This document shows positions 1 to 64,000 of a DNA stretch of 64,000 nucleotides, in pieces. Under the pieces are notes generated by a model that made no database searches, was not told the origin of the DNA, and saw nothing but the letters and a program-made list of their open reading frames with translations. The stretch spans positions 496,001 through 560,000 of the forward strand of contig JASANH010001333.1 in the NCBI GenBank assembly GCA_030248295.1, read 5' to 3'. A program made the translations under genes and the position numbers. The number at the start of each line of letters is the position of its first letter. The stretch's first letter is position 1. The stretch comes from Mesodorylaimus sp. YZB2_4 (taxonomy: Eukaryota > Nematoda > Enoplea > Dorylaimida > Dorylaimidae).

Positions 1-450
1 CAGTGCTGAAGGCGGACCTCAACAAACTCGAAGCTTTCCAAATGCGATGCCTGCGCCAGATCTTGCGAGTATCACTTCGAGATCGCCTTCGAAATGAGGA
101 CATCCGGCGCAGATGCCAACAACAACCACCGATCGAGGAACAAATCCAAAGACGACGACTGCGATGGTTTGGCCATGTCTGCAGAATGAATGGGAGCCGA
201 CTACCACACAAACTCCTCTGGCGTGACCGACCTTCCCAGTGAAGAATCCAACGAACGGCACCAAAGAAAACGTGGCTCAGACAGGTCGAGGAGGACATCA
301 GAAATCGCAGATTAAATATCGAGGAGGCCAGCACAACCGCCTTGGATCGTCCGGCATGGAAACGCGTCGTGAATGAGATTCGACAACCATTGGCACCCGC
401 AGCAGCGTACGGGCTTAGGAGTCGATCCAGACCAAGCGCCAGCTAGGGAT
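1..450 (+). mobile_element. 3' end of a non-LTR retrotransposon (LINE) ORF, decayed
   Basis: The reading frame open from the left edge encodes a typical LINE ORF2 C-terminal tail, with the signature WFGHVCRM near the middle. After an in-frame TGA at about 240 the same frame continues with a PKKTWLRQVEEDI-type segment and an RPAWKRVV segment, ending in TAG at about 445. An AGAAGAAGAAG run follows, a common form of LINE 3' terminus. These are the last residues after the reverse transcriptase; the rest lies outside the window. The internal stop marks it as a dead copy. The clade (CR1-, RTE- or Jockey-like) cannot be fixed from the tail. Confidence 0.75.
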
Positions 451-464
451 CAAAGAAGAAGAAG

Positions 465-718
465 ACTGTAGCGTTTTGGATACTGTAGTCTTTTTTAATG
501 CTGTAGCGTTTCAGATACTGTTGCATTTCAGATACTGTAGCGTTTCGGATACGGTAAGGTTTTGAATACTGTAGTGATTCGAATACTGTAGTATTTCTGA
601 TACTCTAGTGTTTCAGATATTGTAGCTTTTTGGGTACTGCAGCGTTTCAAATACTGTAGTGTTTCGGATACTGCGGTGTTGCAGATACTGCAGTGTTCCG
701 GAAACTGTAGTTTTTCAA
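465..718. repeat. Minisatellite, unit about 19 bp
   Basis: About thirteen diverged tandem copies of a unit close to TACTGTAGTGTTTCGGA run directly after the LINE tail. Copies differ by substitutions and 1-2 bp indels, so the array is old. There is no coding potential. It may have grown from the LINE's 3' microsatellite tail. Confidence 0.8.
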
Positions 719-929
719 GGGGGGTAAGCGAGGGTGGTTACGAAATTTGAAGTTAACTATCACTATCGATCAGTTAAATTCAGTTTCGGCGAAGAGATTA
801 GACGCGCAGATCAGTTTCAGTTACAGTCCACTTAACATATATATATACAGGTTCAGTTTCAGTTACCTGTATTGCTAGGACAAAAGTGAGGCACATTTCT
901 GACTCTTTCACTTGCGTATGGCAGCAGCT

Positions 930-1200
930 ACTCATTAAGGGGAAGCGACAACTTTTTGGCGGTTCCCACATCATGCATGGACAAAGCACAATAAAACTGA
1001 CAGTGAGTATATTTCTTCATCAGCAGGCTATATCTGACAGCAGAAAACATTTAGAAAACTGCTGGGACAAGAGTAAGGCACTTTTTTTAAAAGGACTGAA
1101 TAGTCCTACTTTCCACGTCAAAACACGCTTCACTGTCAAGTTTTTGACGCAACATAAAGACTCTAACGTTTCAGTATTTGGTAGCACAACCAAAATCCTC
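930..1200 (+). repeat. Anonymous dispersed repeat, copy 1
   Basis: Closely similar to 2397-2680 over about 270 bp. Shared landmarks are GGCGGTTCCCACATCAT, TATTTCTTCATCAGCA, ATCTGACAGCAGAAAA and a distal block with TTTTTGACGCA. A third, shorter copy sits at 14520-14625. All three are on the + strand. No terminal inverted repeats or internal Pol III boxes were recognised. Confidence 0.75.
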
Positions 1201-2396
1201 CTACATCCATTAGATTTATTTCTTTTTTTTGTTATGCAACGATCGTATCGATTTGTGAGTCGTCATCTTCTTGAACAGGAAATTTTCGCTGGTTCAGGCC
1301 AATAAAAGTGCAGGCGCACTTCTGCGTTGCGTGTATGAACTTTGCGGCGCCGAGCGTTGGAGAATGCACCTCGAAAATCATCTCGCTCGCACTACAAAAA
1401 CGTCATGCAAATCTTGTGTGCTGCCCGCAAGGAATCCTGGGCCTGTAAGGCCCGTCTCCGACAAGAAAGCAAATAAATCTCGAGGCGAGAAGTGGGAGAC
1501 ATAGGCAACTGATTGAGACTGGCAATGTGAGTTTTTACGGGGGCTTTCTCACAACGCAATTGGTGTTTGGTTTGTTCGCATAACAATGTGAACACCAATT
1601 ATGTTGCGAGAAAACACCAAAAACCTCTCATTCTCGGGTGGAACACGAATCGATGCTTGTGATCAGGCTTGATGCTTGCTCACAGTCTCCAGTAGCCCCA
1701 ACAATTAGGCTCAAGGTAAAACACTATGATTTCATAGCCATGGTGCATGGCGTGCATGCCACACGTTCGAGTAGAAAAGATTCAGTAGAAATCCATTCAC
1801 CGTTTCCACTAGGAGGAAACCCGTCGTGATATGAGTGATTGGCAAAACTCAAAGAGACAAAATCAGCCCACCTGCCGGAATGAGCGCTGTTGCTCAGGGG
1901 TTCAAGACAATGCGCTGAGAACTAACTAGTTCTGGGCTCTACCATCGTCAGACACTATGCTTTTGCGACCCCTTTTGTTTTGTAGCTCTCCTGTAAGTGC
2001 CTACTAGCCTTGCACTTTTGCCAAGACATGCTTCTAACGTTACTAATCATTCTGCGCCTTCACCATTGGCGCATGCCTGCAGTCACAACGTGTGATCAGC
2101 AGGCAGCTTGAGCTTACCAGAACTTTTTATGTGCATGGACAGGCTAGACTTTAAGATTTGAGAAGAGCATCTAATAGGCAGGTATCAGTGCTGCGCCTCA
2201 TTGATTTTCGGCATTTCAAGACAAACAATAGACAGGCGGAAGAGGCATAGAAGATCATTGCAATGTGTTAGTATATGGCGACTGGACCAGCCGACCACAC
2301 TTATAGAGACCCCCGTGCGTAAGTGGACTCTCAGGTTCTCGCAACGAAAATACGAACAACATTTTTCCGTCCTAATAATTCCTGGTCAAGCACCCT

Positions 2397-2680
2397 TACG
2401 CATGTCCTTTAAGGGGAAGGGACAGCTTTGTGGCGGTTCCCACATCATACATGGACAGAGCACAATACAACTGAGTATATTTCTTCATCAGCAACCTATA
2501 TCTGACAGCAGAAAAAGCCAAGAACGACAAAAATTTCAAAACATACAGAAAACTGCTGGGGCAAGAGTAAGGCACTTTTTTTAACAGGACTGAATACTCC
2601 TACTTTAAAACACGCTTTACTGCAAAGTTTTTGACGCAGCATAAAGACTTTAACTCTTCAGTATTTGTGGTAGCACAAGC
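2397..2680 (+). repeat. Anonymous dispersed repeat, copy 2
   Basis: Second copy of the element at 930-1200, differing by substitutions and small indels. It carries an AAGCCAAGAACGACAAAAA segment that is shared with the third copy at 14520-14625 but absent from copy 1. Copies 2 and 3 therefore look more closely related to each other. Confidence 0.75.
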
Positions 2681-3154
2681 GAAATTTTTTATTACCCGCT
2701 CGCACCTGCTCCTCATGGAGTTGACCAGCTTATCAATGAATGACTGAGGAATTTTGGCCCTCACTTTTTAAGACTGAACAGCTCGTCGCAATTTGGCTAT
2801 GTGGTCACTCGAATACGTCTTTCGACTCCATCCCACAAGTTCAAAAATCCAGGGGCCATTGCATTACATTGACTTTTTGCGCAGGAACCATTTTTAGCGT
2901 CTTCTACTAACCATAAGTTTTTTGTGCTTTATGAATTTATTATGTGGAAAACGCCATAAGGCAACGGAGTCATCTACGGAGTATCTGCTGCCCTAATTGA
3001 AACAGTCAAAAACGAGCCTTACTTTTTTCCACTACTGTATATTTTCTGCAAGTGGTGGCTCCCCCGCTACGAGTCCGTGAAATGACCTTTGAGGACATGC
3101 TCTGAAGCAAAGATTTGTTCCTGCATGAACTGATCGTGAGATCTAGGAGCCAGA

Positions 3155-3277
3155 GGCCAGTTTCACAATCGCCTAGGACATGTCCTAAATATTAGGACAC
3201 CCCAACTCCTATCCTACATCACTGCGATTTGATCGTCGTAACTTTAGGACATGTCCCAGCTGATTGTGAAACTGGCC
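3155..3277. mobile_element. 123-bp MITE with about 35-bp terminal inverted repeats
   Basis: The left end GGCCAGTTTCACAATC and right end GATTGTGAAACTGGCC are perfect inverted matches. The similarity continues inward through a GGACATGTCC palindrome on each side. The copy is flanked on both sides by CCAGA, a plausible 5-bp target-site duplication. There is no coding capacity, so it must be mobilised by a transposase encoded elsewhere. Superfamily not assigned. Confidence 0.8.
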
Positions 3278-3634
3278 CCAGATTCACAAGCAGGTACTAA
3301 GATATACCCAGTCCTCTGGATTCGTCCAGGATTGTTAAGTGACCTCACGATCAGGGGTCCATGAAGCAATAATAGATTTTTTTAATGTGCACTATTCTTT
3401 CACGTTGAGCGGACAGCTGCAGATTTTTAGAGCTCAAAAAATGTACTGTACATTTTTTCCCTCTTTTATAATCCTTTGCTAATGGACTCGTCGATGCATT
3501 TGATGCGCACTAAAGCCGTGCAGTAGACGAGCGAGAAATAAGGCGACAGCCAACGTGACATTGCATACCAGTATCACATCTTGTGCTAGGCCCGAATCAC
3601 AGCAACCCACATCACCTGCCTCACCTCAAAATAG

Positions 3635-6600
3635 CTACCAAAACAGAAGTGAACGCAGGAGATACTTGACAAAAGAGAACTTTCGATAGACTAGATGCCA
3701 TTCTGACTCGTTATATACCCCGATATATTGAAGATTACGCGGCGATTTCGACCAGTCGTAATTATTGCTATGGCATTTCTCGTACCATTTTGGTCCGTAC
3801 GTGCTGATAAGAGTATTCACTATGTCGCAGCGCACATGAAAAAGTTGATTTTTCAAGTCCGCTGTGCAGAGGCCCGAATACTTTGGATAAATCTGCCTGA
3901 AATAAAAACTGTACTTGATTTAGTATAGTTTAGAAATATGAATCTAGAATGACTTTATTTTTTTCCGGCCATTACTATCGATCATTCTCATGTAACTGTG
4001 ATTATTTTCCTGATACAGACCGAATAAATCGATTTTGACACCATTTGAGTAAACTACAGTTTGTAGCGAATCTTCTGGCTGAAAAATGTGCGGCATTTAA
4101 TTTTGAGAACTTTGATAAACATGATTAATTACCTTGCCCATTATTTTATCTAAAGCTAAAATTCGGTCCCCTTTCAGTGTTTCAATCAGATCCGGAGTCC
4201 AATCGGTGTCCAAGAATCCCAGATCGATGTCTCTTGTATGAGGTATTATTCCACACTCCCGATACCAGCCTGCAGCAAATTTTAAATATTGGCTTCGGCT
4301 ATTGTAGAAGCAAAGAAACAGATTTCATGATCGAGCAGATCCAGTCTGACCAGGATGCATCTGACCCGACTTCACAACTTAAGTTAGCTGAATGAGATGG
4401 GCTGATCAAATAAGTCAGATCGATGGTCCGATGAGTCAGATCATCGTAGTGTTAACGATCCAGAGTGATTCGGTGAATGACCACAAACCGGAGTGATCCG
4501 ATGAGTGATCACAATCAAGAGAGATCGCTAATTGATCACAATCAAGAGAGATCACTAACTGATCACAATCAAGAGAGATCACTAACTGATCACAATCAGG
4601 AGTGTACAATGGGCGTTCGCAATCAGGAGTGATCGATAAGTGATCACAATCAGGAGTGATCGATAGGTGATCAAAATCAGGAGTGATCACAATCGGGAGT
4701 GATCGATAAGTGATCACAATCGGGAGTGATCTATAAGTGATTACAATCTGGAGTGATCGATAAGTAATCACAATCAGGAGTGATCGATAAGCGATCAAAA
4801 TCGGGGGTGATCGATGAGTGATCACAATCAGAAGTGATCCGAGTGACCAATTATCGAATCAGGCTTCTGATCAATCAATAAAATCAACATTTGATTTGTA
4901 CTCACTGAATGTGCTGTCCCAGATCTGCGATCACAGATGCTGTCTTATGCGGAAGAGGAATGTGAAACATTGACAGGTCTAGGTAGAGAGTATCAGAGAA
5001 GCGGAGTAAGTAAGAAATCTCACAGAGCGCACTGCAGATGCTTTTCCTTATTGTACTGTACAGTAGATTCCTTGTTCGGGACATGTCAATGTTCACATTC
5101 CGTTTCCTCATAGGACCAGCCTCGTGGCCTGGTCGTTGGGCGTCTGCCTCTTCCGCCAGGTGCGCAGTTACGGGCGAGTGTTCGACTCCCGGGCTGGTAA
5201 ATCAGTTCGTGTAAAATGTGTCCCTTCACCCTCGAGTGCGCATAAGCGTTCGGTGATGTGGTAAACAATGAACATGATGAACATAAGCAGCATCTGTGAC
5301 TGCTGGTTCTGGGGAAACTACTGCATTCAGGCAGAGGCACAGAAATCGAACTTCGGGGCTCCCTACTTGCAGCCTTTGCGCTACAGTTTCACATAGTATC
5401 ATCTTGATGAAGCTGGACACACAGAATACCAAACCGTCAGTACAGTGTGCAGAAGTAGAGTAGTCTGCCATGAATCATCATCTAATACTTCTCTGCACGA
5501 GTGGTTCACCCAGTCATTCGCATTCACATTTACAGGGTCTGAGCGAGTGAAAATGTGCAAAGGGGCTCCTATTCTAGGACTAAACCAGGGCGCCCTCGCC
5601 TACCACACATCATTTATCTCGCTCGTCTATCGATCTGATAGAGAATTACAATATCGCGGTGAGGGGCGGCAATTGTTCCATAAAACTTCTTTGGTTGGAC
5701 CCCGCGCCACCTCAGTCCTGATATCTCTCACGGCAAGTTCCCTGTCACCTTTGCCGAGGGCTTCTGTGCCTGATTCACGAATCGGGGATGATACAAGGCG
5801 AGAACGCATGATCCTCCCCGACTGGCGTTCATTGACCAGTTTCGTGATCTTTACTCGCTCTGCGTCTGCACTTTACGGTACTGGGTGAGTCAGAGCGAGT
5901 GTGTGGCAGGTGATTAATCCAGATGGGACACTGAACTTCTTTTTTTCCTTATAAGGTGCAAATTTTATGCGTGATTTTTGGGAATCTTTTTTTAACAAAG
6001 TAAAGCCAAAATCAATACCAGAGGTTGGCGCTCAAGGGACACCGCGATTTAATCAGACCAAGAGGGTGACAAAATCGCCTAGTAGTTCAGACGACTCGAA
6101 AATAGTTCCCTACCTAAAGCTGTCCCATCGTAGAGTATAAGGCTGATTCCTAATTTATAAGCCAGATCGCGATAATAAGCCAATGCATCGACGACACTAT
6201 CGCTGATGAATGGTGCCCTTCGATACATATCTGGATACTGCTGTCGTAATAATGAAGCCGAACTGCGATTACATTCAAGAAATATTGATCTGGGCCATTG
6301 CCATAAAAACCCTTTGATTGGATAAGGTATGAATAAATTAATTTTATCGTCGTTCTGTTCAAGTCGGGCCAAATTTAATCTGAATAAAATACAACATTTT
6401 TATTTCGAAATTATTCCAAAAAATGTAGAATACTTGAAAAACGCACGGGGCGGTTCAACAATCGAGTCATTCGTGCCATGAATTCCATGAAGAAGCCAGT
6501 AATTTTGGCGATATTCAAAACGAAGGAGTTTAAATAAGGTATCAGAAATGGTTAGCGAGGTGGAATTTTGGCAATTCGTAGGTGTTAGATCGTTTCCGGT

Positions 6601-9600
6601 CGTTTTGTTAATCTAAACACTCATACATTATCCATTGTCAAGCGCACTCGAGGGCTAAGGAGCACATATTTTTGACAATCATTTGTTACCCAGGCGGGAG
6701 TCGAACCCTCCCCTCTAAGTGCGCAGCCAGCGTGAGAGGCAGACGCCTAACTGCTAGGCTGGCACAAGTCGCATTCATGCTCTTGTGATGAAGCTGTGCT
6801 GAAATGATAGCTTACGTCTGTGTGTGAGTGATAGTGTAATGCTGCCTACTTCTGGTCGGGCGTGTGCGTTGTTATGCTAGAGACACCGTTGGTTGACTGT
6901 CATCGAGAGTAGTTGCGTACCTACTATCTGTTTTCTTTGGGAATTTACACGCGGCACTATGCCACAACGTGGCGGGCGGGTATATTCCCAAAGAAACCAG
7001 GTTATACGTGCGTTTCGGGAATATTTGTGGGGTCAATAATTGAGTATGGCTCATCGTAGTCTGTCGTGAGTTGGCTCGGTTGTGAGTCCTCATACTACAG
7101 CCCCTGAGAATCCCAGCCAAAGACAAGTGGTTAGACGAGGGACATCGGGATAGTCGATACACTCACATAATAAAACTGCAGATTTGGGGTGCGCACTGTG
7201 ACTTCCACCCCTTGCACGGGTGGTGGAGCCTACACGGGTCTCTGCAGGTACGAATCACTCACTGCGCGGTCCCAATAGCCGGACTATGCCGACTAGCGGA
7301 CACCTCCACGACGGGTCGATCGTACACAAATACACGAGCAGGTAATATACGAATGAGTAGGGAGCCGAACTAGAAGCCTGACACGGCCGTACTAGACGGA
7401 ATCACCAACGTGAACTGAGGACTTAGAAACCACACCGTGTCAGGTGGGCTGACGGCCTAAAACCAGTATGGAGAGATACCGGTTTGATCTGGCTAGATCT
7501 GACCCTGTGCCAAGCGGGCAGAACACGCGGAGGTACTAACACGTGCTGGAAACACACGTGCCATGCGGATGAGGGTGGAGGCACCACTTGCACGGAGAGG
7601 TGCGGGTTACAGCACACACGCAGACAGCGGGAAAAATCGTATTACTACAGATTTTCAGGGCGTCCAACCTTGAACACATGAACGAGGGTCACAGTTACAG
7701 CAAGGCTTTCAGACTCCTTGATGCCAGAAAGTCCGCTCACATTGTTAGCCTGTGAACTGTAAATCCTGACTTTTGGTTTATGTGGATTGGGCTCGAGCTG
7801 TCCTAGTGGCTTAGAGCTTTCAACCTGTTTAGTACTTAGTTTAGTACGTACATAGCCAGCCAGCAGTCATGCGGACAAGCGGGGCCATGCTGTCAGGTGA
7901 CCAGCTCTCACGGGGTTTTCTCTGTGTGTCTCTACTGGGAGCGCTCCCACACCAGGGCATCCTGTGCAAGCACCAGCGCCCCAGGATGATACTGGGCGAG
8001 AAGGGAGCGTCCCCGAGAAGGGAGGGATCTACAGACCAAGGTTTTTTTAATTTTTGTCAACCGAAGCCTATTTTGCCACACAGCCAGCAGACAAACCTTA
8101 TGAGCAGGGTTTGCGGAGAGCAGCTCTCACAGCAGCGTCCCTCTGCGTGCCTCCACGCAAGGCGGGGCATCCTAGACTGAGCACCGACTTTTTAGGACAA
8201 TGGCGGGAGGGCTTCGAACTGAACCCTGTCGGTGTATGACAGCCGAGACTGTCTCTTCGCTTGGCTTCTGTCTCTCCACTTGGAGCACCTTTAGGACATT
8301 GGCTGAGTCACCCATGGTCCAGCGTGCGAGGTTCGCGCGTGTTTATGGTTCGCAAACCGACCTCCATCACCGGGGATCGAATGCAAGACGACTCCAGCCA
8401 CTTGCTATCAAGCAGTACAGGCAGACGGATGCCGAACCGCTGCACCACCACAGCCCCTCCAGGTCAGGGTTGCTGGGCCCAAGCAATGCGAGACCAACGC
8501 CAACTACTGGGCCACCGCGCCTCAGTAAATCTCCATTTGTATCCATCGCATTAAACTAAAACTTACCATGCCATTGGGCAATAAAGCAAGTCTGTATTCT
8601 CTAAGATCACGACATTCGTGGCATAAAGTGGATGTGAGCAGGCACTGAATGCATGCATGGTCCAACAAGAGCATGTAACAATGGGACGTATGCAGCCACT
8701 CAACCATAGTAAGGCGAAATGCATTTTGAAGACGTTGCGAATCAATCTGCAAAAGAAACCATTCTGTTTTTACTCGCTACAAGTGTTGCTGGCCCGCGCA
8801 CGTTGTGCTTTACTGTACAAGTATCTTTCTGGTCAGTAGTCCAATCAGTCTGACCTAATCGCGAGCGCGATTGAGATTTCTACTCCGCTTTGCCAAATGA
8901 CAAAAATGGGTCAGAGATAATAAACAGAGGCTGATGCGATTCAGTGCGTCTGCACCCAGTTTTCTCCGCTATTGAGGTAGAGGTTCCTTGGTGGTTCGAT
9001 GTGTCCTTTCCAGTCCGTGTCAATGATGAGTCGCTTTCTTCAAAAGTTTCTTTGTTCATGAAGAATTTCTGAAAATCTGCAACCCGCCTGCAACCTGCAA
9101 TCCTGCAACGAGGCGCAATTTGATACCTGATGCGACTCACCAGTCACACGTACTGGGCACATCGACCATGGGGTCCCTGGAACCTCTGCATCTTTAACTT
9201 GAAACTTGAGTCGCGAATGACAGAGATGCATGATGAGCCCATGAGTGTTTATGGCGCATACCATCACGTAGTGCCAGCTTTATTTTCTCGCATCAGATAT
9301 CGAATGACAGCTGGTTGCTCAATTTTCAACGCAGACGCTCCACAAAGTTGACGCAGAGATCCACGATGAACCTATGACTGTTTATGGGAAACATATCACA
9401 GCGCGCTGTCATCTCTGTTCTAACACATTAGATATCGAATTACCGCTCAGGCACTTTTCATGACAAACAATCTTCGAAAACAGAGACTCACTAGTAACAA
9501 GAGCTGAGCTAACCATAAAAATGGATGCTCTATCAAATGGTGCCCGTCTTTAGGCTGCTTGTTAGCTAGCTTTAAGCACGGCTAACTTAAAAACACAGCA

Positions 9601-9944
9601 CTTAAATCGAAAGTGCTCGCACATACGGCGAAGAGGGTAATTGAATGCTTCGTAACGACCAGCCTGCCTGCACTAAATGGTCGTCAACAGCCTTCATTAT
9701 CGCAATTTTCTGAAGCTAACTAACAACAGCGAGCATGAATGTGGTACCAGCACCAATAGTGTATGCTTACCTGAACACGCATAATTTCCAGCTCTGGAAC
9801 GGGATGCCGATATGGGTCTTTCGAAAAAATAATCAGACACCACAAAAACGAAACTAAAACAACTAACGTTACAGCCAAACATCTTCTTCTTATAAATAAT
9901 TTTTTTTGAAGACAATAAATTGATGGTGGAAAATTTTTGACCAT
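3635..9944 (-). CDS. FKTN-like: Fukutin-like LicD-family transferase, seven exons
   Basis: Exons on the complement: 9771-9944, 8567-8746, 6434-6612, 6114-6379, 4133-4269, 3954-4078, 3635-3896; phases 0/0/2/1/0/2 all join, giving about 440 aa (human fukutin is 461). ATG at 9944 lies in CCAAGATGG. Residues 22-40 form an uncleaved signal anchor after KKLFIRRR, predicting a Golgi type II protein. The LicD core reads GTALG joined to WYRECGIIPHTRDIDLG, with the DxD-type metal-binding DID; the last exon has YGPKWYEK and DWSKSPRN, both typical of the fukutin C-terminus. Known of the family: vertebrate fukutin transfers ribitol-5-phosphate to alpha-dystroglycan glycans. The exact substrate here is inference. 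Introns 2 and 4 carry SINEs, and intron 4 a minisatellite. Confidence 0.9.
4478..4840. repeat. Minisatellite, unit about 30 bp, in intron 4 of the fukutin-like gene
   Basis: About a dozen tandem copies of a unit close to AGTGATCACAATCAGGAG plus TGATCGATA. Two sub-families are visible: an AAGAGAGATCACTAAC type on the left and a GGAGTGATCGATAAG type on the right. The units are rich in TGATCA and ATCGAT palindromes. The minus-strand 129-aa open frame here is only the repeat read as VITYRSLPI units. Confidence 0.9.
5115..5255 (+). mobile_element. tRNA-like SINE, family A
   Basis: An A-box-like CGTGGCCTGGTCGTTGGG is followed about 55 bp later by a B-box GTGTTCGACTCCCGG and then by CACCCTCGAGTGCGCA, a block shared with other family A copies. 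The spacing is that of a tRNA promoter but the arms do not form a clean cloverleaf. It lies in intron 4 of the fukutin-like gene. Confidence 0.7.
5690..5900 (-). mobile_element. SINE family B fragment
   Basis: It contains the reverse of the family B core: CCCGACTGGCGTTCATTGACCAGTTTC.. followed by TTTACTCGCTCTGCG and GGTACTGGGTGAGTC. The same order appears in the copies at 17857-18110, 57663-58995 and 62420-62645. Copy boundaries are approximate. Confidence 0.55.
6635..6775 (-). mobile_element. tRNA-like SINE, family A
   Basis: Reverse-complement B-box GGCGGGAGTCGAACCCTCC near 6693-6711, followed by AAGTGCGCAGCCAGCGTGAGAGGCAGACGCC.., as in the copies at 11340 and 41080. It lies in intron 2 of the fukutin-like gene, antisense to none of its exons. 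Confidence 0.75.
7865..8515 (-). mobile_element. SINE cluster: family B fragment plus family C copy
   Basis: The left part (about 7900-8045) has GGTGACCAGCTCTCACGG, the family B tail. The right part (about 8100-8510) is family C. Read on the complement, family C starts with a Pol III A-box-like GTGGTGCAGCGGTTCGG, then a B-box ATTCGATCCCCGG, then GTGATGGAGGTCGGTTTGCG. Family C also occurs at 18525-18680 and 54090-54368. Inside intron 2 of the fukutin-like gene. Confidence 0.65.
9218..9445. repeat. Local tandem duplication, about 130-bp spacing
   Basis: CAGAGATGCATGATGAGCCC at 9220 and CAGAGATCCACGATGAACC at about 9354 begin two diverged copies that continue through GTTTATGG and end near GATATCGAAT. 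They lie in intron 1 of the fukutin-like gene. On the complement each gives a short open stretch, but the phases do not fit that gene, so I call it non-coding. Confidence 0.6.
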
Positions 9945-11059
9945 CTTGGCTGAAATATGGCTCCTAAAATGGGAGGGGGGGCAATTAGGAATAGAATGAT
10001 CACGCTAGAAAGTTGTAGTCACCGAGAAGACAGATTTATAAATCTCGGGTAATAAAAAAATGTTAGAAATCGCTCGCTAGACAGCCTAGTCACCAAAAAA
10101 TTATTGAGCGTTTTGATAAAATTCAAACTAATGGAAGCGTCAGTTAAAAATCTGTCGTACATCGATTAGCCGCGATGTACATAGGAGAACAAGGCGGGGA
10201 GAAATTGTTTCGACCGTCGCTACCGGAGCTTAGCTACGCTTATGAAATATTCCGCACTCTGACAGAGATGTATCTGCTGCCATGAACAGCCATGACTGAA
10301 TTCTAGTGGTCTTGCTCGGTAGACCTACTCCGTGCGACTCGTTACAGGACCTTAGAGATCAGACTTTTGCAGACAGTACACTCAGCAAACTTCTCGCGTA
10401 GGCCAGATGCCGCGAAGTCTGCTTTCTTAAGAAGGCCGCCCTTTCACCCCTCCCCCCATAGTAGGCTTGGGACGCCACCAAGTAAGCTATTGGAAGCGAA
10501 AGCTACTGGGAACAAGACGAATGACATAAAGTGCAAGTTCGCTAGCAGGTGACCCACTTGATCTCGTCATCTCTTAAAAGTTAGTACCAGAAGAGTGCAT
10601 ATACTTATCGCATTCACGTATGAAAGGTTGGTACTGGTTCCAGCAAGTACGGCTATGATGTAGATTCCTGTTTGCAAGCCACTTATACCAGAGCACTCTA
10701 GTACTGTATGCGCGTACAAGGTTGCGAGAAGCGGGTGGTGGTCTTGTGTCCTGCTTTCCGTGGAATAAACCTTGGGAATATAAACGGACACAACTTGTTG
10801 TGTGCAGAAATAATAAGTGGAGCAGGTACTCTAGAAAATATAGATTTTATAAGGAAACCGCAAATGCAAAAAAAAATTTGTATGCATGGAGAATAAAAAA
10901 CACAAAATACACAAGTGGAAAGACAGAGCTCGTCGAACCGATCAAATCGAAAAAGCCAGTCCACTGTTCTGCTACCAGTTTGTCGCCCTGGTCCTCGTGC
11001 CGGGGAAGACACAAGACAAGAGACCCAGAGTTTCTTCTCAACGTATACGTCGAAAAGAA

Positions 11060-11720
11060 ATTCTACGTCTTATTCAACTTTAAACTTATTTAACAATTCA
11101 AGAGTCTTATTTAATTTTAACTCAGCGAACAAGCTTCGTTCACACACTCACATTTAGTCCACGAGTGTCGATGTCTTGAATATTTCTTATCCTGTAAACT
11201 GTACCCGCTACCTTACTAGTCCTAAGATGTACTGTCGAAAAAAGTTTTTCTTGTGAGCATTATTAGTCTCTCAGAGTCACTATCGCTGTAGCCTCATTAA
11301 AATCTCACCAGGCTTTTTCTTCTCAGAGTTCTCATCTTATGTCATACTTTATCCGTAGCCAAGCACTATACAGCGCACTCGGGCGGGGGTCGAACCCTCC
11401 CCAGTAAGTGCGCACCCAGCGTGAGAAGCAGACGCCGAACCCACTAGGCCCGGAGACCCAGAGTCTGCGGGTCAAGGAAGAAACTGTGGGTCTCTGAGAG
11501 AACTCTGAGAAGAAATAGCCTGGTTAGATTTTGATCAGGCGACAGACTAATAATTCTCACAAGAAAAACCTTTCGCGGCAGTGCATAAGGTACAGTTTAC
11601 AGGAAAAAAAATATTCAAGACATTGACACTCGTGGACTGAATGTGTGTGTGCGTGTGTACGCAAGGCTTGTTCGCTGAGTTTGAAGTTGAATACTTCCCT
11701 TGAATAAGTTGAAAAAAGGA
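11060..11720. mobile_element. Large foldback (inverted-repeat) element interrupted by a SINE
   Basis: Left arm about 11065-11340 and right arm about 11480-11715 are imperfect inverted repeats of roughly 230 bp. Matching blocks include TCAGCGAACAAGC against GCTTGTTCGCTGA, CACGAGTGTCGATGTCTTGAA against its complement near 11617-11637, and TGTAAACTGTACC against GGTACAGTTTACA. The innermost block is TCACCAGGC..CAGAGTTCTC. The loop holds a minus-strand family A SINE (about 11340-11455). No transposase frame is seen. Confidence 0.75.
11340..11455 (-). mobile_element. tRNA-like SINE, family A, nested in a foldback element
   Basis: Reverse B-box GGGGGTCGAACCCTCC at about 11385-11400. CGCACCCAGCGTGAGAAGC follows on one side and the tail block TCATACTTTATCCGTAGCC on the other. 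It sits in the loop of the inverted repeat 11060-11720, so it either inserted after that element formed or was captured by it. Confidence 0.75.
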
Positions 11721-11841
11721 AGGAGTCGGTAGCTTGGTGAGGGCGACATGTGGAAAGGGGCCCATTTGCAACCTGCCTGGGGGAGGGGGGGCCTGTTGAA
11801 GGGCCGCTGATCCTAATTAATTTATGCTTTAAGTGGTAAAT

Positions 11842-12030
11842 ATACCCTCTGACAAATCTTTGGGCTCCTATCATCAAAATCTCACCAGGTTCTTTGTTCT
11901 TTGTTCTCAGAGTTCTCTCAGAGACCGAGATTCTCGGAGAACTCTGAGAAAGAAGTCTGTGAAGAAACAACCTGGTGAGATTACGATGATAAGCCCAAAG
12001 GTATGGTGGCCAAAGATCTGTCAGAGGGAC
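11842..12030. mobile_element. Small hairpin element related to the 11060-11720 foldback
   Basis: Arms of about 85 bp are mirror images: CCTCTGACAAATCTTTGGGC on the left pairs with GCCAAAGATCTGTCAGAGG on the right, and inward AAAATCTCACCAGGTT pairs with AACCTGGTGAGATTA. The inner block (TCACCAGG..TCAGAGTTCTC) is the same as the innermost arms of the neighbouring large foldback. Non-coding and MITE-like. Confidence 0.8.
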
Positions 12031-12207
12031 TAGTGCCCTTGAACCATGAATAAATTGGGGTCAGTGACCTTGCAACAAGCTGAACCCTGCAGCTTCCCAC
12101 CGTCATCAAGCTACCAATTCCGCATCCCCTGATAGGAGTGTTCTGCAGTAGGGATTGGCCCAATCCAGCCACTATTGGTGTTGTGATTCGTGTTTACAGG
12201 TCTGCTC

Positions 12208-12510
12208 TCATCCAGCGATCAGGACTCGATAAGTTTCACTCCTGCCTGGAATAAAAATTTGTGATGAATAACTCGTTATCGTTTGAGGTTCTTCTTCGAC
12301 TTCCTTATTCATGCTAGACGGAAACAGGACATGCCAGAAATACTTTTGGAACCCACTATTATCCTTGAAGCCAAACCTGCGCGAATCTGAATCAAGTAGG
12401 GGATTATAAGGAGAGGATTCATTATAAGCACCTAAATCATGTAAGATATGCGAAGAGACCTTCTTGGTATGCTTATTTGTTGGCGTGGGAGGAGCGATAA
12501 ACAGTCGGGA
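12208..12510 (-). CDS. Candidate terminal exon, unknown protein
   Basis: On the complement, CTATTTTGTCAG precedes an open frame of about 100 codons ending in TGA at 12208. It reads SRLFIAPPTPTNKH at the start and FGFKDNSGFQKYFWH in the middle, then an acidic stretch. No family is recognised. The support is only a plausible acceptor and a protein-like composition; no upstream exon was found. It could be a chance open frame. Confidence 0.25.
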   Translation of the reverse strand, partial: SRLFIAPPTPTNKHTKKVSSHILHDLGAYNESSPYNPLLDSDSRRFGFKDNSGFQKYFWHVLFPSSMNKEVEEEPQTITSYSSQIFIPGRSETYRVLIAG

Positions 12511-14394
12511 CTGACAAAATAGAGATTAGGAAATTCCAGTTGATAAACTTTTGGTAAAATTGAAGGGAAACTGTTTGTAAAACCTTCTGAGCAAAAGCTT
12601 CGACCGAGGTCACGCCTGTGCTGTAGGTCTGCCAACATTTAAACTATTTTTGAGTCGCGCCTTACAGTAGGTTATACAGAAGCTTTTGCTGCATTCTTAC
12701 AGAAAACCGATTTCGATGAGCCGACATCAGAAACTGAATCGAGTTATAAATTTCCTGTCGCCAATAGTCATTTTATCAGCGTGCGCAAAATGAATTTTCA
12801 TTAATCATCAAATAGAAAACCTGGAATTTTTCAAAGGGCTAGGCAATTGAAGGAGAAAATATAAAAATTTTCCCAGCTTGCCGTCAAATCCATCGAGACG
12901 CGTCAATGAAAAAATCATATAAATGTGCTAAATTCGAGTCATAACAGGAACTTTTGTCGTCTTCTACTCACTCCCAGCTACAATTTGATGGATGAAAGCG
13001 ATGGCCTGCGCGCCTCCAAATCCAGGCTGTGACGAAGAATGTCTCCCTGACGAGAAACCAACGACTTCCAGAAACATGGCTTATGTGAGTACAATGTCAG
13101 TTGGTTTCGTTTTTGTGTTGTGGGCTTGGTAAAATAGAAATCCCTGGGAATACCAAAAATGGCCAGCGGACGACTCAGGCCCGGGGCCCCACAGAGCCAT
13201 TGGAATTAATGGAGGATTCAACCCTCACACTTCGAGACCTGTCAAAACAGGATTGTAAGCAGAGGGCTAATTCAAGAATTCAAAAAATTCTTGAAACTAG
13301 ACAAATCGTTGCAGAAGAGAGACAAATCATCTCCTCTCTGGCTTTGAGTGCATTTCTGCGAGACCAAAGAAGGGAGGGACAACCAGTCTCCCGACCTGTC
13401 GAAAGTAGTGCCTATTCCCGATGCAGTATGGTGCAGTGGGTGTTAGGCGTAACCCCTCGATCTTAAAGCTGCACTTAACTCTAACAACAGGTTCAGATAG
13501 ATGATAGGTGGTAATAAGAAAGGGGTGAGTCAGAGGTAGATGGGAGGGGTTACAACACTTGCGAAACGCAATGCGACCCTGGACGAGTGTTAATGGTTGG
13601 TGAAAAAACCAATGCACAGTTTTTGGCAGACCGCACTTTTAAATTTCCTGCGCGCGGCCTTAGCGCCCTATAACACCTCAGCCTTCCTCAGTGTGCGGTG
13701 CGCAAATGAAGGGATGGAGCGCGCGTATGGTCCTCTTTCACTATACCTTGGTGAACGCATCCATCCATCCGTCTAAAATCGGACCATCCTGGACGTGTGT
13801 ATCCAATGGGTTTCTCATCAATCACTCCTCTTAAACGGGGGCGGGAAGACGGCAGACGGACGTCAAGGTGAGGCACAAGAAAATGATGCGCAGGTACAAA
13901 AGGTCGTTTCGGGATGGACGAGCACCCGTCCTGGACGGATTCGTTTTCCCCTTGATTCATTTTTGGTGAAACACTCTTTCCTCCGTCCTCCCTAGAATGA
14001 ATCCGTTAACGAAGGACAGAAGGCTGGTGGAACAAAGCCCACCACAGCGAGAACAAATTTGCTATACTGTAAGCGGTCATAAAGAAGACCTGCGGGTTAT
14101 TTCTTTTTGAATTTTGCTCTTGCACTAGACTTGACACAACATCACTTTCACTTTTCACAGACTTGTTATGTCGTGCTAGAATGTGCAATACTGAAATGTT
14201 TCCTTCTGATTATTAGCACGTACATCTTGCCAAATCCATGCATCTAGCTGGCATAAACTTACAGTATAGGCCGTACTGTCTAACCAACCACCCATCGGGC
14301 GGTCACACTTTCACTAGCAAAAATTTTTTTTGTTAACGCTAAGGACATGCGATAACATGCATTTTTGTGTCAAAAACGTCGAATAGTCTAGTGT

Positions 14395-14835
14395 TGATAT
14401 AGATATCCTTTTTTATATCTTTATCCATACCAATATCTATTTATTCATGTACATCTTTATATTTATCCATATCTATATCTTTGTCCATAATCTATATCTT
14501 TATCCATATCTATATTCCCAGATCATGCAGGACAGAGCACATTAAAACTGACAGTGAGTATATTTCTTCATCAGCAACCTATATCTGACAGCAGAAAAAG
14601 CCAAGCACGACAAAAAATTTCATATTTATTCTTTATTCATATTTATATCGTTATCCATATCTTTATCTTTATCCATATTTATATCGTTATCGGTATCTAT
14701 ATCTATACCATATATACACCTTCATCCATATCTATATCTTTCTCTGTATCTGTATCTTTTCCCATATCTACAGTCTTTCTTTATCAATATCTATATCTGA
14801 TATATTTGGAGATATGAACATCATATCTATATCTA
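14395..14835. repeat. TATCTATATCTTTATCCA-type low-complexity array
   Basis: Repeated TATATCT and TTATCCATA words form an AT-rich simple array. A third copy of the anonymous repeat (about 14520-14625) interrupts it. Related short words recur at about 15460-15520. Confidence 0.85.
14520..14625 (+). repeat. Anonymous dispersed repeat, copy 3 (short)
   Basis: It begins at GATCATGCAGGACAGAGCAC and ends near GCCAAGCACGACAAAAAA. It matches the central part of the copies at 930-1200 and 2397-2680 in the same orientation. It is embedded in an AT-rich simple repeat. Confidence 0.75.
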
Positions 14836-15860
14836 CATATTATGGGAGCAGAGATATGCATTTGAGATATGAATATGTGACAGTCTTGTGACCATCCAAA
14901 ATCGGCAGATGTGCGCAACGCTTGCGTCATCTTGGCATGAATGTTTCAATATTTTCAGATAGATTATCTTGTGCTGTTGGCGTGTTGCTAAGGCGGGTCC
15001 AAATCGACAGGATGAACCACGCCAACAAAGTCACCTCAGCAGGGTGGCCTGGCTGCAGCTAAACCAGGCTAGAAATTTGAAGGGTTTGTTTATCTAACAA
15101 CATCAGATGACATTATCAGCCACTGTGATGACAGGTTCACAAGAATTCTCTATTAGTTTTCAGTTGTGATTGCCGGGAAATCCAATAGTTCATTTCGTGA
15201 TTAAAATTTGGCGAGCTCGTGTCTTCCAAGCTTCCTTTTGCGGACGGTGTCTGACCAGAGCGTCTGCCTATCTGCGTTGTGGATGTACATAGCCAAGGAT
15301 CAACAGCAAGCCGCAGGCTTGGCTGGCTAAGCTGATCGACCACAAAACCCCAGCTTACAGGTCTAATGTGAACGACGCTAGCAAGTCACAGTATGTACTT
15401 GTGTGTTTGTGGTCACCACAGTTTTCTGTTTGATTGTTTGATCTCAAATGAATACAGTATCTTTTCATATCTATATCCATATCTTTCTGGGATATAATTA
15501 TCTAAATCATATCTCTATCTTTTTTCAACACTAGACTAGTCATGGAAAAATCTTGCGGCAGGGGGTTTCCAAGGTGCCGCCTACTTTTTAAATCTTGTGC
15601 ACTGCACACACTAAAATCAAAATTTCGTGGCTTTCTGACCTAAGATTGATGCTGCTGCGGCCATCGTCGTGGGGTCACAAGGGTTGCCAAGTGCCAGTCT
15701 TGTCTGCGCAAGAGCGGCGGCCATTGCGTGGCGTAATGGCTACCAATTTGCGTGTACTCTATGGCCGACCATGTCCTCGGGGATAGCCTTGCATACGTTT
15801 CTCGTGACAAGTAGGCGTATCGAAGGGGCAGTGAATCCGCTCGTCCTCTTTTTCTCGTAG

Positions 15861-18800
15861 ACAGTATCAGTCAATAGGTGGATTGCTAACGAGATCGAGA
15901 AAGGACAAGATGCTACCGCCGTCGTCGCATCCTGCTCGAATGCGGCCCAGGAGACGCCGAGTGCAGCAGCCAATGAGAGCGAGGAGAGAAATGAGGAGCG
16001 GGCAGGAGAAGGCCAACAAGCACGTGATAAGGATTCTAGCGCCGACGACGAGGGCGAAGAATTCCTGAGACGGCTGCAAGAAAGGACGGGACTCGGGGTG
16101 TACGCTGATACGAGGAAACGGCGATTGTTATTTGCCGGAAAAGGGCACGCCAACTCGAGTCGCTCGGGTCAAACAACTGCCGCTGCGGCGTCCACTGATC
16201 GACGTCTGCGAGACAAGTGAGAACACAAATAAATGTCTCCCAACAACTGACTGCTAAACTATTTTTTGAATATAAAACTAGCATAATCAAACAATTGGTT
16301 TTTTCAGCTGGTCGTACTTTGTCGAGTGCGCAATCATGAGAGTCCTGGACCCGTGGGAACGTCCTTATTACATCTGCCTGCTCATATCCAGCATAGCCGT
16401 CCTATATAACATATTCATCATCACAAGTCGCGTTGCATTCGATTTTTTGGAAGAATGTTTTGTACTTTGGTTAATATTGGACTACTTGGCAGATTTGATT
16501 TACGTTTTCGATATAGCTTATCAGTCGCGCAAAGGTAAGTCGAAAACGATCGATGATTTCGAATGATCACTGGTAACGAAAGATTTCCAACTTAGGTTTC
16601 CTGCAAGACGGCATTTTGGACAGGAATTACAAAACAGTTCTGAAACGATATTTCTGTAGTTGGAGGCCTATACTCGATATCGGTGCTGTCTTACCCACCG
16701 AATTTTGTGTATTTCTTCCATCAAATGAATACAGTCGAACGGTGTATCGATTCAATCGATTTCTCAAGCTGCCTCGACTGTATGAATTCCTGGATCGAAC
16801 CTGGCGCATAAGTAGTTACCCGATCATGACTCGATTTTGTACTCTGGTTTTGTACTTTTTCATTTGCCTACATTGGAATGCATGCGCCTACTACGCGTAC
16901 AGCAAGACGATCGGATTGGGTAGCGATCCTTGGGTGCCGGGTTTATCTGAGCTGAGTAATGGGACTAACGATTCCGTGCACACAGGGATGTACTTGGCCT
17001 CCATGTACTGGTCTGCCATGCGTATGACCAATATCGGAGAAGTGCCAGCACCAGTCACCGACGGGGAGATGATATTCACAATTCTCGACATGCTGCTGGC
17101 AATTGCAGTCTTCGCGGGCATATTTGGCAGTATCGAGGAGTTGTTGGAGAGAACTTACGAGAGGATGCACACTTACCATCGATGGATGGACGATGTCAAG
17201 AAGTACATGAGCAGACACGACGTGCCCTACGAATTGCAGACCAAAGTCTACATGTGGATGGTGCATTTTCTAAATCAGAATCACGTGCTAGGTAAGGCTG
17301 CCCTCGAAAAAATCGCGGGATGTCAAGTAAATTATTCTTGCCATGGTGATAAGCTATCAACACGGCTATCACCCGAGGTCGACAAAGCTGTCACAAGATG
17401 AGGACACACGAGCTCAGCTCGGGCGGGAACTGTCAATAAGCATCGTCACATGACCCAGCCAACTGATCGTATCCGTTTCAGGCGGAGGCACATCATCGCT
17501 GGCCATCCTCCCTGAACGACTTCAAGCAGAGATCAATATGAATGCCCACTTGGATACGCTGCGACGAGTTCGATTTTTCCAGGATTGCGAACCAGGCTTG
17601 CTGGTGGCTCTGTTGAATAAGCTGACTTTACAAATGTTTAATCCTGGCGAATACATCTGCAGAAAGGGAGATGTCGGCAGGGAAATGTATATTGTCAAAA
17701 GTGGACGTCTCAGTGTGGTGGGACCGGATGGACTCACCGTCTTTGCTACTCTGACAGGTATGGAAGAAGGCAGGAGGCTTCTCACTCAGGATGCGGGCTT
17801 TGATAGCACGGGCAGTAGTCATACATGCTTTAGGAGGCACCTGGAGAATGTAAAAGCCGCGGTGGCTCAGCTGGTGAAGGCGTTGGTCCCGCATTGCTTG
17901 GCCCCTTCGGGCGACTTACCCAGCACCGTCAAGTGATGGACGCCGAGCGAGTACATAGACAATCGGGAAACTAGGGTCTTGTCGCCCAGTATCATCCTGA
18001 GACGCTGGTGGTGCAGGATGCCCTCGTGTGGAAGTGCCCCCCCCCCCCAGTGGAGACCCACACAGGGACGCTGCCGTGAGAGCTGGTCACCTCACAGCCT
18101 TGCTTATCATATCATGACTACTGCCTGGCTTTAAAAGGTAAAACGGGTTTGCAGTCCGGTGCGGAACTGGGGCGGCACGGTGTAACCAAGCCTGGCAGGC
18201 GTAGGAGGGAGGTGGCCGACCGAAGTCGGCGGGACAAAAGCTCCGACTGGAGCAGGCAAGTCTTGCGACTATACCTAGAGCTGAAACATCAACCCGAGGG
18301 GTTGACGCCTCCCAGTCAGGGGAGAGTATCAGTATCGATTACTCTCTCCCACTCGCCATGGCCTACCAGGCACGAGGGTTACAACGGGGCCCAACCCACA
18401 AAAATTTTTAAAGAAAACCTATAGAATGTACCTATTTTCCCTAGCATCTTGTTCAAACATCCCTGCGATCGGCGTCACCAATCCTGAGTATGGTCGTTTA
18501 TCCTCCATCTGTCCACGCACTAGGAGCACCTCCACGCGAGGGCATCCTGGACAGGACACTGGCTTCCTCGGACGATGGCGGGTGGGCTGTGAATCCTGTC
18601 GGTGTTCGACAGCCGAGACTGTCTACTCGTCGTCCGTCTCTCCACTCGGAGCACCTCGACGTTACTGGTCAGTTTCCAGCTCCCAGTTTCCAGTCAGTTT
18701 CCAGCTTCATCCAGTTCATTACAGATGAAGCGGGAGAGAATAATCGATCTTCCCTTCGGGTTGGTGTTTCATCCGTAGGTATGGGCACAAAGCTTGCTTT

Positions 18801-19755
18801 GCTCCATTTGGAGTTCTTCTCAGGCCGACTTTGGCTTGGCCACATTTTCTTCTGTGCCTGCCAGGTTAGTTACACAGACAGATTCGCTCGTCACTAGTAG
18901 CTTCCGAGTCTACTTTTTTAGCTGGTCTTCATCACAGGTTCAGCAGCACTAGCGGCACTACTACTGTACACCATGTCATGATTTCGCCATACTGTCACGA
19001 TCGTCTTCAGTGTTGGCGTTGAGTTGCAACTTGACATCGATCGTTCGACCACCCATCCCCCCCCCCCCCCCAAAGACCAACATTCTTACAAATACCAGAT
19101 TTACCAGTTTTTTACTTTATCGACCAAAAGATGATCAAAGCCCCCTAATTTTTAAAGTACAGTGCACCCAGTCTGGAAAAATGAGTAGCCTCAAAAGTTT
19201 GTGACGCTGCAGCAAATCAAAAGTTAGAATAGTCTACTTTCAGAAGGAGCGGTCTTTGGAGAACTATCTCTTCTAAACATCAGTGGTTCAAAAACTGGAA
19301 ATCGTCGCACGGCATCGATTCGATCGAATGGTTTTTCAGACTTGTTCTGTCTGAGTAAAGAAGACTTGTGGGCAGCGCTTCAAGACTATCCTGAGGCTAG
19401 ACGAGTACAAAATTTTTTAAAGATATCATCTATTGTGCGCATAAAAATATGTTTTTAGCTTTTTATTCAAAAAGGTCGAGAAATTTTGATCAAGGATGGT
19501 TTATTGGATGGGTACGTGAGATTGGATCAGTTCGCCCTGTTATCGCAAGTATCTCAATACGAAGCAATCAGAGAAAAAACGGAGCATTTGCTCGTTCGAA
19601 TGAGTGCCATGGTGGTGGGAATGGGCGCCCATTTGAGAAGTTCGAGGAATAGGATTCGATATCTTGAAAAAGAACTGGAAAAACATCGGGAAGTTTATAG
19701 GCGAAGAAAGATTCAGGTGGCACCCTCTGATGATAATAGTGAAGATTCAAGCTAA
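15861..19755 (+). CDS. CNGA-like: Cyclic nucleotide-gated cation channel, 5' end not found
   Basis: Exons 15861-16216, 16308-16534, 16596-17291, 17482-17757, 19244-19404, 19459-19755; phases join throughout and give 670 residues to the TAA. The first exon (acceptor TTTTTCTCGTAG) is acidic and cytosolic. Then come S1 ([16 protein letters not shown]), S2, an S4 with spaced arginines ([15 protein letters not shown]), S5 ([14 protein letters not shown]), the pore ([14 protein letters not shown]), S6, C-linker and the cyclic-nucleotide domain ([18 protein letters not shown], and the cGMP/cAMP phosphate arginine in GNRRTA). A C-terminal coiled-coil stretch follows. Known role: sensory cation channel opened by cGMP or cAMP. 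The filter has N where most CNG channels have T. The initiating exon lies upstream and was not recognised. Confidence 0.95.
17857..18420 (+). mobile_element. SINE family B copy in a CNG intron
   Basis: It starts GCCGCGGTGGCTCAGCTGG, an A-box-like head, then CCCGCATTGCTTGGCCC, GGCGACTTACCCAGCACCG and the CGCCCAGTATCATCCTGAG core. It ends in a tail with GGGGCGGCACGG and CCCACAAAAATTTTTAAAG. It lies wholly in the 1.5-kb fourth intron. Family C follows at 18525-18680. Confidence 0.75.
18525..18680 (-). mobile_element. SINE family C fragment in a CNG intron
   Basis: It contains GGACGATGGCGGGTGGGC, CCTGTCGGTGTTCGACAGCC and CTCTCCACTCGGAGCACC in the same order as the copies at 8100-8510 and 54090-54368. 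It is truncated before the B-box. Confidence 0.65.
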
Positions 19756-19896
19756 CTGGGTTTCATATAATCTTTTTTTTGAATGACACAAAAGACACCA
19801 TGCCTCTTGAACACGTTTTATTCCATAGAGCATCACAGACCAGGGTTGTCGACGACGTACCACAAGTGGGGACGCGTGTTCTGATGATCGCGGCTC

Positions 19897-20969
19897 TCAG
19901 TCATCACCGATGAATGGGAATGAGACAAAGTAGTAGAACCAGAACTGAGTTTGTATGAACACCATTGCAATATCGAAATTTTCGATGTTGGCGGCGCTCC
20001 ATCCACGTTTCACCCTCCCCAAGCTCACTTGCAACACAGCAAAGGCCACCGCACTCGTGGCCATCCATTTCATCTTGTAGTTGGTGGAGGCCAAGTAGGA
20101 CGAAGGGCTGTACACGATTGTGGCCAATATCAGATGGCCAAGCAAGGGAGTCACCGTAGCGATGGCCTACAGTGCAAAGTCAGAGGGCACACCATTGCAC
20201 TGCAGAGTCAGCTTACCACGTAGACCACACGCCAACCCAGCATCCATCCCCAACTCGAAGCTCGGAGGCACGTGACCAGACCAATCCACAGCGAGACGAT
20301 GTAGACTGGCGGCAACCATCCGTGCGGACGGCCAGTTCCATAGGCCAGCAGGCAGCCAATGACGAAGGACAGACGAGACACGAACTAAAATAATTATTCT
20401 TGCATGACTGAAAATATAATAAAAGTTCCTTACGCTTCGATGCTTGCTCTCGCTGCGCAAAACTTTCCGCGAATACATATGACCGTAAATGGGCAATATG
20501 ACACAAGCCAAGACGAAAGCATTGACCTCGTGCAAAATCGGCTTCAACACCCAATTGACCATACTCGACGAACCGAACACGCCTCCAAGCAAGTAAGAGA
20601 CGATACATAGCGATGACCACATGTAACTCTGGAAAGAATTAAGTGAAAAAAAGGAAAACGTAAAAATCAATTCACCTCAGCCAACATGATATGCGCTTGT
20701 TTTCCTTGCGCTGATTCGTAATCGATTTCCGTCATTGTGTAGGCCAATCGACGAAACAGTTTGAAAATTGGCGAAATCATTCGAGGGGCATCTCCGCTTT
20801 TCTTGATCACCAACTTTACATGTTCTTTGTCCTGGTCGACTCGTGACAAAACCATTTCCTTCGTCGTATTAGCCAACGACGCCAATGTGCCCGCGATTTC
20901 ACCACAGAAGGAAGTGGACATCTCCCTGAACGTGATCGGAGGCAAAAGACGATTCGGATGGCAGGACAT
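19897..20969 (-). CDS. Multipass membrane protein, four exons, unknown family
   Basis: Exons on the complement: 20676-20969, 20434-20628, 20217-20384, 19897-20166. All junctions are phase 0 with good GT/AG signals, giving 308 aa from ATG 20969. The first about 98 residues look soluble. Then come six or seven hydrophobic segments: SLCIVSYLLGGVFG, FVLACVILPIYGHMY, SFVIGCLLAYG, YIVSLWIGLVTCL, PLLGHLILATIVY, MATSAVAFAVLQV and FWFYYFVSFPFIG. AATAAA on the complement at about 19818 gives a 3' UTR near 75 nt. The 3' end faces the CNG gene, leaving about 60 bp between transcripts. I do not recognise the family. Confidence 0.8.
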
Positions 20970-21234
20970 GCTTCAAAGCACGGGGGGGGGGCAGGAGATG
21001 CCTGGCGCGACCACACACCACAACGGGCATAAAGCGGAATAAATCACCACAGCATGCATGAAATATAAACAGCAGTGTAAAGTGGAGGCTTTACACTATC
21101 CCAATGAGCATGACCCCCGAACCCTGATCACTGCTGATGATGACAAGAGAAGTCCAGCCCGTCAGTTGAGGTGAACATGAAATTAAAGAACGCACCCCTT
21201 GGGTCCACGCCCAGTGCAGGAGCAGGGCTTGTTG

Positions 21235-21690
21235 TTTTTCAAAATTTTATGAGGGTTTGGCTCCGTGCCGCGCCCCAGCTCCCCGCGGGACTTGCGACTC
21301 GTTTTGCCAATAGCCGGCCAGCAGCCATTATGGCAGCCGAGGCCGTGACCGTCTCACGACAGGCTCCCTCCGACGTCCCCACTAAAAGCACCTCCACACG
21401 AGGCATAACAGGGCTCGTTTTGCTGCCACTCATGCCTGCTTTGAGAAGTCTATGTGCAAATTTCTCTAACCTGGGGATTGGAAGATCGATACCTCCCTTG
21501 GCTGGGTGACGCCAACCTCCATATAATGTTTCTGCAGCATGTATAGTCGCAAGACCCGCCTTACCCCAGTCGGAGATTTTGTCCCAGAGACTTCGGTCTC
21601 TCACATCTCTCACCGCCAGGGTGCGCTGGTCACATTACCCTTCTGGAATGGTGGGTGCCCCCAGGTTAGTGGTGAATGCCGGACAGGCGC
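21235..21690 (-). mobile_element. SINE family B tail copy
   Basis: On the complement it runs through GCGGGTCTTGCGACTATAC and ends near the GCGCGGCACGGAGCC region, with the same block order as the tail of the element at 18145-18420 (TCTTGCGACTATACC, GCGGCACGG). The AAAATTTTATG end resembles the other copy's 3' tail. Confidence 0.6.
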
Positions 21691-22559
21691 GTTTGCCGTT
21701 TGCTCTGGCCTGGGTTCTGCGCTGGCCCTTCGTGCCATATTTCGGATCTGTGCCCTGCTAGGCAGACACGCTTTGACGCCAGTGGCAGCGATTGTTTGCG
21801 ACCGCAACGAAATCGTGTGCGTAGTCGCTGCAAGTCGCGCAGGTGCGTATGCGTGTGATACTTGACTCCAACCTCGGCTACCTGAAAAGCTCTCTTAGTG
21901 CACTTGTTTTTTCTTGGGCCCAGACCCCTAGCCTCCAAGATGAAGAAATGTTTTCTTCATCAGTTGCATTACATGCTTCGATGATGCAAACTTTCTCCCC
22001 ACGCCGAAAAAGTGATTTGTACGCCTTGAACACTAGCTTAGTATCTCTTCCCAGGGTGAGTCATGGAGCGTGCTGTGTACTAATGATCCATAAGCATGCG
22101 GACACGGTACAGCACATAATCGTAGGAGTTTGTTTCTTCCAGTTAGAGACAAAAGTACCCGACATTCATGGCAGTGGTGTGATAGATACTCTCCCTGGCT
22201 GTATGTAGACACAATCAGGTCGGGTTGAACCCGACCCGACTCGAGAGTCCTTGATCCAAAATTTCGGATCGGGTTTACCCGAATTCGCTGTAGCAGCTGA
22301 AGTTTCTTGAGATAAAAACCTTGCACAAGTCCTCAGACCATGTGATGACTTTGCTGTAAAAGTGACTGATGGAAGCATTTTATTATACGCACCCGAATTT
22401 TGTTATCCTAGTGCACCTTCCAAAACAGCATTCCTTCATATTCACAACTATAGTAGTCTACTTATTTGAAAAATACCTTGGTAGATCTGAAAGCGACTAA
22501 AGTCTGTCCATAAGGCTGGCTGAAGCCTAATATCGGCCTAAGCTTGTTATGAATGATGT

Positions 22560-22700
22560 AGTGTTGTGGTTCGAGCCAGCGTGACAGATCTTCTTCGCTC
22601 TCGTACCGGCGGGTTCGAGCTGATCTTACAAGCGAGCGGTCCAAGGTCTTCAATAGCCCAAGCCTGGTAGAAAGGCTTGTCCTGCAGAGTATCCATCACT
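22560..22700 (+). repeat. tRNA-like dispersed repeat, family E
   Basis: GGCGGGTTCGAGCTGATC (B-box-like) is followed by AAGCGAG, CCTGGTAGAAAGGCT and GAGTAT. The same order occurs at 42050-42175. No A-box was identified. Confidence 0.55.
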
Positions 22701-23975
22701 AAGACCCCAATTCCCCAACAACCCCCTCAGGCGTGCTTGCTGCGCCTCCCAAAGGTGCGTGCAACTGCCCTGTGCAATCATTCACTAGCCTGGTTGCTTG
22801 TCGAATGCACGCGGTCCTAAGATGCCTACGCTGACGAACAGTTCCACAGTCGGTGGTAAAGTAAAGACTTATGCCAACACAAGAGGATCCTTTACGAAGC
22901 ACGAGGCACGACGATGTCTCAATGGTCCCAGATATTACCCACTGACGTCCGCAGACAAACAAAGTACCTGCCCTGGAGTCAACTCCCGAATTTTTCCAGT
23001 ATGAACCACAGGAAACGACGACCGCAGAGGCCCTTTGAGAGTATGCTAATCGAAGTACCTGGCCGTCGCCTGACTCCCCCCTTCCCACAATTCTGCCAAT
23101 TGGATGGACCGCATGGAGGGGCGGCTTCCCCCGAAGGGAGAGCACTAATCTCACCCAGCAGCCTGCTCTTATACTGCCCTGGCTCCTCCTCACCGAGCCA
23201 AATTCCCAAGCCACACCATCAAGAATTCTCGGCTCCCCCAAGCGGCAATGGTCACAACAGGCTTAAGTCTTATACCAGACTAAGCCTAGTGTGGTACCTT
23301 CCTGGTGTGTGGATCGGGATACCTACACGCGTACTTAGGTTCGAATATACCCTGCGCGGTCCCTACTGAAACGGACGCTAATATAGACACACCTTTATTA
23401 GGCCGACAGGCGGACACCTCTACGCTGGTACAACCAACCAAGTGAAGAGTACTTATAAGGAGAGGGCAGCTGGGGGATGAGACCCAACCGCACCGATCGA
23501 CGAGTAGATGACGACTGACGAGCAGTCTAAGCGGGCCGGCCAGGAGACCGATCCGGGCGCTGAACATAAACCAGTGACGGTTAGATCTGGGCTCGCTCTG
23601 CTCTCATCAAAGAGGCCTATGAAAGAACACTTCGTGCATGGGACACACGTGTTGCCGGGCGGTCTGCACCGAACAGAGAAGGAACCCCCATCAAGAGATT
23701 GGGGTTGCACTAGGCCCAAGCTCAAGTCGTATGTCAGCCTAAGCCTAAGCTAACCTATGTTTCATTGATTGATTGATTCATATGTGACAAAGTACGCGGT
23801 CTTTTGTCGCCGCGGTCATCTGTGTCTGCGGTCATCTTTCACGCGGTCATTTGTTGGCGGTCTTTTGTCGTGCGTCGGAGACAGGCTATACAGGCTGAAT
23901 ATATAAATACTACCTAAATAGATATTAAACCCCCAAAAGTGTGCATAGTCTTCACAAAAGGTACCTACTGCTTAC

Positions 23976-24319
23976 AAAGTCATAATATTGTGCTGGAGTC
24001 ATATACGAGTAGCTTGTCAGAACTGTGCTACCGATGGAGGAATGTAGGGTGCTTAGACTTTCGAACACCGCGAACTGTTCTACAATGGTGACGTGAATGG
24101 TGGTCGAGGGGACTATTATTAGTGCAAATTTTTTTGGTTTGGGCTCAGACTGAATGGCAGGCTTTTCCAGCCAGGTCCCGAGACTTTCCTTGTCACATCC
24201 AGGAATCAAATGGGATTGTAGATAATCCAGCGACCTGCTTCTAAAGATGATCAAGTCCATCTCAGACTTTGGCTGGTCCCACCCATTCATCAGAGTTGCT
24301 AAGACTATTAATAGGAGCC
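23976..24319 (-). CDS. Candidate coding exon, unknown protein
   Basis: On the complement a CATATCTCAG acceptor at 24319 precedes an open frame of about 114 codons that reaches a good donor (GACTTT|GTAAGC) at 23976; phase 1 in, phase 0 out. It opens with GLLLIVLATLMNGWDQP, which could be the end of a signal peptide. The interior is protein-like (KKFALIIVPSTTIHVTIVEQ). No family is recognised and no partner exons were found. Confidence 0.35.
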
Positions 24320-24599
24320 CTGAGATATGGACCTTTCCTTATGCAGAAATTACTCAGAAAATACAGATTGTCACATTTTGCAATTTGTCTGACATTCTTA
24401 AAAGTTAGGCAGAATTAAAACGTTTTAATGCAAGGTTCTATACATGCATGCATGAGGCATATTCCGCAAATCGAGGAGTTGAACAGATATAAGAAGGTTT
24501 CTGTAACTGCTAATAGTAGAAACTAGCAAAATTGCTGTATTTTAGACCCGTTTGGCCCGATCTTTAAAAAAAGTGACCCGAACTGCCACGAAATTTAGC

Positions 24600-24770
24600 T
24601 GACCCGACCCGACCCGATCCAGGGTCTAGCCGGCGGGGAGGCATCAACCACTCCAGTTGATGCTGCAGCCGAGACTCGCCTTCCTCTAGTTGGAGGTTTT
24701 GATCCGACTCCAGTCTCTGCCACCGCCAGGGTGCGGTTGTTGCCGCCTCAACAAAAGCTATTAGCTGTCG
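24600..24770 (-). mobile_element. Small repeat fragment of the family B tail type
   Basis: CGGCGGGGAGGCATCAACC and CACCGCCAGGGTGCGG match parts of the family B tail copies in inverted orientation. Short CCCGACCCGACCC runs lie at its left. It lies just beyond the 3' end of the kinase homologue. Confidence 0.4.
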
Positions 24771-24880
24771 GGAATAGTGGTTCTCGCTTTTGAAAGCTGC
24801 ATGCTCAACAGAAACTACAAATACGATCTGTCCATTTTTCCAATAGAAACAGGCAATCTCCTTGAAAACGAAGAATTTAT

Positions 24881-27800
24881 TTACTTTTCGCACATTTCAT
24901 GATAAAATTCTTTGACTTCCTTGACCCATGTGCGACTAGCACTTCCCGATTTCCCATCTCCACTCCATTCAACAGCGCACTTTCCGTTTTTCGTATTTAA
25001 ATACCAGACAGCAGCACGAAGTAGCTGCTTATTATCTGTCGTGGCATTTGCCATTATTTTGCTAATTTCTTGCTCTAAATTCAATCTACCGAGCATAAAT
25101 TTAATATCAAATATGGTGGAAGCAACCGTATTCGAAGGTGATATGCATTGATCGGCATCCAAGCGGGTAAGGTGGTCCAGGTACCGTTCTAGCATCTCCT
25201 TGCCACACGACTGCACAACACCGAGCCACAACGATGCGGGTACCTGCAATAGCCAGGCTCTATAGTGCAGACGGCAACGCAGCAAATGCATTTCCATTGA
25301 TATTCTTATTTTAAATTGAGTCGACAATGAATTTGTGAAGGCGTGATCAAAAATCGAATTCTGATCAATCGATAAAGAGGGACTTATTGCATCCAAAATT
25401 TCCCAAGGCGTTGGTCGCTGATCCTGGTCATGTGATAACATTTTCTTTAGGAGGGCACTAACTGCACTTGGCAAGGATGGAATGTTGTTGAAAACTTCCA
25501 TGTTGTCGTTTTTGAGCTCCTTGATAATTTTTATCCTTTCTTTTTGTTTATCAGAAAGATAAAATGTGAGTAAGAGCATTCCAAAACTGTAAATATCACT
25601 TGGCCACGACAAACCGAGGTCGAACGTTGTTTGAGCGAGTTCATATTCGGGTGCTTGATAAATCGATGACTGCACGGGATTGTACCTGATATTGGATATA
25701 TAAGCTTCGAAGTATCGATTAATGCCGAAATCGGATAATCGAGGAACTAATCGATGGTGATCTAAACTGGCCAGACAAAGATTGGTTGGCAAAAGGCCCA
25801 AATGCACTAAATCCGAATCATACAGGGCCAATGCTATTTTGATGAGCTCGAAGAAGGCTTGCAAAGGTGTGGCAGTGAGAGTGTGATTTGTCTCGCACAT
25901 GGTCAGGTAATCACTAAGGTTATACTGGTCGTAATCAGTGATCATATGGACCACGACCATGATCGTCCCATCGACACTACCAGCCCCCAACGGGTGTTCT
26001 TTCATCAAGGCGGTCAATAATCGCATTCCGTACAATTCGAAATCCACTAATTCTTCGTCTTCTACACTGCTTTTGAAGCCGTTGGCATTCTTTTGTTCGA
26101 CTCGATCGAGACAGAATCGATCGAGGTCGAATGGTTGTCCCAATGACGGCGTTGAAGGCACGTCATCCAGGTCGTACAGGGTGAACCATGCGTCATGAAG
26201 AGTTGGAAAATTTCCATGGCCTTGAACTCGATAATGGGCGATCAGTTCTCGTATGAATATGGCCAAGGCCTGGGCGTCGTGGTGGTTGATGTTGCTGCTG
26301 TCGTCATTGATTGGGCGAATCATACGGTGAGCGATACATTTGAGGGAGAATGAGCGACCGTCGGAGAGTCTTTTCACTCTGTAGATCTGCAACAAGGAAT
26401 GGGTAGTAAGCGACCTGCAGCATCACAGTGGAGCTTGGTTGGGTTCCCACTCAGGGGACTCTAATCGAGAAGCCGCGGTGGCTCAGTTGGTGAATGGTTT
26501 ATAGCGTAGCGGTCAAGGAACGTGCCTCTCACGGTGGGCGCACTTTTACAGGGAAGGGTTCGACTCCCGCCTGGGAAAAAATATGTTTTTTTCCTGTGTC
26601 TTTCGCTCCTTGACTGCATGTTTTTGCTTGGGCGGTTAGTAAAATATGAGTATGGATAGAGTATGACATGACATGACATAAGTCTGCCGCTGGGCTGGCC
26701 CTGCACATCTCTGGGCGACTCACCGGGTACCGTAGAGTTGAGGACGCCGAACGGGTAGGGAATCAGGAAACTGGTTCCCGAACACCAGTCGGGAAGGTCT
26801 CCCTTCTCGCCCAGGATGCTGGTGCTGGCGCAGGATGCCCTCGCATGGAGGGACCCACTGTGGATACACACCCTGGGAAGCTGCCGCGAGAGCTGGTCAC
26901 CTCGCTCATCATGAATGACTGCTGGCCGGCTCTAGGCAAAACAGGTTGGAAGTCCCGTAGGCAACTGAGGTGCCACGGGGCCCACCCTACAAAAACGGAC
27001 TCGACTTGATTAAAAGCACCTCTTTGTTGGCTGCAAGAACTTCACGGATGAGCCTATGATGCGAAAAGAGGCGCTTATAGGTTTCGCAGAACATGCAAAG
27101 ATAGCATGACTAATGATAGACACAGCAAATGTACAGTCTATGTACAGTCGCATCAGAAAAAGTTTAAATCTTGACCTCCTTAACGCGATTCTAGCATCTT
27201 CTGAGCCCAGGTGAAGACCCATCAGTGCCCTTACTTGAGCGGGGTTTTATTATCTCGGCTCCTATTGTTAGCTCAATTTTGTAAAAAGTGAAAAGACTCG
27301 ATAGCTCAAATGATCTGTTCGCTAAGATTTAAGATTTTTGTAAATTAACGCCGATTAAAAATGTATTCACTCTTCCTTCATCCGGTAGGATATTTAACTC
27401 AATTCGCTTTTCTTTGTCATCATGGCCCTCTTTCTAGTCAAAGTGTAGAATTTAAGCTCGTATAAAGTGGGCTGACATATTCGCTGTCTTGTGCTTCAAA
27501 TCTGGCTTAAAAAAGCAAAGTTCAATCAATCTACCTATTTATCTTAAAAGAGCGCACATACAGTATTGTTTTCAACAAGCAATCATCCGGGTCCATTTCA
27601 CTCGAGCTTTTCCGAGTGGTATTTCACTGCAGTTTTATTGTGGCATTTTACTGATCCTATTCGCATCTCTCCTGCAATCGTTTGAAGTATCAGTGTCAAA
27701 CAGGCCGTTAAAGCCGACTAATAGGACTGTTTCAGTTCGTCAATATTTGGTTTAGTCCGAGGACTGTCTAGCTGGGTGGAGTTATCTTCTGCATTTGCCC

Positions 27801-28681
27801 CACATAGCTTTTAGTATGTGAACATGAAATACAGACTGCATTTGTTCAGCCACTTATATTTCAAAACCCATAAAAGGTAACAGCAAGGCCAAACGCGCAT
27901 AGCCGTCGCGACTACTGTAATTTAAATATTTTCGAATTCCAAAAAAGCAGTGGCCAGGTTGTTTGACCGAGCAATAATCCAGGTCCATTTCACTCGAGCT
28001 TTTCGAAGTGGTATTTTATTGCAGTTATATTGTGACATTTTACCGATCCTATTCGCATCTCTCCTGCGATCGCTTGAATCATCAGTCACCCCCCGCTCCC
28101 CCCGTAGCCGTTACATAGTAATCAATGACACGTGCGATCACCACCCACCGTCAAGGACATACCAAATTATGATGAAGTCGAGCCTAACCGAGTCAGTCAA
28201 TGCACTCGGCGACGAAGATGGCCCCAAAAGCGACACGATTAAGTCTGGCGAATTTCGAATCAGAGGAGGCCTCATAAAGCATTTCTAGTCTCACTGTACC
28301 AACCAACAATAGACTACTCACCTTTCCATAAGAGCTGTCTCCTATTTCTTCCAAAATGGTGTAATTTTCTAAAGGCGAAGACTTGGTTTTCGCATTTTCC
28401 GCGCGTCTATTCGCCGTTTCCATTCTGGCTGTTGCCGTCAGACCGGTTGGTTCTGAGGGCATTTTCTTGAGCGAATTTGCCACACCCGTTCTTCCAATTA
28501 TTTCTCGTGTAGCCATTTGAGGGCTTAATCTCGTTTCCTCCATAACACTTGCTCGAAATGACGATTCATTTAAGGAAACAGTTTCTACCAATTCCGTTTC
28601 ACTTTGCTGGCTAACGTTGCTTTTACTTTTATAAAAGCGACCTTTCCTTTGACGAAATGCCACGTTCGTATTGGCCGCCAT
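24881..28681 (-). CDS. Protein kinase homologue lacking the HRD aspartate (predicted pseudokinase)
   Basis: Two exons on the complement, 28322-28681 and 24881-26386, joined in phase 0 (SSYGK|IYRVKR), give 621 aa. Residues 1-105 are a low-complexity Ser/Thr-rich head. The kinase fold then shows a degenerate Gly loop (IGDSSYGK), VAIK-type Lys136 in FSLKC, alpha-C Glu167 (IRELIAHYR), DFG at 339-341 and APE at 365-367. The catalytic loop reads HLGLLPTN at 315-322, so HRD is HLG and the following Lys is Pro. A C-terminal region of about 190 aa of unknown type follows. The loop suggests a scaffold or very weak enzyme. AATAAA lies just after the stop. The 1.9-kb intron holds SINEs and two copies of a 125-bp repeat. 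Confidence 0.85.
26466..26995 (+). mobile_element. Composite SINE: family A inside family B
   Basis: The head GCCGCGGTGGCTCAGTTGG carries an A-box. A perfect tRNA B-box GGTTCGACTCC follows at 26558-26568 in GGGAAGGGTTCGACTCCCGC, then TTTTTGCTTGGG and ATGACATGACATGACATA, the family A tail. The family B body resumes at GTCTGCCGCTGGGCTGGCC through GCGACTCACCGGGTACCG to the CTGGTCACCTCG end. It lies in the kinase-homologue intron, sense direction +. Confidence 0.7.
27555..28095 (+). repeat. Two direct copies of a 125-bp repeat
   Basis: Copy 1 about 27575-27700 and copy 2 about 27965-28090 share GTCCATTTCACTCGAGCTTTT, GAGTGGTATTT/AAGTGGTATTTTA and GATCCTATTCGCATCTCTCC. They lie in the intron of the kinase homologue in the same orientation about 390 bp apart. 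There is no coding signal. Confidence 0.8.
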
Positions 28682-29270
28682 CAGTTCCTACTCACCTGCG
28701 CATACACTGCCATCGGCTGGCTAAGATATGGCATGGGTGGCTGGTTGGACCAAGTTTGGCGTACATAAGACTTACGGACGTGTCATGGCAGCCGAGTGAA
28801 GTGTACGACGAACACGAGCTGCTCGCCAAAACCCGCTTTACGTCTGTCATATGGTTGCCAATGCAGCCAACCTACTAAGTCAACATATCTTCTGGCTTTC
28901 AATAGGTTTCTTCTGTTTGCCAAGTCCCTTTGAATCATGAATTCGGGTACAGATTTAAAGAATCTAAGCTGAATATTTCAGGTTTGAACTTGATTTGGCG
29001 AACCCTCATTTTAGTGCATTCGCCTCATCATATCAAATGTTTGGTTGACAAATACTGCATTTTTTGATTTCGGTTTATGAGAAATCAATGATTCTATTGC
29101 AGTCGGGGTACAGACTATAAGTTTTTATTGTTAGGCGTGTCTTTGGTACATTTATAGAAAGTGCTAATTACAAACAAAAAGATTCATTAAAATGCTTCAT
29201 TGCCACTTCTTCCTGGGACCAGCAAACGACTTAGCCATGCACAGGGAAGTCGAAGGATGGCGTAAGTTGA

Positions 29271-30597
29271 TTATAGATCTTCGCCCGATTCCCCCTCGCT
29301 TTCTTCAACTAGAGCGCATGGGCAAGTACAGAAGCAGCAAAGACACGAATGCGGGTCGTGCCTCGTACGCTCGTCCACGATCTGGTTATACACATCGCAG
29401 GCGTACAAAAATGGATTGATGACGCTAGAAGGAGAAAAATGAAATAACAAGGCATGTTTTGGAAAAGTGAAGCCGTGCTTACCTGTTAACTACGATCAGT
29501 TCTTGCAAGAATCTGAGCATTGTGCTATAAATATAGGAGTGATGGGGCTTGAAATAGATCCATAAGGTCAATGCGTTGTATGGTCCCCAGCATATGATGT
29601 AGACGGTGAGAATAGTCAGGGTCTGGCGGCATAGGAACCGAGTCAATCGCCCGCATTTTAGCAGACCTTTGCCAAGTTTGAATCGACGACCAGCAACGAC
29701 ACGAGACGACGCATCATCTTTGGCTTCTCGACCATTCCCGTGTCTTATTTGAGCATTGACACTCGGTTCGTTCAAGTGCAGTACGACCTGGACCACGATA
29801 ACGATATAGGAAACGGCGATAATGGTGCACGGGATCCAGAATATGGTCAACAGATGGAATATGTTGTAGACTTCGAACCAGGCCATAGAACTCAAATTCA
29901 CACCATCCCTGGCCGCGATGGCCCACACGGTGACGCATTGATTCCAATTCGGTACCACTTCTCGTACTGTCCAAATCCAAAATTGGGGTACGCTACATAA
30001 GACGGCCGATGTGCAGGATATGCCTAACATCAAGTACTCTCTGGCACAACCCCTTCGACATCGACAATCCCTCGATGAGCTGGGTTTCAATAAGGTGATC
30101 ATGCGATCTAGTCCGATACACACAACTGAATTCGAGCACATATGAAATGAAAGAACGCTCAGAAAACGAACTAATTTACATAAAATCTCGCCACCTCTCC
30201 AACTATAAGTCAATGTCCAGATGACTTTGGTGAACGCATAGAAACACAGGACCATCAAATCGGCCATGTTCAATTGTAACTTCAACAAATCCGTTCTCCT
30301 ACTCTGAGATGTTGTCGAACTGAGACCTTGGCTAGCCAATGATCGGGACTTACTTCTACGCCCGCAATGCTCTAGTCTCACAGGCTCGCTCCGAGTCGAT
30401 TGGCGATTACAACTGAACGCGCCCGTCAATCGTAATCGATGCATCAGGCGCAAGCAGATCATGATGGTCATGGGGGCTCCGATGGCGATACTGACGGAGA
30501 GCAGAATAAGAACGAAGTAGTCGGACAACGAATGCTTGGGTGGCGTCATCGAGTTGATACGAGGAGTCGTCGACAAAATTATACTCTCATTCGTCAT
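29271..30597 (-). CDS. Rhodopsin-family GPCR of the GnRH/AKH/corazonin receptor type
   Basis: Exons on the complement: 29483-30597 (or from ATG 30636) and 29271-29424, joined as NS-VINPFLYA. I prefer ATG 30597 (422 aa) because ACATCTCAG just before it can be an acceptor. Seven helices are visible. TM2 has LQLNMADLMV; the family-like SWRGGEILCKL precedes TM3; the DRY motif is DRM in CIGLDRMITLLKP; TM6 has LTVYIICWGPYNALTLW; TM7 has NPFLY. The short C-tail has CLCCFCTCPC, possible palmitoylation sites. The first intracellular loop is enlarged to about 45 Ser/Arg-rich residues. Known family ligands are short amidated peptides; the actual ligand is unknown. Confidence 0.9.
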
Positions 30598-30639
30598 TTT
30601 CGGCTGAGATGTGCTATAATGTAAAACTAAGAGCATCTA

Positions 30640-33600
30640 CCTGCGCTCGCCGACGAACCTATCTACCTGAAACAAACATGGGTCTAATTAGGAGGCGGAA
30701 AAAACATGCTCGCTTGAAGACGTCTTGTCGTCGCGAACACGACAGGACGCTTAGGCTTATATCAGCGCCATTCCGCATGATAGCCAGCCCACTCATTATC
30801 GTCATCCTGCGTGACGGCCCGACAAAAGACCCTCTCCCTCGGCCCAAACAAGTCGTTCACGCTATCAACTACATCGCGTGTCCAAGACACGTGAACAATG
30901 ATGATCCTGCCTAAGAATAGGTAGCACAAGACACCAATCCGGGCTGACACAAAATGAAAGCCGACAGCTGCCTGGCTCTGGCTGATGAGCAAGTCTTACT
31001 GCGAATTCAAGTGTAAGCTGGCTGATGCAAAATATAGAAAAACGCGGAAATAACCGATGCTTCGAATCGATACAAATGAGGCAGCTTAAACAACGACTAA
31101 ACATCGTTCCAAGCACCAATTACAATTTGTAGACTACTCAAAGAGCGAAGATCACAATTTGTGATCTCGAATGGCGCCTTGTGCTTTGTTAGAATCAAGT
31201 CTGAAAAACACCTCAAAAGTCACATTCACATTTGCTTTTCGACTTGGAAAACGATTATCCTCACGGAGTCGAGACAGACCGACGATTAGCATCGCAGCTG
31301 AATGTGACAACTGAATGTGTGAACACACAGGAAGGATAGGTAGGCGTTGACGTAACTACGACCGAGTGCCATGCCCTCACACGGAAAGAACAAAAAAGTT
31401 AATGAAGGCGGTGAGCTCGTTAAATCCGACATCTTGGCTGGCTTCGTGAGGTTGAAAGCAAGACTAGAGAAGGAATAAGAATGATCCAGGAGAAAAGGCA
31501 AAATGATCAGCGGGAGACATTTTCTTCGTCGCATGGGCAATAGTCACGCGAAGAAAGGCTGTATCTTGGAATAGCTGTGGCTGGGCTGCCAAGTTCGTGC
31601 AATGTCCGGATGCTCATTAAACTAACTGAAGGTTGACTAAGTGTCATTTGTGCAATTGAGAGATGTGAGATAGGCCGATGTTGACTGTTTGAACGGTCAA
31701 CGTTTTGATTATTATTGCCAAGGGAGGGCCCAGGACACTAGGCTGCACGTGGCCAGCATCAGCCAGAGAGAGACATGTTTTGAAAGTTCAACTTGAGATT
31801 AATTTGCATAGCTGAATTTTCTAAGAGAAAAGCTATGGCCTTTTCAAAATAATTCGATCACGTTCGTGTTGTAGACAAGGCTCGCAGAGCAATTTGCTCA
31901 GGAGTGCGCCAGTCGACCCTGTTTGTCCGGCTCGTGTCCCCTGGGGGTCCTTTAAACAAAATCGATATGCACAAAGCGCATTCGATTCCGCCGCTTTGCT
32001 CTCACCCTTTTTTCTTTATAAAGCGCATTATAGAGGAGTGGTACTTTGCAAAACAGGCTCGAACCCGGCCCCGCTCCCGCCCACCGCCCTCTTCGATTCT
32101 CAAGCCCGCAGTAGTATTTCGGAGAAAACATTATTAGTTTAGGTTTAGAAAACCAGCTAATGAACAGTATGCTTATTTTGATCTAATATAATCTTTTCAT
32201 CACATACCTTATTTCCGCTGAGGCAGTCTACGTTTGGAGAGGCCGAATCGACTTGTTCTTAGAAATACTCTCAATAGCTGCTTACAAATTGGCAAAGTAT
32301 TGAGTGAAAACTTTCAACATAGTAGCTTATTGCTGACAGAAAAACAGCACCATTCTGAATGGATTATACTCTCTCAGGCCTCCCCCAATGCAAAGTGTTG
32401 CTTCCATGGCCGTAACTCAATTAGGTTCCTTCGTGTACGAGCCAGCCGCTAATGACGGAATGGCATGGCCACCATTATCACATCGAGAAAATTGAACTGT
32501 GCTCAGGAAGACCACCCTGTTGTGGTTAGTCCCGATATAGAACTTGCGCCTCTCAGATTGCACATTTTCTATTTTGTTGGCTATTGTATTTTATCGAAGC
32601 AAGGAATTTGAAATAGATCATCTTCCCGCCTGAATAAAAAGGTGAAAATTCTCAAAACAAAAGTAGCTGGACAGTAATCTTGGCAACATTATTGACGAGA
32701 CACGCGAACAAAATCACATCATGGTGCCAATCTGAATTCGTGCCACCCGGGAGGCCTATTCTTTGAGACCTTTACACAAACTCAGGGACAAATCACGTTG
32801 CACGCATAAATGGATAATTTGTTACTCGGGACACGTAAGCAAAAAAGCTGCCAGGCACGGAAGCTGTTCAACCATGGACGTCAATGCGAATGCGAGGAAT
32901 GTTCTCAATGTACCTGAAGCAAGTCAGCAGGGGCCCCGAGTATTGCACCCTCGTTGATTTTTCTGAAATTTTAGGTGTGACAGCACACTGCCATGCATGC
33001 AAGGTTTTCGTTAGCAAGCTGATTACTAATTTCTGTGCAAGCTTCTGGCAGGTTTGAAATAGAAAGAGGCCCAGAATTAGGAGTCAGGGCACACAAGCGA
33101 GTAGTAGAGCACGAGTGGGAAACGAAGTGGGCCCCCTGAGATTGCCAACCCGAGTTCTTTACTAATATAACTGTTGCTAGGTCGAAGCATCTGCTTTCCT
33201 GAAAGTTGCAGGACTCGGTCATTTGGTCACATGCTAAGACCAGCCAACTGGGCGTAAGCTACAATAGAAATGTAACCAATATTTTCAACATGTTTTTTAG
33301 CAGCGGAAGCCGAAACAGAGAATTGCAATGGCATTGTGGCTGTACACATAAACTTATCGTTGGTCATTTCACATGCGTTCTTATCATTATTCGTAAACCT
33401 AATCGTAAACTTATCGTTGTTCACTTTGTTTTTGTTTCGCCGATTTTCTTCTTACCGATGCAAGTTTCATGATAGTGTAATCATTATCTGCAATGACGCA
33501 GGCACAAAAAGTTGAATATATCAGTATGCGCACAGGGTAGAACTTAATTTTGGCCAGTAGTGTATGTCGTGCATCTCTCACTGGCAACTCTGTCATCCTT

Positions 33601-34556
33601 GGCAGCCAGTTATGCCATACTCCACCCATACCCAAGCACCATACAGCACACTCAAGGGCGAACACATAATTGACAATCTTTTTTACCTAGGCGGGAGTCG
33701 AACCCTACCCTCTGAAGTGAAAGGCCACGACCCAGGTCAGTCAAACAGACAAATCAGGACAGGTCGAAGTCAAATAATCAACATATGCTATCAATTTCGT
33801 TTGTGTATCCATCCTGGAACTTTCGACTGTCTCATTACGCCAGCACCTGAAAAAGCCTATGTTATAATTTTTTTATGAAAGCCTCTCTAAGGTCAAACCG
33901 TGCGTAAATGTAGGAGTTTTATAAAAGTAGTTTTGTTCATTTGGGCGGGCACGAGACCACCCTCCCTTATCCTAGAATCTTTCACCTACATGTATGTTCG
34001 TGTCTAATCGTTGCCTGTGACCGTGAACAATGGCCAACAGGTAATGCGAACTAAAGGAAATGACGCAAATGAACTGGAAACTCACGAGATTGTTTTCGAG
34101 CATTTCAAAGCCATGGCATCTTTCAAGCATTGATCCCATTCTTTTCTGTGAAATTCAAGGCACAATGCGGTGGCTGGCGCATCCTCGACGATCTAAAACA
34201 GAGAAGCCCATGTTTCTTTTTCGAAAACTCATGAAAATGTCAATTAGTCCTAACGTTATATTGGATTATTAGTGCGCGGCGCACAGGGAAAATAATGGTA
34301 AAATATAGTTCAGGTTCAGCACGGGAAAAAACATGATAAAAAATGTTCAGTGGGTGAAATTTTTTGACGATTTCAGTGTAGGTCACTTTTTGAACAGTAG
34401 TAGGAGAGTAGTGCCAAAATATCCAGTGCATCCTTTTTCCAATGCGCAAGCTTATCAGCTTTCAAAGCCTCAGACAACAGATCATATTCTTTCTTTTTGC
34501 AGATCTTTTTTAAGATTTTGATCTAAAAATTTTTCTGTTAAAAATTCAAACCAACA
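30640..34556. other. Intergenic region, no supported gene
   Basis: No exon with both domain likeness and splice context was found. A family A SINE lies at 33600-33735. Short repeats of CGTAAACTTATCGTTG sit near 33345-33420. Upstream exons of the GPCR (5' UTR) may lie here but could not be recognised. Confidence 0.5.
33600..33735 (-). mobile_element. tRNA-like SINE, family A
   Basis: Reverse B-box GGCGGGAGTCGAACCCTACC near 33692-33711. The family tail, read on the complement, is GTATGGTGCTTGGGTATGG and then GGAGTATGGCATAAC. The tail closely resembles the 3' terminus of the LINE at 49.1 kb. Confidence 0.75.
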
Positions 34557-35105
34557 TCATATTTTAGAATTTTTCAGTCGTGCGTGTAACAAACTGATCT
34601 CACTTTTCAAACCTTTCCTCACCTGTTTTAGTGGAATTTTATTATCGAATGCATATCCTTCTTCAGGGCTCGAAAAACAATCAAAAACGCCTTTGTGATA
34701 AATCTTGCTTTGAGCCCACCAATTTTGTAATAATTTTTTTCCCTGATCCGTCATGGACTTTTTTAAAACACAAGAATCATACCAGTCCATTTGTTTAATA
34801 AATGTGGCGCAATTGATGAGATTCCAATGGAGCCATCTCAAACATCTCGAACTGCTTAAAATGCATGGAGGTATACTAATGTTAGATTTCCACTCTCGAT
34901 AATAAATACCCAATGTTTTAGATAATTTTATTTGAATTTTTTTGTTTTCTTCTGGAATTTCTCTAATTAATTCACTGACAGTAAAATGATTTGTTCCATC
35001 GTAGAATGACTGTTTTTCTGTAATGTCAGAATTAATACTCGATTCTATAAGGCATGTGTAAAATATTGAAATGACTACAAAATATTGCACAATTTGAGGG
35101 TCCAT
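34557..35105 (-). CDS. Predicted secreted protein, 182 aa, unknown family
   Basis: A single uninterrupted frame from ATG 35105. Residues 1-20 (QYFVVISIFYTCLIESS) form a signal peptide. The mature part is basic and AT-rich in codon use, with five cysteines, including CILSSSRC and a DWYDSCVLKK segment, and a WWAQSKIYHK stretch. There are no membrane spans after the signal. No homologue is recognised. An upstream intron is possible. Confidence rests on frame length in AT-rich DNA plus the signal peptide. Confidence 0.5.
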   Translation of the reverse strand: MDPQIVQYFVVISIFYTCLIESSINSDITEKQSFYDGTNHFTVSELIREIPEENKKIQIKLSKTLGIYYREWKSNISIPPCILSSSRCLRWLHWNLINCATFIKQMDWYDSCVLKKSMTDQGKKLLQNWWAQSKIYHKGVFDCFSSPEEGYAFDNKIPLKQVRKGLKSEISLLHARLKNSKI

Positions 35106-36394
35106 TTCTAAAATACGGCACCAGAATGCAGAGTAACAGAAAATATTCTATATAAAAGATCAAAACGTGAACACGAAGAAAAGTAGGTAAAAACGATGGT
35201 CTCCGTTGCGCCTGAAATAATTCTGGCAATTGTATAGGCGCCCTGTTCCAAGACACTTGGCGTACAATCCAGGCCAGTGCTGTAACTAAACAGTTTCCAA
35301 CCTTGTTCGAACAATCGCTCTCTGTACAAGTCAGGAATTACTACGAGTTCGGAATGCAGGTTTAGAAAATAACGCAAGAATGTCGGCTGGCTGCGCAGAA
35401 ATTGGCCAATATTTTCTCAGAACAGAAAAGAATTTAGTTTGTACCAAATTTTCTAACCGCCCACTCCAGGAAGAAACAGGTTGCCGTCAACTTTTCTTCG
35501 GTTTAACTGCGTGTAGGCGCTCTATGCATCAAAAGTAGTTTTTACTTTCGTCAGTAATGTAGGCTGAAGAGGGCATTTATTGGTTTATGGGAAAAGAAAA
35601 CTTGCAAACAACAACTGATTTGGATAGGATTCTTTTAAGGGGCAGCTGAGACGTGGAAACGGAAGGATGTATCCTTAAAGAGCGTTACTAGATTGAAGGG
35701 AGTTTTTCATTAACTGGGCACAGCAAGGAGAAAGTGATCGAAACTACTGATTTTAAAAATCCCGCCAAAACTAAACCTGTTCGCAGGCTAGATTGGTGTG
35801 TGGCGCCGCGTTCCCAGTTAAACAGTTCTAGATTCTTATTTTACGCTTAAGTGCCCTTGAAAGCTATAGCAACATGGGGGGGCAAGGATTGCATACTTTG
35901 TTTTGCTGAAATCCGTTCCCTGATTTTGATATGCGTGATTCGAATTTTCAGAGAATGAATTGTACGCATGCGCGCGCTTTTGACGGTGATGCGCAGGCAG
36001 CAGGTCTTACTGTAACCGCTAGTTTCTCATCAGTGTTTCTGCATACCTTTTAATTTGTGATTACAATTTTCGAGAAAGTATGTTGAAGCGCCACAATTGC
36101 GAGAAAAACCAATTCCTATCTTTTGCCATGGCCTTTTTGACCAATGAAGCCATCCGACAAGGTCGACCGCATCCTGGGGAGGGGGAGGGGTTCGCGGCTG
36201 GTGGTCGACCGCAGAGGGTTTTTAAATTTTTGATGGCAAAACCATTGCTTGAGTCAGCAACCCTGACTGGGAGGCCACAGTTCTGTTCCTGCTTGAGGAT
36301 TTTTTGTGTACGCCCGTTCTCGCAAGAGAGAGAGAACAGACCTTCGAAGGCAATTTGGAAGGTCTGTCGCTGGTCTTAAAAACTTGGCTCTAGG

Positions 36395-36900
36395 GATGGT
36401 TTTGTTGGCGGTTGCTAAACGAATTCAGAATCAGGAACCTGGTTCCAGTCAGGAAGGTCCCTCCCCTCTCACCCAGTATCATCCTGAGACTCTGATGCGC
36501 AGGACTACCTTGGTGGAGGTGCTCCTAGTGTGGACGAACGGAGGGAAGATGCCGTGAGGGCTGGTCACCTCACTTTGGATAGGGATCAGGGCTCGCTCAA
36601 TCCCAACCACGATTAGGACTCTTGAGGGGTACTTTTTATAAGCTGTAGATGACCTACACCCACAACCTGGTAGTCAGCAAATATAGAGCCAAGTCCTTGA
36701 ATAATTTTTAGCACAATATTTATTATTGTATGAAATTTCATTGCTATTCGCATCCTTCTGCATCCATCCCATCTGCAAGATCTCCACAACTTCAATCCCG
36801 ACCATCATGACTGCTGGTCAGCTATGGGCCAAAGGGGCTGGAAATCCGGTGAAACAAGTGGGCGGCGTGGCGTCCAGCCGATACGAATTTCAAAAATAAG
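36395..36900 (+). mobile_element. SINE family B copy, interrupted
   Basis: GGAACCTGGTTCCAGTCAGG, CACCCAGTATCATCCTGAG, GAGGTGCTCCTAGTG and GAGGGCTGGTCACCTCAC follow the family order. After an unrelated segment (about 36625-36795) the tail resumes with ATCATGACTGCTGGTCAG, GGCGGCGTGG and a terminal TTTCAAAAATAAG. Confidence 0.6.
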
Positions 36901-37007
36901 ATTAGGAAAAGTCGGTGTGGAAAGTTTGTGGAGGCTTTCACAAAATAAAAGCCCATTGCAGGGATGAAAAATTCTCCCACACAAGCGCGCTATCTCGAAC
37001 AACACGC

Positions 37008-37048
37008 CCCCCCCTCCCCCCCCCGTCCGCAAGAAGAACAAAAACAAA

Positions 37049-37124
<76 letters not shown>

Positions 37125-37162
37125 ACAACCCAAAAAAAAAAAAAAAAAAAAAAAAAAAACAA
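37008..37162. repeat. Poly(C) then about 110 bp of near-pure poly(A)
   Basis: CCCCCCCTCCCCCCCCCC is followed by three A runs of roughly 30-40 bp separated only by single C or short C-containing words. The long Phe and Lys open frames here are by-products. It may be the tail of a retroposed copy on the + strand or a collapsed low-quality assembly segment. Confidence 0.85.
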
Positions 37163-39534
37163 CCCCCTCCAAAGGATAAGGCATCTTGGCAAGCTTAAGA
37201 AAGCATGAGGTACATACCACAAAACTGCATTGGGAACGGAGGGGGGGGGGGGGGCAAAAACCGAGATTTTTTGCGGTCGACCTTTATGGATGGCCTCAAT
37301 CTTATTAAAATCGCAGCGATTACAGTAATCTGCTATCCTGCACATCACAGTCAAAAGCGCGCGTAGTGCGTGCAATTCAACTCTCTCCAAAAATTCGACT
37401 TTTGCGTTTTTTGTAAACCGGAGATACGGACCTGAACAGAATAAAGTATGCCAAATTTGTCTTCCATGGGGGGCTACATATCATGTACTGTACTTATATT
37501 CTGTGAGGTTATCCCCCCCCCCCGTGGTATGTTAATTGTTTGCCCCTGACTTTCCATCCTCAGCAATATAAGCAGCGTCGGAAGTGACTTTTCAAATAAA
37601 CTTCAACTTGCTTGCGTCAGTGAACTTGAAACACTTTACGACCTCTGTTTACATTGCTCTGCAATTCCGTATAAATGTTCAAGCATTAACGCTGTTTTTC
37701 GAACAGGCTTTGTACTTCGCTGTTTCGACTGTCGCCTCGCCATTGGCCAAGTTCGGTTTAAAACCTATTTTTGGCCAGTGAAAGTGCGCCTCGAGCACTT
37801 TCCAAGCGGCGTATCGTGTTTAGTTTCTGTGATTATTCTTAGTTCATATCAGGGACCGAGTAGAAAAAGTGCGTGATGGACAGCATACTCTTTTCCAAAA
37901 CCCCAAAATAGACCTCCTTGAAATTTATCACCACAACTAAGAAACGGTTGCAGTTGGTTCATTCACTGACGGCGTGCACTTAAACTCGACTTTAAACATT
38001 CTTAAAACTTTTTGTTGACTTTTCTAACCTTGAACCAGCGTAAGGACCTTAGAACCTTTCCTAGCCCCACAAAAACATGCGCATTCGATGTGTGACTGAC
38101 ACGACCATTCGTCTGTGCTCATCTTTGTCCTGGCATCTGCTGAGGATTCCTCAAATGGAATTTATGTCCTCACTCCTTAATCTGTAATTGGTCATTTCGA
38201 TCGATTTTGTTAAGATCGTCGTGGAAGTTACTCGACTTGTGTCGAACCACATTCGCACGCACAATGATCAATTTTTCCTTTTTCACGTAACCAACTTGGG
38301 TAGTATATCATTTCGAAAAAAAAACGCGCGCACCCAAAATTTTGTGAAAAGGCGCAGGAAGACGAAAGACGATGTTTGCGCGTCGTGTCATCGAGCCATC
38401 TGCTTCGAAAAGTTGCGCTAAGGAGTTCCACTAATCGCAAGAGGGTCCTTCAGTGAAAAGTTTTCAAAGAAGCCATCGACCTGTTTCTTCGAGGATCGGC
38501 CATTTCGTCTCGTTCAAACTCGTCTTTACGCTTGTCATCGTATTTCAAGAAAAAAGGAATCTTGGTCTTGAAACTGTCTTTTTGATTTCGAATCCATCGA
38601 AGAGGTTTGTCGGCGCCAACTTCACCCATCCGCCCAAAATCCCGAGCGCACGACTCGTTCAAGTTCAAGTCGCCAATTGCCCCGGGACTCGATTCTTAGC
38701 AGCTAAGAGAAAAAAACTTCCACAAACGCAGGACCTATTGGCGTCATTTGAAGTCACCTGGAAAAGAGGTGCCGCCTGCCGCCATCACTTGTCGTCCTCT
38801 CGGTCTCTAAGAGACTTGAATTCTCACACAACAATCGTGCAAACACAATCTTTTAAGTCTATTGCTAGCGTTTCATGTTTTGGTCAAAAATGACAATTTT
38901 GAAAAGAAAAATTTTCAAACTGGCATGAAGTTAACGATAAGGTTAATGTACGAGTATTGGCCGCCCGCATGATTCTATTATGATCATACTGCATTATTAT
39001 CGCAGGACTAATGTGGCTTATGGATTTCACTTAGTATTGAGTAAGTACAAACATAATTTCATGGGACTCACCATCAGTAATCTTGTTTTATCGAACCCCA
39101 AACACTGATTGAAAAAGACGACTTGCGGGGCCTTTGAAGAGCAACGTGTGCCGTGTATCAACTTCAAACTATATAGCTTAGAAGAAAATGACTTATGTCG
39201 ACGGTTCCCTTTTTCAAAATCTCTTCTTACTGAAACCCGATTTCTAAAAGGTTTCCTCACGCTGAGAAAACTCAGATTTCATTTCATCAAGTGTTTCTAA
39301 TTTACTGGCGCTCTTTTAGTTTGAACAGGTGAAGGCGAGGGTGCAGGCTGGAGGGGAGGGGAGGGGAAATCAAGCGATACTGACAGTCCATTTCCAGCCT
39401 GCACTTTGCATTTATTTACCCACCAGTTAAAGGCAATGGAAAACCCAAGTTTCAGTCGGCTATAGCTCTGGCTTCATTGCCGACTTGCTCCCTTGCGAGC
39501 ATCGATTTGGAGTTTCGTCCCTGCCATCCTTGTG

Positions 39535-41850
39535 ATGAGAAAAACGGTCGTGGTCATCCTCTTATTTGGTATATCTTTTTACTCTTTAAATCTGTTTCTT
39601 TAGTTACATAACTCCAGTTTTCGTATTCATTTTTTAAATCTTTAAAATTAATAAAATTTTGATTTAGAATTCATTGGGATCGGAAAAGAATTGAAAATTG
39701 GACCTTGAGAATGTTGAATCTGACCAATGACCACTAAGCTCAGATTTAAAATTCACTAGAAATCGAGATTAACCTAAAAAGAAAATATATTTTTTACAAA
39801 CTTGCTCAGAAGCTTTTCAGCGCAGCTTATGGCTCGAGAAAATGATATTTCTCCACAATTGCTTTTCTTTTCTACGAATATACAATTAATCTCATTTATA
39901 ACCCATGACAGAACAAAATGTTTAAATTATTGCTGTATGAATATAAATTCAAACATTTTCTCTGATGTGATGGTTTTCTCTGGTCGATTCTGAATGAATA
40001 TAATAAACTCATATTGACAAAAAGAAAAACCAAAGAAGCAGGAATTTTAATGAATAAGTTAAATGCGTTGAGTAAAAGGATAATTTTTCATTGTCATACC
40101 CAGCCTCCTTATGCGGACATATGAAATTTTCCTTTCGTTTTCAGGCCTTCTATGCCTGTCCGATTGTATATTTACTTCCGATGTATGCAGAAGTAAGAAT
40201 TATGCTTTCTAGGTTTTTCATAAAACGAATAATGTCAATTTCAGGTAGCATATATTGCTTTGAGTGTAATAGCAAGGAGACACCGACTTGCGGAGATCCA
40301 TTTAATCGTTCCGAATATGGCACTGTGGCATTGAATCGTTGCCATGGATGCTGTATGAAATTGGTACGATGGAAAAATACACGTAAGAGGACAATTGTTT
40401 GAGCAGAAAGTCACATTTTCCTGTCAAGTGTCATGTAAAACTGTTAAATTTCAAGTCCTGCAAGTGGAAAAGTTTTAAGACGTTTTCTATAATTATCGAC
40501 CAAGCGACGACAAAGCTTCAATTTTTGATCTTCTACTTTTCCGAAAGTGAAGCAACAGTGATTTTTCGTGCAAACTCGATTTTCACAAGATTATCACAAA
40601 AAAAGGTTTCTTTCCGAAAGTAGTTGGGCAATATCGGCCATAAATCACTGCCCATTAGGCCTTATTCGATCAGCGGCACATCAGCTTGTTCGCGAATGAA
40701 TGGGCAATCGAATGCCAGTCTAAATTTAAAGGTTGCCTGCTGTTGGCACTAAATGACTGGCACTCTCTTTCCCTCTATTTCAGCAATTTGAAGGCCAATT
40801 CCAAACTAGTGAAAAACCAGATGTCATTTTTCATGCTTAAAATGAATGTCTGCACTCATGATCTATTTTACAATACTTTTAGAAAGGAATTTTTATGAAA
40901 ACCCCATGGTTGGCTGAAGTTTTTTGCGTATTTCGATATGAAATGTAGCAAAAGTATTGGTGACGGGAGTCATGGTGAAAGCTTGATGGTTTCGGCATAT
41001 TTCAAGAAGCAAAACCCCCTCTCCTGGGTGGTTATGATGGACAGTGGGTTTGAAAATCGTCAACTTGAAGGGCTCCTTTAACTTTGTGTCATACTTTATC
41101 CACAGACAAGCACCGTATATAGCACTCTAGGGCTAAGAAACACATCTCTATCAATCATTTTTCCCTGGGCGGGAGTCAAACTCCCCCCTCTAAGTGCGCA
41201 CTCTGCGAGGGAGGCAGAAGCCTACCGTTAGTCCACGACACGGGGACCTGGAACTTTGGCGCGCCATATCTCGAGATAGGTGAGAGATAAAAACTTTTCG
41301 CGACACGCATTCGACTCCTTATTAATTTGCGAGCACGCTGATGTGCCGTTGATCAAATAGGGTCTAATGGGCAGTGAGTTATGGCCGATATCGCCCAATC
41401 GTTTACGAAAAAAGTCGTGTTTCGCGATAATTCCGTGCCATGTCATTCCGTGCATCGAATTTACACATAATAAATAAGGGAGGAAATAATTGAAGCTTGG
41501 TCGAACCTTACAGAAATCCTGTAGTTTAATCAGGTCCCTCAGGGAAATATCGATTTTTCTTCCATTGGTTTTTTTCAGCGGACGAAGTTGTTTACAGAAT
41601 GTGTTCGGGCAATAGAAATTTAGAAATTGATCAAAGTTTGATCGATCACGTTTGTTTGAAAGAATGGAAAGGACACGGGACACTTTGCTTTTGTGAACAC
41701 GATCGTTGCAACGGGGCATCGCCTAGCCTTCGGTTAGGATCGAGTCGACAGTCGACACAAGGCGCTGTACAGTTCGTTTGGATACTCTTATCAGTTTTGG
41801 TTTATCCTTTCTTATCACTGAATATTACACGGATATTTGGGTATCTATAA
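39535..41850 (+). CDS. Ly6/quiver-like three-finger, GPI-anchored protein
   Basis: Exons 39535-39568, 40145-40192, 40245-40382, 41579-41850; junction phases 1/1/1 fit. Exons 1-2 encode a signal peptide, MRKTVVVILLFG then LLCLSDC. The mature domain has the Ly6/uPAR cysteine plan: YCFEC, TC, NRCHGCC, RMCSG, HVCL, LCFCEHDRCNGA, ending in the diagnostic C-x-C-x3-D-x-CN. A hydrophobic C-terminus (VQFVWILLSVLVYPFL) is a likely GPI signal. Known of insect relatives such as quiver/sleepless and boudin: they modulate ion channels and receptors or septate junctions at the cell surface. The target here is unknown. The third intron holds a family A SINE. The last Met-start frame alone would miss half the domain. 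Confidence 0.9.
41080..41250 (-). mobile_element. tRNA-like SINE, family A, in a Ly6-gene intron
   Basis: Reverse B-box GGCGGGAGTCAAACTCCC near 41168-41185 (one mismatch to the consensus). AGTGCGCACTCTGCGAGGG and the tail block TCATACTTTATCCACAGAC complete the copy. Confidence 0.7.
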
Positions 41851-42949
41851 TTATTTCGGCGGGTTTAATATTACCACTTAACAATATGGCAATTTTTGAG
41901 AGAAGAGCTATTACTATGCGATTTAAGTGCAGAGAATTTATATTTTACTATGATTTGAGTTGTGAATTGGGACAAGGTATTGTATTCATCGCGACTTAGA
42001 TGTGGTCTAGTTTAGAATTGTGCTAGAATGTAAATTGGTGTTGTGGCGTATGACTCATTCTACACGCACATGACGGTGGGTTCAGGCTGATCTGAAAAGC
42101 GAGAGGCCCAAACCTGGTAGAAAGGCTAATCCTGCGGAGTATAGATCACCAAAATCTGGAACTGTCCGCCAGCGTGGGCATCTTGTTGATTTAATTTTTT
42201 TAGTCCCAGCGAATTAGCGCACTCGATCAATAAAAGACATGTAAGAAACTGACAGAATAAAGTCTATCACGAATATATGTCAAAGAGTCATAATAAAAAG
42301 TGTCAATAAAAATGAGTGAGAAAAGCGTACCATCATAAAATATCATCTTGCGAACCGACGCTATAAATTTTCCAATTTGATTGCAATAGCTTACGACTGG
42401 ATCAGATGGCGGTTTGTCGGATCGGATCGGATCATGTGAAAAAGGTATTTGAAATTTTTTCGTCAATCAATAACGAATCAACTTTTTTTCGAAAGGTTTT
42501 CGAGTGCTGTATAGTGCTGCTATGAATAATATATGGCATGGCTTCCTATGATAAACACACAGTATTTATTATCATGGTGCCATGGCACAAGCAGGGCACC
42601 TCTCAAATCTTTGCCACACTGCTCATCATTGATTTACTCTACAAGCTGATAATTTAAAGAAGATCCATTCTGCTCATAAATGACTGCAGCCACAACTTCA
42701 ATCATAAAAAAAACGGATATTTCCCTTTCGTTTCCACTCCTCGCTAATATTTCTGTCTTCTAACTCCAAACATTTGCAAAATCTGGAAAGGCAATCTTGC
42801 AAACCGTTGGGGCGAACTAAAAAATGCATAAGCGCCAATAAGGGGCAAAAGTCACATCTGCAATGAGAGTGATATAATTCGAAATAATTTTTTCATAATC
42901 AGCATAAAAATTGTACTAAATTCACAAATTGGACAACAATACAGGTTTA
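41851..42949. other. Intergenic, no gene; family E repeat at 42050-42175
   Basis: The only recognisable content is a copy of the family E repeat, with GGTGGGTTCAGGCTGATC, CCTGGTAGAAAGGCTAATCC and GGAGTATAGATCACC matching 22600-22695. The rest is AT-rich and featureless. Confidence 0.55.
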
Positions 42950-43655
42950 TTATCCAACTGGATCAGTACAGCATGTGTTCTGGTAGCAATATGAACCACC
43001 CGGACATCCGAGTGTAAAACCAATTTGTAATCCAAATCCATCGCTGCTTCCAAATCCTGTCATACTGCATGGTCCAGTTGGCATGCTTCCAAAATCTGAA
43101 AGAGGCATAATTTTAAAATTTGAAGTGGCTCAGGAACAAGTGTGGGAGCCTACATGGACATTCGCTCCCACGCCCCGGCGGACCTGGCGCAAATCCACCA
43201 GCGCCAACTTCTGAAGGAGCCAAAGCGGGAGGTGGGGCTGCTCCAAAAAATGGGGCCCCAAGTTCCGCTCGCTCTGTTGTGGTCATCAACGGAGGTGGCC
43301 GGGGTGTGATTGGGAGAACAATTAATGGTATCAAATATTTTATTGTCTGCCTATTCACCAGTCGTTCCATGTAATCTTCTGATTGAGGGGTCTCTGAGGT
43401 CGTGGGCAAAGTTTCATTGTCGTCAGAATATTCCACAGTTTTGTTCAGAAAATCTTCATATAACTCCATATCAGATGAATTAAAACCACTTTCTGGCTTA
43501 TCTGTCGCTCGGTATAAATCTTGCGAGTCTTGGCTACTTGAGTCGTTGGTTTTGTTGTAAAATTCCTCACCCTTCCTAAATATTGCTGGGTGGCAGTAGG
43601 TGACAGTCTTAGAGCATATGAGAAATAAACTGGAAGAGAAAATGTAAAAATCCAT
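42950..43655 (-). CDS. Secreted six-cysteine cluster protein A
   Basis: Two exons on the complement, 43154-43655 and 42950-43095, phase 1 join, 215 aa. Signal peptide IFSSSLFLICS at the start. An acidic, Ser-rich region with several NxS/T glycosylation sites is followed by a Pro/Ala-rich linker (ITPRPPPLM, AAPPPALAPSEV). The conserved module spans the junction: ECP|YFGSMPTGPCS, then exactly 20 residues to GCPGGSYCYQNTCC. The six cysteines suggest three disulfides. AATAAA overlaps the stop codon (GGATAATAAACC), implying a very short 3' UTR. It is the last of four tandem paralogues. Function unknown. Confidence 0.85.
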
Positions 43656-45075
43656 CGTCTTTTTAGGCTTGGAAAATCAAAACCCGTATTTATTTAAAAA
43701 CGCAAGACTATTCACTTATTTAATCATGTCAGCCAATGCCCCACGCTCGTACAGCGACGTCAGTAGAGTATGACACCTTCCTACACTCGACCTCCCAACA
43801 AGTTTTCGATAACTGCATCGCCAAACTAGACGAAAATGCGAAGAGGTGGCTTCCAAATATATTTGCACCCTACCAGTGTCTGCGCATTAAACTCCTTCGA
43901 GCACATCTGGTCAGTGTGACTCACCGGATAGGAATGATCAGGTTTATGAACTGTTACATTGTCACGCAGTAAAGTCGCTGCAATCTGCCCTCTGCAGAGC
44001 GACCCTGATAAGTATCTTCTAACTGCCATCATTGGAAACTTTCTGTAATCACATAAAGAGATTGATTGTTCTCTGTTGGAATATTACGGAGCCGAAGGTA
44101 ATGGCGGAGGCTCAGTTGTATCAAGTCCTTGTCCAATAACTCGCATCTGCAGGCATATGGCACACCTGACATCCTCACGTTTTTGTAATGTGCCTTTCAA
44201 GGGTGAAGGGGTAAAAGTGTGTGGTTTACAATACGTCCTTGTACCTGACTTACTGCACTATCTCCTCTCCTAGTACTGCTTCTTGCAATTTGGGTCATCA
44301 GATTTGCTGGGTGAATTTATGGACGAGTAAATACAGAAGACGAGGAGTTTTTGCGCGACTGGGAAGTGACTGATGGAGCTTTTCTACCACGCCAAGGCAG
44401 CCGACCCAGTCTTCCTGTCTTGTCCAAGGCTGAAACATCACCTTGATACGTGACCCAGCTGCTGGCTCTGTGCAGCGCAGAGTCTCGATTACCAGTCGAG
44501 CTTCTTGAAGTAGTAAGTTGCCACCGTGGCCAAGGAGAGGGGGCTGGGTTCGAGCCACTGGCACATGATTTCCGCTTCTCTTTGAGTTTAAAAAACTGAA
44601 AAGCTGTTTTTAGCAGCCTAACCGTTTCGAAAGCTTGAAAAAGCGACTACATGAATAGGGTAAGGGTGGGGGCTCGGGCAGGCTTATCTCCCCGGATAGG
44701 GGCTTGGGCAAGTGCAAAATTATTGTGGCTCCAGGAAGTAAAGACTGTTAAGCCAAAATACAAATCACAGTTTTTACAGTTCACACCATCAGAAATAGCA
44801 TTTACACCACGTATTCTAAGGTTTGAAAAGCGCAAATTATATTGGATGGCCTGAAAGTATACAACCCACAATTTTTTTTCTGCTGCGGGGTTCTCTCATC
44901 AAAATTTTTACTCACAATCAGCCAAAATCACACTTTCCATTTTTCCATTTCAGCAGAGGTAAATTTTCACTGATCATAAGCCCGTTTTCGTGTTCCTAAA
45001 TTCAAATCCCTAATTTCCAGCTTTAAAAAAAATCCTGTTCCCATCTTTGTGGTAACGAAAAGTCAAATTGTATTA
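43656..45075. other. Intergenic within the secreted-protein cluster
   Basis: No fifth copy of the GCP-x(4)-C-x(4)-CC module was found in any frame. A short stretch near 44500-44545 has a B-box-like GGGTTCGAGCC, possibly a decayed tRNA-like repeat. Confidence 0.5.
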
Positions 45076-45649
45076 TCACATTGTACAACATGTACTGCCG
45101 CTGCAATAGGAACCGCTGGGGCAGCCAATAGAAAACCCAAGTGCCGAGTCCAAAGTGGATGCACTGCCCACGGACGTCGTGCTGCACGGTCCTGATGGCA
45201 TGCTACCGAAATCTGAAAAATATAAATTACTATGCAATAATTTATGATCTTCGCAGAATTTTTAAAGCGAAGAACTCACACGGACATTCGTTTCCAGTTT
45301 TCCCAGGTCTGTGGTGTCCACCTTTTCCCCGTCCTTTAGAAATTGGAGAATCTGGCGTTGAGACCAAAGATGGAGTTGGAGTGGATGGCCGAGGGATACG
45401 AGTAGAAATCGTCGATTTGGAAGCAGTAACAGGCGAGAAAGAAAATTCAATTGTTCTAAAATTCTCTTTCGCAGTGGTAGCTTTCTTTTTTTGTTCGAAT
45501 CGGGTCCGGCCGGGCGACGCTGTTGAAGTTCTGCCATATAACGACCTCCTTAAAAGATTTCCCTTGAAAAGACGATTTGACGAGATGGGATAAGAATAAA
45601 TCATCGTTAAAACAATGAAAAATAAAAATAAACAAATGAAATATTTCAT
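45076..45649 (-). CDS. Secreted six-cysteine cluster protein B
   Basis: Two exons on the complement, 45280-45649 and 45076-45212, phase 1 join, 168 aa from ATG 45649 (chosen because a strong signal peptide MKYFICLFLFFIVL starts there). The linker is basic and Ser/Thr/Pro-rich, with dibasic sites (LLRRSLYGR) and GRGKGGHHRPG before the module. Module: ECP|YFGSMPSGPCS, 20 residues, GCPSGSYCSGSTCC, then TM and stop. Cysteine number and spacing are identical to paralogues A and C while the linker shares nothing visible with them. Intron only 67 bp. Confidence 0.85.
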
Positions 45650-45699
45650 TGCGAAACTAACTCCAAAAACGAGGGTGTCTAAATTTGCACATCGACAAT

Positions 45700-46485
45700 G
45701 CGCTAATGCCGTGGCCGTCACACATCAACCGTGACGTACTATAGGCCAACATTTCGCTGAATGACGTACGCTCTAACAGGTTTCTTTAAAAGGAAGCCAA
45801 CTTATGACGCAGTGAGCACTAAATTCATTTTACTACTCTCAAGTTAGCGTTGTTACAGTTTCAAAAAAAGATTAAGTTTCAGTTCCAGTTCCAGTAACCC
45901 AAAATAATGCAGTTTCAGTTTCAGTTGCTGGTTTAGATGCAGATTTTCACCCTGCACAAATCCTGCACAGCGTTTCTAGCAGCTCATGCTAAAAAATTAC
46001 ATAATCAACAGTTTGTTTAGAATTGTGCGAAACAATATTTCTCAATGTTATCTAATTAGTACTGTAGATCAGACCAAGGGATGAGCATAAGGCAGTCAGT
46101 AAGTGTTCTGTTGTTTTGAGCCTGCGGTGATCCTTACAATTAACTGGGGCACTAACAATAATTTTCATTACACAAACTGGCCATAAAGTCAGTCAAGCAT
46201 CAAAATGCTGTCTAAAATTAAATGGTCTTGGCGCGAATTGATCACCAGTTTCTTATTCAGATCAGAAAGATAGTTTTAAGTTTTTGTTATTGCAACAGGA
46301 TTGAGCACTCAAAAGTTTAAACGTTGTATTGCACAATTTTGTCAACTACAATAAAAATACGTTACATTTTATTGTTCTGAAACACTTCAATGTTCCTTAT
46401 GACAACTTAAAAATATCCTTTTCGCCTTGCTGTCATGGATTTCTGTTTCATAAACCAGTCAGTCAAGCAGTCATGCATCCATCTT
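45700..46485. other. Intergenic within the cluster, nothing recognised
   Basis: AT-rich spacer between paralogues B and C. Short CAGTTTCAGTTCCAG-like words near 45870-45925 form a small simple repeat. Promoter elements of gene B should lie at its left end but no TATA box is clear. Confidence 0.5.
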
Positions 46486-47174
46486 TCATAAAGGATCAGT
46501 ACAACAGGTGGTGCCCGAGCAATAGGAACCAGCAGGGCAACCAAGGGATAATCCAACTCCAAAGCCAAATCCACCTTGGCTTCCAAGACCGATCATGCTG
46601 CAGGGCCCTGCCGGAAGACTGCCAAAGTCTAAAATAGATTTAGATACTCTAGGATGGCAATATTTTTGAGTGCCATTGACAAAAACACAGAGACAGATTA
46701 GAAACAAAGGTCACTTTTTTCTGCTCTATTGCAGAGTTGCTGCAACTTACACGGACATTCTCCTCTAGATTTAGCAGCAGGAGACATTTCTTGCGGCGCT
46801 TCTTGAGGGAATTTGTCTTTAGGATCCTCGTCTATGGATCGGGGTCGAAAAGCTTGCTTGGATGCCGCTATGAGAACTGGAGTCTCAGGAAGCGACTTGT
46901 TGGATGAAGTTATAGGAATCCAGTTACCACTTCTATTAGACTGTATTGGCAAAGAAAGGTTTTCCGACAATTTATTATTTCCAGCTCTGGATGAATAAGA
47001 TGAATTTTGAGCGTATTCGAATCCCAGTTGATCTTTGGTCGATATACCAGATGACAAACTTTCAGTTTTTGTAACATTCCAATCATCCTGTACTTCGACT
47101 GAAGCACAATGACAACACACACTTGCAAATAGTAATAACAGACAGCTCAGGAAAATTCTTTGCTGAAATTCCAT
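46486..47174 (-). CDS. Secreted six-cysteine cluster protein C
   Basis: Two exons on the complement, 46751-47174 and 46486-46628, phase 1 join, 188 aa. Signal peptide IFLSCLLLLFASVCC. The linker has several N-x-S/T sites (NVT, NSS, NLS, NRS, NKS) and is unlike A and B. Module: ECP|YFGSLPAGPCS, 20 residues rich in Gly, GCPAGSYCSGTTCC, DPL and stop. Intron 122 bp. The orientation matches its neighbours (about 840 bp between C and D, about 840 bp between C and B), so unequal crossing-over is the simplest origin of the array. Confidence 0.85.
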
Positions 47175-48009
47175 AATCTAGCCTCTCGACTCCAATATAA
47201 ATATCACTACTCGCAGTCAGGTTGTGTACACGTGAAGAGCACAACGAAAGTAGTTTCTGGCGTGTACTTATGAGCTGAGAAACAGGTTTTCACGTTTCCA
47301 AGTGCAAGGGCCCTCGATCGCCTTATATAGGTGTAGTGTAGGTTAACTCTAACTGGAGCAATGCTTGCAAAATCCATCCACACACACCCTGTAGTGCGGA
47401 TAATAAAGGGCTGTTGGATAATATTTCCATATTTTATCAGCAAATGAGCCGCCATTTTGCTGATGTTAAGACCCTGGCAATACAATAAACATCCGTTTAG
47501 ATCACTGGATCTCAAAGACCCTCGAAGCGCTCATTTTTCAACCATTAATACGAGGGAGCTTATCCAAAGCACAGATATGCGGCTGCTCCATGGGTGGTAA
47601 GGCCTGCAAGTCTGGGGTTGGAGTGATAGCAGTACTGTAAGTCGCCGTTAGGGAACCTTGAAGCGAGGAAGACAAAAGTGCTGCAGGTGAAGGCTCGTTC
47701 ATATTCGCGTCGTACCGGCGTATGTGTCGTAAACCTAGCAGCATAGGCATAGCGCACACGTTGTGTAAGTTAATGATGCTCAGGTACATCATACTGTAGC
47801 TATGTCGCGAATTCGCTAGCAAGTCGGAAATTTACAGCGGCAGTGTTCTAAAATTTGACTTTATACAATATTTTTTTATTAGACATTATATTGATCATAT
47901 ATGTTTGTATACAAACGAAAAACATTAAATTCAAGGCTCATCTACCCGAATATTTCGAGAAACTTGGTTACATTGGCTTGTAATCACCCATCATGGACTA
48001 GGGCCCCTC
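47175..48009. other. Intergenic within the cluster, nothing recognised
   Basis: Spacer between paralogues C and D. The minus frames at 47207-47515 and 47538-47822 show no signal peptide, module or splice partners. The promoter of gene C is expected at the left edge. Confidence 0.45.
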
Positions 48010-48491
48010 TTACACAATACTGCGTATCACTGGTATCTTGCAGCAAATGTTTCTGTAACAGAACATGTCCACTGGACAGCCGCACGCAAAGCCATGCACG
48101 GCCGCATCTAAAAATAAGCTTATAACTAGTCTTATAACTCGTCTAGGCCCGCATTTGGTGCAGCAGGGGCCCTTTAAAGAGAATATGGTTCCAGCAAAAC
48201 AACTGACATTTGACTGGGTCAAAACTTGGATCTTCATGGTTTCATGAATCTTTTCGCTATCACGAGTCTGGGGACCTGGTTAAGCCAAGTCTAGCTCATC
48301 TGTCTTCACTTACAAGGGCAATATGACGATATCATCGGTATCAGAGTCGGCACTGCTGGCTTCCCAACAGGATCAACCTGCTGGCGTAAGTTTAGAGCCA
48401 TATCTTGATGAACTGGCCGAGCAGCAACTTGTAAGTACAGTACTGTATAGCTGGCTGAAAACAATAAATGCTTAAACAAGGTAAAATGCAT
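48010..48491 (-). CDS. Secreted six-cysteine cluster protein D (divergent)
   Basis: Two exons on the complement, 48314-48491 and 48010-48107, phase 1 join like its paralogues, about 91 aa. Signal peptide MHFTLFKHLLFSASYTVL. The linker is only about 35 residues. Module: SYCP|YAAVHGFACGCPVDMFCYRNICC. All six cysteines are kept with the last spacings unchanged (5 then 4 then adjacent), but the 20-residue loop between Cys2 and Cys3 is cut to one residue. The acceptor TTATTTTTAG and donor CCTT|GTAAGT are good. An oldest or fast-diverging member is possible. Confidence 0.7.
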
Positions 48492-48499
48492 TTCTAAAC

Positions 48500-49076
48500 T
48501 GAGCTTGAGCGTTAAACGATGGAGAAACACACACTAGCGCAGTTAAAACCAGAGCAGCCTTATAAACCTGATGTTTGATCCGTGAAACTAGTTGTCAGTG
48601 TCAGCCAACCAGTTTCGTAGAACTGGTCAGACAGCTCAGCACAGCTCCAACATCAGCTTCAACAGGATATTGGTCTGGTATTCAAATAACATGAGTAATA
48701 AGGTGTCGATCGTGTGTAAATTACACGTAATACGTTAGTACGCCAAAATTTTGAGCAGCTTAAATTTCGTAACCGGTTATTATAATGATGACTACCCATT
48801 GCATCATCTTTCGAAAACCCTCTGTCCATGGTTGACAAGCAACTTTTAGTCAACCCATAAACCAAATCAAAGGTTTTTGCTTTTTGAATTTTTGACATGC
48901 TTTTTGTAAAGTTAGATCCGTGGAAAATATGGACGACAAAGCTTTAATTAATTTTTGACCCCTCCTCCTCTAAATTTATGTGTGAATTCGATGCACCCAT
49001 TAGTGTAAGTGCTTTCTGGTAGAAACTCTATTTTTACAATATTATCGCGAAAAACGGTTTTTTCGAACGAGGGTTG
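48500..49076. other. Intergenic, nothing recognised
   Basis: AT-rich spacer between the cluster and the LINE 3' end, with no domain-bearing frame. Confidence 0.45.
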
Positions 49077-50960
49077 GGCGATATCATCATCATCATCATC
49101 ATCGTTTACTCCATACCCAAGCAAATACATGCTTTAGACGGGAGGAAGACACATAAAAAAATAATCAAAACTCATACGCGTGATAAAGTTACTAAATCCA
49201 CGAAAAGTCGACCGAGCGTAATCCCATGGTACAGAGTTCCATAAAACTGTTGCAGAAAACAACAAAACTTCGTTTGTAGGACTCGAAATTATGACTTGGA
49301 ATAACCAAATGATGCGGTTCACACAATCGCCTACTAGCACGACAGTCAGATTTGTGTAAAACGAGAATTCCCAAAATCATTAAGCCCATGGTAAAGCTTA
49401 TAAAATAAATCCAATTTTGCACGTTTACGCCGCTCATACATATAAAGTGGGCCAGCCTGCCTTTACCAAGGCGTCCTCGTAAGACATGGTAAAATTGTTA
49501 AGATACAATCGCACAGCAAACTTATTCGCCCTTTCAAGATGATCAATATCACATTTTTTGACAGGATCCCAAATAGCTGATCCATATTTTAAGACCGACC
49601 TAATACATGATTCATACACTCTACCAAAAACAGACGGAGGTGCATGCCTACCCAGCTTCCTTCTCAATACGCCAATCATTGTATTGCACTTACGAACTAA
49701 ATGAGATATGTGATCTGAGAAATCTAAATGACAGTCGAAAGTGATCCCAAGATATTTTACCTTCGCGAGGAACTCCACTCTTTGACCAAGGACCGTGATC
49801 TTGGGCGCCGAATCCAATTTTTGATGACCGTATCGGAATAAAATCGCTTGGAATTTTTCGACGCTGAAATCCGAACCGGAATCTCAAACCCATGTGCAAA
49901 TAAAATCGACCATTGATTGCATTGCTCTTTCAATATCTTGTGTTGATTCGACTGGAACAAATAAGGCTAAATCGTCTCTGTAGGCTTGAAGAAGGGCGTC
50001 TCGAAATCTTCACGGAAATTCTTCCAGCAGCGGGCCGATAAACGCTACGAATAATGTGGGACCCAAGATAGACCCGTGTGGGGCCCCACTGGTCACGGCC
50101 GAAACGTCCGATGAACAATTGTCAATTACAACCCGTTGCGATCGGCCAGTTAAATATGACGTAAGCCATCGTATGATCTTCACAGGTAAGCGATGATAAG
50201 TCGAAAGACGCTCAAGCAGGGTTGAATGCTGAACTTGATCGAAAGCTTTCTTACTGTCCAGAAATAAACCAAACACAAATTTATAATTCTTTGACACTTT
50301 TGTTTTCTCCGAATTAGGGGCGTCGTGGGCGTATTGCGTGGCAAGCAAGCGAGCACTATTAGCGCCCCGACGTCTACAAAAACCATGCTGTCGGGGCGAA
50401 AGGCGTAGTTTTCGGCGTAAAATATCCTCGACGTGACGCTCTAGTAGTTTTGAGAGTATGGAAAGAAGTGAAATTGGCCGGAAAGATTTCACTTTGTTCT
50501 TTTCTCCGGCCTTGGGAATCGGCACGACCTTGGCACATTTCCACACTTCAGGGAAGTGCTCTTCTTGAACCGAACGATTAAAAAGAAGCGTGAGTGCCGG
50601 AATGATCGAAGGGGCAATATTACGGATAATATGTGGCGAGAGACCATCCTCACCAGGGGCACTGCTCACCTTCATCTGATTGATTTGTCTTCGAACGAAG
50701 GCCTCACTGACCGAATAATCCATAAGATCATCAGGATCATCTGCGGGTGGATGAAATTTGATAGCACTAGCCGACGTAAAGTTAGTCGAAAAATATTGAT
50801 TCAAAGCATTTGCTTTTTCCGCTTTGCTGAGGAGAGGTCGATCAAAATCGTCGACCAGAACGGGCAATTTGAATATCAGCCATAACTCACTGATCTTTCG
50901 GTCTTGTACGATTAGCGACCAAATCAGCGTGCTCGAAATCAATGGAGGATCTAATGCCAA
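49077..50960 (-). mobile_element. Decayed non-LTR retrotransposon (LINE), 5'-truncated
   Basis: On the complement a 316-residue frame (50010-50960) shows reverse-transcriptase blocks: SAPGEDGLSPHIIRN, VVPIPKAGEKNKVKSFRPIS, LFLDSKKAFDQVQH and SGAPHGSILGPTLF. After a TGA the same frame continues with AYRDDLALFVP in place of the usual YADD, then VKYLGITFD (49434-49817) and RAKLDLFYKLYHGLND. Several stops and frameshifts show it is dead. The 3' end is GCTTGGGTATGGAGTAAA followed by a (GAT)n tail at 49079-49102. It is most like CR1/Jockey-type elements. The 5' end is cut near 50960. Confidence 0.9.
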
Positions 50961-51589
50961 ACGCGAAAAGTTTCTATTTCACACCAGCTTCGAGATATTG
51001 GGTGCCAAAGTAGAAGGTGCCCTCCAAGTTAACGTCATTCAGATCTCCGCTCCTTTGTAGTAAACCAGCTTGAAATACCGTGTGCCCGAACAATCTAGCT
51101 TTCAATGTGATCGCCCCCATCGTCAATACTTTTGCTTTACATTCGATTTCCAAATATGAGAAAAAAATGCAGGCAGCCGTAAGGTTTTCAGAAAAATCCA
51201 TTTTTTAAAATCTTTTTAAAACAAATCATGAAACTGAACAATTATTTTTGGATGGAGCATAACGATGGCATCGATTGGGTTTTCCGCTTGAAATTCGACT
51301 TAATCTCATAAGATTTAGGATTTAAGTGAATGATTCAGTTTTCCTTAAAAAAAATTTCGTATCTAGACATGAACGCTAAAATCTTCACTTTCCTCCATTC
51401 AGATGCCACATTTTTGCATTTAGACTCCAATAACCTTGTCAACCATGGTCGAAGTTGACGTATCCAATGATCGTAATTTGTTCAGGCCAAAAAAAAAGCT
51501 ATTTGCAAAATTGTGGGCCCTTCTGGCCAAACGGTCAGCAGTAATCAGCTTTAAAAATCCTGCGAGTTTTTAAGTCTTCTCGCTCTGTC

Positions 51590-51830
51590 AATGTTTTGTG
51601 GGAAAAACCCAAAACCAGGGTGTTGAACCACGAATCCCGAAGCCAGAAACCTAGAAACCCAAGAAGTTTTTCTCAATATTCTGTCCGCTCACCAAGCAAG
51701 AAATAAAAAAATTGGCAGGACCTCAGGCGCTGACCACTGCTGACCAGCTGGCCAGACGGGTTAATTATTTTGCTCCCACCATTTTTGCACCTTGAAACAA
51801 ATTACAATAGTCGATTATGTCAAGTTCAAC
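51590..51830 (+). repeat. Dispersed repeat, family D
   Basis: GGACCTCAGGCGCTGACCACTG and GACCAGCTGGCCAGACGGG match 63015-63055 (GGACTTCAGGTGCTGACCAC, GGTTGGCCAGACGCC) and, in part, 58605-58640. CTTGAAACAAATTACAATAG is also shared with about 63090-63105. Confidence 0.6.
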
Positions 51831-52019
51831 TCAGTAGTTGGCTAGGCTCCCTCAGATCAAGGAGATGACGCAGGAGCTGAGAAACCAGTGCAATATTATA
51901 AAGATGTGGCAATATCCCCCATTTTTGGACTCAAAACAGATTCTATTACATTTACGGCATTTTTAGGATGACAAAACATGCCACCAACTCGCGATCAACA
52001 GGATTCGATCCAGCAATTA

Positions 52020-52130
52020 GGCCGGAGTCGCACTTGTAGTCAGTAGTACCAAGTGCTCTATTTACTAGCTATCGATACCTAGTAAGTAGAGTACTTGGTA
52101 CCCGCACGGAGTACAAGTGTGACTCCGGCC
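52020..52130. mobile_element. Hairpin MITE-like element, about 110 bp
   Basis: GGCCGGAGTCGCACTTGTA at the left pairs with TACAAGTGTGACTCCGGCC at the right with one mismatch, and inward GTACCAAGTGCTCTATTTACTAG pairs with CTAGTAAGTAGAGTACTTGGTAC. There are no target duplication calls and no coding capacity. Confidence 0.75.
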
Positions 52131-52690
52131 TCATTACGTACCTGGTATCCCGAAAACCAGATGCTGATCGCACTGGAAGAGCTGCTCGGTAACGGCGCTA
52201 GTGCGAACGAGACTTTTTGGGTGATGCCAGGTAACCACCCAAGTATCCAAGCCTAAGAGCGACTGCGGCCTTAGCTGCCTTTCATTTTTTTGACATCTTC
52301 ACGAACAGACAAAAAATCACAAATCGTGATGCTTTGAAAACTGATTCTAAAAAGATTCAGTTGGCTAAGGGATTCAGCTTCTGCTTCAGTCACATGTGTC
52401 AACTAATTTATGACTAAGTACTTTCCTCGACTGTAGTCACAAAAACTGAGTATTTGTTAGCATCCAATATCGCCAAATCACTTTCAGTTCAGACGGCAAG
52501 CTATTTATCAACAAAGTCATGAATTCGCAAAATGACACAAACAAGGCTCAATTAAAATTACATAATTTTGATATTACCCTTTTTTGCCAATTCATCTGTT
52601 TCACGCACGAAACCAATTCCTGTTCGCACTTTTTCATTAAAACGCCAGAAATATTTATATTATGCATAAATTCCTGCAACTCGATTTTTA

Positions 52691-53854
52691 TCAGAGCACA
52701 GATATTCCACAAAAAAAAACAATTTGTGCGAACGTCATGACAGTGCCTCCGACAAAGAGTCCTAGAGTGCCGCCAACATTGTTCACTAACTCGGTGAAAG
52801 AGTACGAACTGACTTCTTCGACGGACAGCAGGCCACCGATGGGAATTGTGTCGAGGAGAAAGTAAATGGCGGTGATCGATGTGTTCACTAATCGCGAAGC
52901 AGTCACTGTTTTCTTGCGCGAATATCTCCTCAACGAAACATCTCCTCCCATTAATGTAGCTGAGAAAAAATCTTTCGAACAACTTCGACGGCATTCTTGA
53001 AAACATTCAGTTCTCGATTTTTCGGTTACATAATCTTTTACATCGTTTAATATTTTATTTAATGAATTGTTCCGAAGTAGCGAATCAAAATAATTGCAAA
53101 ATCTGCTGGGCGATGACTCAGTGGATGTGGGTGTCAGCCAATACGCTTGGCACTTGACTTTTTCTTGCAAAAACTGATTCGGACACTTTGCCATGCAAGA
53201 AAGCAGAAGTGAAATTATCTCCTTGTTTCCTTTCGAAGCAAGGACTGTCCGGTTTGCTCATCATTTTTATTCTTTGTCCGCTTACTTGTAGAAAACTGAT
53301 AGTCGAGGGGCGGATGACTTGTGGCCACGTGTACAACGCCGAGGCGTCCGGTCTCACGAGCAGAAGCCAATTGGGTGAAGCTTTAATGAGACCTTGAGTC
53401 AAGTCGGGAAAGTTGACCACAATTTCACTCGGTTGATTCAATACCCCAAATAGGCGTCGACTGGTAGCAGAGTAAACATGTAACACAACGCCATGGCTGG
53501 CACGATTACCTTTCGCATTTGTAGACCCTCAATGGCTAAATAAGACGGTTCTGTGGACGCGTACATATTTTCCAAGGAAGTTTCTGGTTTTAGATCGGGT
53601 CCAATAGCTTTGTAGTACGCTTCCAGATTTTGAAAATTATGTCTTTCGAAGACGTCGTAGAATTCGCGCATGGCATCAGCGATGACTTGGGGAGATAGTG
53701 AAATATTGATGGACTCGCCCCAATATCCCAGCGAGTAGGTGAGGGCATTCAAAGACATGTTCAGTGTAGTCGTGGCCTTCTCCACATCCACCCAGGCTTC
53801 GTTGCAGAGGACAATGGGTGGGTAGTCGAAAGTTGGCTGGTGATAGAGTTTGAC
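52691..53854 (-). pseudogene. DEG/ENaC-family sodium channel, incomplete and frameshifted
   Basis: On the complement, the GATATACTCAG acceptor at 53854 leads into VKLYHQPTFDYPPIVLCNEAW, the post-TM1 segment. Then come ALCYMFTLLPVDAY, EIVVNFPDLTQG, SKPDSPCFERK, a cysteine block (CPNQF, CFQECRRSC), TSITAIYFLL, NVGGTLGLFVG, and the second membrane helix to the TGA at 52691. The frame shifts -1 at a GGGG run near 53446 and back +1 near 53195, so the homology runs through all three pieces. The first transmembrane helix is not found upstream, where a SINE sits. Degenerin/ENaC/ASIC subunits form trimeric Na+ channels. Either a decayed gene or one with assembly indels. Confidence 0.8.
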
Positions 53855-54089
53855 CTGAGTATATCGTCAATTTGGGGCAGTGTACTGTAAACAGCGTGCA
53901 TGGGCAGAAGTATTGGAAGAAGTCGGACAGGATGTGGAATCCAAGTGAATTACTGTTGGAAATTGTGTTTTTATAGCTTAAACTGATGACAAATTGGAAT
54001 TCAAAAAAGCATGGCTCCTATCCTTCACTTCTCCATCATGAATATATGTTCATAGGGTGAATCGATAGGAGGCTGTTTGGAGACCAGCA

Positions 54090-54368
54090 CATACAGCAGC
54101 GTCCCTCCGTGCGTCTCCACTGAGAACACCTTCACGGCATCCTGGACGCAAACCGACTTCCTCGGACGATGACGGGTGGGCTGTTAACCCCGTCGGAGTT
54201 GGACAACCGAGACTTTCTCCTCGCTTGGCCCGTCTCTCCACTCGGAGCACCTCGGCGGTACTGGGTGAGTCACCCACGGCCTGGCGTGCAAGGTCAGCGA
54301 GGGTTTATGGTTCGAAAACCGACCTCCATCACCGGGGATCGAACCCGCAACGAGTCCAGCCACCCAGA
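54090..54368 (-). mobile_element. SINE family C copy
   Basis: On the complement it starts with a B-box-bearing GCGGGTTCGATCCCCGG, then GTGATGGAGGTCGGTTTTCG, AACCATAAACCCTCGCTG, and later CTCCGAGTGGAGAGACGGG. It is the best preserved family C copy in the window. It lies where the missing N-terminal exon of the DEG/ENaC gene would be expected. Confidence 0.7.
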
Positions 54369-54482
54369 TGTCCAAAATCATGGTTCAATTTTCTGTTTCA
54401 TCCAATACTAAAGTATATAGCCATGCATGTAATAAACAGACCAGTTTTGCTCTATTTGTGACCAGTTTTTCTCTATATCTAG

Positions 54483-54697
54483 GCAGAGCTGGGAAACGTG
54501 TTCGAGCCGCAGCGGATTCGGCTATCTTGGATCACATGCTTAAAGCGGGACATGACGCTGGCTGTGATGATTTTCGCATCATCGATCGTGCAAATTCTGA
54601 CAAACTTCTGAAGATCAGAGAAGCCATCCATATTTTGACCAAACGTCCTACTTTGAACCAGCAGAAGGACTTTGAAACACTCACGCTTTTGCAATAG
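54483..54697 (+). mobile_element. Retroelement fragment with a GIY-YIG-type C-terminal end
   Basis: A frame closed by TAG at 54697 reads SAILDHMLKAGHD, FRIIDRANSDKLLKIREAIHI and KRPTLNQQ. This order, an H-x3-H-like helix followed by I-D-R and R-x-A-I-H-I then LN, is what I know from the ends of Penelope-like and related GIY-YIG retroelement proteins. The reverse transcriptase part is absent, so it is a short relic. Confidence 0.5.
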
Positions 54698-54699
54698 GT

Positions 54700-55524
54700 T
54701 GTCGCTACCTGAAAATCAACATTGTGCGCGCTACCATAGGATTCTAGCTCATTGACGCGTTGATTGCCTTAAGTTTTAAATAATGTTTTATTTGAGTAAT
54801 TTAGTGGTCCTTTTGTTCCTTTAAAAACATGAGCGTGAAAATATTTTTTTATAAGCATAATCACTGTTTTGTCCACCCTTTAATTGGCACACCAAAATTT
54901 TTGCAACCTTTGTCAGCAAATGTCACAGAGCGAAACAATTTACAGCAAGTTTAGTTTCTTGAGGTAATTAAGAACAGCCTAGTGATTATCTTTCAGGTCA
55001 TACAATACATTAGGATTTAAAAATATCTTCTTCCCACTCGACTGCAATTGCCTTCGCGCATACGAACGCATGGTTTTCCTTGATTATATTTACCGAACGT
55101 TCAAACATTCCTCCCGTAGCTTAAAATGGGAGCAATCATTGTCTTTTCAAAAGCAACAATTATCATTGGCTTTCGACAATGAGGGCGATTTGACCAAGGC
55201 GAAAAGCCGCAAATTAATTTGCCAAGTCACAGTTTTTTGCGGCAGGTTTTTGGCTTTTAAATTTCCCGCGCGCGTCGCAATAGCAGTCTATAGCACGTTG
55301 ACCCTCCTCCTCATTGTACTGTGCGCATTTCTTACGAGACAATGAGCGTGCATATTTGTAAAAATTACAACATTTGAATGGAGCCACAGAAAGTATATGT
55401 CCATTTCCACTGTAAATTCAAAGAGGTATCTCAGAAAGAGATTCGAAATCGAATGACAGCGAAGACAAACCGAATACATGGCAAAGATTAGTCCCGCGAA
55501 ACACAGGTGCACACTGCGCCACAC
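54700..55524. other. Intergenic, no supported gene
   Basis: A 91-aa plus frame at 55070-55345 ends in a hydrophobic tail but has no homology, signal or splice context. I see nothing else here. Confidence 0.45.
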
Positions 55525-56928
55525 TCACTTTTTCAGAGTACTTTTCGCCTTTGACACCTTCCCAACCGTTTTCACTTTGGACACATCCAAGTTAATCGCC
55601 GCCCCTTTCGCATTTTTGCCCGTCGTTTTGGCAATTGGACTCGGCTCGTCTGCTTGCTTCTTGATGATACTTTCCACAGATTTTCTCCCGCCCAGGCGTC
55701 TGGCTTGTTGCTTTGCTTCCCAGCGGTTCTCCCGATAGATTAAGACGGCCACACCCAACAGCACTAGCAGTATCAAGGTGATTCCGAGCACAGTGATACC
55801 AGCTATGATTTGTTGCCTTTTTTGCTCTTTCTCGATAGCTTCCTGTTCTTCAGCGTAGCATTCCTCTAGTTGGAGACCGCTTATTGTGCAGTTTCGCCAT
55901 ACGTCTTCCAAAACTCCGTCGCAGCAGAGATACGGATGCTGCTGCGTGTTGGCCAAGCCAATCAATTCGAATCCGGACGACGACTTGCAGGTCGCGTTGC
56001 AAGGTATCTTAATGATCTGAAGCGCGGCTTCGTTGATGATGCACCTTTCGAGGCACCTTGAGGTGTCATTCGGCGAGGTTTCGTTACATGGCATTGTCGT
56101 CAATCGAAGATTGCAGAATTGCTCATATTTGGACACATTTGTCGACTTTTCCATGCAGTGCCAATATTTCTCGCACATATTGAGCTTGCAACTTCGGAAG
56201 TAGACCTGTTCATAGTGGCACTCGTCGTGGCTGTACATTTGGCATTGGCAAGTTTCTAGTAAGAACTTGACTTTTTTCGTAACTTCGCTGATCAGAATTT
56301 CCACGTAGCTAGCTGGATCTCGAGCACTAATGCGTGATGATGGATTTTCGTCGTAATCGCTGTAAATGCTGGCCACGTGTTCCCCTGGAACGGTAATGTT
56401 GTCGACAGCAACTACAATATGGCGATGCTCACTGTCCACTCGACTCTTGGTGTGATTTTCAGCCGCTTCGGACCAGTTGGACGAGTTAGTCATGAGCAGT
56501 TCGAAGCTGATACGCACAATTGGTCGTACGTGTCGAACATACTTTATTGGCACAGAGCGGATGACACTCGCCAAATTATCTTCTTCGATAGCTTTCTTAA
56601 TATTCTCGACATGTTCCTCGCTCTGAACTCGTAAAATCTTTGCCGTATTTTTCACTCGCCACGGGATCATTAGCGAACTGTAATTGAAATCAACGAAACT
56701 CCTCGTTTTGGAAAACAGTCCGCCAATAATAAGCTGGAAGTAACGCCCGGATGGCTCCCAATTGAAGGTTACGAAAATGTCCGCGCGAAACCCGCCAATC
56801 CAGTTTTCATGCCTCTCCATTCCAATCGTCGAGTTCGGTATCGACACTGGAGGATCTGACATTTCCGACATTGACCATATCGGGTTGATCAAAATGGCCA
56901 CGAAGATGAGGAAGCTCGAAAAGCGCAT
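55525..56928 (-). CDS. Single-pass type I membrane protein with cysteine-rich ectodomain, unknown family
   Basis: An intronless 467-codon frame from ATG 56928 to TGA at 55525. Signal peptide FSSFLIFVAILINPIWS. The ectodomain (about 20-370) has several N-x-S/T sites. Its first half is cysteine-free and looks beta-rich. The second half (about 225-365) has roughly 17 cysteines, including CQCQMYSHDECHYEQVYFRSC, CEKYWHC and CLERC. One transmembrane helix lies at 374-398 (AGITVLGITLILLVLLGVAVLIY). The 69-residue tail is very basic (KSVESIIKK, KVSKAKSTLKK). I recognise no family. The layout suggests a cell-surface receptor or adhesion protein. Confidence 0.7.
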   Translation of the reverse strand: MRFSSFLIFVAILINPIWSMSEMSDPPVSIPNSTIGMERHENWIGGFRADIFVTFNWEPSGRYFQLIIGGLFSKTRSFVDFNYSSLMIPWRVKNTAKILRVQSEEHVENIKKAIEEDNLASVIRSVPIKYVRHVRPIVRISFELLMTNSSNWSEAAENHTKSRVDSEHRHIVVAVDNITVPGEHVASIYSDYDENPSSRISARDPASYVEILISEVTKKVKFLLETCQCQMYSHDECHYEQVYFRSCKLNMCEKYWHCMEKSTNVSKYEQFCNLRLTTMPCNETSPNDTSRCLERCIINEAALQIIKIPCNATCKSSSGFELIGLANTQQHPYLCCDGVLEDVWRNCTISGLQLEECYAEEQEAIEKEQKRQQIIAGITVLGITLILLVLLGVAVLIYRENRWEAKQQARRLGGRKSVESIIKKQADEPSPIAKTTGKNAKGAAINLDVSKVKTVGKVSKAKSTLKK

Positions 56929-57662
56929 TTGTTTTGAGGAATGGAAACAATAGGCACAAAGCGACGAGCGCGAGCCTGAAGAGAACGCGACAAAATTTGG
57001 GAAGCAACTGAAGTAAATGGAAAGTAATCCAAATCAGGGCCCTTTGTCCGATTTACTTTACAATACCTTTTGTACTTAATGCATATCTATTTTTTTCGCT
57101 CATCATCACAAGCTTGCCTATACACCCATAGAAAGCTTGGCGGCAAATCGAAAGTGTAGGACTCATACGCGATCAAAACGTAATCTCTTCACACATCCGT
57201 TGTTGTCCGCATTTACTTTTTGCCAAATCCAATAAGAATTCGACAATCTTCTTTTGACATTGCGAATCCACCTTGCGAACGGTGATTTCGGCCACATTGC
57301 GAATCCAACACCGAATCCCATGCGAATCCACCCTCGTTTCAGTGTGTGGATCCATACGATTAGACGTGGATTCATGCGGACTCCACTGAGGATTCAGGGA
57401 AATTCATCAGAGACCCGTATGGACTCAGTGCGTGGTTCCATATGGTTTAGGGGCATAATTTACATGGTTCTGTATGGATCTGTGACGGAATTTGAAAATT
57501 CTAGATAATGGGCATTTATTTAGCAATGCACTCCTGAATTTCCCGCGGATCCCGCAATAAGCACTCTACATATAGCACGGATCCTTTTCGTAGTGCTGTG
57601 CGCATATTTGCTTTACAAACTTGCTCAGGACAGAAACATATCAATATTTGCTGAGTGGTAAT
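56929..57662. other. Intergenic, GGATCCA/GCGAATCCA-rich stretch
   Basis: Around 57250-57400 the words GCGAATCCA and GTGGATCCATACG recur, partly palindromic. A similar GTGGATCCA-rich stretch lies at 62710-62900. No gene is seen. Confidence 0.45.
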
Positions 57663-57899
57663 CAAGAAGAGCCCCAGTGGCTCAGTTGGTTGAGGCTTTT
57701 GTGCCGCATTGCTTGGGCCATCAACCTGACTGAGATGCCGCAGTTCTCTTCCGGCAGATTAGTACTGTAAGTCTGTCGGTGGCCTAGCGCACGTGGCTCT
57801 GGGCGACTCACCCCGTACCATCAAGTGGCGAACGCCAAACGAGTAAAGAATGAGGAAACTGGTTCCTAAGCACCTGTCGAGGAGATCCCTCCCTTCCTT

Positions 57900-58958
57900 G
57901 GGGCTGTACAAATACGACTTCGTACGTCAGGGGGGGGGGGGTCGCCTAAACAACGATCTTGCACGACAGGGGGAGAGAGGGGCTAGGCCAAATACGACGT
58001 CGTTTATGCTTTAGATATTTCAAGTTCATACTGCCTGCCGCCTGCACAGACGCTGATAGCGGTCAGGAGGCCTTGCAATTGGTCCCAAACCCACCCAAAC
58101 CCGTGGGGTCGATGGGGATGGGTTTTGGTTAAGTCAAATTTTCGATCCCATGCAGGACCTGGACGCAAACCCTCTGTAGCACGTGGGTCTTTGCGGCATC
58201 CACGAATGTACTTCAAAATTTTTTAACACGTCAGAAAATTCTATACAGGTGATCTCAAAAAACCAATTCTGAATGGGAGATGTAAGAATCCCAAATACGC
58301 TCGCTACTTATCAGGGAACATCGCCCGTCAAGTCGAACTTTACAGAACCAAAAATTGTAGTTTGTACCAGGTGCAAAATTAAGCTCTGTGGAAAATATTA
58401 GATGCGTCTGACCAATTGGTCAGGAGTGGTCAGCACCTGAAGTCCGCCGGATATTTGAGGAGCCTGAAAAATAGTGAGGAGTAGTGAGAAGCCCGAGAAT
58501 TGAGAAAAACACGCAGGACTCTCTCTAAACTGGATTTTTGGGTTTGAGGCTTCGAGTCTAAGCTTCCAACACTCGGATTTGGTGTTTTTTCCTCAAAAAA
58601 CTTAAGAAAGAGGCGCTGACCAGTTAACCAGACGCCTAATATTTTCCACTGAGCTTTCTTTTGCACCTTGGAACACATTCGGTTTTGCTAAGCTCGACCT
58701 GGCGGTTGGCGATGTTCCCTTGTTAGTTGATCAGTTTGAATTGCGCTTAGGCAGTCTAAAACCCCACCAAATTTAATATTAGAAGCTGAGGGTGATGTTG
58801 GAATTGTTTTATCAAAAATCTGCTGGCCGGTTGGTGCTGCCCATAAGACGTAGTTTTTGGCCGTTTTGAAGAAGAAAAAACGACTTTGAGCGACAGGGGG
58901 GGGGGGGGGGGGTTAAATAAAGCGCATTCGCATACGACGTCGTATTTGTATGGCCCCC
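57900..58958. mobile_element. About 1.06-kb non-autonomous DNA transposon with oligo-G-flanked termini
   Basis: Left end GGGGCTGTACAAATACGACT then CGTCAGGGGGGGGGG. The right end read inward is GGGGGCCATACAAATACGAC, followed inward by a C run (a G run on the + strand). The inverted termini share TACAAATACGAC; the ACGACGTCGT word is palindromic. The insertion splits a family B SINE. Termini with AAATACGACGTC-type words next to G runs recall P-element-like transposons; that assignment is inference. No transposase frame; a second inverted repeat lies inside (58310-58735). Confidence 0.75.
58310..58735. repeat. Inner inverted repeat, family D related
   Basis: The left arm about 58310-58440 and right arm about 58605-58735 pair: GGGAACATCGCC against GGCGATGTTCCC, and TGGAAAATATTAGATGCGTC against CCAGACGCCTAATATTTTCCA. 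It is nested within the 57900-58958 transposon. Parts of the arms match family D at 51.6 and 63.0 kb. Confidence 0.7.
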
Positions 58959-59226
58959 TTCTCGCCGAGCATCATCCTGGGATGCTGATGCCGGTACCTG
59001 CTTTACGGTATTGCACAACCTTGTGTACATGGTGGAAAGTGTCACAGGTCGAATATATGGTTCCCAATGCAGTATATCAACACTGTGCTTCATATTCGTC
59101 ATTTCGATATGGTACTGGCAGCAATTTTTTAAAGTCCATGAGGCGAGATTACATCCTACAATTGCACAAAATATTGGAGATGCGATGACCTAATACTACT
59201 CTACTCATTGTTTCCTGCTAGTCCTT

Positions 59227-61364
59227 CTAGTACTCCTCTCCCGCTTGCTCATCCTCGCCTTCGAGTCCGTCAGCCCCCACCTCCTCGTAGTCCTTTTCCA
59301 GTGCTGCCATGTCTTCGCGCGCTTCTGAGAACTCTCCTTCTTCCATGCCCTCGCCCACGTACCAGTGCACGAATGCTCGTTTAGCGTACATCAGATCGAA
59401 CTTATGATCGAGCCTGGCCCACGCTTCGGCGATGGCAGTCGTGTTGGACAGCATGCACACGGCGCGTTGGACTTTGGCCAGATCGCCTCCCGGAACCACG
59501 GTGGGTGGCTGGTAGTTTATTCCAACCTGGAAAGAAATGCCTGTGAAATCCTTGGCTCGCCCCAGGGCTATCTAGGGCTAACCAGATGATGGCTAAAGCC
59601 ATAGGAACCGTGCAAAGCAAACCAGACACTCGACCTCGATCCTGCTCTCTCGTGTTGGCCCTGACTTAGGAGAGACGGACCAGCTCCCTGAACCAGTGCA
59701 CGAATAGGCCAGAGGGCATAGTACATGCCTATTACACCTGCTTTGAAGATTCGTGTCTAGACGCGGCGAGGTCGCCTCTTTTGGTGTGATCCCATGCGCC
59801 ACGGGGCTGGGCACCTACTTTGAACCCAGTTGGGCACCAATCCACGAATTGTATGGTCCGCTTAGTTTTCACCAAAGCGATGGCGCTATTGACGTCTTTT
59901 GGGACCACGTCGCCGCGGAAAAGGAGGCAGCAGGCCATGTATTTCCCGTGCCTGGGGTCGCATTTGACCATCTGATTGGCCGGTTCGAAGCAGGCGGTCG
60001 TGATATCGTTGACACTAATTTGTTCATGAGTTGCCTTTTCGGCTGATATGATGGGGGCGTATGTGGCCAGTGGAAAATGAATTCGAGGATATGGCACCAG
60101 ATTGGTCTGGAATTCTGTCAAGTCGACATTCAGAGCGCCTAAAATTAAGATTATGACAAATATATTAAAAACTGGTGACCACCTAGCCCCACCATCGAAA
60201 CGCAAAGACGCAGTGATAGAAGACACGATCTGCGCCATCAGTCGATTTAGATTAGTGTAGGTTGGACGAGCCAGATCCAAATTGCGGCGACAAATGTCGT
60301 ATATGGCTTCGTTATCCACCATGAAAGCGCAGTCGGAATGTTCGAGGGTGGTGTGCGTTGTTAGGATGCTGTTGTACGGTTCCACCACTGCCGTTGACAC
60401 CTGCACAGGTTAGTGCACTTTACAGCTCGTGCATATAGCAGCTGAGTAAGGTCAGCATGGGCCGCTTTTGAACTAGGGCCAAGAGAGCTGAGAAGCAGAT
60501 TGGAGATTGGAAAGAAGAGATCATTTTTAAGCAAAACAGGCTGCATGTTTTGGCCAGGAACAATATAAAACCCGAAAAAGGACTTTGGCTCTGTAATCAT
60601 CTTTTCTTTGTGCCCCATGTGCTCAGTTTTTGTTGGTTCTGATCGTTGGCTCCCAAAAGCCATGGGCCTGCACACACATGCATTGGACCTCACAAACTGA
60701 CCTGTGGAGCAGGATAAATAGCAAATTCCAGCTTGGATCTTTTGCCATAGTCAACGCTCAAACGTTCCATCAGCAAGGCCGAAAATCCACTTCCAGTGCC
60801 GCCGCCAAAACTGTGGAAGATCAAGAATCCTTGCAAGCCGCTGCATTGTTCACTCAGACGGCGAGTCCGATCCATGCAAACATCGATCATTTCCTTGCCC
60901 ACCGTGTAGTGACCACGAGCGTAGTTATTGGCCGCGTCTTCTTTACCAGTAAGCAACTGTTCAGGGTGGAAAAGCTGGCGATAAGTGCCAGTGCGGATTT
61001 CATCTAAAACGTGTATTTTCCACTCCGCAGAAAAGTGTCCTCCAAAGTTCAATTTTCATGGCGCTTGTGCACTTACCTACTGGAGTTGGCTCTAAATCCA
61101 CAAAGACAGCCCTGGGTACGTGTTTCCCGGAGCTAGTCTCGGCGAAGAACGTGTTGTAGGAACTGTCTTCTTGTCCCAATGTCTTATCACTGGGCATCTG
61201 GCCATCGGGTTGTATGCCATGTTCCAAGCAATATAGCTCCCAGCACGCGTTGCCTATTTGGACTCCGGCTTGGCCCACGTGTATGCTAATCACCTCGCGA
61301 TTCGATGGCTACAAGGTGAAAGGCTTGGGAAACTTACAATCACCATGTCCAAACCACTTACCAT
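59227..61364 (-). CDS. TUBA-like: Alpha-tubulin, six exons
   Basis: Exons on the complement: 61362-61364 (ATG), 61077-61308, 60702-61003, 60193-60400, 59819-60138, 59227-59526; phases 0/1/0/1/0 all join, giving 454 aa. The N-terminus is [16 protein letters not shown], three residues more than usual, because the intron sits right after the ATG. Visible hallmarks: QMPSDKT (acetylation-type Lys), GTP-binding GGGTGSG in [51 protein letters not shown], and an acidic tail ending EEY, with the terminal Tyr that is removed and restored in the tyrosination cycle. It forms the alpha/beta heterodimer of microtubules. An in-frame ATG lies 6 nt upstream. Confidence 0.97.
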
Positions 61365-62419
61365 AACCATTTTGCAGCCCTGTGTCGACACAAGATCTTC
61401 TTGGAAAGTAGTACAGCCTATGTGGACCCCAACGCCTTACGATTAGTCGTGTCCGCCAAGAATAACACGTCCGATCGTAGACTAGTCGAATATGGTTGCT
61501 ATCAACACCAGGCCGCCCTGTTACCAAGGTAAACCCGAATGGTGCCTGGTGCTCACGCTGACACATATCCGCCCTATTCTAGGAGCATATCGACTACCTT
61601 GTCCAACTGCGTCAAGTGAAAACTAGCACCACGTGTGGTATTGTCTCTACGACGCGCAATTTTCTAGGGTTGGCACCAAAATGGCCACTAGGAGGGCACA
61701 CTCGATTGGTTCTGGAGTGCGCGGTGAAAATAGCCAAGACGGAGCTAACCAGATGAGCAAAGTGATTCGCTCGTGGTGTTTATTGTGTAACCTTGGTGTT
61801 TTGAATAAAGGAAAAACTGTGGGTGGGGCTGAAGTCAATTTTTCTGGCTGGCGATTCTGGAGCACGTCTTGACTATTGGTTGCGGAGGAGTAATGTGCCA
61901 TGGCCATTGGTACCAACACACATTCGTCCTTCGGTGACGCGTGACAGATCTGTCCTAGGCGACTGATAACAGTCGCATGACAGTAGCTGAGGCAAAGACG
62001 CTGTCTGAGAACAGCTTGTCATGTTTATCAGTTATGAGCTTGGGTTGTAGGTCTTGATAGTGGGCTGGGCTGCAGTCACGGTAGGTTTATCGCTGAGGCG
62101 CTTGCGATAGAGAATTTGAGTATGCATATTCTGTACACTAGTCGTGAAGGTGATGTACTGTAGGTGAGCGAGGGTACAAGCTGCTGCAGCAATGCATTTA
62201 TTTCGAATATGTAACGTTATAGGCTCGTTTGGTAATCGAACCTCTGAAAGGAGCTGGAAGCTGCGAACGTTACCCGTCAGGGCGATGTTCCAGCCATGGG
62301 CTAGGTCAGAAGACTCGAGTCCCGGTTCCTTCTGTAAAGTTTTTATGGATTCGGCACTATGTTGCCCCAGATTTCCTCACAAGATTTCCAACCCGTTTCT
62401 CCAGCAGTCATGATATTAA

Positions 62420-62645
62420 TAGCGAGGCCGTGATTCGATCAGCTCTCACGAACGGTGGGTTCCTTCTCCAGTTTCCACGAGGAGCATCTCTACTGAGAGC
62501 ATTCTGTGCCAGGCTAGCGTCCCAGGATGGTACTAGGCGAGAAGGGGAGGGTCTTTCCTGACTGGTTTTCCATTACGAGTTTCCTGACTCTCTACTCGTT
62601 TGACGATACTTGATGAGTCACCCAGAGCCAGGTGCGCAAAGCAGC
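62420..62645 (-). mobile_element. SINE family B copy
   Basis: CAGCTCTCACGAACGGTGG, GTCCCAGGATGGTACTAGGCG, AGTTTCCTGACTCTCTACTCG and GATGAGTCACCCAGAGCC follow the reverse family B order. Confidence 0.65.
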
Positions 62646-62709
62646 AAAGGGCTCACTAAATTGCTGGCGATGGCCGCAGAAAAAACACGCAGGGCTCTTT
62701 CCTGACTCG

Positions 62710-63130
62710 GCCCAGATTCTCAGCTCCACCAAGATCCACTGTGGATCCATCAATATCTCCATAGATCCACTGATTTTTCATGCATCCCACATGGATCCAT
62801 GCCATTCCATAATAAATACACGAGGATCCAAGATCCATCCACGTGTGGATCTCTACTATACTGGAATCAGGTGGATTATCCGTGGAGCTGCATGGATTTT
62901 AGGGAATCTGGGGGTTTTCGGGTTTTGGCCTTTACGTTTAAGCTTCCAAAACAGGTTTGGGTTTTTTCCTCAAAACACTGAAGAAATGTGGAAGAATCCA
63001 AAGATTTCACAGGACTTCAGGTGCTGACCACTGGTGACCGGTTGGCCAGACGCCCTGATATTTTGCAGGAAGCTTTCTTTTGACTATGAACAAATTACAG
63101 TTACTGGTTTTGTTAAGTTTGGCGATGCTA
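62710..63130 (+). repeat. GGATCCA-rich stretch plus family D repeat
   Basis: From 62710 to 62900 the words GTGGATCCA and TGGATCC occur many times in both orientations. From 62930 the family D blocks follow: AAGCTTCCAAAACAGG, TTTTTTCCTCAAAAC, GACTTCAGGTGCTGACCAC, GGCCAGACGCCCTGATATTTTGC. The AAGCTTCC..TTTTTTCCTCAAAA part also occurs at 58560-58602. Confidence 0.6.
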
Positions 63131-64000
63131 CATTGTAAGCCACTGCAGCCTGTATGCTGCTAAAGCTGAGAAAAGCGGGTGAGGAAAAGTCTGACTGGCT
63201 TATTCTCTTATATTTAGCTGTTGTTTGTGTTTTTGAATGCTCAGTGCTTCCACAATTCGCCTGACGCGACCGAACCGTCTGTGTTCATACTGAATAGCGT
63301 TTGTTCTATCCTCATAGGATGGGACATTGCAAGGATCGACAGGGCTGGTGCTCTTTCGAGGTCAGCGTCACTGTCGAAAACTGAATCGGATCGACGATTC
63401 GGCGAGTGACTGGACGGGTGGGTGGACGATTTGCAGTACAATATCTCTGTCGTTTGCGTTTCTGTTCTGATAATCCTGCTGGTGCGAAGTCGCGGCCCAG
63501 TGAATCATTTCTCATAGTCATAGTCATAGTTATATTTTATTGTACACTACGCAGCAGATGCGCACTCATGAGTGCACAGACAGCATGTCCCTTCGCAGCA
63601 TGTCCCGTGATCGTGCATGTCCCTTTGCCGTCGATCACGCATACCTGCGTTTGGTGATGTGGTAATGTCCACAATGAGCAAGCTTTGTGGGCTGACCCCA
63701 CAAATTTAGCAGTGAAACGCAGGGGGGGGGGGAACCTACAGTAAGTGAGTCACATAGGCTGACTCTAGGCAAGATTTTTTTAATTTTTGTGTGTCACCCC
63801 AGTTCCTCGCGAGACTTCCAAGTGTGCTTTTAAAAACCAGTTCATACAGCCAGTTTTCAAAAAAGGTCTCTGCAATTGACAAGTCGTGGAGAAAGTCTGC
63901 AAGGCTTCAGCCGGAAGATACACGAGCCAAGAAAGCATTCAGTCGAAGCTCATAGCAAAGAACTGCACTTTTCAACTATATCCCACGGGGTTCATCAGCA

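Follow-up and report, generated by a model that had tools for sequence, protein, structure and literature searches.

What are the four tandem genes, A to D, found in the window (the whole 64,000-nucleotide stretch analysed), and to which family does the six-cysteine module that ends each of their proteins belong? The array is confirmed, with its genes where they were originally placed (Table 1). As predicted, each is a two-exon, minus-strand gene, with introns of 58 (A), 67 (B), 122 (C) and 206 (D) bases that run from GT to AG and split, in phase 1, the Tyr codon of a CP-Y motif (4/4). All these joints are predicted gene models, and the acceptor of gene D was picked by eye; with an alternative in-phase AG, some 20 bases upstream, as acceptor, its C1-C2 stretch would be longer. 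The proposed common spacing of A, B and C is also borne out, with cysteine gaps of 10-20-5-4-0 in each; those of D are 9-1-5-4-0.

Table 1. Predicted exons of genes A to D and location of the repeats used for comparison.
Feature	Position	Strand	Description
Gene A exon 1	43154..43655	-	Signal-peptide-like start; 5 N-glycosylation sequons in a long, acidic linker; C-P-(T) at end
Gene A exon 2	42950..43095	-	Cysteine module; stop at 42950; genome match 9.5e-15
Gene B exon 1	45280..45649	-	Signal-peptide-like start; linker rich in Ser, Thr and Pro, basic (net charge +15)
Gene B exon 2	45076..45212	-	Cysteine module; genome match 1.6e-10
Gene C exon 1	46751..47174	-	Signal-peptide-like start; 5 N-glycosylation sequons in the linker
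Gene C exon 2	46486..46628	-	Cysteine module
Gene D exon 1	48314..48491	-	Weak signal-peptide-like start; short linker
Gene D exon 2	48010..48107	-	Short-loop cysteine module, C2-C3 gap 1
L018 repeats	G000 C42:223982-227056		Cysteine repeats compared with the family, here called lustrin-like

Sequence comparisons show that the modules of A, B and C share 61-69% pairwise identity (alignment scores 166, 204 and 175), whereas their linkers do not align (scores 6, 3 and -13), as expected from the proposal that the linkers are unrelated. A genome-wide search with C exon 2 as query returned A and B (Table 1), and gene D was absent among the matches listed. With D as the query, a gene on contig C39 was found at 2.8e-4 and A at 0.0055. 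Judged from the search with C exon 2, the likeness between the A, B and C modules is far from chance. Over 47 codons, dN is 0.30 (A-B), 0.21 (A-C) and 0.31 (B-C), and dS is saturated (A-B), 2.56 (A-C) and 1.69 (B-C). When the other two frames are read instead, four of six comparisons have dN above dS, and the remaining two have dN/dS ratios of about 0.98 and 0.75. Thus, the module of A to C looks constrained in its predicted frame. The original prediction of a conserved scaffold with a fast-changing head is therefore upheld for a conserved module; the head is represented by linkers that cannot be aligned and that, at near-saturated synonymous divergence, give no evidence for positive selection.

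The array belongs to a larger, scattered family of at least 11 genes with a complete module, accompanied by three decayed copies, on four contigs of the same genome (C39, C262, C79 and C50). Family genes are clustered, and the decayed copies are all on C262. Leave-one-out profiles recovered 11/11 members at E-values of 2.5e-13 to 3.8e-5 (scaled to 8872 frames, not to the whole genome); across the 11 runs, no reversed decoy did better than 0.084. In the predicted models of all 11 genes, exon 1 encodes a signal-peptide-like start and a variable spacer, exon 2 the C-terminal module, and a phase-1 intron splits the CP-Y codon. The core pattern is C1-P-Y-x(7-10)-C2-x(1-33)-C3-P-x(4)-C4-x(4)-C5-C6, with Phe replacing Tyr in C50x and Arg replacing the first Pro in C50y. 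The C3-x5-C4-x4-CC end is constant in 11/11 genes, A to D among them. Hence, the module claimed to be fixed is so in A to C and in its C3-C6 end; family-wide, fixed spacing is ruled out, since the C1-C2 segment varies from 9 to 12 residues and the C2-C3 segment from 1 to 33. For the same reason gene D, described at first as having lost the 20-residue loop, is an ordinary short-loop member and not a loop-deletion mutant. Extra cysteines are carried by four members (C39b, C262b, C262d and C50y), which weakens the case for a single common disulfide scaffold; in two members an additional cysteine lies inside the x4 of C4-x4-CC. In C262b a stop codon follows two residues after CC while the match otherwise continues, and the tail of this protein may have been cut short.

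Two further candidates were rejected: a decayed second module that would lie ahead of D exon 2 in the open frame (residues 26-42; domain score 1.9 bits, i-E 230) and the locus L063 at C4:1624437, which has no visible exon 1, the wrong cysteine spacing and a score of 13.8 bits. The genome is that of a nematode, as judged by its 133 cuticle-collagen matches. A hairworm was rejected as the source of the DNA: COX1 shows no inverted repeat of at least 14 bases with both arms inside, unlike the COX1 inverted repeats described in an abstract on hairworms (PMC6649704). The spliced-leader model RF00198 had no match in the genome, and neither did its control, so that this absence carries no information.

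How might such proteins work? The start of A to D is hydrophobic and signal-peptide-like in 4/4, weakest in D, as judged by hydropathy only, and the four proteins are probably secreted. The sequon counts of A and C exceed those of shuffled sequences (that of A was reached in 0/2000 shuffles; P 0.006 for C); B and D have none. With a probability of roughly 45%, our preferred reading is that the family encodes secreted effector peptides, whose conserved end would carry a variable loop. These small, presumably disulfide-stabilised proteins would act outside the cell, in defence or in interactions of the animal with microbes, with prey or with a host. The constant C3-C6 end would serve as scaffold, and contact with the target would fall to the C2-C3 loop, free in length and composition. 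Location, charge and solubility would depend on the exon-1 spacer, which may be acidic, basic, glycosylated or near absent, and the family would turn over by tandem duplication and decay. This reading is supported by the low dN and high dS of the A to C module in its predicted frame, by clustering and the three decayed copies, by sequon enrichment in A and C, by the copies on four contigs with their phase-1 joint in 11/11, and by their leave-one-out recovery against reversed decoys. More generally, an immune, reproductive or structural role may be envisaged. It can be proposed, more tentatively, that these modules form a nematode domain family not described before: a constant C3-C6 scaffold, always joined at the CP-Y codon, and a hypervariable loop of 1-33 residues would, with tandem birth and decay, diversify secreted effectors.

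Alternatively, the proteins may be components of the extracellular matrix or cuticle, the module docking or cross-linking and the charged or glycosylated linker setting material properties. That one conserved module bears very different linker chemistries in A to C agrees with this possibility, as does the likeness of its C3-C6 half to repeats of another protein of the same genome. The constancy of the A to C loop at 20 residues would fit a structural role equally well as an effector one. However, linkers are short in 6/7 members outside the window (15-44 residues when the cleavage site is roughly estimated), the C2-C3 loops of these seven members span 17-33 residues and never 20, and three copies on C262 have decayed, all of which would be less usual for structural genes. 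A matrix role is conceivable but somewhat doubtful.

A divergent version of a known disulfide fold (WAP, three-finger/Ly6, lustrin- or EB-type), too distant for profile recognition, appears a little less probable still. Searches with the full A to D proteins and with 11/11 modules gave no Pfam match above cut-off; the sole sub-threshold match, to YnfS, concerned one module of 11 (E 0.094); in another search the same member scored 13.2 bits, the cut-off being 27. The WAP, three-finger/Ly6, lustrin and EB families of Pfam gave no match at E up to 10 for any of the 11. Three-finger toxins were the top PDB rows in 2/3 family queries, in one of them aligned over the GCP...CC end, and the alignment of C3-C6 with cysteine repeats of the same genome (described below) also speaks for such a fold. 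Nevertheless, the PDB rows were all at chance level (E 0.66-1.2 for the toxins) and showed a strong bias in composition, of 7.5 and 7.7 where the domains scored 12.4 and 11.9 bits, and the two queries topped by toxins share a sequence. The family, not recognised in the original prediction, therefore has no known counterpart in the libraries searched, and no Pfam profile places any of the 11 modules in one. A poor AF2 model of exon 2 alone, built from three rows and lacking C1 (mean pLDDT 59.8, pTM 0.33), shows just a hairpin near C4-CC. Of viral and prokaryotic contigs, 14 and 12 stretches, respectively, fit a peptide pattern, and by tblastn with the three-row A to C alignment as query none was a relative. 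Five module peptide strings gave no paper in a full-text search.

It is improbable that the genes encode cysteine-rich hormone or signalling precursors, with a propeptide in exon 1 and a mature peptide released from exon 2 at a basic site before C1. A single basic residue does occur within the eight residues before C1 in 9/11 members, but an adjacent basic pair occurs there in 0/11, basic residues are lacking altogether from this interval in D and C50x, and loops ranging from 1 to 33 residues would be hard to fit to one conserved receptor. Finally, unexpressed relics or chance reading frames are very improbable, the decay of three C262 copies being outweighed by constraint in the predicted frame and by a splice joint kept in 11/11.

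Families of small, secreted proteins rich in cysteine are common, and they are often confined to one lineage. Here, the CP-Y splice joint and C-x5-C-x4-CC provide a sharp, checkable signature for a family lacking a Pfam match, so that other nematode genomes can be searched for it straight away. Should the loop prove to be the working surface, the family would offer a natural scaffold already tested with many loop lengths.

Three known systems may be compared with this family. The first consists of the L018 repeats of the same genome, which we call lustrin-like, a name not assigned by any tool (two repeats had no Pfam hit and one no NCBIfam hit). The family profile found one L018 frame in the frame set (E 0.0035), and hhalign aligned the GCP-x4-C-x4-CC half with these repeats over 19 columns with a probability of 82%, in keeping with the resemblance to nematode cysteine modules first suspected. 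This alignment is limited to the C3-C6 half; no whole-domain match to a lustrin-type repeat was found in Pfam for 11/11 modules. In contrast to the family, the L018 repeats are tandem units of about 33 residues with C-x-C before the shared half, and have neither the CP-Y start nor the C2-C3 loop. In three-finger/Ly6 proteins, a closing Cys-Asn follows the CC pair; it is found in 0/11 members, whose likeness to this fold is local and weak over the GCP...CC segment, where an extra cysteine also intervenes. The WAP four-disulfide core has eight cysteines, and its CC pair is followed by two of these, an arrangement found in 0/11 members (C262b and C50y have one). As far as its description goes, Tm-WAP of Trichuris muris is a nematode protein with 3-10 repeats of 50 residues and six conserved cysteines (PMC6130879). 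By that description, the family resembles it in being probably secreted and in its six-cysteine unit of about 50 residues, and differs in that each protein carries one module, placed after a phase-1 intron.

Each of the four minus-strand genes of the array (A-D) joins a first exon, with a signal-peptide-like start and a linker, to a second exon coding for the cysteine module (C1-C6). Their introns (58-206 bases, GT...AG) are all in phase 1 on spliced translation, and each interrupts the Tyr codon in the Cys-Pro-Tyr motif that starts with C1. The predicted proteins contain 215 (A), 168 (B), 188 (C) and 91 (D) residues. A, B and C share core cysteine gaps of 10-20-5-4-0, and D has 9-1-5-4-0. Recomputed in this way, the exon ends, phase-1 joint and cysteine gaps bear out the four-gene array of the original prediction. 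A family profile searched over the window matches A-D only.

Used as a genome-wide query (145 Mb), the exon-2 protein of C retrieves A and B (E 9.5e-15 and 1.6e-10), D being absent from that list; the query with D retrieves a C39 gene (E 2.8e-4) and A (0.0055). Judged from the sequences, the similarity among A-D is not due to chance. Five further exon-2 genome queries, 15 genomic stretches and gene modelling were used to assemble the family. Beyond A-D, at least seven further genes carry a complete module (see table; genome counts may be lower bounds), and the family may be larger than these 11. C50x and C50y are on the same contig as the window, at a distance of about 490 kb. C262b has a stop two residues past the CC pair; its tail may be shortened, since the tblastn match continues through this stop. 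Three decayed copies are all found on contig C262.

Coordinates of family members, decayed copies and other features
Feature	Location	Strand	Remarks
Genes A-D, two exons each	window 42950-48491	minus	exon ends located by sequence, spliced frames translated
C39a	C39 near 48.5 kb		complete module
C39b	C39 near 67.7 kb		complete module, additional Cys
C262b	C262 near 58.6 kb		complete module, additional Cys
C262d	C262 near 63.9 kb		complete module, additional Cys
C79 gene	C79 near 225 kb		complete module
C50x	C50 near 44.9 kb		complete module; Phe replaces Tyr at joint motif
C50y	C50 near 46.6 kb		complete module, additional Cys; Arg replaces Pro at joint motif
Decayed copy (L044/L045)	C262 near 52 kb (about 50.8-52.5 kb)		exon 2 broken by inserted element, direct repeat on flanks
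Decayed copy	C262 near 60.5 kb		C4 replaced, usual donor missing
Decayed copy	C262 near 115 kb		stop inside match, C4 replaced
Receptor frame, rhodopsin type	window 29479-30636	minus	7tm_1 at 4.8e-22
Frame after RVT_1 frame	window 49434-49883	minus	resembles non-LTR element end by eye; no Pfam match
Reverse-transcriptase frame	window 50010-50978	minus	RVT_1 match; lies, with the frame after it, just upstream of gene D
502-residue frame	window 55525-57033	minus	on visual inspection, Cys-rich and with a transmembrane-like segment; unmatched in Pfam at E 0.001
COX1 region, nearly complete copy and two partial matches	C73:251445-254668		10 in-frame TGA in the nearly complete copy
Repeat region L018	C42:223982-227056		

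All 11 members have the phase-1 joint and the constant spacings C3-x5-C4 and C4-x4-CC. The C1-C2 spacing varies from 9 to 12 residues. Besides the window genes, C2 and C3 are separated by 17 residues in C39a and C39b, 21 in C262b and C79, 29 in C50y and 33 in C262d and C50x, and four of the 11 modules contain extra cysteines. Thus, the module described as fixed is so within the A-C subgroup but not family-wide. Leave-one-out profiles regained every left-out member (E 2.5e-13 to 3.8e-5; best reversed decoy across the 11 runs, 0.084) in a search space of 8872 distinct frames from the family loci and the window, among them truncated versions of the same gene. A tree built from the 11 modules unites A-C (support 99/97); C262d is placed beside them with support under the tool's own mark (82/87), and five of the eight inner branches are left open.

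The A-C modules are 61-69% identical. Over 47 codons (Nei-Gojobori), dN is 0.21-0.31 and dS reaches 1.69 and 2.56, one pair being saturated, which argues for old duplications. In the two other frames, dN exceeds dS in four of six comparisons, the remaining dN/dS ratios being about 0.98 and 0.75. Because of this contrast with the low dN relative to dS of the predicted frame, the module looks constrained. The A-C linkers give pairwise alignment scores of 6, 3 and -13. At such dS, any unconstrained linker would be unalignable anyway; the fast-changing head of the original prediction therefore denotes little constraint and is no evidence of positive selection. The linker of A is acidic (net -10, 5 sequons), that of B basic (+15, none) and that of C near neutral (-2, 5 sequons). 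Sequons exceed composition shuffles in A (0/2000) and C (P 0.006) and not clearly in C39a (2, P 0.07) or C50x (1, P 0.45); the others have none. Outside the window, linkers span 15-44 residues in six of seven members and 73 in C50x.

By simple hydropathy, all 11 members have a hydrophobic start, and a hydropathy-based estimate found no cleavage site in C79. The proteins would be secreted, with cysteines paired in disulfides. We favour, at a probability of about 0.45, a role as extracellular effectors: the C3-C6 end would serve as scaffold and the C2-C3 loop as variable part. The main alternative, a structural role for the family, accounts for A-C about as well as the effector role. An AF2 model of exon 2 alone, built from three rows and lacking C1, settles nothing: its pLDDT is 59.8 and its sole feature is a hairpin around C4-CC.

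Col_cuticle_N, which marks nematodes, has 133 matches in the genome. Mitochondrial COX1 has in-frame TGA and was translated with code 5. Among its 15 matches, two partial ones lie about 1 kb from the nearly complete copy, in the opposite orientation, and 12 more on other contigs; these matches would be fragments of mitochondrial DNA within the nuclear assembly, or errors of assembly. The large ribosomal RNA beside COX1 seems, from sequence, to be on the other strand, an arrangement that would speak against the chromadorean one. Separately, 22 of 115 C2H2 zinc-finger rows, on many contigs, have identical values (E 1.3e-4, 30.3 bits, positions 2-23), 12 of them within a 236-residue frame; they are probably a repeated mobile element bearing a zinc finger.

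Pfam matched none of the full proteins A-D at E up to 1 and, with the limit raised to 10 for the 11 modules, gave a single sub-threshold match in one member (YnfS, 0.094). Three sequences, an L018 repeat included, gave no NCBIfam match. PDB sequence searches yielded chance-level rows: a rhamnogalacturonase (0.44) in one; three-finger toxins (0.66-0.86) plus one row at 5.9 in another; and two three-finger toxin rows of strong composition bias (0.86 and 1.2) in a third. The two toxin-yielding searches are not independent, since both included C39a. No relative turned up in the viral and prokaryotic contigs searched, and the portions of the literature consulted (PMC6130879, PMC5763927, PMC13388995 and PMC11603191 included) describe nothing recognisable as a CP-Y six-cysteine family. 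In the L018 region, several exon-like open frames carry nine or more repeats with the pattern C..G..PVCPCS.GCP..T.CQ..GCCP; two of the repeats, scanned against Pfam, had no match. The C3-C6 half aligns with the repeats of this C42 protein (hhalign probability 82%, 19 columns) and, on this alignment, may be a building block shared among nematode proteins. The A-D family is a real nematode gene family of an ordinary kind, unnamed in the libraries searched.
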